Below, in pieces: positions 1 to 32,410 of a stretch of DNA of 32,410 bases. The DNA lies in NCBI GenBank assembly GCA_017541995.1, contig JAFXYD010000021.1, positions 1-32,410 on the forward strand, in the 5' to 3' direction. How positions within the stretch are numbered: position 1 is the first letter of the stretch; every line of letters starts with the position of its first letter. This DNA comes from Oscillospiraceae bacterium. Its GTDB lineage: Bacteria; Bacillota; Clostridia; Oscillospirales; Oscillospiraceae. A program made the position numbers and the translations under genes. The notes under the pieces are model-generated. The model saw only the letters and a list, made by a program, of their open reading frames with translations. It was not told the origin of the DNA and ran no database searches.

Positions 1-818
<818 letters not shown>

Positions 819-831
819 TAATCAAAGGGAC

Positions 832-842
832 ACGGGTCCCGT
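832..842. promoter_or_regulatory. Perfect 11-bp palindrome ACGGGACCCGT in the nifJ leader
   Basis: The sequence is symmetric around a central base. It lies just downstream of the predicted transcription start of nifJ and upstream of its ribosome site. It could be an operator or a small leader hairpin. Only the symmetry and position are seen; no regulator is assigned. Confidence 0.35.
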
Positions 843-856
843 ATTTTGACTTTTAT

Positions 857-885
857 AATATAACAGAATTCGGGCGTTTTGTAAA
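857..885 (-). promoter_or_regulatory. Sigma-A type promoter of nifJ
   Basis: On the minus strand, TTTACA (885-880) is followed by a 17-base spacer and TATATT (862-857). It lies about 50 bases upstream of the TTG start. Confidence 0.75.
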
Positions 886-912
886 TGGAAAAAACCAATC
901 TTTTTTGCTTCT

Positions 913-935
913 CGGAAAATTTTTTTACTTTTCCG
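913..935. repeat. AT-rich inverted repeat upstream of the nifJ promoter
   Basis: CGGAAAA (913-919) and TTTTCCG (929-935) form a 7-bp inverted repeat about 30 bases upstream of the -35 element. It may be a regulator site or part of an A/T-rich upstream element. It could also be chance in an AT-rich stretch. Confidence 0.25.
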
Positions 936-1032
936 TAAACCTTTTTCCTGATTTGCGGGTCATACAGGATGAACGGGGCTTATATGGGTTTCGGCTCCGT
1001 TCGTGTTCTTCATTCTTTTCCACCCCCCGCGC

Positions 1033-1065
1033 CGCTCCCGGATTCCGCCTCTGGGAGCGTTTTTT
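1033..1065 (+). terminator. Rho-independent terminator with no visible plus-strand gene upstream
   Basis: CGCTCCC (1033-1039) pairs with GGGAGCG (1053-1059), with a 13-base loop and six T residues from 1060. The orientation fits plus-strand transcription only. No plus-strand gene or clear promoter lies upstream, since nifJ runs the other way. Confidence 0.7.
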
Positions 1066-1196
1066 CTATCATCCTCCAAGCCCTTCCATTCGATCCGCAA
1101 AAAGAGAACCGCACAGCCGGGATCAGGCCTTCCCCGGCGCTGGATACCGCTGCCGGATTGTTCTGCCCGGGTTCTCCTGCCCTCGTGACGGCTTTT

Positions 1197-1239
1197 GCGC
1201 CGCGTCCTGCGTTCATTCCGACACGGGGCGCGTTTTTTT
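1197..1239 (+). terminator. Possible second terminator-like hairpin
   Basis: GCGCC (1197-1201) can pair with GGCGC (1227-1231), followed by seven T residues (1233-1239). The stem is short and the loop long, so this is weaker than the one at 1033. Confidence 0.35.
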
Positions 1240-1293
1240 CTGTTGGGGCGGAGATTGCGAAACCGCTTTACCGGGAAACAGCGGCGGAAATCC

Positions 1294-1322
1294 TTGACTA
1301 TTTGGGAAGAATGTGGTATATA
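1294..1322 (+). promoter_or_regulatory. Sigma-A type promoter of the zinc-ribbon gene pair
   Basis: TTGACT (1294-1299), a 17-base spacer and TATATA (1317-1322). The first gene starts at 1391. Confidence 0.8.
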
Positions 1323-1345
1323 GAGAATAATATGAAAACACATAG

Positions 1346-1377
1346 AAACCACACAGCAAACACACATAAACCACACA
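1346..1377 (+). repeat. Two direct copies of AAACCACACA in the leader
   Basis: The copies at 1346-1355 and 1368-1377 start 22 bases apart, about two helical turns. Both are preceded by ACATA or ACATAG. They lie between the -10 element and the AAAGGAGG ribosome site, in a strand almost free of T. Confidence 0.6.
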
Positions 1378-1390
1378 AAGGAGGCTGACT

Positions 1391-1849
1391 ATGAAAAAAT
1401 GTATGTTTTGCGGGGCCGAGAATCCGGATCAGGCCGAGATTTGCGAATCCTGCGGCGTCTCCTTCGAGTACTATGACGAGGAGCATCCCCTTGCCGAGGA
1501 AGAAAAGCAGACGCTGGAAAAAAACCAGAAGCTTCAAAAGGGGAAGGCGAGACCCAACGCGGAGAAGCGGGACGGAAAGACCCATCCGGCAATTCGCATG
1601 AGACTGGGCGGTCTGGCCGCCTGGGCCCTGATTTCGATGTTTATGTGTCATATCGGCGGGTCCGTCGTACTCTTTGACAAACCGCTATTGCAGCTTGTCT
1701 GCCTGATCCCGGGCGCGATCGCAGTTATGAACGCGCTCAACGTGAACAGCTGGGAAACCTATGAGCGGCAGGACCGGGAAGAGAACATGGCGCTGCTCCT
1801 CTGCGTCGTTTCCACCGTTCTCGGTATTGTGCTGATGGCGGTCCGGTGA
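1391..1849 (+). CDS. Zinc-ribbon membrane protein, first tandem copy
   Basis: A 152-residue protein of unknown function. The first 25 residues form a zinc ribbon, with C4-x2-C7 and C18-x2-C21 as likely metal ligands. A charged Glu/Lys-rich linker follows to about residue 65. The C-terminal half has three hydrophobic stretches of membrane-span length (about residues 72-92, 97-117 and 130-151). The ribbon should be cytosolic. AAAGGAGG ends 6 bases before the ATG. The next gene (1980) is a paralogue: 20 of the first 28 residues are identical and the membrane layout is the same. Such ribbon-plus-membrane proteins are common and uncharacterised in Firmicutes. A regulatory or scaffold role is possible but nothing in the sequence shows it. 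Confidence 0.8.
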   Translation: MKKCMFCGAENPDQAEICESCGVSFEYYDEEHPLAEEEKQTLEKNQKLQKGKARPNAEKRDGKTHPAIRMRLGGLAAWALISMFMCHIGGSVVLFDKPLLQLVCLIPGAIAVMNALNVNSWETYERQDREENMALLLCVVSTVLGIVLMAVR

Positions 1850-1863
1850 CAGGAAGACTGGAA

Positions 1864-1894
1864 AAGGTCCCTTCGCGGCAGGCGGAGGGACCTT
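1864..1894 (+). other. Stem-loop between the two zinc-ribbon paralogues
   Basis: AAGGTCCCT (1864-1872) pairs perfectly with AGGGACCTT (1886-1894), and the stem can extend inward through CGC/GCG. No T-run follows on the plus strand, so it is not a classical terminator. It may stabilise or attenuate the mRNA between the copies. Confidence 0.5.
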
Positions 1895-1979
1895 GTAAAA
1901 TAAAGAAGCTTTTCCGATCTCATTCGTGCAGAGAACACAATTATACTCTGTTCCGGTCGACAGATCAAAAGGAGGAACT

Positions 1980-2417
1980 ATGAAAAAATGTCTGTTTTGC
2001 GGGACTGAGAATCCGGATTCCGCGCCGCGCTGTTCAGCCTGCGGCATATCCTTTGAATACTATGAGGAAACGGAAGGCTTTGATCAAGAACAGCAAACGC
2101 TGTTTGCCAATCGAGAAACGCAGAAGCCATCCAGAAATCATAAAAACGAAGCTGTGACGCGTCTGATTGGCGGGATGTTCGCCTGGGCGCTGCTGCTCAT
2201 GATCTTTGGCCGACTGATGGCAAAGGAGCTTCTGGATGGCTCCATCTGGATGCAGCTGCTCTTCGCATGCCCAGGCCTGATCGCCCTGTCGATCATCGTG
2301 GATCTCAATTATTGCGATACGAAGCAGCAGCAGGAGACCCGTTCAAACATCGCCTTTGCGATCTGTTTTCTGGGCAGCATCGTGGCCGCGGCCCTGTTCC
2401 TCCATTTGACATTGTGA
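1980..2417 (+). CDS. Zinc-ribbon membrane protein, second tandem copy
   Basis: A 145-residue paralogue of the preceding protein, function unknown. It begins MKKCLFCGTENPD with C4/C7 and C18/C21 as the zinc-ribbon ligands, keeps the SFEYY segment, then has a variable acidic linker. Three hydrophobic stretches lie in the C-terminal half (about residues 60-82, 90-110 and 122-144). I chose the ATG at 1980 because AAAGGAGG lies just upstream at normal spacing; an upstream in-frame ATG at 1926 lacks one and would precede the conserved ribbon by 18 unrelated residues. The ribbon is more conserved than the membrane part, which suggests it carries the shared function. A strong terminator follows at 2434. 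Confidence 0.8.
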   Translation: MKKCLFCGTENPDSAPRCSACGISFEYYEETEGFDQEQQTLFANRETQKPSRNHKNEAVTRLIGGMFAWALLLMIFGRLMAKELLDGSIWMQLLFACPGLIALSIIVDLNYCDTKQQQETRSNIAFAICFLGSIVAAALFLHLTL

Positions 2418-2433
2418 TCTGAAGATTTGCTGT

Positions 2434-2466
2434 CTCCGGCATTTTCACTGCCGGAGGCGGTTTTTT
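2434..2466 (+). terminator. Rho-independent terminator after the zinc-ribbon pair
   Basis: CTCCGGCA (2434-2441) pairs with TGCCGGAG (2449-2456), loop of 7, with six T residues at 2461-2466. Bases 2467-2609 after it hold nothing I recognise. Confidence 0.85.
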
Positions 2467-2609
2467 GTTCCGCTGGCAGCGCGGTCAACTTGAACGCCGG
2501 TTTCTGCATGCCGATCTATTTGTGTGTCAGGCATAGCCGGAAGAACAGGAAGAAAAACAAGGCCGCGAGAAGTCCGAAATTTTGCCCGGGAGAGATTGTG
2601 AAAAAGGGC

Positions 2610-2638
2610 TTGATGTTTTCCGCTTCATTTGGTATACT
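2610..2638 (+). promoter_or_regulatory. Sigma-A type promoter of the wecG/tagA-to-U32 operon
   Basis: TTGATG (2610-2615), a 17-base spacer and TATACT (2633-2638), about 70 bases before the glycosyltransferase start at 2710. Confidence 0.8.
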
Positions 2639-2709
2639 ATTCAGAAGAATACGCTCATTCAGCGGACAGGCCCGGCCTTTCCCTGGGTGGACAGGAGCAG
2701 AGGTACCGT

Positions 2710-3426
2710 ATGAAACAGGAGATACTCGGTTTACAATTTGACAACGTGAGCATGGAGGAGGCCCTGGCCATGGGCGAAGCCTTCCTGGAGGGGGACAAGA
2801 CCGCCGTGGTGGTGACCCCCAACGCGGAGATCGGCTACGACGCCGCCCGGGACCCGGAATTCTGCGCCCTGCTCAACCGGGCGGATCTGATCCTGCCCGA
2901 CGGGGCCGGGGTGGTGCTGGCGGCCAAGCTCCGCAAGACCCCCCTCAAGGGCAAGGTGGCGGGCATCGACTTTGCCCGGAACATGCTCTCCGTCTTCGCC
3001 CGCCGGGGCACGAAGCTCTATCTGCTGGGCTCCAAGCCCGGGGTGGCGGAGCAGGCCGCGGAGAAGATGAAGGAGCTCGCCCCGGGCCTGGTGATCTGCG
3101 GCACGGCGGACGGCTACTTCAAGGACGAAGGCCCCGTGATCGACAAAATCAACGAGTCCGGCGCAGAGGCGCTCTTCGTCTGTCTGGGGGCGCCCAAGCA
3201 GGAGAAGTTCATGTTCGCCCATCAGCATGAAATGCCCAGCGTCCGGCTGATGGCGGGGCTGGGGGGCAGCCTGGACGGCTTCGCGGGCAACGTGAAGCGG
3301 GCCCCGGACTGGATGATCAAGGCCAATCTGGAGTGGTTCTACCGCCTGTGCAAGGAGCCCAGCCGCATCGGCCGCATGATGCGGCTGCCCAAGTATCTGA
3401 TCAAGGCAGTCGGCAATCGAGAATAG
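2710..3426 (+). CDS. WecG/TagA/CpsF family (GT26) glycosyltransferase
   Basis: A 238-residue protein, the usual length for this family, which transfers N-acetylmannosamine or a related sugar from its UDP form to an undecaprenyl-diphosphate-linked sugar at the membrane. In wall teichoic acid synthesis this is the committed TagA step. Visible family marks are the TPNAEI segment near residue 37, the LPDGAG motif whose Asp (about residue 64) is the proposed catalytic residue, the LGAPKQEKF segment, and the C-terminal EWFYRLCKEPSRIGRM that mediates membrane association in TagA. GAGG at 2700-2703 supports the ATG at 2710; an upstream in-frame ATG at 2629 lies inside the promoter. It heads an operon that runs to 7115. 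The acceptor is unknown, so I give no symbol. It may serve the polysaccharide locus 4 kb downstream. Confidence 0.9.
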   Translation: MKQEILGLQFDNVSMEEALAMGEAFLEGDKTAVVVTPNAEIGYDAARDPEFCALLNRADLILPDGAGVVLAAKLRKTPLKGKVAGIDFARNMLSVFARRGTKLYLLGSKPGVAEQAAEKMKELAPGLVICGTADGYFKDEGPVIDKINESGAEALFVCLGAPKQEKFMFAHQHEMPSVRLMAGLGGSLDGFAGNVKRAPDWMIKANLEWFYRLCKEPSRIGRMMRLPKYLIKAVGNRE

Positions 3427-3450
3427 GCAAACGGAACAGGAGAAGGGAAA

Positions 3451-4125
3451 ATGGGAAAATTGATTGTCCTGGAGGGCACCGACGGATCCGGAAAGTCCAC
3501 ACAGTTTGAGCTGCTGAAGCGGCGCATGGAACAGGAGGGCACGGCTTTCCGCACCATCGTCTTTCCCCAGTATCAGGAGCCCTCCTCGGCGCTGATCCGC
3601 ATGTATCTGGGCGGGGAATTCGGGGAGAATCCCAACGACGTCAACGCCTACGCAGCCTCCACCTTCTACGCCGTGGACCGCTACGCCTCTTACCGCAAGG
3701 CCTGGGGGGAATACTATCAGAAGGGCGGGCTGATCCTCTCCGACCGCTACACCAGCTCCAACGCGGTGCACCAGGCCTCCAAGCTCCCGGCTCCGGCGCG
3801 GCCGGATTTCTACCGCTGGCTCTACGATCTGGAGTTCATCCGCTTCGGCCTGCCGACGCCGGATCTGGTGCTGTATCTGGACATGCCCACGGAGCTCACC
3901 GAGCAGCTGATGCGCCGGCGGGAGAACAGCACCCACACCCACGCGGACATTCACGAGAAGGATCTGGACTATCTCCGGCTCTGCCGCAAAACCGGCCTGG
4001 AGGCCGCCGCCTACTACGGCTGGCGGGTGGTGAGCTGCGCCCGGGACGGGGCAGTGCGGGGGATCGAGGAGATCCACGAGGAGATTTACCGGAACGTAAA
4101 GGCGAATTTGGACGCCGTCCTGTGA
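3451..4125 (+). CDS. tmk: Thymidylate (dTMP) kinase-like P-loop kinase
   Basis: A 224-residue protein that should phosphorylate dTMP to dTDP with ATP in the cytoplasm. The P-loop GTDGSGKST occupies residues 9-17. The DRYTSSN motif near residue 95 is the nucleotide-binding DR(Y/F) segment of thymidylate kinases, and an Arg-rich RRRENSTHTH stretch occupies the LID region. It starts 24 bases after the glycosyltransferase with AGGAG upstream. The sequence is somewhat divergent from housekeeping Tmk, and some Firmicutes carry two such kinases, so a role with another deoxynucleotide is possible. The operon partners are envelope and tRNA enzymes rather than DNA polymerase III genes. Confidence 0.85.
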   Translation: MGKLIVLEGTDGSGKSTQFELLKRRMEQEGTAFRTIVFPQYQEPSSALIRMYLGGEFGENPNDVNAYAASTFYAVDRYASYRKAWGEYYQKGGLILSDRYTSSNAVHQASKLPAPARPDFYRWLYDLEFIRFGLPTPDLVLYLDMPTELTEQLMRRRENSTHTHADIHEKDLDYLRLCRKTGLEAAAYYGWRVVSCARDGAVRGIEEIHEEIYRNVKANLDAVL

Positions 4126-4138
4126 GGGAGGTACGACT

Positions 4139-4696
4139 ATGGTTTATATTCTGTTAGGCACCGGCTTTGAGGAGATCGAAGCCCTGACGCCCTGCGACCT
4201 GCTGCGGCGAGCGGGAATTCAGACGGCCCTGGTGGGGGTCAACGGCATCGAGATCGTGGGCTCCCACCGCATCACCGTCCGGGCGGATCTGCCCCTGGAC
4301 GCGGTACACCTGGAGGATATGGAGATGCTGGTGCTCCCCGGCGGCCTGCGGGGGGTGGAATCCCTGCTGGCCTCCAAGGCGGCCCTGGGCCTGGTGGAAC
4401 GGGCCTGGGCGGCAGGGAAGTACGTCTGCGCCATCTGTGCCGCCCCCACCGTCCTGGCGAAGCTGGGCATTGTGGGGACGGCCCCCGCGGTCTGCTATCC
4501 CGGCAAGGAGGCCGAGATGGGACAGGCCGATCTTCAGAACGCCAACACGGTTCGCTCCGGCAGGCTCATCACCGGCCGGGCGGCGGGGGCCTCCGTGGAC
4601 TTCGCCCTGGCACTCATCGAGGCCCTGAAGGGGCCGGAGGAGGCCGCCCGCATCGCGAAGCAGATCGTTTATCTTGGAGGAGATCGCCTTGGCTAA
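4139..4696 (+). CDS. DJ-1/PfpI family protein
   Basis: A 185-residue single-domain protein of the DJ-1/ThiJ/PfpI superfamily. The nucleophile is probably Cys100 in the AICAAP elbow, and Glu14 in GFEEIEA matches the Glu that lowers the cysteine pKa in DJ-1. Family members act as glyoxalase/deglycase-like or redox-sensing proteins in the cytosol. The exact activity cannot be read from sequence, and protein deglycation is debated for the family. GAGGGAGG precedes the ATG. The next gene begins inside this one (8-base overlap), so translation is likely coupled. Confidence 0.88.
   Translation: MVYILLGTGFEEIEALTPCDLLRRAGIQTALVGVNGIEIVGSHRITVRADLPLDAVHLEDMEMLVLPGGLRGVESLLASKAALGLVERAWAAGKYVCAICAAPTVLAKLGIVGTAPAVCYPGKEAEMGQADLQNANTVRSGRLITGRAAGASVDFALALIEALKGPEEAARIAKQIVYLGGDRLG
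4676..4680 (+). promoter_or_regulatory. Shine-Dalgarno GGAGG deciding the TTG start of mltG
   Basis: GGAGG lies 8 bases before the TTG at 4689, inside the last codons of the DJ-1 gene. The first in-frame ATG (4710) is about 30 bases away. Confidence 0.75.
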
Positions 4697-5876
4697 CGAA
4701 AACAAGTCTATGGAGGAAACGAAGCAGTTTACTCCGGATTTCGGCAATACCTTCGACGACTACGGGGAGTATCGGGAGCCGGTGGCAGAGGCCCCGGAGC
4801 GCCAGACCAAGCGCAAGCGCCACGTCAAGCGCTTCCGCTTCCCCCGGCTGCTTTGGGTTGCCCTGTTTCTGGCCATCGCCGTGGGGCTGGGGCTCCTGGC
4901 CGCCAAGTACGGCTGGATGTGGGCCGACGACGTGCTGGGGCTCACCCGGCCGGACCAGGAGGTGGAGATCGTCATCAACGAGAACGACGACTTCGACGAC
5001 GTGGTCCAGACCCTGAAGGAGGCGGGGGTCATCGAGTACGAGTGGCTCTTCCGGCTTTACTGCAGGCTCCGGGGCTCCGAGGATTTCTACGATCCCGGGG
5101 TCTACACCGTGAATCTGAACTATGACTATCACGCCCTGGTGAACCGGCTCAACGCCTACGCCGGAGCCCGGGGCACCATCACGCTGATGATCCGCGAGGG
5201 CGCCAACTGCTTTGACATTTTCGACCTGCTGGAGCAGCACGGGGTCTGCTCCCGGGAGCGCCTGGAGGAGGCCGCGGCCAACTACGAGTATGACTATGAC
5301 TTTCTCAAGGGGCTGCCCTACGGCAAGCCCTACCGGCTGGAGGGCTATCTCTTCCCGGACACCTACGAGTTCTATCTCAAGGACGAGCCGGAGAACGTGC
5401 TGGGCCGTCTGCTGCGGAACTTCAACGCCCGGCTCAACGAGGAGGATCTGGCGGACATCGAGAACAGCGGCTACAGCATGCAGGAGATTCTGACCCTGGC
5501 CTCCATCGTGGAGGCGGAGGCGGCCAAGGACTCCGAGCGGGCCACCGTGGCCTCGGTGATGTTCAACCGCCTCAACAACTGGGAGAAGCCCTATCTGGAG
5601 ATGGACTCCACGGTGTACTACGGCGCGAAGCTGCTGGGCACCACCTTCTCCACGGAGCTGGACAGCCCCTACAACACCTACTACTATCCCGGCATCCCAG
5701 CCGGGCCCATCTGCAACCCCGGCCTGAACTCCATCCGGGCCGTGCTGCACCCGGAGGAAACGGACTACTACTACTTCGCCACCGGCGTGGACGGGGTGAA
5801 CCACTTCTTCCAGGATCCGGACAGCTTCGCCGCCTTCCTGGCCTCCGACGAATACGAGCCCATCATTCCCGGATAA
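4689..5876 (+). CDS. mltG: Endolytic transglycosylase MltG (YceG-like)
   Basis: The enzyme cleaves nascent peptidoglycan strands within the chain and is thought to set glycan length by releasing strands from the membrane. From the TTG start it is 395 residues long: a charged cytosolic N-terminus, one membrane span (about residues 52-73), then the extracytoplasmic YceG domain. The catalytic Glu is about residue 275 in ASIVEAEAA. The conserved SERATVASVMFNRL, STVYYG, SPYNTY and NPGLNSIRA segments follow, in the order known from E. coli MltG. The start overlaps the DJ-1 stop and is chosen by its ribosome site. In Bacillus the homologue yrrL sits beside the U32 genes yrrN/yrrO, and the same linkage to a U32 gene is seen here. 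Confidence 0.93.
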   Translation: MANENKSMEETKQFTPDFGNTFDDYGEYREPVAEAPERQTKRKRHVKRFRFPRLLWVALFLAIAVGLGLLAAKYGWMWADDVLGLTRPDQEVEIVINENDDFDDVVQTLKEAGVIEYEWLFRLYCRLRGSEDFYDPGVYTVNLNYDYHALVNRLNAYAGARGTITLMIREGANCFDIFDLLEQHGVCSRERLEEAAANYEYDYDFLKGLPYGKPYRLEGYLFPDTYEFYLKDEPENVLGRLLRNFNARLNEEDLADIENSGYSMQEILTLASIVEAEAAKDSERATVASVMFNRLNNWEKPYLEMDSTVYYGAKLLGTTFSTELDSPYNTYYYPGIPAGPICNPGLNSIRAVLHPEETDYYYFATGVDGVNHFFQDPDSFAAFLASDEYEPIIPG

Positions 5877-5897
5877 GCCGGGAAGCAGGAAACAGAG

Positions 5898-7115
5898 ATG
5901 AAAAAAATAGAGCTTTTGGCCCCGGCAGGGGATATGGAAAAACTGAATATGGCCCTGCGCTACGGAGCCGACGCGGTGTATCTGGCGGGGACCAGCTTCG
6001 GCATGCGCTCCTTTGCCGGCAATTTCAGCCCCGAGGAGCTGCCCGCCGCGGTGAAGCTGGCCCACGGCTTCGGAGCCCGGGTCCACGTCACCGTCAACAC
6101 CATGGCCCGGGGCGAGGAGCTGGAGCGCCTGCCCGCCCACCTGGAGCTGCTGAACGACTGTGGGGCGGACGCGCTGATCGTGGCGGACCTGGGGGCCTTC
6201 CGCATGGCCCAGAAATACGCCCCCCGCTGCGAGCTCCATATCTCCACCCAGGTCAGCATCGCCAACCGGGTCTCCGCCCAGGCCTGGTATGAGCTGGGAG
6301 CCAAGCGGGTGGTGCTGGCCCGGGAGCTGTCTCTGGAGGAGATTGCCGCCATCCGGGCCGGGACCTCTCCCGCACTGGAGATCGAGGTCTTCGCCCACGG
6401 GGCCATGTGCGTGTCCTACTCCGGCCGCTGCCTGCTGTCCAACTACATGACGGGCCGGGACTCCAACCGGGGCGCCTGCGCCCAGCCCTGCCGTTACCAG
6501 TACTATCTCATGGAGGAAAAGCGGCCCGGGGAGTATTTCCCGGTGTTTGAGGACGAAAAGGGCAGCTACATTATGAACTCCCGGGATATGTGCATGATCG
6601 ACCATCTGGAGGATCTCATGCGGGTGGGGGTGGACTGCATCAAGCTCGAGGGCCGGGCCAAGTCCGCCTACTACGCCGCCATCGTCACCGGGGCCTATCG
6701 CCACGCCTTGGACGCCGCGGCGGCGGGGCTCCCCCTGGATCCCCTCTGGCGGGACGAGGTGGAGAAGATCTCCCACCGGCACTATTCCACCGGCTTCTTC
6801 TACGGCCAGCCGGGCCAGTATTACGAGGACTCCCGCTACATCCGGGAATACCAGGTGGCGGCGGTGGTCAAGGACTGCGACGAGAACGGCCTGGCCACCC
6901 TGTCGCTGCGGAACAAGTTTTCCGCCGGGGACGAGCTGGAGGCTGTGGGCCCGGACGTGAAGCCCTTCCGCCTGAGGGCGGAGGGTCTGGAGAGCCCGGA
7001 GGGGGAGCGCCTGACGGAGGTGCGGACCCCCCAGTCCATCTTCCGCATGCGGCTGCCCAGGCAGCTTCCGCCCTGGAGCATCCTCCGCAGACAGGTGGAT
7101 TTATCCGCGAAATAG
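5898..7115 (+). CDS. Peptidase U32 family protein, probable tRNA hydroxylation protein (TrhP-like)
   Basis: A 405-residue protein with the U32 N-terminal mark LLAPAGDMEKL and a TIM-barrel-like domain. The signature region contains C171-x6-C178-x15-C194-x3-C198, a pattern consistent with the 4Fe-4S cluster of this family. A KLEGRAKSAYY segment and a C-terminal beta domain follow. Despite the name, characterised relatives (TrhP, RlhA, UbiU/V) hydroxylate RNA or quinone precursors rather than cut proteins. TrhP proteins make 5-hydroxyuridine at tRNA position 34 using prephenate. The mltG neighbourhood matches the Bacillus yrrN/yrrO locus, so the TrhP assignment is the best inference. It is the last gene before the 134-base gap leading to the polysaccharide locus. 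Confidence 0.87.
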   Translation: MKKIELLAPAGDMEKLNMALRYGADAVYLAGTSFGMRSFAGNFSPEELPAAVKLAHGFGARVHVTVNTMARGEELERLPAHLELLNDCGADALIVADLGAFRMAQKYAPRCELHISTQVSIANRVSAQAWYELGAKRVVLARELSLEEIAAIRAGTSPALEIEVFAHGAMCVSYSGRCLLSNYMTGRDSNRGACAQPCRYQYYLMEEKRPGEYFPVFEDEKGSYIMNSRDMCMIDHLEDLMRVGVDCIKLEGRAKSAYYAAIVTGAYRHALDAAAAGLPLDPLWRDEVEKISHRHYSTGFFYGQPGQYYEDSRYIREYQVAAVVKDCDENGLATLSLRNKFSAGDELEAVGPDVKPFRLRAEGLESPEGERLTEVRTPQSIFRMRLPRQLPPWSILRRQVDLSAK

Positions 7116-7168
7116 GCCGACAGCCGCCGCGTGTTTGTGTTTTTTCGGTGTACTTGAAGATTGCAAGA

Positions 7169-7197
7169 TTGACAATGGAAGAAAAAAACAGTAAAAT
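7169..7197 (+). promoter_or_regulatory. Near-consensus promoter of the polysaccharide locus
   Basis: TTGACA (7169-7174), a 17-base spacer and TAAAAT (7192-7197). The -35 is perfect and the -10 differs from TATAAT at one base. It is the only clear promoter I see before 21283. Confidence 0.88.
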
Positions 7198-7249
7198 GCA
7201 TATTTGGTAGCTTTGTCTATTCCGATTCTTTCGAATGAAGGACAACAAT

Positions 7250-8506
7250 ATGGAACAGATTCACAATGCATTGAACCCGAAGCGGGAGGCCTTCGACTCC
7301 CGCGTCTATCTGGCATCTCCCACCATGCACCAGGAGGAACAGCACTATATTGAAGAGGCCTTTCGCACCAACTGGGTTTCCACCGTCGGCGCCAATCTGG
7401 ACCGGATGGAGGAATTGCTCTCGGAGCTGATTGGCCGTCCCTATGCCGTGGCCCTGGCCTCCGGCACCGCGGCTCTGCACATGGCGATCCGGGCCGCTGC
7501 CGTGAAGCTCTACGGAGAGCCCGGCCCCTCCCGGCTGTCTCTGAAGGGAAAGCGGGTGTTCTGCAGCGATCTGACCTTCGCGGCCTCGGTGAACCCCGTG
7601 ATCTACGAGGGGGGCGAGCCCGTCTTTATCGATTCGGAATACGAGACCTGGAATATGGACCCGGAAGCCCTGGAGCGGGCCTTCCGTCTCTATCCCGAGG
7701 TGAAGCTGGTGGTGATGGTGCATCTCTACGGCACCCCCGCCAGGATCCGCCAGATCCGCGCCCTCTGCGACGCCCACAACGCCCTTCTCATCGAGGACGC
7801 GGCGGAGTCTCTGGGGACCGTCTACCGGGGCCGCCAGACCGGCTCCTTCGGGGATCTGGGGGTCATCAGCTTCAACGGCAACAAGATCATCACCGGCTCC
7901 TGCGGCGGCGCCCTGCTCTGCGACGACGAGCAGACCATGCGCCGGGTGCGGAAGTGGTCCACCCAGAGCCGGGAGCCCGTGGCCTGGTATCAGCACCGGG
8001 AGATTGGCTACAATTACCGGCTGAGCAATCTCATCGCCGGGGTCATCCGGGGACAGATTCCCTGGCTGGGCGAGCATAAGGCCCGCAAGACCGCCCTCTA
8101 CGAGCGCTATCGGGACGGGCTTCGGGGTCTGCCGCTGCGCATGAACCCCTACGAGCAGGAGCTGGCCGAGCCCAACCACTGGCTGTCCTGCGTTCTCATC
8201 GACCGGGAGGCCATGTGCCCCCAGCGCCGGGACGCGGAGCGGGCCGAATATACCCATACCGGCGGCAAGAGCTGCCCCACCGAGATCCTGGAGGCCATCG
8301 CGGCGCTGAACGCCGAGGGCCGTCCCATCTGGAAGCCCATGCACCTGCAGCCCGTCTACGGCGCCTACCCCTTCGTCCCCGCCGAGGACGGCCGGGACGT
8401 GGGAGCGGATCTCTTCGCCCGGGGCCTCTGTCTGCCCAGCGATATCAAGATGAAGGATTGGCAGCAGGAGCGGATCATCGAGGTGATCCGGGACTGCTTC
8501 CGTTAA
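7250..8506 (+). CDS. DegT/DnrJ/EryC1/StrS family aminotransferase (PglE/EpsN-like)
   Basis: A 418-residue fold-type I PLP enzyme that should transfer an amino group to a 4-keto nucleotide sugar. The SGTAALH segment, the IEDAAESLG segment with the cofactor-contacting Asp, and the PLP lysine in FNGNK (about Lys212) are all present. The N-terminus (YLASPTMHQEEQHYI) resembles aminotransferases of the bacillosamine or EPS pathways such as PglE and EpsN. I prefer the ATG at 7250, preceded by AAGGA at 7-base spacing, over the ATG at 7235, which has no ribosome site. First gene of the locus. The cognate 4,6-dehydratase and the N-acetyltransferase are not in the window, so the substrate is inferred. 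Confidence 0.9.
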   Translation: MEQIHNALNPKREAFDSRVYLASPTMHQEEQHYIEEAFRTNWVSTVGANLDRMEELLSELIGRPYAVALASGTAALHMAIRAAAVKLYGEPGPSRLSLKGKRVFCSDLTFAASVNPVIYEGGEPVFIDSEYETWNMDPEALERAFRLYPEVKLVVMVHLYGTPARIRQIRALCDAHNALLIEDAAESLGTVYRGRQTGSFGDLGVISFNGNKIITGSCGGALLCDDEQTMRRVRKWSTQSREPVAWYQHREIGYNYRLSNLIAGVIRGQIPWLGEHKARKTALYERYRDGLRGLPLRMNPYEQELAEPNHWLSCVLIDREAMCPQRRDAERAEYTHTGGKSCPTEILEAIAALNAEGRPIWKPMHLQPVYGAYPFVPAEDGRDVGADLFARGLCLPSDIKMKDWQQERIIEVIRDCFR

Positions 8507-8543
8507 GCAGCATGCGCCCCGGCGCGGGAAAGGAATCCAGGCT

Positions 8544-9758
8544 ATGACGCAGCACACATATTCCGGCATCAACGCGGAGCACGCGGCTCTGATCGAGCTG
8601 CTGGCCCAGCAGGTTTTCGGCGCGGCAGCGCCCGCCGCCCTGCCCGACGATACCGGATTTGTTCTGCGGGAGGCCGAACAGCAGTCTGTCTTCCCCCTGA
8701 TCTTTCCCGCCGCGGCGGCGCTGGCGCCCCGGGCCTGCGAGGCCTGGAGGCTTCGCAATCTCCGGCATATTTCCCACAATTACAATATCATCAACGCTCA
8801 TTATGAGGCGCACACGCTGCTGACGGCGGCGAAGATCCGCTATACCGTGATCAAGGGCTGCGCCTCCTCTTTTTATTATCCGGCCCCGGAGCTGCGAACC
8901 ATGGGGGACGTGGATCTCTACGTGGCCCGCCGGGATATGGACCGGGCCAGAGCGGCCTTTGAGGCCGCCGGCTACAGCGTCTCCGGCCTGGACCATCCCC
9001 ACCACTGGACCTTTGAGCGGGACGGGGTGGAGCTGGAGCTCCACTGGGTCCCCTCCGGCATCCCCGCCGCCGACGACGGCAGCATCCTGGCCATGTTTGA
9101 CGATCTGCTGGATCGCGGCGCGGTGAAAACCGTGGCCGGGCAGGAAATGGTGCTGCCCGACCCCTTCCACCACGGGCTGATTCTGCTGCTGCACACCGCA
9201 AACCACATGACCGCCGGAGGCGTGGGCCTGCGGCATCTGCTGGACTGGCTGGTGTTTGTCAACAGCATGGACGAGCAGAGCTTCCGAACCCTGCTGGAGC
9301 CCTCGCTGCGTCGGATCGGCCTCTGGCACTTTGCCTGCGCCCTGAGCGCTGTAGGAACACAGTATTTTGGCTGCGCGCCTCGCTCCTTCTGCGAGACTGT
9401 CTCGCCGGAACTGGCCCTGGGTCTGCTGCGGGATATCTTTGACGGAGGGAACTTCGGCGCAAAAAACGCCGACCGCTTGAATCAGTCCAAGCTCCTGCGA
9501 GACAATGAGTCCCGGCAGATCCGGGGTGGGGGAGAACTGGGCCATGCCCTGCGTTTTCTGAACCAGCGGGCCAGATCGCAGTATCCCCCCTCGGTGAAGC
9601 ATCCTGTCCTGCTGCCCATCGGATGGGCCAAGGTCCTGCGAAAGCGCCGCCGGGATATCAGAGCCGGGAAGCAGACCAGAAGCGGCATCCATAGCACCCT
9701 TCGAGGCGCCCGGGAACGGGAGGCCCTCTACGTGCAGCTGCGCTTGTTTGAAGAATAG
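8544..9758 (+). CDS. Nucleotidyltransferase-fold protein (NTP_transf_5 type)
   Basis: A 404-residue protein of the uncharacterised nucleotidyltransferase family (Pfam PF14907 type). The core MGDVDLYV carries the two acidic metal ligands (Asp122 and Asp124) of the polymerase-beta-like fold, preceded by VIKGCASSFYY. ELHWVPSG supplies the usual third acidic position, and a helical LLLLHTANHM segment follows. The family is frequent in capsule and EPS loci, but the reaction is not established; activation or transfer of a nucleotide onto a glycan or carrier is conceivable. AAAGGA lies 9 bases before the ATG. Composition is GC-rich like the upstream genes, in contrast to the next gene. Confidence 0.75.
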   Translation: MTQHTYSGINAEHAALIELLAQQVFGAAAPAALPDDTGFVLREAEQQSVFPLIFPAAAALAPRACEAWRLRNLRHISHNYNIINAHYEAHTLLTAAKIRYTVIKGCASSFYYPAPELRTMGDVDLYVARRDMDRARAAFEAAGYSVSGLDHPHHWTFERDGVELELHWVPSGIPAADDGSILAMFDDLLDRGAVKTVAGQEMVLPDPFHHGLILLLHTANHMTAGGVGLRHLLDWLVFVNSMDEQSFRTLLEPSLRRIGLWHFACALSAVGTQYFGCAPRSFCETVSPELALGLLRDIFDGGNFGAKNADRLNQSKLLRDNESRQIRGGGELGHALRFLNQRARSQYPPSVKHPVLLPIGWAKVLRKRRRDIRAGKQTRSGIHSTLRGAREREALYVQLRLFEE

Positions 9759-9769
9759 GGGGAATCTGT

Positions 9770-10387
9770 ATGTACGCAAAATACCTCAAACGGGTACTGG
9801 ATTTACTGATCTCTCTGTTCTCTTTGATCGTTCTCTCACCGCTGATGGTTTTTCTGACGATCCTCGGCGCCGTCAAAATGCGCGGTAATCCCTTTTTTGT
9901 TCAACGCAGACCAGGGCTTCACGAAAAGATCTTTCCTATGATCAAGTTCCGAACAATGAATTTTGCGAAGGATGAAAACGATTGTCTTCTGCCGGATAAA
10001 AAACGGATTACCGGTTATGGACGATTCCTGCGGAAAACAAGTTTAGATGAATTGCCGGAGCTGTTCAATATTCTGAAAGGAGATATGGCAATTGTCGGGC
10101 CTAGGCCCTTGTTGGTCAAATATCTCCCGCTGTATAACGAAGCGCAGAGACACCGACATGATGTTCGGCCTGGCCTTACCGGGTACGCGCAGGTTCACGG
10201 CAGAAACAACAGCTCCTGGGATGAGAGATTTCGCATGGATCTGGATTATATTGCACACATTTCATTTTTGGGGGATCTTCGTATCATTCTGAAAACCGTA
10301 AAGTCTGTTTTATCTCACAGCGGAGTCGATTCTCAGAGCGCTTCGGATGTGACAATGCTTGAGTTTACCGGGGATAATCATTCATGA
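9770..10387 (+). CDS. Undecaprenyl-phosphate phosphoglycosyl transferase, monotopic PglC-like
   Basis: A 205-residue enzyme that transfers a sugar 1-phosphate from a UDP-sugar to undecaprenyl phosphate on the inner membrane face, starting repeat-unit assembly. It has the minimal PglC layout: one N-terminal re-entrant hydrophobic helix (about residues 10-33), the KFRTMN segment, and the catalytic Asp93-Glu94 dyad in TSLDELPEL. GPRPLL and RPGLTGYAQVHGRN follow. The C-terminal DVTMLEFTG tail resembles enzymes acting on di-N-acetylbacillosamine-type sugars, which agrees with the upstream aminotransferase. The next gene starts within its stop (ATGA overlap). First gene of the low-GC block. Confidence 0.9.
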   Translation: MYAKYLKRVLDLLISLFSLIVLSPLMVFLTILGAVKMRGNPFFVQRRPGLHEKIFPMIKFRTMNFAKDENDCLLPDKKRITGYGRFLRKTSLDELPELFNILKGDMAIVGPRPLLVKYLPLYNEAQRHRHDVRPGLTGYAQVHGRNNSSWDERFRMDLDYIAHISFLGDLRIILKTVKSVLSHSGVDSQSASDVTMLEFTGDNHS

Positions 10388-11562
10388 ATACACCTTTTTT
10401 TTTGATCCGCAAGGACTTGCTGACAGAAAATGTTCGATGCTTTCGGAAGGGAATGTCAGATTGCTGGCACAACAGTCGCCTTGCCTACTCCGTGAAAACA
10501 AATTCCCTGCCCTGGGTTCTTCGTTATATGAAATCACAAGGGCTTTTGGCTGAGGTCGTTTCTGACGAGGAGTATGAGCTTGCTTTGAAATGCGGGTTTG
10601 CAGATTCAGAAATCATTTTTAACGGCCCCATCAAAACTGAACCATGGTTTCTGCGGGCTCTGCGAATGGACGCCTGGGTGAATATTGACTCAGAGCGCGA
10701 GCTGCAGTGGCTGGAACAAAGCCCGATGTCCCGCGCAAAAGTTGGCATCCGCGTTAACGTACCAACAGAACTGTTTTTGAAAGACGATATCGGATATCAG
10801 GAAGACGGTTTCCGTTTTGGATTTGATGTGGAGTCCGGCGCGTTTGAACACGCGCTTCATGTGATCTGCTCAGCCATTGACAATCCGGAGCTTGGGCTTC
10901 ATCTGCACTGCAACAGTATGACCAGAAATCCAGAGGTTTATAAGACGATTGCCGCTTATGCGGTTTCTCTGATGGACCGTTTTTCCCTACGGATTTCCTT
11001 CTTGGATATCGGAGGCGGGTTTTTCGGCGGTGTTCCTGGGAAAACAAAACCAGCGGAATACTTTTCCGTCATAGTGGAACAGCTTCGTCAGGCAAATACA
11101 AGGTCTGATTATCAGTTGATCGCTGAGCCGGGATCAGCGCTTATTGGATCCACCGTGGAGCTTCATACCTCCGTATTGGACATAAAGGATATTGAAAAAT
11201 CGAGAATTGTTACCACAGACGGCAGTCGAATCTGTATCGATCCGCTCTGGTCTAAGAAAGGATATACATACAGAACGCAGCCGATCCGGACCGAAAAGAC
11301 GGAACGTCGGCAAGTCATATGCGGTTATACCTGCATGGATCATGACAGACTGATGGTGATCGAAAACGGTCCTGCCCTTCATGTGGGAGACCAAATCATC
11401 TATGAACGGGTGGGTGCATATTCGATGACCTTTGGCGGTCCCTTTATCCGGAATTATCCGGATGTCTTTGTGCTGGATGAAAACGGCATGGAAAAGATAC
11501 GGGATCGCTTTTCTGTCGATACGTACTATAAGCTGCATACCTGTTTTTTAGACGGAGAATGA
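10384..11562 (+). CDS. PLP-dependent decarboxylase, group IV (LysA/ornithine decarboxylase fold)
   Basis: A 392-residue alanine-racemase-fold decarboxylase. The active site looks intact: PLP lysine Lys38 in AYSVKTN, the LHLHCNS segment in place of the usual HxGS, LDIGGGF for phosphate binding, IAEPGSALIG, and GYTCMDHD, which carries the Cys that completes the site across the dimer. GAYSMTFGG near the end matches the C-terminal Tyr motif. The cell would normally have its own lysA, and the position between a phosphoglycosyl transferase and an SDR/ATP-grasp pair suggests a dedicated role in making or trimming an amino-acid substituent. Relatives such as SbnH act on amino acids already joined to another molecule. 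The substrate is unknown. It is translationally coupled to the upstream gene by a 4-base overlap. Confidence 0.85.
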   Translation: MNTPFFLIRKDLLTENVRCFRKGMSDCWHNSRLAYSVKTNSLPWVLRYMKSQGLLAEVVSDEEYELALKCGFADSEIIFNGPIKTEPWFLRALRMDAWVNIDSERELQWLEQSPMSRAKVGIRVNVPTELFLKDDIGYQEDGFRFGFDVESGAFEHALHVICSAIDNPELGLHLHCNSMTRNPEVYKTIAAYAVSLMDRFSLRISFLDIGGGFFGGVPGKTKPAEYFSVIVEQLRQANTRSDYQLIAEPGSALIGSTVELHTSVLDIKDIEKSRIVTTDGSRICIDPLWSKKGYTYRTQPIRTEKTERRQVICGYTCMDHDRLMVIENGPALHVGDQIIYERVGAYSMTFGGPFIRNYPDVFVLDENGMEKIRDRFSVDTYYKLHTCFLDGE

Positions 11563-11565
11563 TTT

Positions 11566-12597
11566 ATGGACAAAAATGTTTTGGTACTAGGCGCAACTGG
11601 AAATCTGGGAGCGTATTCGGCTTTGGCGCTGCATGACGCCGGATTTGATGTAATCGCCTGCGGAAGACGTCCGCATGACAACGGTTTTTTTGAGTCCCGC
11701 GGTATGCCGTATTATTCCATTGATATCACGCAGAAGCAGGAATTCGATCGGCTCAGAGGTCTTAATATCGGCACCGTTGTGGATTTTGCGGGAGAGTTGC
11801 CTTCCCGCTGTGCCTTTAATCCGCAGATGCTGATCCGCTCCATCACGGAAGCTACGGTCAATGTTTTGGAGTATATGCGCCTGGAGAAATGTGAAAAGAT
11901 TATCTTCCCCACCACACCTTACGATCTGTTTGCGTATCATGAGACCGGGAAACCCATTGACCCAGACGCACCTCGCGGATTTCCCGCAAGCGGAGACCAC
12001 AGCGTCTATGCCATTGCGAAAAATGCAGCTGTGGATCTGATCGAGAGTTACAGGAATGAATATGGGTTCAGCCGGTTTATCCTGCGTTTTTTCACAATAT
12101 ACCAATACCATCCCAATGCCTATCATTACGCCGATGGGAAAATGCGGATGATGCCGTACAGATCCTTGATGGAACGGGCAGCGCGCGGTGAAAAAATCAG
12201 CATCTATGGCAATCCCAACCGAGTCAAGGAAATGGTCTACATCAAGGACTTTGTCAAGGTTGTGGTAAACGCCGCAAAATCCGGACGCTGCGGCGGATTT
12301 TATAATATCGGCAGTCCGGAACGTGTGACACTCGATCAAATGATCCGGGGGATCGTTGAAGTTTTTTCTCCGCCCGGACACCGGTCTGAGATCGACTACG
12401 ATTCCACAAAACCCGATACGCTGCAGTCCATGCTGGATTGGAGCAAAACGAAGCGAGAATTGGATTATCAACCCGTATATGACTTCATTTCCATGCTGCG
12501 GGACTTTAAGCATGAGATGGAGACGGAGCCTATGGCTGGACTATGGGGGCGCAGCGAGGACTACGCGCAAAGATTCGCTGAAAATGCTGAGGGTTAA
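11566..12597 (+). CDS. NAD(P)-dependent epimerase/dehydratase-like extended SDR
   Basis: A 343-residue extended short-chain dehydrogenase. The Rossmann motif GATGNLG lies at residues 9-15 and the catalytic Tyr148-x3-Lys152 in VYAIAKNAA. The usual Ser-rich segment before them appears as FPTTPYD. The C-terminal half contains EMVYIKDFVKVVV, typical of nucleotide-sugar epimerases and reductases. The likely substrate is a nucleotide-linked sugar, but whether it epimerises, dehydrates or reduces cannot be told. It starts 3 bases after the decarboxylase stop with GGAGA upstream, and the ATP-grasp gene follows 3 bases after its own stop, so the trio is one translational unit. Confidence 0.82.
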   Translation: MDKNVLVLGATGNLGAYSALALHDAGFDVIACGRRPHDNGFFESRGMPYYSIDITQKQEFDRLRGLNIGTVVDFAGELPSRCAFNPQMLIRSITEATVNVLEYMRLEKCEKIIFPTTPYDLFAYHETGKPIDPDAPRGFPASGDHSVYAIAKNAAVDLIESYRNEYGFSRFILRFFTIYQYHPNAYHYADGKMRMMPYRSLMERAARGEKISIYGNPNRVKEMVYIKDFVKVVVNAAKSGRCGGFYNIGSPERVTLDQMIRGIVEVFSPPGHRSEIDYDSTKPDTLQSMLDWSKTKRELDYQPVYDFISMLRDFKHEMETEPMAGLWGRSEDYAQRFAENAEG

Positions 12598-12600
12598 TGT

Positions 12601-13587
12601 ATGAATATTTTAATGTGCAGCGCTGGTCGCCGCTGCGAACTCATCAAGTGTATCAGAGCGTCCATGTCAACCGGGTCGATAATCGTTGCCGCTGACAACA
12701 GCCCCTATGCGCCGGCGCTATATATGGCTGACTGCGCTTACACCGTACCGCGGATCGATGATCCGAGCTACATCGCAACGCTGCTTCAGATCTGTCAAAA
12801 GGAAAAAATCGACGTAATCACTACATTCATTGACCCGGAGATCATGCTTTTAGCGGAAAACCGTGAACGTTTTGCAGCGCTTGGCGCGCTTGTACTTACC
12901 CCTTCCACAAAAACGGCGGCCCTTTGTTTTGACAAGTATCAGATGTTCCGTTTTCTGCGGGAAAAAGGAATTCGGACCCCGGAAACCTGGGGCTCCTATC
13001 AGGAAGCGGAAAACGCCATTCACACTGGCGCAGCAGCTCTGCCTGTGTTTGTGAAACCTCGCACAGGCAGCGGCAGCGTTGGCGCGAAACGAATCGAAGA
13101 CCTTGGAAGCTTAAAAGCTGCGTTTGAAGATAATCCGACCCTGATTGCCCAGGAGCTGATGACAGGCGAGGGCTGTGTTGATTTGGATGCGGATATCTAT
13201 GTCGATGCCGTTTCCGGAGAGATTGTCAGCGCCTTTACAAAACGCAAGCTGGCAACCACCATTGGTGGAGCAAATAAAACAGTTTCATTCCAAGATGAAA
13301 AACTGCTTTCGTTTATCCGGGAAATCTGCGGTTTTTTCGAATTCTGCGGACCCATTGACGCAGACTTTTTCTTTAAGAACGGCTGCTATTACCTATCTGA
13401 GATCAATCCGAGGTTTGGCGGCGCTTATCTGCACGCTTATGGCGCCGGCGTGGATTTCATACAGATGATCGAGCAAAATCTGAAAGGTAAAGCTAATAAA
13501 CCGGTTTTCAACAACTATGAAGAAGGCGTTGTTATGATGATGTATGATAGTGTTGTGATCGCAAAGCCGGAACAGATTCTCCGCTAA
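12601..13587 (+). CDS. ATP-grasp ligase, CarB-like, of the polysaccharide-locus type
   Basis: A 328-residue ATP-grasp protein. The N-terminal 100 residues form a Rossmann-like PreATP domain (MNILMCSAGRR at the start). The ATP-binding core includes VFVKPRTGSGSVGAK near residue 145, the AQELMTGEG segment, and SEINPRFGG near residue 270, whose Glu and Asn are metal ligands. Such enzymes form an amide or related bond through an acyl-phosphate; CarB-like stand-alone forms are common in capsule loci without assigned substrates. Next to a decarboxylase, an amine or amino acid partner is a reasonable guess, with a uronic acid carboxylate (see the dehydrogenase) as one possible acceptor. A 65-base gap follows before the GT4. 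Confidence 0.8.
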   Translation: MNILMCSAGRRCELIKCIRASMSTGSIIVAADNSPYAPALYMADCAYTVPRIDDPSYIATLLQICQKEKIDVITTFIDPEIMLLAENRERFAALGALVLTPSTKTAALCFDKYQMFRFLREKGIRTPETWGSYQEAENAIHTGAAALPVFVKPRTGSGSVGAKRIEDLGSLKAAFEDNPTLIAQELMTGEGCVDLDADIYVDAVSGEIVSAFTKRKLATTIGGANKTVSFQDEKLLSFIREICGFFEFCGPIDADFFFKNGCYYLSEINPRFGGAYLHAYGAGVDFIQMIEQNLKGKANKPVFNNYEEGVVMMMYDSVVIAKPEQILR

Positions 13588-13652
13588 GAAGAAAAAGAGG
13601 CAAACACGAGGGTGCCTACGAGGCCCAAGAATCAAAAGAACAGCAGGGGACA

Positions 13653-14777
13653 ATGAAGGAATTATCAGGAACAAACAAAAGAAAGATCGTCATTTTGACA
13701 AATAACGCCTCCGGCCTAATTTCTTTCCGGGAGGAACTTTTGCGGAAGCTGGCGGAATCAGACAACGTTCTAGTTGTTCTGCCTCCGAGTGAATACACTG
13801 CGGTCATTGAACGCACAGGATGCCATGTGTACCCTGTAGACCTGGACCGAAGGGGCATGAATCCGATTCACGATCTGAAGCTTTACAGAGCATATCGACA
13901 GATTCTAAAGAGGGAACATCCGGACGCTGTAATTACTTATACGGTAAAGCCAAATGTTTACGGCGGCAGAGCTTGCGCCGCCCTGAAGATCCCTTATCTT
14001 TGCAATATCACCGGTTTGGGAACGGCGATTGAAAACGGCGGATTGCTCAGTCATTTGACTCTGCGACTGTACAGAATCGGCCTGAAACACGCGGCCTGTG
14101 TTTTTTTCCAAAATGAAGATAATCTCTCGTTTTTCAGACAGCGCCGGGTTGTCAGCGGAAAGACAAGACTGATCCCCGGATCCGGCGTAAACTTAGAGCA
14201 CCATCGCTTTGAAGAATATCCATCAGAAGAAGACGGTTATCGCTTTCTGTTTGTAGGAAGAGTGATGCGGGATAAGGGCGTAAGAGAACTGCTTGAAGCA
14301 TTTCGAACGATACATTCTTCGCATTTGAATGTAATGCTGCATATGATCGGCAGCTTTGACGAGGATTATCAGGCGTTGATTAAACAGGCCGAGGCAGATG
14401 GGTTCCTGCGTTATCACGGCATACAAAAGGATGTACACCGATTCTACCAATCATGCCATTGTGTTGTTCTGCCCAGCTATCATGAAGGTATGGCCAATGT
14501 TCTTTTGGAAGCAGCCTCAACAGGACGGCCTGTTATTGCGACCAGGGTTCCGGGCTGCAAGGAGACCTTTGATGAAGACTGTACAGGCTACGGCTGTGAA
14601 GCAAAAAACACCAATAGCCTTGTGGATGCTTTGGAACATTTTTTAAGCGGCTCAGAGGACATACACCGGAAGATGGGAAAAAAGGCCAGAGATAAAATGT
14701 GCAGGGAGTTTAATCGGGAGATTGTAATTCGCACATATCTGGAAGAACTGGAAAATGCGGAGTATGGATCAAAATGA
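13653..14777 (+). CDS. Glycosyltransferase family 4 (PglA/EpsD-like)
   Basis: A 374-residue GT-B enzyme that should add a sugar from an NDP donor to the lipid-linked first sugar at the cytosolic membrane face. The N-terminal acceptor domain has ITYTVKPNVYGG, a segment typical of PglA/EpsD-like enzymes that follow a PglC-type first step. The C-terminal donor domain has FLFVGRVMRDKGVREL and the retaining-GT motif SYHEGMANVLLEA with the E-x7-E acidic pair. It is the only conventional glycosyltransferase between the phosphoglycosyl transferase and the flippase. The next start follows directly, so coupling is likely. Donor sugar unknown; GalNAc, GalNAcA or Glc are possible. Confidence 0.88.
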   Translation: MKELSGTNKRKIVILTNNASGLISFREELLRKLAESDNVLVVLPPSEYTAVIERTGCHVYPVDLDRRGMNPIHDLKLYRAYRQILKREHPDAVITYTVKPNVYGGRACAALKIPYLCNITGLGTAIENGGLLSHLTLRLYRIGLKHAACVFFQNEDNLSFFRQRRVVSGKTRLIPGSGVNLEHHRFEEYPSEEDGYRFLFVGRVMRDKGVRELLEAFRTIHSSHLNVMLHMIGSFDEDYQALIKQAEADGFLRYHGIQKDVHRFYQSCHCVVLPSYHEGMANVLLEAASTGRPVIATRVPGCKETFDEDCTGYGCEAKNTNSLVDALEHFLSGSEDIHRKMGKKARDKMCREFNREIVIRTYLEELENAEYGSK

Positions 14778-14789
14778 ATGGTGAAATCA

Positions 14790-16100
14790 ATGAAAATATA
14801 TGAAGATATCATAAACGGAAAGACGAAACTATCTCTGATTGGTCTTGGCTATGTAGGAATGCCGATTGCGGTGGCTTACGCAAAAAAGGTACAAGTGATC
14901 GGCTTCGATCTCAATGAAAGAAAGATCGAACTGTACCGGTCGGGGATCGATCCCACCAGAGAGGTGGGCGACGAGGCCATTCGGGCCACAAGGGTGGAGT
15001 TTACCGCGGACGAGACAAAGCTCCGGGAGGCGAAATTCCACATCGTGGCGGTTCCCACGCCTGTAAACGAGGATCATACTCCGGACCTGGGCCCCGTGGA
15101 GAGCGCCAGCCGCATCCTGGGCCGCAATCTGCAAAAGGGCTCCGTGGTGGTCTACGAGTCCACGGTCTATCCCGGGGTCACGGAGGAGATCTGCGTTCCC
15201 ATTCTGGAACGGGAATCCGGCCTCCGCTGCGGGACGGACTTCAAGGTGGGCTACTCTCCCGAGCGCATCAACCCCGGCGACAAGCTGCATCGGCTGGAGA
15301 ACATCCGCAAGATCGTCTCCGGTATGGACGAGGAGACCCTAAACTGCGTGGCGAAGGTCTACGAGCTGGTGGTGGAGGCCGGGGTACACCGGGCCGAGAG
15401 CATCAAGGTGGCGGAGGCCGCCAAGGTCATTGAGAACAGCCAGCGGGACATCAACATCGCCTTTATGAACGAGCTGTCCATCATCTTCAACCGGATGGGC
15501 ATCGACACCAAATCCGTGCTGGAGGCCGCCGGTACCAAGTGGAACTTTTTGAAGTTCTATCCCGGCCTGGTGGGGGGCCACTGCATCGGCGTGGATCCCT
15601 ACTATCTCACCTACAAGGCGGAGATGCTGGGCTATCACAGCCAGGTGATCCTGGCGGGCCGCCGCATCAACGACGACATGGGCCGCTACGTGGCGGAAAA
15701 CTGCGTCAAGGCTCTCATTGCGGCGGACAAGCCGGTCAAGCAGGCCCGGGTGGCGATTCTGGGCTTCACCTTCAAGGAAAACTGCCCCGACACCCGCAAC
15801 AGCAAGGTGTTTGACGTGGTGCGGGAGCTGCGGGAGTACGGCATCGAGCCGCTGATCTACGATCCCGTGGCGGACGCCGACGAGGCCCGCCGCATCTACG
15901 GCGTGGAGTTCTGCTTCCCCGATGAACTGCGGGAGCTGGAGGCGCTGATCCTGGCCGTGGCCCACAGAGAATTCAGCGGTCTGAGCCTGGAGAAGCTGGC
16001 GGCCATGTACCGCCCCGGTCAGCCGGTGCTGCTGGACGTGAAGGGAATGCTGGACCGGAAGGCTTATGAGGCAGCCGGCTGGCGCTATTGGAGATTGTAA
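14790..16100 (+). CDS. UDP-N-acetylhexosamine 6-dehydrogenase (WbpO/TviB-like)
   Basis: A 436-residue NAD-dependent enzyme that oxidises C6 of a UDP-HexNAc in two steps to the uronic acid. It has LIGLGYVGMP for NAD, the PTPVNEDHTPDLGPV segment, the YESTVYPGVTEE segment, and the catalytic Cys265 in GGHCIGVDPYY. The C-terminal GFTFKENCPDTRNSK is typical of WbpO/TviB and WecC-type enzymes. With the 4-epimerase next door the product should be UDP-GalNAcA. I chose the ATG at 14790 (GGTGA just upstream, family-like MKIYEDIIN); 14778 is an alternative that abuts the previous stop. The first 145 or so bases are AT-rich and the rest GC-rich, a mosaic pattern discussed in the findings. Confidence 0.9.
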   Translation: MKIYEDIINGKTKLSLIGLGYVGMPIAVAYAKKVQVIGFDLNERKIELYRSGIDPTREVGDEAIRATRVEFTADETKLREAKFHIVAVPTPVNEDHTPDLGPVESASRILGRNLQKGSVVVYESTVYPGVTEEICVPILERESGLRCGTDFKVGYSPERINPGDKLHRLENIRKIVSGMDEETLNCVAKVYELVVEAGVHRAESIKVAEAAKVIENSQRDINIAFMNELSIIFNRMGIDTKSVLEAAGTKWNFLKFYPGLVGGHCIGVDPYYLTYKAEMLGYHSQVILAGRRINDDMGRYVAENCVKALIAADKPVKQARVAILGFTFKENCPDTRNSKVFDVVRELREYGIEPLIYDPVADADEARRIYGVEFCFPDELRELEALILAVAHREFSGLSLEKLAAMYRPGQPVLLDVKGMLDRKAYEAAGWRYWRL

Positions 16101-16122
16101 AAACAGAATCGAGGATTCCATC

Positions 16123-17100
16123 ATGGGATATGAAACCGTCAGATTTCCGGAAAACAGCCTGTTTTTGGTGACAGGCGGCGCCGGCTTTATCGGCTCCAAC
16201 CTCTGTGAGGCCATTCTGAAGCTGGGCTGCCGGGTCCGCTGCCTGGACGATCTGTCCACGGGCAAGCGGGAGAACGTGGAGCTGTTTTCGGAGCAGCCGA
16301 ATTACAGCTTCCTCCAGGGGGACGTGAAGGACCTGGAGACCTGTGTGAAGGCCTGCGAGGGAGTGGACTACGTGCTCCACCAGGCGGCCTGGGGCTCCGT
16401 GCCCCGCTCCATCGAGATGCCCCTGTTCTACTGCGCCAACAACGTCATGGGGACGCTGAACATGCTGGAGGCCGCCCGGCGGCAGGGGGTAAAGAAGTTT
16501 GTCTACGCCTCCTCCAGCTCCGTCTACGGCGACGAGCCCGTCCTGCCCAAGCGGGAGGGGAGAGAGGGGAATCTGCTGAGCCCCTACGCCGTCAGCAAGC
16601 GCTGCGACGAGGAATGGGCCAAGCAGTACACCCGCCACTACGGCCTGGATACCTACGGCCTGCGCTACTTCAACGTCTTTGGCCGCCGCCAGGATCCCAA
16701 CGGGGCCTACGCCGCGGTGATTCCCCGCTTTCTGCGGCAGCTGCTCCACGGGGAGCGGCCCACCATCCACGGGGACGGCCGCCAGAGCCGGGACTTTACC
16801 TACGTTGAGAACGTCATCGAGGCCAATCTCAAGGCCTGTCTGGCCCCTCACGAGGCGGCGGGGGAGGCCTACAACGTGGCCTACGGCGGCAGGGAATACC
16901 TGCTGGATATCTACTACGGACTGACAAAAGCCCTGGGCGTGGAAATCGAGCCCATCTTCGGGCCCGAGCGCCCCGGGGACATCAAGCACAGCAACGCGGA
17001 CATCAGCAAGGCCAGAAGGCTGCTGGGCTACGAGCCGGATTGGAGCTTTGACCGGGGCATCCGGGAGGCCATTGCCTGGTATAAGGAGAATCTGAAATGA
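16123..17100 (+). CDS. UDP-N-acetylglucosamine 4-epimerase (WbpP/TviC-like)
   Basis: A 325-residue extended SDR that interconverts UDP-GlcNAc and UDP-GalNAc, or the corresponding uronates. GGAGFIGSN binds NAD, ASSSSVYGD carries the catalytic Ser/Thr position, and Tyr155-x3-Lys159 lies in SPYAVSKR. The ARRQGVKKFVYASS and YFNVFGRRQDP segments are typical of the WbpP branch, which prefers N-acetylated substrates. GAGG 8 bases upstream fixes the ATG at 16123; an earlier in-frame ATG inside the dehydrogenase gene lacks such support. It pairs with the dehydrogenase to supply UDP-GalNAcA and overlaps the next gene by 4 bases. Confidence 0.9.
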   Translation: MGYETVRFPENSLFLVTGGAGFIGSNLCEAILKLGCRVRCLDDLSTGKRENVELFSEQPNYSFLQGDVKDLETCVKACEGVDYVLHQAAWGSVPRSIEMPLFYCANNVMGTLNMLEAARRQGVKKFVYASSSSVYGDEPVLPKREGREGNLLSPYAVSKRCDEEWAKQYTRHYGLDTYGLRYFNVFGRRQDPNGAYAAVIPRFLRQLLHGERPTIHGDGRQSRDFTYVENVIEANLKACLAPHEAAGEAYNVAYGGREYLLDIYYGLTKALGVEIEPIFGPERPGDIKHSNADISKARRLLGYEPDWSFDRGIREAIAWYKENLK

Positions 17101-18464
17101 GCGGCAGGCTGGAACGGATCTACGATCACGCGCCCATCTGGATGCAGAATCTCATGTGCTCCGTATCGGGCTGGAGGAAATACCGACGCAGATACGGCGG
17201 GGCGTACTGGAAGGCCCGGAGCTTCTGCGAGGAATTTGACGCCTGGCCCCTGGAGCGCCAGCTGGAGTACCAGAGCGGCGCCATGCGGGAGCTGATCCGC
17301 TACGCCGCGGCGCACAGCGAGTTTTACAGGGCGCTCTACAAGGACGTGGACCTGGACAGCATCCGGACGACTGAGGACTTGAAAAAACTTCCCATTGTGG
17401 ACAAGGAAATGCTCCGGGCCAATCTGGACCGGATTTATACCCTCCGCCGGACGGCTGAGAACACCTCCAACACCGGCGGCACCACCGGCAAATCCCTGAC
17501 GGTACTGTCTAAAGACGACGATAACCAGACTCGTATGGCGGTGCTGGACCATTTCAAGTCCAGAGTCGGCTTTGAAAACCTGAAGATGCGCCGGGCGACC
17601 TTCAACGGCAAGCACATCATCCCGCCCGGCCAGAAGCGTCATGTCTACTGGAGATACAATAAGCCCTGCAAGCAGATGATCTACTCCTCCTTCGACCTGA
17701 CGGAGGAGAAGCTGGGCTATTACGTCAAGAGTCTGAATCGCTTTCAGCCCCAGGCCATCGACGGCTTTTTCACCTCCATCTGCGACGTAGCCCGGTATAT
17801 CGAGCGTCACAGGCTGACGCTCAGCTTCCGGCCTGTGGCTGTGTTTCCCACCTCCGAGACCCTGACGGCCGAGGGGCGGGCTCTGATTGAGCGGGTTTTC
17901 GGCTGCAAGGTCTACGACCAGTACGCCTCCAGCGAGGGGGCTCCCTTCGTGACAGAGTGCCCCTGCCAGCGGCTACACGTGGAGCTGAACACCGGCGTCT
18001 TTGAAATCCAGGAGAACGGAGAGATCCTGGTCACCAGCTTTTCCACCCACGGGACCCCCTTGATCCGATACGCCATCGGGGACGTCATGGTGCCCGGTAA
18101 GCCCGGGGAGAGCTGCCCCTGCGGTCTGCATGGTCCGCTGATCCGGGAGATCCGGGGCAGGCGGCTGGACTATCTGCTCCGCAGCGACGGGGCGAAAATC
18201 AACGCGGGAAACGTCTCCAATCTTTTGAAGTACATGCCGAATAACGTGATCCGGGCCCAGTTCCGCCAGCAGAAGCTGGGGGAGCTGCGGATCCTGCTGG
18301 AACTGGCGGAGGGCGGCCTGGATGAAGCGGGCCGCCGGGAGATCCTCTCCGAGTGCCGCCACACCCTGGGGCCCGATACCCGGGTCAGCATCGAAGTCGT
18401 CCCGGAGATCCCCCGGGAGAAGAGCGGGAAATTCCGCATGATCGTCAACGAGGTAAGGATTTGA
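17097..18464 (+). CDS. CapK/PaaK-like adenylate-forming enzyme
   Basis: A 455-residue member of the phenylacetate-CoA ligase branch of the ANL superfamily. NTGGTTGKSLTV (about residue 122) is the AMP/phosphate-binding loop. YDQYASSEGAPF supplies the A5 motif, and IRYAIGDV the ribose-binding Asp. A C-terminal domain ends in REKSGKFRMI with the likely catalytic Lys. It should activate a carboxylate as an adenylate. CapK-like members are widespread in capsule and EPS loci without a proven substrate; acyl or amino-acyl addition to the glycan is the usual suggestion. A Cys-rich segment (GESCPCGLHG) may bind zinc. The start overlaps the epimerase stop (ATGA). Confidence 0.83.
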   Translation: MSGRLERIYDHAPIWMQNLMCSVSGWRKYRRRYGGAYWKARSFCEEFDAWPLERQLEYQSGAMRELIRYAAAHSEFYRALYKDVDLDSIRTTEDLKKLPIVDKEMLRANLDRIYTLRRTAENTSNTGGTTGKSLTVLSKDDDNQTRMAVLDHFKSRVGFENLKMRRATFNGKHIIPPGQKRHVYWRYNKPCKQMIYSSFDLTEEKLGYYVKSLNRFQPQAIDGFFTSICDVARYIERHRLTLSFRPVAVFPTSETLTAEGRALIERVFGCKVYDQYASSEGAPFVTECPCQRLHVELNTGVFEIQENGEILVTSFSTHGTPLIRYAIGDVMVPGKPGESCPCGLHGPLIREIRGRRLDYLLRSDGAKINAGNVSNLLKYMPNNVIRAQFRQQKLGELRILLELAEGGLDEAGRREILSECRHTLGPDTRVSIEVVPEIPREKSGKFRMIVNEVRI

Positions 18465-18497
18465 GCTTGCCTGCATTTTACATCAGGAGCAATGCGC

Positions 18498-19748
18498 ATG
18501 CAGCTGCAAAAACAAGAAACCACGCAGCGGATCTGTCTATGGGATTGGATCCTGGTAGTTGGCGTGGTGCTTTCCCCCATGAATGAATTCCGAATCGGCA
18601 AGGTAGGACCGGGAGAAGCGCTGGTCCTGCTTTGGTGTCTTCGCTATGTGAGCGGACTGTTCACCTTGAGCCTGAAGGAAATGCTGCCCCGTTTCTGGCT
18701 TACTTTTCTGATTGTGATTTCCCTGGGAACCGGCTTCTGCGTGATTTTTTATCCCAGTGAATCCACGCCGGGCGGTCTGGCAACCTATCTGTTTTTTGCT
18801 TTTATCAGCTGCTCCATTATGACAGGGCTTTCCGAGCGCTCCTCCCGTCAAATCCGGCGTATGCTCTATTCCATCGGAATTCTGACCGCTTTGTGGTATA
18901 CCTATCTCTATTATTACAGCCTTAATATCTCTTACTATTTCCACGATGCGGAGCTCTGGTATCGCGGCGTCCGCTTTTCCGGCGGCGCCAACAATCCTCA
19001 CCAGCTGGCGACCCTCATGGGCTCCGCGATTTTTCTCAACATCATTCACCTGGCGGATCGGGATTGCAGTCTGATGGATAGAATTCTGCCCTTGATCTGC
19101 ACCGGCCTTTGCTTTTACGTTTCCCTGCAAATCAAATCCTCCACCCTGGTGGTGACGACGCTGGTGACCTTCGCGGCGTTTTTGTATTATCTGAGTCTGA
19201 AAAAATTGAGCACCAGATCTCAGAAGTGGATCGTGACCTCGGTATTGGTGATTGTATTTTCGGTGTTGATCGGAGTGTTCCGGGAAAAGCTCTTTGATTA
19301 CGTCTTCGATTTTGTTGAGAGCGACGCCAACGGCCTGGGCCGCTTTGAGATATTCGCCTCGATCGGCGATACCCTGAGGAAAAACTGGCTCTTCGGCTTG
19401 GGCCCCGGGAACCACGGTCTGGATGGTACCATTGAGTACCACAATGCCTATCTGGAGATTCTGGCTATGGGCGGTATCATCGGATTTGTGTTTTTTTTCC
19501 TGTTCTCGGTCCGGCTCTTTTCGCTGCTGATGACAGATCCCTCCATCCTCTTTGCCGTGATTCCCCTCTATGCCTACGGAATGGGCGGCTTCTCTATGCG
19601 GCGGCTGAGCTTCTGGGTGGTGGTATCCGTCGCCGCCGCGTATTCTGTTCGGAAAAAACAGGAAATGGCCGCTGACAGCGGCGCCCCTGCGCCGGAGCAG
19701 GCTGCGGGGCTGCCGGGAAACAAACGCGGCCTGTATTTGAAAACATGA
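18498..19748 (+). CDS. Wzy/O-antigen-ligase-like polysaccharide polymerase
   Basis: A 416-residue integral membrane protein with about ten to twelve hydrophobic segments. The best family mark is YHNAYLEILAMGGIIGF near residue 315, which fits the Wzy_C/O-antigen ligase pattern of a His-Asn pair before a Gly-rich membrane helix. A long extracytoplasmic loop precedes it. In a Wzx/Wzy pathway it would link repeat units on the outer face of the membrane. AGGAG is 8 bases before the ATG at 18498 and only 2 before the ATG at 18492, so I choose 18498. GC is lower than its neighbours, as is common for polymerase genes. It overlaps the flippase gene by 4 bases. Confidence 0.82.
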   Translation: MQLQKQETTQRICLWDWILVVGVVLSPMNEFRIGKVGPGEALVLLWCLRYVSGLFTLSLKEMLPRFWLTFLIVISLGTGFCVIFYPSESTPGGLATYLFFAFISCSIMTGLSERSSRQIRRMLYSIGILTALWYTYLYYYSLNISYYFHDAELWYRGVRFSGGANNPHQLATLMGSAIFLNIIHLADRDCSLMDRILPLICTGLCFYVSLQIKSSTLVVTTLVTFAAFLYYLSLKKLSTRSQKWIVTSVLVIVFSVLIGVFREKLFDYVFDFVESDANGLGRFEIFASIGDTLRKNWLFGLGPGNHGLDGTIEYHNAYLEILAMGGIIGFVFFFLFSVRLFSLLMTDPSILFAVIPLYAYGMGGFSMRRLSFWVVVSVAAAYSVRKKQEMAADSGAPAPEQAAGLPGNKRGLYLKT

Positions 19749-21283
19749 ACAATAAGCTGGTTAAAAACACGATGATCGTGCTGGCAGTCTCCATTCTGGC
19801 CAAGCTGCTGGCCTACCTGTGGGAGGCCATGCTGGCTGCCTGGCTGGGAGCCGGCGACGAGGCGGACGCCCTGTCCATGACCACCAGTGTTTTCAATATT
19901 CTATATCCAATCCTGGATCTGGGCATCTGGAAGGTTTTTCTTCCTGCCTATCAATCCAAACGCAGCGCGGGTCTGCGGCAGGACGCGGAGAAGATTGCCA
20001 ACGGCGCGCTTTCCTTCTTCCTGCTGCTCTCCGTGGCCCTGGTGGGTTTTCTGATTCTCTGCGCCGAGCCCATCATCGGGCTCCTGGCCCCCGGCTTTCC
20101 GGCCAAGAAGCAGAGCCTCACGGTGGAATTCCTGCGGCTCTCCGCTCCGGCCTATCTGCTGATGTCCGCCGCCTCCATCCTGGGAGCTATCCTCCAATGC
20201 CACGATCGCTTTCTGGGCAGTCAGCTGCGGGAAATCGGCACCCATCTTTCCAAAATCCTCTTTGTGCTGATCTGCTTCCGCTTCCTGGGTGTTTGGGCCG
20301 CCGTGGCCGCCATTGTGGTGGGCAGCGTGTTCCGGGTTCTGATCCAGCTGCCCTTCTTCAACTGGGGCTGGCGTTGGAGGCCCGGTCTGGATCTCAAGGA
20401 CAGGGACATGCGGGCCATGATCCGGGGTTTGCCCTCTGTAGCGCTCACCGCCGCCATCCTGCACATCAACAGCCTGGTGGATCGGATCTTTGCCTCCGGC
20501 GCCCGGGGCGGGGCGGTGGCCTGTTTGAACTACGGCAACCGCCTCATGACGGTATTCAGCGGGCTCATCTCCACCGCCGTCAGCACCTCCACCTATCCCG
20601 TGATGATCGATCACATTGCCAATGGCCGGAGGGAGGAGCTGCGGGAGCTTTTGGTGAAGATCATCCACGCCCTGTGTTATCTGATTATCCCCATCACCGT
20701 CTACTGCGCGATGTTCTCCCGGCAGCTGGTCACCGTGGCCTTCCAGCGAGGGGAATTTGACGAGGCGGCCACCCTCCTCACCGCCGGAATCTTTGCAGGC
20801 TACTGTGTGGGGATGCTCTTTACGGCCCTGGAAACCGTCTTTTCCAATGTATTCTACGGCTACGGCGACACCAGAACCACCCTGGTCATCAGCTCCGTGA
20901 TGATTCTGGTGAACGTGGGCCTGGACTTTCTCTTTTACGCCCTCTGGGGCGTCCCAGGTCTGGCGCTGGCCACTTCCGCGGCGGCTATTCTGGGGCTTGG
21001 GCTGCGGCTGATCCTGCTGCGGCGCTATATCCGCCTGCCCTGGGGGCGTCTTCTGCGGGAAATCGCCGTTGTCGCCGGCAGCACGGGCCTTGCCGTGCTG
21101 GCCGCCTGGCTCCTCTGCCAGCGGCTGACGGCGCTTCCGGCCCTGCCGGCGCTGCTGCTGAGCCTGGCGGTATCGGCGGCAATCTACCTGCCTATGACCC
21201 TGCTGCTTCGTTCTGAGGCAATCCGGTCCATCATTCAATTTGGGAAAAAGAAGCTGCACCGCGCATCCAACCGCAAGGGCTGA
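19745..21283 (+). CDS. MurJ/MviN-like lipid-linked saccharide flippase (Wzx role)
   Basis: A 512-residue MOP-superfamily transporter with about fourteen predicted spans. The N-terminal region (KLLAYLWEAMLAAWLGAG, then FLPAYQSKR) follows the MurJ/MviN pattern rather than classical Wzx. In this locus it most likely flips the undecaprenyl-linked repeat unit; a second copy of the lipid II flippase is the alternative. The start overlaps the polymerase stop (ATGA), so the two are coupled. It is the last clear polysaccharide gene. No chain-length regulator or tyrosine kinase pair is present nearby. Confidence 0.87.
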   Translation: MNNKLVKNTMIVLAVSILAKLLAYLWEAMLAAWLGAGDEADALSMTTSVFNILYPILDLGIWKVFLPAYQSKRSAGLRQDAEKIANGALSFFLLLSVALVGFLILCAEPIIGLLAPGFPAKKQSLTVEFLRLSAPAYLLMSAASILGAILQCHDRFLGSQLREIGTHLSKILFVLICFRFLGVWAAVAAIVVGSVFRVLIQLPFFNWGWRWRPGLDLKDRDMRAMIRGLPSVALTAAILHINSLVDRIFASGARGGAVACLNYGNRLMTVFSGLISTAVSTSTYPVMIDHIANGRREELRELLVKIIHALCYLIIPITVYCAMFSRQLVTVAFQRGEFDEAATLLTAGIFAGYCVGMLFTALETVFSNVFYGYGDTRTTLVISSVMILVNVGLDFLFYALWGVPGLALATSAAAILGLGLRLILLRRYIRLPWGRLLREIAVVAGSTGLAVLAAWLLCQRLTALPALPALLLSLAVSAAIYLPMTLLLRSEAIRSIIQFGKKKLHRASNRKG

Positions 21284-21350
21284 GCAAACCGGATACCTGC
21301 TTTTTTCCCTTTATCAACGAAAGAAAAACACTGAAATGGAGGAAAAGAAC

Positions 21351-22799
21351 ATGGAAAAACGAGTATTGGAAGGTTTACAGCCGGAACGGGCGCTGTATTA
21401 TTTTGAGGAGATCTGCAAGATCCCCCACGGGTCCCGGAATACCAGGCAAATCAGCGACTATCTGGTGGGCTTTGCCAGGGAGCACGGCCTGCGCTGGGTG
21501 CAGGACGAGGTCAACAACGTGGTCATCTACAAGGACGGCACCCCCGGCTACGCCCATCATCCCCCGGTGATCCTCCAGGGTCACATGGATATGGTGGCGG
21601 AGAAGACCAAGGAGAGCCCCATCGACTTCAGCAAGGATCCCCTGCAGCTGCGGACCGACGGGGAGTATATCTGGGCCGAGGGCACCACTCTGGGAGGCGA
21701 TGACGGCATCGCCGTGGCCTACGCCCTGGCGATCCTGGAGGCGGACAGCATTCCCCATCCCCCTCTGGAGTGCGTCTTCACCGTAGACGAGGAGATCGGC
21801 ATGGAGGGCGCGGCCGCCCTGGATCCCGCTCTGCTGCAGGGCCGGACCTTCATCAACTGTGACTCCGAGGCCGAGGGGATCCTCACCGTCAGCTGCGCCG
21901 GCGGTGCCACCTCCTGCCTGGAGCTGCCTCTGAGCATTGAAAAGGCCGAGGGCCGGGGCATCCACATCTACGTGGATGGGCTGACGGGAGGCCACAGCGG
22001 CGCGGAGATCAACAAGGGCCGCGCCAACTCCAACAAGGTCATGGGCGAGCTGCTGGCGAAGCTGCTGAAGCTGACGCCCTACCGCCTGGTCTACGTCCGG
22101 GGCGGCCAGAAAGACAACGCCATTCCCCGCTACAGCATGGCCAAGATCATCGTGGCGGAAAATCTGCTGGAGGAGGCGCTGCGGAATATTGACAAGCTGG
22201 CCGAGGAGCTGATCAAGCAGCTGCCCAAGGAGGAGACCAAGGCCAAGATCACCCGGGAGACCTGCGTCTGCCGGGGCAAGGCCATGAGCATCCTCTCCAC
22301 CCGGAAGGCCGTGGGTCTGCTGCGGGACGTGCCCAACGGCATCCAGGCCATGAGCCGGGACATCGAGGGCCTGGTACAGACCTCTCTGAACCTGGGCATC
22401 CTCAAGACCGAGGACGGCAAGCTCAGCATGACCTTCTCCGTGCGCTCCAGCGTCAACGAGGAGAAGCTGGAGCTCATCGACCGGCTGAAGAAGACAGGGG
22501 AGAAGTACGGCGCGGCCTACTTCGAGCACGGAGCCTACCCCGCCTGGGAGTACCGGAAGAACTCCCCCCTGCGGGATCTGATGGTGCGGGTCTTTGAGCG
22601 GCTCTACGGCCGCAAGCCCGTGGTGGAGGCCATCCACGCGGGTCTGGAATGCGGGCTCTTCTCCGGCAAGCTGCCGGGGCTGGACTGCGTCTCCTTCGGC
22701 CCGGATATGCAGGACATCCACACCACCCGGGAGCGGCTGAACGTTGCCTCTGCCGCCCGGACCTGGCGCTATCTGCTGGCGGTTCTGGAGCAGCTGTAA
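21351..22799 (+). CDS. pepD: Aminoacyl-histidine dipeptidase (M20C peptidase)
   Basis: A 482-residue cytosolic metallopeptidase that should cleave Xaa-His and other dipeptides such as carnosine. Metal-site motifs of the M20 family are in place: GHMDMV (His78, Asp80), GGDDGIA (Asp117), VDEEIGMEG (Glu147 as base, Glu148 as ligand), a mid-chain Asp in NCDSEAEG, and the C-terminal DIHTTRE His. Length agrees with PepD. I chose the ATG at 21351 with GGAGG 8 bases upstream; earlier in-frame starts overlap the flippase gene. No promoter is obvious in the 67-base gap, so it may be read from the polysaccharide operon. The MATE gene follows after 3 bases. Confidence 0.9.
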   Translation: MEKRVLEGLQPERALYYFEEICKIPHGSRNTRQISDYLVGFAREHGLRWVQDEVNNVVIYKDGTPGYAHHPPVILQGHMDMVAEKTKESPIDFSKDPLQLRTDGEYIWAEGTTLGGDDGIAVAYALAILEADSIPHPPLECVFTVDEEIGMEGAAALDPALLQGRTFINCDSEAEGILTVSCAGGATSCLELPLSIEKAEGRGIHIYVDGLTGGHSGAEINKGRANSNKVMGELLAKLLKLTPYRLVYVRGGQKDNAIPRYSMAKIIVAENLLEEALRNIDKLAEELIKQLPKEETKAKITRETCVCRGKAMSILSTRKAVGLLRDVPNGIQAMSRDIEGLVQTSLNLGILKTEDGKLSMTFSVRSSVNEEKLELIDRLKKTGEKYGAAYFEHGAYPAWEYRKNSPLRDLMVRVFERLYGRKPVVEAIHAGLECGLFSGKLPGLDCVSFGPDMQDIHTTRERLNVASAARTWRYLLAVLEQL

Positions 22800-22802
22800 T
22801 CC

Positions 22803-24194
22803 ATGGCGCGGAACCGTTATTTCGGAGACCGCCGCTTCTATCGCACGGCTCTGGCCGTGGCCCTGCCCATCATGGTGCAAAACGGCATCACCAACTTTGT
22901 GGGTATGCTGGACAATATCATGGTGGGCCGGGTGGGCACCGTGGAAATGACCGGGGTCTCCATCGCCAATACCTTACTTTTCGTCTTCAATCTGGCGATC
23001 TTCGGGGCTGTCTCCGGGGCCGGGATTTTCGGGGCGCAGTTCTACGGCAAGGGCGATATGGACGGGGTGCGGCACTGCTTCCGCTTCAAGCTGCTGGAGT
23101 GCGCGGCCCTGCTGGCCCTGGGCTGCGGGATCTTCCTGCTCTTTGGTCGGCAGCTCATGGCGCTCTACCTCCGGGGAGAGGGGGAGCAGGCCCACATCGA
23201 CGACAGCCTGCGCAGCGGCATGAGCTATCTGCGGATCATGCTGCTGGGCCTGCCCGCCTTTACCCTGGCCCAGTGCTACGCCGGAACCCTGCGGGAGTCC
23301 GGCCGGACCCTGCCTCCCATGGTGGCGGGCCTCGTCTCCGTTGGGGTCAATTTTGTGTGCAACTGGCTGCTGATCTTCGGCAAGCTGGGTCTGCCCCGGC
23401 TGGGGGCAGACGGCGCGGCCATTGCCTCGGTGATCTCCCGCTTTGTGGAGGCCGCGGTGGTGATGCTCTGGGCCCACGGGAAGCCGGAGCGCTGTCCCTT
23501 CCTGCGGGGGGCCTGGCGGGATCTGCGGATCCCCGGGACCCTGTCGCTGCAGATCCTGCGCCGGGGCACGCCGCTGATTCTCAACGAGACCCTCTGGGCC
23601 CTGGGCCAGGCCCTGCTGCTGCAGTGCTACTCCATCCGCTCCTATACCGTGGTGGCGGCCACCAACATCGCCCAGACCCTGGGGAACGTCTGCAACGTGG
23701 CCTTCATCTCCATGGGGGCGGCCATCGGTATTCTGGTGGGCCAGCTCCTGGGGGCGGGGAAGACCCAGGAGGCTAAGGACACAGACCGGAAGCTCATCGT
23801 CTTTACGGAGCTGCTCTGCCTCGGCTTCGGAGGCCTGATGGCGGCGCTCTCGGGGATTTTCCCCGGCATCTACAACACGGAGCCGGAGATCCGGAGCCTG
23901 GCGGGGACCTTTATCCTCATCAACGCGGCGCTGATGCCGGTCCACGCCTATTCCAACGCCGCCTATTTCACCCTGCGCTCCGGGGGCAAGACCTTTGTGA
24001 CCTTCCTCTTTGACTCCGTTTTTTCCTGCGTGGTGGTGGCTCCCACGGCCTATCTGCTCTCCCGCTTCACCGAGCTGCCCATCGTCTGGCTCTATCTCTG
24101 CTGCCAGAGTCTGGAGCTCATCAAGTGTCTGGTGGGCTGGCTTATGATCCGCAGCGGCGTGTGGATTCAAAATATCGTAAAGGATGAATACTGA
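22803..24194 (+). CDS. MATE family efflux transporter
   Basis: A 463-residue protein with about twelve membrane spans in two homologous halves. MVQNGITNFVGMLDNIMVGR near the start is a recognised MATE segment, as is the GFVP-type position later in helix pairs. It should export an organic cation or drug in exchange for Na+ or H+. The gene starts 3 bases after pepD and ends within the start of the ABC transporter gene, which makes a compact three-gene unit. Substrate not predictable. Confidence 0.88.
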   Translation: MARNRYFGDRRFYRTALAVALPIMVQNGITNFVGMLDNIMVGRVGTVEMTGVSIANTLLFVFNLAIFGAVSGAGIFGAQFYGKGDMDGVRHCFRFKLLECAALLALGCGIFLLFGRQLMALYLRGEGEQAHIDDSLRSGMSYLRIMLLGLPAFTLAQCYAGTLRESGRTLPPMVAGLVSVGVNFVCNWLLIFGKLGLPRLGADGAAIASVISRFVEAAVVMLWAHGKPERCPFLRGAWRDLRIPGTLSLQILRRGTPLILNETLWALGQALLLQCYSIRSYTVVAATNIAQTLGNVCNVAFISMGAAIGILVGQLLGAGKTQEAKDTDRKLIVFTELLCLGFGGLMAALSGIFPGIYNTEPEIRSLAGTFILINAALMPVHAYSNAAYFTLRSGGKTFVTFLFDSVFSCVVVAPTAYLLSRFTELPIVWLYLCCQSLELIKCLVGWLMIRSGVWIQNIVKDEY

Positions 24195-25953
24195 CATGCA
24201 GACCAAGGATTTTCAAAACCGTTCTCTGCTGCAAATCTTTCTGAGTTATTTCAAGCCCCATCTGCGGCTGTTTCTGCTGGATATGAGCTGCGCCTTCACC
24301 GTGGCGGCCATCGACCTGGCCTTCCCCCTGGTGACCCGCGGGGCCCTGTATCAGCTCCTGCCGGAGAAGCGCTACCAGGCCTTCTTCCTGGTGGTGGGGA
24401 TTCTGGTGCTCTGCTATATCCTGCGCTCCGTTTTGCAGTTCGTCATCGCCTACTGGGGCCATACCTTCGGCATCCGGGTGGAGGCGGACATTCGCCGGGA
24501 CCTGTTCAGCCATTTGCAGTCTCTGAGCTTCAGCTACTACGACAACAACCGCACCGGCCAGCTCATGAGCCGTCTGACCACGGATCTGTTTGAGATCACG
24601 GAGCTGGCCCACCACGGGCCGGAGGACCTGTTTACCTCGATTCTCACGGTGATCGGCGCCATTGTCATCATGTTCACGGTGCAGTGGAAGCTGGCCCTGG
24701 TGGTCTGTCTGATGTTCCCGGTGTGCATGGCCGTCATCATCCTGCGGCGGCGGAAAATGAGCCGGGTCTCCAAGATGGTGAAGCAGCGCACCGCCGGCAT
24801 CAACGCCGACATCGAATCCTCCCTCTCCGGCTTCCGCACCTCCAAGGCCTTTGCCAACGAGGGGGCGGAGTACGACAAGTTCCTCCACTCCAACGAGCGC
24901 TTCAAGACCTCCAAGCGGGAGTTCCACAAGGAGATGGGCATATTCCACGCCACCATGGAGTTCTTTACCTCCATTCTCTACGTGGTGGTCATCGGTATCG
25001 GCGGCTGGCTCATCATGCAGGATCAGATGGACTACCGGGATATCATCACCTTCTCCCTGTACATCGGCACCTTTGTCAACCCCATCCGCAAGATGGCGAC
25101 CCTCTCGGAAATGCTGGCCAACGGCTTCGCGGGGCTCAACCGCTTCACCGAGATCATGCGCACCGAGCCCACGGTGCAGGATCTGCCCGACGCGAAGGAT
25201 CTGAAAGACGTCCGGGGCGAGCTGAGCCTGGAGCACGTGGACTTCTCCTACAAGGAGGAGCTGCCGGTGCTGCGGGACGTGAGCCTTCACATCCGGGCAG
25301 GGGAGACCGTGGCGGTGGTGGGCCCCTCCGGGGGCGGCAAGACCACCCTCTGCCAGCTGATTCCCCGCTTCTATGAGCCCACCGGGGGCCGGATCTGCGT
25401 GGACGGCCAGGACATCCGCCATCTGACCCAGCGCTCCCTGCGCTCCAGCATCGGCATCGTCCAGCAGGACGTCTTCCTCTTTGCCGACACGGTGCTGGAA
25501 AACATCCGCTACGGCAGACCCGACGCCTCCTTTGAGGAGGTGGTGGAGGCCGCCAGGCGGGCGGAGATCTACGAGGACATCATGGAGATGCCCGAGGGCT
25601 TCGACACCTACGTGGGCGAGCGGGGAACCCTGCTCTCCGGCGGCCAGAAGCAGCGGATTTCCATTGCCCGGATCTTCCTGAAAAACCCGCCCATTCTGAT
25701 CCTGGACGAGGCCACCTCCGCCCTGGACAGCATCACCGAGGCCAAGATCCAGAGGGCCTTCGACGAGCTGGCCAAGGGCCGCACTACCCTGATTATCGCC
25801 CACCGCCTGTCCACCATCCACGCCGCCAACCGGGTGGTGGTGGTGTCCGACGGGGTGATCAAGGAGCAGGGCAGCCGGGAGGAGCTCCTGGCCCGGGGAG
25901 GCGTCTTTGCGGATCTGTATCACACGCAGAATCTGGTGGAAGGCCGTTTTTAA
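24184..25953 (+). CDS. ABC exporter, fused membrane and ATPase domains
   Basis: A 589-residue half-transporter of the type IV (MsbA/LmrA-like) exporter class, expected to work as a dimer. Residues 1-330 form a six-span transmembrane domain; the nucleotide-binding domain follows with Walker A GPSGGGKTT, the Q-loop IVQQDVFLF, signature LSGGQKQR, Walker B ILILDEATSALD and the H-loop His in IIAHRLST. All ATPase motifs are intact. The ATG at 24184 overlaps the MATE stop by 11 bases; an ATG at 24196 with AAAGGA 11 bases upstream is an alternative. Drugs, lipids or peptides are all possible substrates. Confidence 0.93.
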   Translation: MNTDMQTKDFQNRSLLQIFLSYFKPHLRLFLLDMSCAFTVAAIDLAFPLVTRGALYQLLPEKRYQAFFLVVGILVLCYILRSVLQFVIAYWGHTFGIRVEADIRRDLFSHLQSLSFSYYDNNRTGQLMSRLTTDLFEITELAHHGPEDLFTSILTVIGAIVIMFTVQWKLALVVCLMFPVCMAVIILRRRKMSRVSKMVKQRTAGINADIESSLSGFRTSKAFANEGAEYDKFLHSNERFKTSKREFHKEMGIFHATMEFFTSILYVVVIGIGGWLIMQDQMDYRDIITFSLYIGTFVNPIRKMATLSEMLANGFAGLNRFTEIMRTEPTVQDLPDAKDLKDVRGELSLEHVDFSYKEELPVLRDVSLHIRAGETVAVVGPSGGGKTTLCQLIPRFYEPTGGRICVDGQDIRHLTQRSLRSSIGIVQQDVFLFADTVLENIRYGRPDASFEEVVEAARRAEIYEDIMEMPEGFDTYVGERGTLLSGGQKQRISIARIFLKNPPILILDEATSALDSITEAKIQRAFDELAKGRTTLIIAHRLSTIHAANRVVVVSDGVIKEQGSREELLARGGVFADLYHTQNLVEGRF

Positions 25954-25984
25954 GGCGGGAAAGGCTGATTTTAAGAGAAATAGA

Positions 25985-26013
25985 TTGCTTTTTCGCCAAG
26001 CTTCTGCTATAAT
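25985..26013 (+). promoter_or_regulatory. Strong promoter of the amino-sugar operon
   Basis: TTGCTT (25985-25990), a 17-base spacer and a perfect TATAAT (26008-26013), 28 bases before the ATG at 26041. Confidence 0.88.
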
Positions 26014-26040
26014 CCATGTAATAATCTCTTGGAGGTTTTT

Positions 26041-27102
26041 ATGCAACAGGCCATTCACCATTTTCAAATCAACAGTCAGCCCGTCTACTGCAAGAGCTTC
26101 GGGCACGGCAATATCAACTACACCTTCCTCATTACCACCGACAACGGCAAGCAGTACATCCTGCAGCGCATCAATACCCACGTGTTCAAGCAGCCGGTGC
26201 AGCTGATGGAGAACGTCATCGCCGTCACCCAGCACATCCGCGGCAAGGTGGACGATCCCAGCAAGGTACTGAACTTCATCCCCGCCCTGGACGGGAATTA
26301 TTACTACAAGGATGAGCGCCGCCGCTACTGGCGCTGCTATGAGTTTGTGGGCGGCTTCTGCCTGGAGGCTCCGGAATCCGACGCGGATTTCTATGAGAGC
26401 GCCGTGGCCTTCGGCCGCTTCCAGGAGCAGCTCTCCGACTTCCCGGCGGATACCCTGCACGAGACCATCCCCAACTTCCACAACACCCCGGACCGCTACC
26501 GGAAGCTCCACGTCGCCATGTACGAGGACGCCTGCGACCGAATGCAGTACGTCCAGAAGGAGATCGACTTCATCCTGGAGCGGGAGCATGAGGCCGGCAC
26601 CATCCAATGGATGCTGGAGAGCGGGAAGCTTCCCCTGCGTGTGACCCACAACGACACCAAGCTCAACAACGTGCTGCTGGACATGAAGACACGGAAGGCT
26701 CTCTGCGTGCTGGACCTTGACACCGTGATGCCCGGCTCCAGCCTCTTTGACTTCGGCGACTCCATCCGCTTCGGCGCCGCCACGGCCCCGGAGGACGTGC
26801 AGGAGCTCAGCCGCATGACCCTGGATCTGCACCGCTTTGAGGTCTACACCAAGGGCTTCCTGGACGGCTGTCATTCCCTGACCCGCCGGGAGGTGGAGCT
26901 GCTGCCCCTGGGGGCCAAGATCATCACCCTGGAGCTGGCGGTCCGCTTCCTCACCGACTATCTGGAGTCCGACCACTATTTCAAGACCCAGTATTCCGAC
27001 CACAACCTGGTCCGCACCCGGGCGCAGCTGAAGCTGGTGCAGGATATGGAGGCCAAATGGTCTCAGATGCAGCGGATTGTAGAAAACTACGTGGAGAAAT
27101 AA
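26041..27102 (+). CDS. Aminoglycoside-phosphotransferase-fold kinase, NahK-like (N-acetylhexosamine 1-kinase)
   Basis: A 353-residue kinase of the APH/choline kinase fold. The catalytic HNDTKLNNVLLD (about residue 204) and the metal-binding LDLDTVMPGSSLFDFGD segment are both intact and agree with the NahK group, which phosphorylates GlcNAc or GalNAc at C1 with ATP. The N-terminal FGHGNINYTFLI and ILQRIN lie in the expected ATP-binding lobe. GGAGG 5 bases upstream fixes the ATG. The promoter just upstream and NagA downstream place it in amino-sugar salvage. A different small sugar or alcohol substrate cannot be excluded. Confidence 0.82.
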   Translation: MQQAIHHFQINSQPVYCKSFGHGNINYTFLITTDNGKQYILQRINTHVFKQPVQLMENVIAVTQHIRGKVDDPSKVLNFIPALDGNYYYKDERRRYWRCYEFVGGFCLEAPESDADFYESAVAFGRFQEQLSDFPADTLHETIPNFHNTPDRYRKLHVAMYEDACDRMQYVQKEIDFILEREHEAGTIQWMLESGKLPLRVTHNDTKLNNVLLDMKTRKALCVLDLDTVMPGSSLFDFGDSIRFGAATAPEDVQELSRMTLDLHRFEVYTKGFLDGCHSLTRREVELLPLGAKIITLELAVRFLTDYLESDHYFKTQYSDHNLVRTRAQLKLVQDMEAKWSQMQRIVENYVEK

Positions 27103-27105
27103 GCT

Positions 27106-28512
27106 ATGAAGTATCTCGGTATTGAATTCAAGGTTCGCAATCTGCCGGAGCTGGACCCCGGCTTCATCCCCCTGGGCCCCTGGATGGAGGCCTATCTGAA
27201 GGGAGCGGACAAGCCCATCTCCATCGCCGTGGAGCGGGACAAGGGCAAGATCACCGTCCGCAGCGCCAGGATCTACGGCACGCCGGAGATGGCGGAGGCC
27301 GACTACCGCTTCGTGGAGCGCTACGTCAAGTTCCTGCTCTGGTCCATCGGCGGTTTCCGGGTCTATATCCTGGGGGCCTCGGAGATCGCCCGGCGGCTGG
27401 CAGGGGAGTACATCTATTTCGAGAACGGCGAGGGCCGGAATGGCAAGCGCTGGTTCGACGTGCAGTTTATGTCCGACGTCTTTGAAAACGGCTTTGAGAT
27501 CGTGGACTGCGCCGACCCGGCGGAATTCCCCCGGGAAAACGACGCCTCCGTCTCCGTGGGCGGCCACATGGAGGGCTGCCGCATCGGCTTCGACGCCGGC
27601 GGCTCCGACCGCAAGGTCTCCGCGGTGATCGACGGCAAGACCGTCTATTCCGAGGAGGTGGTCTGGCATCCCAAGACCCATGCCGACCCCCAGTATCACT
27701 ACGACGAAATCGTCAAGGCCTTCCGCACCGCGGCCTCCAAGATGCCCCGGGTGGACGGCATCGGCGTCTCCTCCGCCGGCGTCTTCATCGGCAACGCCCC
27801 CATGGTGAGCTCCCTGTTCATCAAGGTGCCCCGGGAGAAGGAGGTGCGCAAGCTGGTGCATACGGTCTTTGACCGGGCCGCCGCCGCCATCGGGGACGGA
27901 AGCGTTCCCATCGTGGTGGCCAACGACGGCGACGTGACCGCGCTGGCCGGGGCCATGGGCCTGGGCGCTACTGCGGTGATGGGCATGGCCATGGGCACCT
28001 CCGAGGCCGTGGGCTACGTGGACAAGAAGGGCAACGTGCTGGGCTGGTTCAACGAGCTGGCCTTCGCCCCGGTGGATCTGTCGGAGAACGCCATGATGGA
28101 CGAGTGGTCCTACGACATCGGCGTGGGCTGCAAGTACTTCTCCCAGGACGCGGTCATCAAGCTGGCCCCCGCCGCGGGCATCGAGCTGGACGAGAACCTG
28201 ACCCCGGCGGAGAAGCTGAAGGTGGTCCAGGGCCTTATGGAGGAGAACGACCCCAGAGCCGAGAAGATTTACCGCTCCATCGGCGTCTATCTGGGCCACA
28301 CCATGCAGCTGTACTCCATGTTCTACGACGTGGAGCACATGATCGTCCTGGGCCGGGTCATGTCCGGCAAGGGCGGCGAGCTGATCCTGGCCGAATGCAA
28401 GCGGGTCATGGCCGAGGAATACCCCGAACTGGCCAAGAAGATGGTGGTCATGCTCCCCGACGAGAAGACCCGCCGGGTGGGCCAGGCCGTGGCAGCGGCA
28501 AGCTTGCCCTGA
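27106..28512 (+). CDS. ROK family protein with N-terminal extension and no zinc motif
   Basis: A 468-residue protein whose residues from about 160 on form a ROK (repressor/ORF/kinase) fold: GFDAGGSDRKVSAV as the phosphate-1 loop, GIGVSSAGVFIG, and VVANDGDVTALAG holding the catalytic Asp. Normal ROK kinases have about 300 residues and a CxCGxxGC zinc site; none is seen here, and the glycine-rich GTGIGGG loop reads MAMGTSEAVGY. The first 155 or so residues are an extra domain that I do not recognise and that shows no helix-turn-helix. It starts 3 bases after the NahK-like gene. A GlcNAc or ManNAc kinase role is suggested by NagA, but an altered or sensory function is possible. Confidence 0.78.
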   Translation: MKYLGIEFKVRNLPELDPGFIPLGPWMEAYLKGADKPISIAVERDKGKITVRSARIYGTPEMAEADYRFVERYVKFLLWSIGGFRVYILGASEIARRLAGEYIYFENGEGRNGKRWFDVQFMSDVFENGFEIVDCADPAEFPRENDASVSVGGHMEGCRIGFDAGGSDRKVSAVIDGKTVYSEEVVWHPKTHADPQYHYDEIVKAFRTAASKMPRVDGIGVSSAGVFIGNAPMVSSLFIKVPREKEVRKLVHTVFDRAAAAIGDGSVPIVVANDGDVTALAGAMGLGATAVMGMAMGTSEAVGYVDKKGNVLGWFNELAFAPVDLSENAMMDEWSYDIGVGCKYFSQDAVIKLAPAAGIELDENLTPAEKLKVVQGLMEENDPRAEKIYRSIGVYLGHTMQLYSMFYDVEHMIVLGRVMSGKGGELILAECKRVMAEEYPELAKKMVVMLPDEKTRRVGQAVAAASLP

Positions 28513-28533
28513 AACAGTATTTGAATGCTTTAT

Positions 28534-28538
28534 AGGAG
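28534..28538 (+). promoter_or_regulatory. Shine-Dalgarno AGGAG deciding the TTG start of the small membrane protein
   Basis: AGGAG lies 7 bases before the TTG at 28546. The ATG at 28525 lies upstream of this site and has none of its own. Confidence 0.7.
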
Positions 28539-28545
28539 TGACACC

Positions 28546-28797
28546 TTGAAAAAAATTTCAGAGATGTCGAATGAAGAGATTATTCGTCTTCAATTGGAAC
28601 AAAAAGAAAAAATTAGAAGAATAAACAAAATTAAAGCCTGGATTAAACTGATAATGATTATTATAATGCTTTGTATTATGGCCTTTATAATTGTCAAGTG
28701 TGTTTCAGGCTTTGATCCATCCTCTTTGGACAGTGTTACAAATAACTCTGAAAACAGTGAAGAATTTGTAACTTTTATTCCCAATTATTTTCGATAA
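28546..28797 (+). CDS. Small AT-rich single-span membrane protein, unknown function
   Basis: An 83-residue protein that I do not recognise. Residues 1-30 form a charged, probably helical segment (EEIIRLQLEQKEKIRR). About residues 31-52 make one very hydrophobic span rich in Ile and Met, and a polar, Ser/Asn/Glu-rich tail follows. Positive charge before the span suggests the tail is outside. The TTG start has a proper ribosome site at 28534. Its base composition is strikingly low in GC: bases 28621-28680 contain only 13 G or C, while both neighbours are above 60%. It lies within the amino-sugar operon between the ROK gene and nagA, in the same direction, which suggests a recent insertion. Confidence 0.65.
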   Translation: MKKISEMSNEEIIRLQLEQKEKIRRINKIKAWIKLIMIIIMLCIMAFIIVKCVSGFDPSSLDSVTNNSENSEEFVTFIPNYFR

Positions 28798-28822
28798 GAA
28801 TAATGTAAAGGATCAAATAGGC

Positions 28823-29944
28823 ATGAATTTCAAAAACTGCTATTATTTTGATGAGAACTTTCGTTTTGTAAAGGGCGGCTTTTCCGTGGTGAACGGTAGA
28901 TTCCTGGACGTGGGTCTTGAAAAGGATAACGCCGTGGATCTGCAGGGGGCCTACGTGATCCCCGGGCTCATTGACGTACACAACCACGGCAATTCCAACG
29001 CGGACTTCTCCGACGGTTCCTATGAGGGCGATGTGAAGATGGCCCGCTACCTGGCCTCTGTTGGCGTGACGAGCTTCGCCCCCGCCACCATGACCCTGCC
29101 CTACGAGACCATCGCCCGGGCCCTGGAGGCCGGTCTGAAGCTCCGCAAAGCCCCTGTGGAGGGCGCCGCGCGGCTGCTGGGCGTGCAGATGGAGGGTCCC
29201 TTCTTCTCCGAGAAGAAAAAGGGCGCCCAGAACGGAGAATATCTCCGGCTGCCGGACTTCGCCGCCTTCCGCAAGCTCTATGAGGACAGCGAGGGCCTGA
29301 TCTCCATCGTGGATCTGGCTCCGGAGCTGGAGGGCTCCGTGGAATTTGTGGAGCAGGCGAAGGCGCTGTGCACCGTCTCCATCGCCCACACGGATTCCGA
29401 CTACGAGCACGCCAAGGCTGCCATTGACGCCGGGGTCACCCATCTGACCCACCTCTACAACGCCATGCCCCCCATTCACCATCGCAAGCCCGGGGTCATC
29501 GGCGCCGCTTCGGAGAACGAGGCGGTCTCCGCAGAGCTCATCTGCGACGGCATCCACGTCCATCCCTCCTCCGTCCGCATGGCCTTCAGGCTCTTCGGGG
29601 CGGATCGGATGGTGCTGATCTCCGACGCCCTGCGCTGCTGCGGAATGCCCGACGGCGAGTACGAGCTGGGCGGCCAGCAGGTCTTCCTGGCGGAGAACGT
29701 GGCCCGTCTGGCCGACGGCACCATTGCCGGCTCCGCCACCAACCTCTTTGACTGCATGCGCAACGCCGTCCGCTTCGGCATTTCCAGGGAGGACGCCGTC
29801 CGGGCCGCCACCTGGAATCCCGCCCGGCAGATCCGCGCCCTGGATCGGGTGGGCTCCATTGCCAACGGCAAGCTGGCGGACTTCGTGGTCTGCGACGAGG
29901 CCCTCAACCGCAAGGCCGTCTGGCTGGGCGGCGTTGAGCTCTGA
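28823..29944 (+). CDS. nagA: N-acetylglucosamine-6-phosphate deacetylase
   Basis: A 373-residue amidohydrolase that converts GlcNAc-6-P to glucosamine-6-P and acetate in amino-sugar catabolism and cell-wall recycling. Metal and catalytic motifs are present: PGLIDVHNHG, VQMEGPFFS with the metal-binding Glu, IAHTDSDYEHA and THLYNAM with metal-binding His residues, and ISDALR with the catalytic Asp. Length is normal for the family. AAAGGA lies 10 bases before the ATG. It closes the operon, with a strong terminator 8 bases after its stop. nagB, which would act next, is not in the window. Confidence 0.93.
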   Translation: MNFKNCYYFDENFRFVKGGFSVVNGRFLDVGLEKDNAVDLQGAYVIPGLIDVHNHGNSNADFSDGSYEGDVKMARYLASVGVTSFAPATMTLPYETIARALEAGLKLRKAPVEGAARLLGVQMEGPFFSEKKKGAQNGEYLRLPDFAAFRKLYEDSEGLISIVDLAPELEGSVEFVEQAKALCTVSIAHTDSDYEHAKAAIDAGVTHLTHLYNAMPPIHHRKPGVIGAASENEAVSAELICDGIHVHPSSVRMAFRLFGADRMVLISDALRCCGMPDGEYELGGQQVFLAENVARLADGTIAGSATNLFDCMRNAVRFGISREDAVRAATWNPARQIRALDRVGSIANGKLADFVVCDEALNRKAVWLGGVEL

Positions 29945-29951
29945 TCCAAAT

Positions 29952-29993
29952 AAAAAGCATCGAAGCGCCAGACAAAGCGCTTCGATGCTTTTT
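29952..29993. terminator. Bidirectional terminator between nagA and the MarR gene
   Basis: A perfect 17-bp stem (29952-29968 with 29977-29993) and an 8-base loop, with A-run on one side and T-run on the other. It serves nagA on plus and the convergent MarR gene on minus, whose stop is at 29995. Confidence 0.93.
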
Positions 29994-29994
29994 A

Positions 29995-30450
29995 TTATAT
30001 GCCCTTTTCGTCTGCCAGCAGCTTGTAGAGCAGCTTGTAGAGCACCGCGGCCTCCTCGGGGGAGAGGTGGACGCAGGCCCGCATTCCCTCGGGAACCGCC
30101 AGGGCCTTCTCCTCCAGGGACGCCCCGGATTCCGTGAGCCGCACCAGCACCACCCGCTCGTCCTCCTGGCTGCGGGTCCGGCTGACGTAGCCCTTGGTCT
30201 CCAGGCTTTTCAGCAGGGGCGTGAGGGTGCCGCTGTCCAGATACAGGCGCTTGCCCAGCTGCTTGACGCTGATCTCCCGCTGCTCCCAGAGCACCATCAT
30301 GGTGATGTACTGGGTATAGGTCAGATCCAGGGCCTCCAGATGGGGCCGGTAGAGCCGGATGATCTCCCGGGAGGCGGCGTAGAGGGGGAAGCAGAGCTGA
30401 TTGTCCAGCCGAAGGGCGGCAAAGCGATCGGCCTGCATGGGCTCAGGCAT
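29995..30450 (-). CDS. MarR family regulator, OhrR type (probable two-cysteine organic peroxide sensor)
   Basis: A 151-residue winged-helix repressor. LDNQLCFPLYAASREI near the N-terminus is the OhrR mark, with the peroxide-reactive Cys at residue 20. A second Cys at residue 126 (MRACVHLS) sits about where Xanthomonas-type two-Cys OhrR has its partner Cys. The recognition helix region SVKQLGKRLYLDSGTLTPLL and the wing SRTRSQEDERVVLV are clear. OhrR loses DNA binding when its Cys is oxidised by organic peroxides. I chose the ATG at 30450, which overlaps the TSCPD stop; 30438 is an alternative. It shares the promoter at 30739 and a candidate operator lies there, so autoregulation is likely. No ohr peroxidase gene is adjacent. 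Confidence 0.88.
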   Translation of the reverse strand: MPEPMQADRFAALRLDNQLCFPLYAASREIIRLYRPHLEALDLTYTQYITMMVLWEQREISVKQLGKRLYLDSGTLTPLLKSLETKGYVSRTRSQEDERVVLVRLTESGASLEEKALAVPEGMRACVHLSPEEAAVLYKLLYKLLADEKGI

Positions 30451-30700
30451 TGGCCCGGTCATAGGCCTGCCGCACGGCAATGGCCAGCTGATCGGCGCAG
30501 GAGGTGGGCTTCCAGCCGCAGGTGTTGCCCTTGAGCACTTCTTCGATTTTGCCCACGGTCATGCCGTCCACCAGCTTGCTGATGGCCTTCAGATTGCCGT
30601 TGCAGCCGGAAATGAACTCCACGTTGCGGACGACCTCACCATCGAGATCAAAGTTGATCTGGGTGGAGCAGACGCCCTTGGTACGGTAAGAATAACGCAT
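30443..30700 (-). CDS. TSCPD domain-containing protein (TIGR03905 type)
   Basis: An 85-residue protein made of one TSCPD domain, named for a conserved Thr-Ser-Cys-x-Asp motif, here TSCADQL near residue 70. Other cysteines in GVCST, SGCNGN and NTCGW could bind metal. The domain also occurs at the end of vitamin B12-dependent ribonucleotide reductases, but the function of stand-alone copies is unknown. AAAGGA 8 bases upstream favours the ATG at 30700 over the ATG at 30709, which overlaps that site. It is the first gene of a two-gene unit with the OhrR-type regulator, overlapping it by 8 bases. Confidence 0.82.
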   Translation of the reverse strand: MRYSYRTKGVCSTQINFDLDGEVVRNVEFISGCNGNLKAISKLVDGMTVGKIEEVLKGNTCGWKPTSCADQLAIAVRQAYDRANA

Positions 30701-30724
30701 TGCTTTCATCCTTTCCACAATTTG

Positions 30725-30748
30725 ATTGTGTGCAATTAAATATACAAT
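30725..30748. promoter_or_regulatory. Candidate OhrR/MarR operator
   Basis: ATTGT (30725-30729) and ACAAT (30744-30748) form an inverted repeat that includes TGCAATTAAAT. That inner part differs by one base from the left half of the known OhrR box TACAATTAAATTGTA. It overlaps the -10 element and start of the TSCPD/OhrR promoter, the right place for repression. Confidence 0.45.
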
Positions 30749-30767
30749 ACTCGTCGGCTTTTGTCAA
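30739..30767 (-). promoter_or_regulatory. Promoter of the TSCPD-OhrR unit
   Basis: On the minus strand, a perfect TTGACA (30767-30762), a 17-base spacer and TATATT (30744-30739). Confidence 0.85.
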
Positions 30768-30796
30768 GCATGATTCAAAAATATTTCTTCCGGGGC

Positions 30797-30825
30797 TTGC
30801 GCAAGCTGGAAGGATGCGGTATAAT
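30797..30825 (+). promoter_or_regulatory. Promoter of the aquaporin gene
   Basis: TTGCGC (30797-30802), a 17-base spacer and a perfect TATAAT (30820-30825). It is back to back with the divergent promoter, with 29 bases between the two -35 elements. Confidence 0.85.
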
Positions 30826-30872
30826 AGCAGGGACAGAAGCGTTTGCTTTTGATCTGAAAAGGAGGTTTTGTT

Positions 30873-31574
30873 ATGAAAGATCTGAGAAAGTATGTCGCGG
30901 AATTCATCGGCACCTTTGTGCTGGTGCTGGTGGCCTGCGGCACCGCCATCGTCACCGGCTGCGGCACGGCGGAGGGCGGCATCGCCGCTTACTTTGCCAC
31001 CGCGGCGGCCTTCGGCCTGGTGATCGTCGCAATGGCCTACTCCATCGGCAATATCTCCGGCTGCCACATCAACCCCGCTGTCTCCATCGCCCTGCTGGTC
31101 AGCAGAAAGATGAACGTCAAGGACTTCTGCTGCTACGTCATTGCCCAGGTCCTGGGCGCCATTGCCGGCGCGGCTCTGCTGGGCGTGATCTTTGGCTTTG
31201 ACTGCGGCTTCGGCGCCAACGCCGTGGACCCCGCCAAGGTTGGCGGCGGCTTCCTGGTGGAGGTGGTTCTGACCTGCGTCTTCGTGCTGGCGATTCTGGG
31301 CGTCACCTCCCGGGAAGCCTACAGCAAGGTGGCGGGTCTGGTCATCGGCGCTTCTCTGACCCTGGTACATCTGCTGGGCATCGGCATCACCGGCACCAGC
31401 GTGAACCCCGCCCGCTCCCTGGGCCCCGCCATCTTCGCCGGCGGCCAGGCCCTGAGCCAGATCTGGATCTTCATCCTGGCCCCGCTCTGCGGCGGCATCC
31501 TGGCGGCCCTGATCTGGATGTTCCTGGACAAGAAGGAGCCCGCTCCCAAGAAGAGCGGCAACAAGAAGAAATAA
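30873..31574 (+). CDS. aqpZ: Aquaporin, AqpZ-type water channel (MIP family)
   Basis: A 233-residue channel with six spans and the two half-helices of the MIP fold. The NPA motifs are intact in GCHINPAVS and GTSVNPARSLGP. The four residues of the selectivity filter match E. coli AqpZ: Phe in AFGLV, His in VHLLG, Thr in GTSVN and Arg in NPARS. This points to water selectivity rather than glycerol; GlpF has NPARD. The C-terminal tail is Lys-rich. AAAAGGAGG lies 7 bases before the ATG. It is a single-gene unit between its own promoter and a strong hairpin. Confidence 0.92.
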   Translation: MKDLRKYVAEFIGTFVLVLVACGTAIVTGCGTAEGGIAAYFATAAAFGLVIVAMAYSIGNISGCHINPAVSIALLVSRKMNVKDFCCYVIAQVLGAIAGAALLGVIFGFDCGFGANAVDPAKVGGGFLVEVVLTCVFVLAILGVTSREAYSKVAGLVIGASLTLVHLLGIGITGTSVNPARSLGPAIFAGGQALSQIWIFILAPLCGGILAALIWMFLDKKEPAPKKSGNKKK

Positions 31575-31584
31575 TAACTTTCAA

Positions 31585-31620
31585 AGACAACGCCCGCGGC
31601 TTCGGCCGCGGGCGTTGTCT
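31585..31620. terminator. GC-rich bidirectional hairpin between aqpZ and asnS
   Basis: A perfect 16-bp stem (31585-31600 with 31605-31620) closed by a TTCG tetraloop, between two convergent genes. No long T-run follows on plus, and only a short TTT on minus, so it may work by stem strength or protect 3' ends. Confidence 0.8.
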
Positions 31621-31635
31621 GTATGGCGAGGCCGA

Positions 31636-32410
<775 letters not shown>

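Follow-up and report, generated by a model that had tools for sequence, protein, structure and literature searches.

A predicted amino-acylation and trimming module in a bacillosamine-type polysaccharide cassette of an Oscillospiraceae bacterium

Genes of the cassette and their conservation

The window (the whole stretch of 32,410 nucleotides from an Oscillospiraceae bacterium that was analysed) contains a polysaccharide cassette in which genes for a fold-type III decarboxylase (DEC), an extended SDR and an ATP-grasp ligase (ATPG) follow one another on the plus strand (Table 1), with DEC/SDR and SDR/ATPG gaps of exactly 3 bases each in the ORF coordinates. A sequence-only reading had taken these three genes as one tightly packed unit; the spacing and common strand bear this out, but the unit begins before DEC, since the stop of the phosphoglycosyl transferase (PGT) gene (10387) overlaps the DEC start (10384) by 4 bases, and synteny adds both the PGT and the DegT gene. 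A scan of ten cassette proteins (9770-21283) revealed no carrier-protein domain.

Table 1. Coordinates of the cassette genes and their neighbours in the window
Feature	Position	Strand	Remarks
PglE-like DegT/DnrJ/EryC1/StrS aminotransferase	7235..8506	+	PF01041, 241 bits
PglC-type phosphoglycosyl transferase (PGT)	9770..10387	+	PF02397, 204.7 bits
DEC, fold-type III (alanine racemase fold) PLP decarboxylase	10384..11562	+	392 aa; Orn_Arg_deC_N, 94.8 bits
Extended SDR, NDP-sugar type	11566..12597	+	343 aa; PF01370 Epimerase, 97.6 bits; optional member
ATPG, ATP-grasp carboxylate-amine ligase	12601..13587	+	328 aa; PylC-like_N and ATP-grasp_3; NF009406
GT4 glycosyltransferase	13653..14777	+	also 3' of the module in several cassettes with and without DEC
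TviB-like UDP-GlcNAc 6-dehydrogenase	14778..16100	+	neighbour, outside the core; NF011729 and TIGR03026 matches
TviC-like C4-epimerase	16111..17100	+	neighbour; ORF start possible at 16066; NF011728 match

Among solved chains, the sugar-handling proteins come closest to bacillosamine enzymes. The DegT protein scores best against 1o61 and 4ztc (217.6 and 215.0 bits), which we take to be Campylobacter PglE, followed by 7b0m (187.6), perosamine synthetase (167.9) and QdtB (108.9), and it probably makes a UDP-4-amino sugar. The best chain for the PGT is PglC (8g1n, 226.0 bits, versus 127.6 for the best WbaP-type chain), and a PglF-type candidate lies elsewhere in the genome (a Polysacc_synt_2 gene at C116, 423 bits to this broad family, in a 726-aa frame). 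ATPG scores 404.7 bits against NF009406, ‘carbamoyl phosphate synthase-like’, whose cut-off is 271. In the SDR, Tyr148 and Lys152 are invariant across 11 aligned orthologues (64-77% identity), and its sequence matches are only generic NDP-sugar epimerases and dehydratases.

Conservation was counted over 25 loci that contain close DEC relatives (clade A), 24 of which could be tested for a downstream ligase. An ATP-grasp gene lies 3' of DEC in all 24, and a PGT gene directly 5' of it in 24 of the 25; upstream of DEC, 21 loci have a DegT gene within 7 kb and 15 have a PglF-type gene within 12 kb. When the same queries were applied to five LysA-like control loci from order-level genomes (L007-L011; two also with wide flanks, L040 and L041), no partner genes were found, so the DEC/ATP-grasp pairing among the close relatives is not due to chance. 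The three-gene order proposed by the sequence-only reading thus recurs as far as the ligase after DEC is concerned, but the SDR is present in only 13 of the 25 loci.

Related cassettes can also lack DEC. Within family f28, a strong ATPG match was found in 10 of 265 genomes, each time within 4.5 kb of a PGT gene, and DEC is part of the cassette in one of the ten; the other nine retain the ligase near a PGT, and at locus L099 the two are fused. These DEC-free cassettes keep the order PglF–PglE–PglC–ATP-grasp. The trio by itself is therefore not the conserved unit: 12 of the 25 loci have no SDR, related cassettes lack DEC, and the PGT and PglE genes belong to the block. As read from gene order, the unit is [PglF] – PglE-type aminotransferase – PglC-type PGT – DEC – [SDR] – ATP-grasp, the bracketed members being variable. 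A cultivated strain from the environment, Sporosarcina sp. BP05 (L018), is one of the bacteria with the unit.

The remaining neighbours were surveyed as 137 non-core, plus-strand proteins from 17 loci. Matches to Hexapep number 3 of the 137, PglD_N is not among the 25 commonest families, and among ten neighbours inspected singly there is one PglD-type protein, at L016, next to its own PGT. On these counts we reject a PglD-type acetyltransferase as a regular partner. At L016 the PglD gene adjoins one PGT and DEC–SDR–ATPG adjoins a second, and one PglF and one PglE were found.

Active site and family placement of the decarboxylase

The claim that DEC has a complete active site holds for Lys38, the stacking His175, the Gly loop, Glu248 and Cys317, but two positions differ from LysA: Ser251 replaces the PLP-phosphate-binding Arg of the EPGR motif, and Met318 takes the place of the acidic residue that follows the catalytic Cys. 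All 46 relatives depart from LysA at both positions, and the single LysA-like control (L040) has both residues. The catalytic loop, C317-M318-D319-H320, instead carries the Met of FigC after the Cys and a His two residues further on, and this FigC-type His is found in 22 of 23 clade-A sequences.

In profile comparison DEC scores highest with FigC (182.1 bits), ahead of the best LysA (140.6) and BtrK (98.1). It stays below the cut-offs of the LysA model TIGR01048 (134 bits; cut-off 297.9), the FigC/FslC model NF041039 (124.5; 500) and TIGR03099 (63.4; 478.45). A function as a free diaminopimelate decarboxylase was rejected on the TIGR01048 score. The window's genome yielded no LysA above cut-off, a lack that says little because this genome is 78% complete. 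According to the accessible text of PMC7857480, FigC, SbnH, AcsE, MccE and BtrK are decarboxylases whose amino-acid substrates are conjugated, and we infer that DEC is a FigC/SbnH/BtrK-like enzyme which acts on a conjugate.

A proposed order of reactions and its alternatives

We give slightly better than even weight to a scheme in which the cassette starts a surface polysaccharide in the manner of the bacillosamine (Pgl/EpsCNM-EpsL) pathways, with a module for amino-acylation and trimming in place of PglD. The PglF-type dehydratase encoded elsewhere in the genome and the PglE-type aminotransferase would supply UDP-2-acetamido-4-amino-2,4,6-trideoxyhexose. The ATP-grasp ligase, which is proposed to acylate the 4-amine of this UDP-4-amino sugar, would join an amino-acid carboxylate to it as an amide; the simplest donor would be a dicarboxylic amino acid, probably linked through its side-chain carboxylate (for example gamma-Glu or beta-Asp). 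DEC would then strip the alpha-carboxylate from the sugar-attached residue, in the manner of FigC, SbnH and BtrK, so that the amide would carry a free primary amine at its end (4-aminobutanoyl or beta-alanyl). The SDR, where present, may modify the sugar or the group attached to it, and PglC would transfer the finished sugar to undecaprenyl phosphate to begin the repeat unit. As a prediction of chemistry, this scheme sustains two proposals of the sequence-only reading, a dedicated glycan-decoration pathway with an amide-forming ligase and, as the option favoured by the evidence, SbnH-like trimming of an amino acid already attached.

Natural fusions bear on the order of these steps. DEC shares a single open frame with PglC at L031 and L134, and with a CMP-nonulosonate synthetase at L067 and L133. 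Pfam confirms the L031 and L067 fusions, and BLAST to cassette proteins the other two; such fusions suit a sugar-bound substrate. The reverse order, in which DEC would turn a free dicarboxylic amino acid into beta-alanine, GABA or a similar compound that the ATP-grasp ligase then couples to the sugar 4-amine, would account for an identical gene set and product, and in the capsule route of C. jejuni the amine is made before ligation. It is nevertheless unlikely, given the DEC fusions in four loci and a Cys-Met pair that is that of the conjugate-acting FigC. Moreover, ligases from cassettes with and without DEC are interleaved in the ATP-grasp tree, where well-supported branches force at least three changes, yet on this order the two groups would need different substrates.

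The sequence-only reading had offered, as one example, a free amine attached to the carboxylate of GalNAcA. Amides of this kind, between an amine and a uronate, occur in the C. jejuni capsule, and the window contains TviB- and TviC-like genes, whose products score 484 bits against NF011729 (below its cut-off of 592) and 388.2 against the NDP-sugar dehydrogenase model TIGR03026 (above 189.8) for the former, and 297.2 against NF011728 (below 760) for the latter. A TviB-type gene is also present at L013, L014 and L016. However, such a dehydrogenase accompanies DEC in only 3 of the 18 loci that have 10 kb of flanking sequence at each end, which disfavours this reading, and GalNAcA lacks support because the most constant partners of the ligase, the bacillosamine-type PglE and PglC, make and load an amino sugar and so supply a sugar amine, not a sugar acid. 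That cassettes can lose DEC yet keep the ATP-grasp gene, and that PglC and ATPG form a single open frame at L099 (by BLAST to cassette proteins), also tell against uronate amidation, which we consider improbable.

Still less probable is a role for DEC and the ligase in making a small soluble metabolite that has nothing to do with the polysaccharide, such as a beta-alanyl or GABA dipeptide. The sequence-only reading stood to be refuted by the trio occurring outside any glycan locus; one such setting was seen, in Alkalibacterium (L021), for the DEC/ATP-grasp pair and not the trio, with no PGT or other cassette gene found by the queries used. Against this single separated pair stand the PGT gene adjoining DEC at nearly every clade-A locus, fusions of DEC or ATPG to a PGT and of DEC to a CMP-nonulosonate synthetase, and a neighbourhood in which glycosyltransferases are the commonest proteins (Glycos_transf_1 in 24 and Glycos_transf_2 in 17 of the 137). 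That DEC is a catalytically degenerate LysA paralogue, with the ligase alone of consequence, would fit the missing PLP-phosphate Arg and locus L034, where only DEC residues 309-386 are matched and SDR and ATPG are still present, but it is very improbable when all 46 relatives retain Lys38, Cys317 and Arg181 across long branches and the whole domain is repeatedly fused.

Comparison with known systems and implications

Among the closest parallels to the preferred scheme, acylation followed by decarboxylation on a UDP-4-amino sugar, is Neisseria PglB2, which the accessible text of PMC11130364 describes as a PGT plus ATP-grasp that yields a glyceramido-acetamido-trideoxyhexose. Compared by description, both systems have a UDP-4-amino sugar supply and an ATP-grasp enzyme instead of a PglD-type acetyltransferase, and the window's unit likewise contains a PglE-type aminotransferase and a PglC-type PGT, with the ligase two genes past the PGT-DEC overlap (or PGT-fused, as at L099). 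In contrast, no decarboxylase or SDR is described for Neisseria, its acyl group is glyceramido, and the ATP-grasp here is usually a separate gene. The diNAcBac pathways of C. jejuni (PglFEDC) and B. subtilis (EpsCNM and EpsL; accessible text of PMC10653937) share the dehydratase, aminotransferase and PglC-type PGT, whereas here DEC–[SDR]–ATP-grasp stands in place of the acetyltransferase.

The N-citrylornithine decarboxylase FigC/FslC shares with DEC its fold, the Cys-Met pair and His of the catalytic loop, and, as do SbnH, AcsE and MccE, the logic of a conjugated substrate. The two are 27% identical in a structural alignment, FigC has a PLP-phosphate Arg (R290) where DEC has Ser251, the two differ in the specificity-helix segment (DPLW.K..Y), and no siderophore setting was seen for DEC. 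Butirosin biosynthesis uses BtrJ, an ATP-grasp ligase. Together with the fold-type III decarboxylase BtrK (whose role is taken from the accessible text of PMC7857480), it makes a 4-aminobutanoyl group, but on an acyl carrier protein, of which the ten cassette proteins have none. The exosortase-A-associated decarboxylases of TIGR03099 are also fold-type III, and presumably also have an exopolysaccharide setting, but DEC falls far below that cut-off.

Clostridial amino sugars N-acylated with amino acids are known. In C. difficile, mutation of an ATP-grasp gene leaves the type B flagellin glycan without its peptidylamido-Fuc3N end, the precise role of the gene being left open by the authors (accessible text of PMC5207246), and in C. 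botulinum Leg5GluNMe7Ac the glutamyl residue is named glutam-4-yl (PMC5207245). These systems use other sugars, and ‘decarboxylase’ is absent from the accessible text of both articles. In Shewanella, the last gene of the sfm cluster is ATP-grasp-like, again with no decarboxylase in the accessible text (PMC3765264), and neither ‘ATP-grasp’ nor ‘decarboxylase’ occurs in the text of PMC13317340, from the literature on nonulosonate or flagellin loci. At the level of titles and the opening lines of abstracts, no description was found of a decarboxylase with an ATP-grasp ligase in a polysaccharide or nonulosonate pathway, which is weak evidence of absence, as such operons may be mentioned in two earlier studies, an amidoligase survey from 2009 (Iyer and others) and a network study from 2021 that dealt with monotopic PGTs.

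More broadly, and with rather less than even confidence, DEC and its relatives may form an undescribed decarboxylase family whose substrates are amino acids already carried by nucleotide-activated amino sugars. Paired with ATP-grasp ligases in two systems, bacillosamine-type UDP-4-amino sugars (with PglC) and nonulosonic acids (with NeuA/NeuB/PseG), they would give surface sugars with a free amine at the end, such as N-(4-aminobutanoyl). If so, a ligate-then-decarboxylate step would be added to bacterial surface-sugar chemistry, and the gene signature would predict free-amine (cationic) first sugars in polysaccharides of Firmicutes, including gut species. It would also provide a function for genes otherwise scored only as distant diaminopimelate decarboxylases or ‘carbamoyl phosphate synthase-like’. 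Where a cassette has TviB/TviC-like genes too, the repeat could pair a free amine with a uronate and so be zwitterionic, a class of polysaccharide that attracts interest for its effects on immunity.

Searches of plasmid and phage records at E ≤ 1e-20 and 1e-15 were negative. Two relatives (27-28% identity) were seen on viral contigs, and in both cases an ATP-grasp gene comes next.

Cassette genes and family assignments

The sequence-only reading had taken a fold-type III PLP decarboxylase (DEC), an extended NDP-sugar-type SDR and an ATP-grasp ligase (ATPG) as one unit; the 3-base gaps that join them stand, but the closely packed unit comprises at least four genes, since DEC starts within the stop region of a phosphoglycosyl transferase (PGT) gene.

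Cassette genes in the window
Product	Position	Strand	Remarks
DegT aminotransferase, PglE-type	7235-8506		upstream of trio
PF14907 nucleotidyltransferase, uncharacterised	8544-9758		between PglE-type and PglC-type genes; 121 bits
PGT, PglC-type	9770-10387		stop region contains DEC start
DEC	10384-11562	+
SDR	11566-12597	+	3 bases after DEC
ATPG	12601-13587	+	3 bases after SDR
CoA-ligase-like protein	17097-18464		in cassette; no Pfam hit; PaaK-related by weak NCBIfam matches

The trio is followed by genes for GT4 glycosyltransferase, TviB-like, TviC-like, CoA-ligase-like, Wzy_C and MurJ-like proteins, and the CoA-ligase-like protein could be a second acyl-activating enzyme. DEC matches Orn_Arg_deC_N, yet falls below the cut-offs of LysA, FslC and TIGR03099. 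No LysA above cut-off was found in the window's genome (a 78%-complete assembly), which has a weak second TIGR01048 match (C13:9027-10091, 33.6 bits). ATPG is a clear NF009406 member (404.7 bits vs. a cut-off of 271), and Lys152, Glu267 and Asn269, which we take to be catalytic by other ATP-grasp enzymes, are invariant among 23 aligned sequences. The solved chains closest to the DegT protein are 1o61 and 4ztc (217.6 and 215.0 bits), presumably Campylobacter PglE, ahead of 7b0m (187.6) and perosamine synthetase (167.9), while the nearest to the PGT is PglC 8g1n (226.0 bits; best WbaP-type chain, 127.6).

Recurrence and modularity of the cassette

Scanning a species-genome collection once with the window DEC yielded at least 23 loci, a lower bound as they were found via exact short patterns, and at order level 11 of 394 genomes matched at E <= 1e-20, including the window's own. 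Among the other ten, a close ATPG adjoins DEC in genomes G224 (52% identity) and G372 (41%), the ATPG beside DEC in G142 is distant, and five have a LysA-like gene with no partner genes around it.

Across clade A, the 25 loci of close DEC relatives (the window, L012-L034, and L035 from G224), ATPG comes next after DEC, or after SDR, in all 24 testable loci (L012 ends before it), and DEC is directly preceded by PGT in 24 of the 25. DegT lies within 7 kb of DEC in 21 loci, and 15 have a PglF-type (dehydratase) gene no more than 12 kb upstream (several contigs are short). SDR is present in 13, and a TviB-type dehydrogenase in four (3/18 of those with 10 kb on both sides). DEC is damaged in two: it is split over two frames in L033 (577-1777), and L034 keeps SDR and ATPG beside a remnant of residues 309-386 only (10001-10240). 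DegT and PGT are about 0.1 kb or less apart in many other clade-A loci; the window has the PF14907 gene between them. Alkalibacterium sp. AK22 contains a DEC-ATPG pair (L021, 10001-12199), within 10 kb of which the queries found no PGT or other cassette gene.

Among 265 genomes drawn from f28, the family of genome G534, ATPG was found at E <= 1e-110 in 10, always with a PGT within 4.5 kb. DegT and PglF are also present in all nine of these loci with sufficient contig (L103 stops at PGT), and DEC in only one (L105). Several have the order PglF-DegT-PGT-ATPG-GT4-TviB-TviC, which is the window order minus DEC and SDR. In L100 (7329-11425), one PGT is followed by two ATP-grasps that belong to one broad family and have two other genes between them. 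On a tree of 45 ATPG sequences, with L034 counted as DEC-positive, the label 'no DEC' takes 5 changes, of which well-supported branches force at least 3, and the label 'DEC with SDR' takes 9, at least 6 of them forced in this way, under uneven sampling in which most DEC-positive loci were found via DEC and DEC-negative loci via ATPG. These f28 cassettes and label changes indicate that PglE/PglC have ATPG as their constant partner, with DEC as an addition and SDR as a further one.

Among the ATPG-tree loci, wherever an SDR orthologue of this kind lies near ATPG, DEC or a remnant of it is there too. In L141 and L143, where DEC was not found, distant SDR relatives (35-39%) adjoin another ATP-grasp type, AG414 (28-29%); the link between SDR and ATP-grasp may predate the link to DEC. 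In a phylum-wide search of 398 genomes, 18 had an ATPG match, counting the window's own; 13 of the other 17 were examined, and seven of these carry a PGT no more than 4.5 kb away. In the six that do not (two on short contigs), identity to the window ATPG is 29-33%, and L081, with a PGT nearby, is also just 29% identical.

Predicted chemistry and order of steps

Acylation by a PGT with an ATP-grasp enzyme is already known from PglB2 (PMC11130364), and the C. difficile peptidylamido sugar requires an ATP-grasp gene whose precise role the authors leave open (PMC5207246). What appears to be new is that a decarboxylase has been added, that it recurs in two amino-sugar systems and that it occurs in fusions; no description of these was found among the open-licence papers listed in literature searches.

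We propose that ATPG would acylate a UDP-4-amino sugar with an amino acid, from which DEC would remove the alpha-carboxylate while attached. The coupled residue would have to keep its own alpha-carboxylate for DEC, so the amide would use a second carboxylate; the simplest cases would be gamma-glutamyl to 4-aminobutanoyl and beta-aspartyl to beta-alanyl. The C. difficile flagellin paper (PMC5207245) cites a nonulosonate of C. botulinum that carries an N-methyl-glutam-4-yl acyl group, and the 4-aminobutanoyl group of butirosin is made by BtrK on a carrier protein (PMC7857480).

In 46 full-length DEC relatives, Schiff-base Lys38, Cys317 and Arg181 are invariant, the EPGR phosphate Arg is always replaced (by Ser, Thr, Val, Met, Asn or Ala), and the residue following Cys317 is always Met, Ile or Leu; 43 of them have an intact Gly loop. 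The single LysA-like control, L040, carries EPGR and Cys-Glu and lacks Arg181. The DEC motif Cys-Met-x-His-Asp (22/23 clade-A sequences) is the same as in FigC, in which Met355 takes the place of the acidic residue by which other members bind the side-chain amine, and His357 is modelled as contacting the citryl part (PMC7857480). However, FigC retains phosphate Arg290, which sets DEC apart from a plain FigC. FigC ranks first in a profile search with DEC, 41 bits ahead, and DAP decarboxylase, FigC and BtrK tie in comparisons with the AlphaFold model of DEC (pLDDT 88.5, pTM 0.88).

In the rival order, DEC would act on the free amino acid and ATPG would couple the product afterwards. Ligation before decarboxylation is the preferred order on three grounds: the interleaving in the ATPG tree points to a single donor, DEC is fused to nucleotide-sugar-handling enzymes, and its loop resembles that of FigC. 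This argument is tempered by the fact that 5 of 7 close DEC-less cassettes belong to genomes with DEC elsewhere, and none of the three grounds is proof.

Fusions, nonulosonate loci and distant relatives

The fusions are single open frames without internal stops in uncurated genomes. They join PglC to ATPG (L099, 545 aa), PglC to DEC (L031, 595 aa; L134, 671 aa), and a CMP-nonulosonate synthetase domain to DEC (L067, 642 aa; L133, 640 aa), the last in two genera. In L134 the two parts are connected by a long, acidic linker that contains proline. Pfam confirmed L031 and L067, and BLAST to cassette proteins confirmed the others. The L099 or L031 fusion could be an assembly error.

A DEC profile search of f28 gave 16 matches in 15 of 265 genomes (E <= 1e-60), and the surroundings of 15 matches were examined (G991 was left out). 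A seven-member DEC clade (support 100/100) sits in nonulosonate loci (L067, L129, L133, L135, L136, L137 and L140), with NeuB in six (the seventh begins at a contig edge) and AG400, an ATP-grasp type other than ATPG defined from L067, in all seven. The co-occurrence of DEC, AG400, NeuB and synthetase-DEC fusions suggests that nonulosonic acids are aminoacylated and decarboxylated in this clade.

Leaving out LysA and two viral contigs, 41 of 47 testable DEC relatives have an ATP-grasp in the locus (clade A, 24/24; nonulosonate clade, 7/7; intermediate, 8/10; distant, 2/6). In the other four distant loci (L037, L038, L069 and L071) the queries used found no ATP-grasp; an HpcH/HpaI-type (aldolase-like) and an Aminotran_4 protein are present instead, with a PGT in three. 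On the viral contigs (L145 and L146), the gene immediately after the DEC relative (27-28%) encodes an ATP-grasp (30% to that of L070).

L016 contains tandem PGTs (8045-10004). It has a single PglF and a single PglE, followed by PglD (the acetyltransferase of the bacillosamine route) with the first PGT and then by the second PGT with DEC-SDR-ATPG, possibly providing two alternative first sugars, an arrangement that would be expected if the DEC-SDR-ATPG module is an alternative to PglD.
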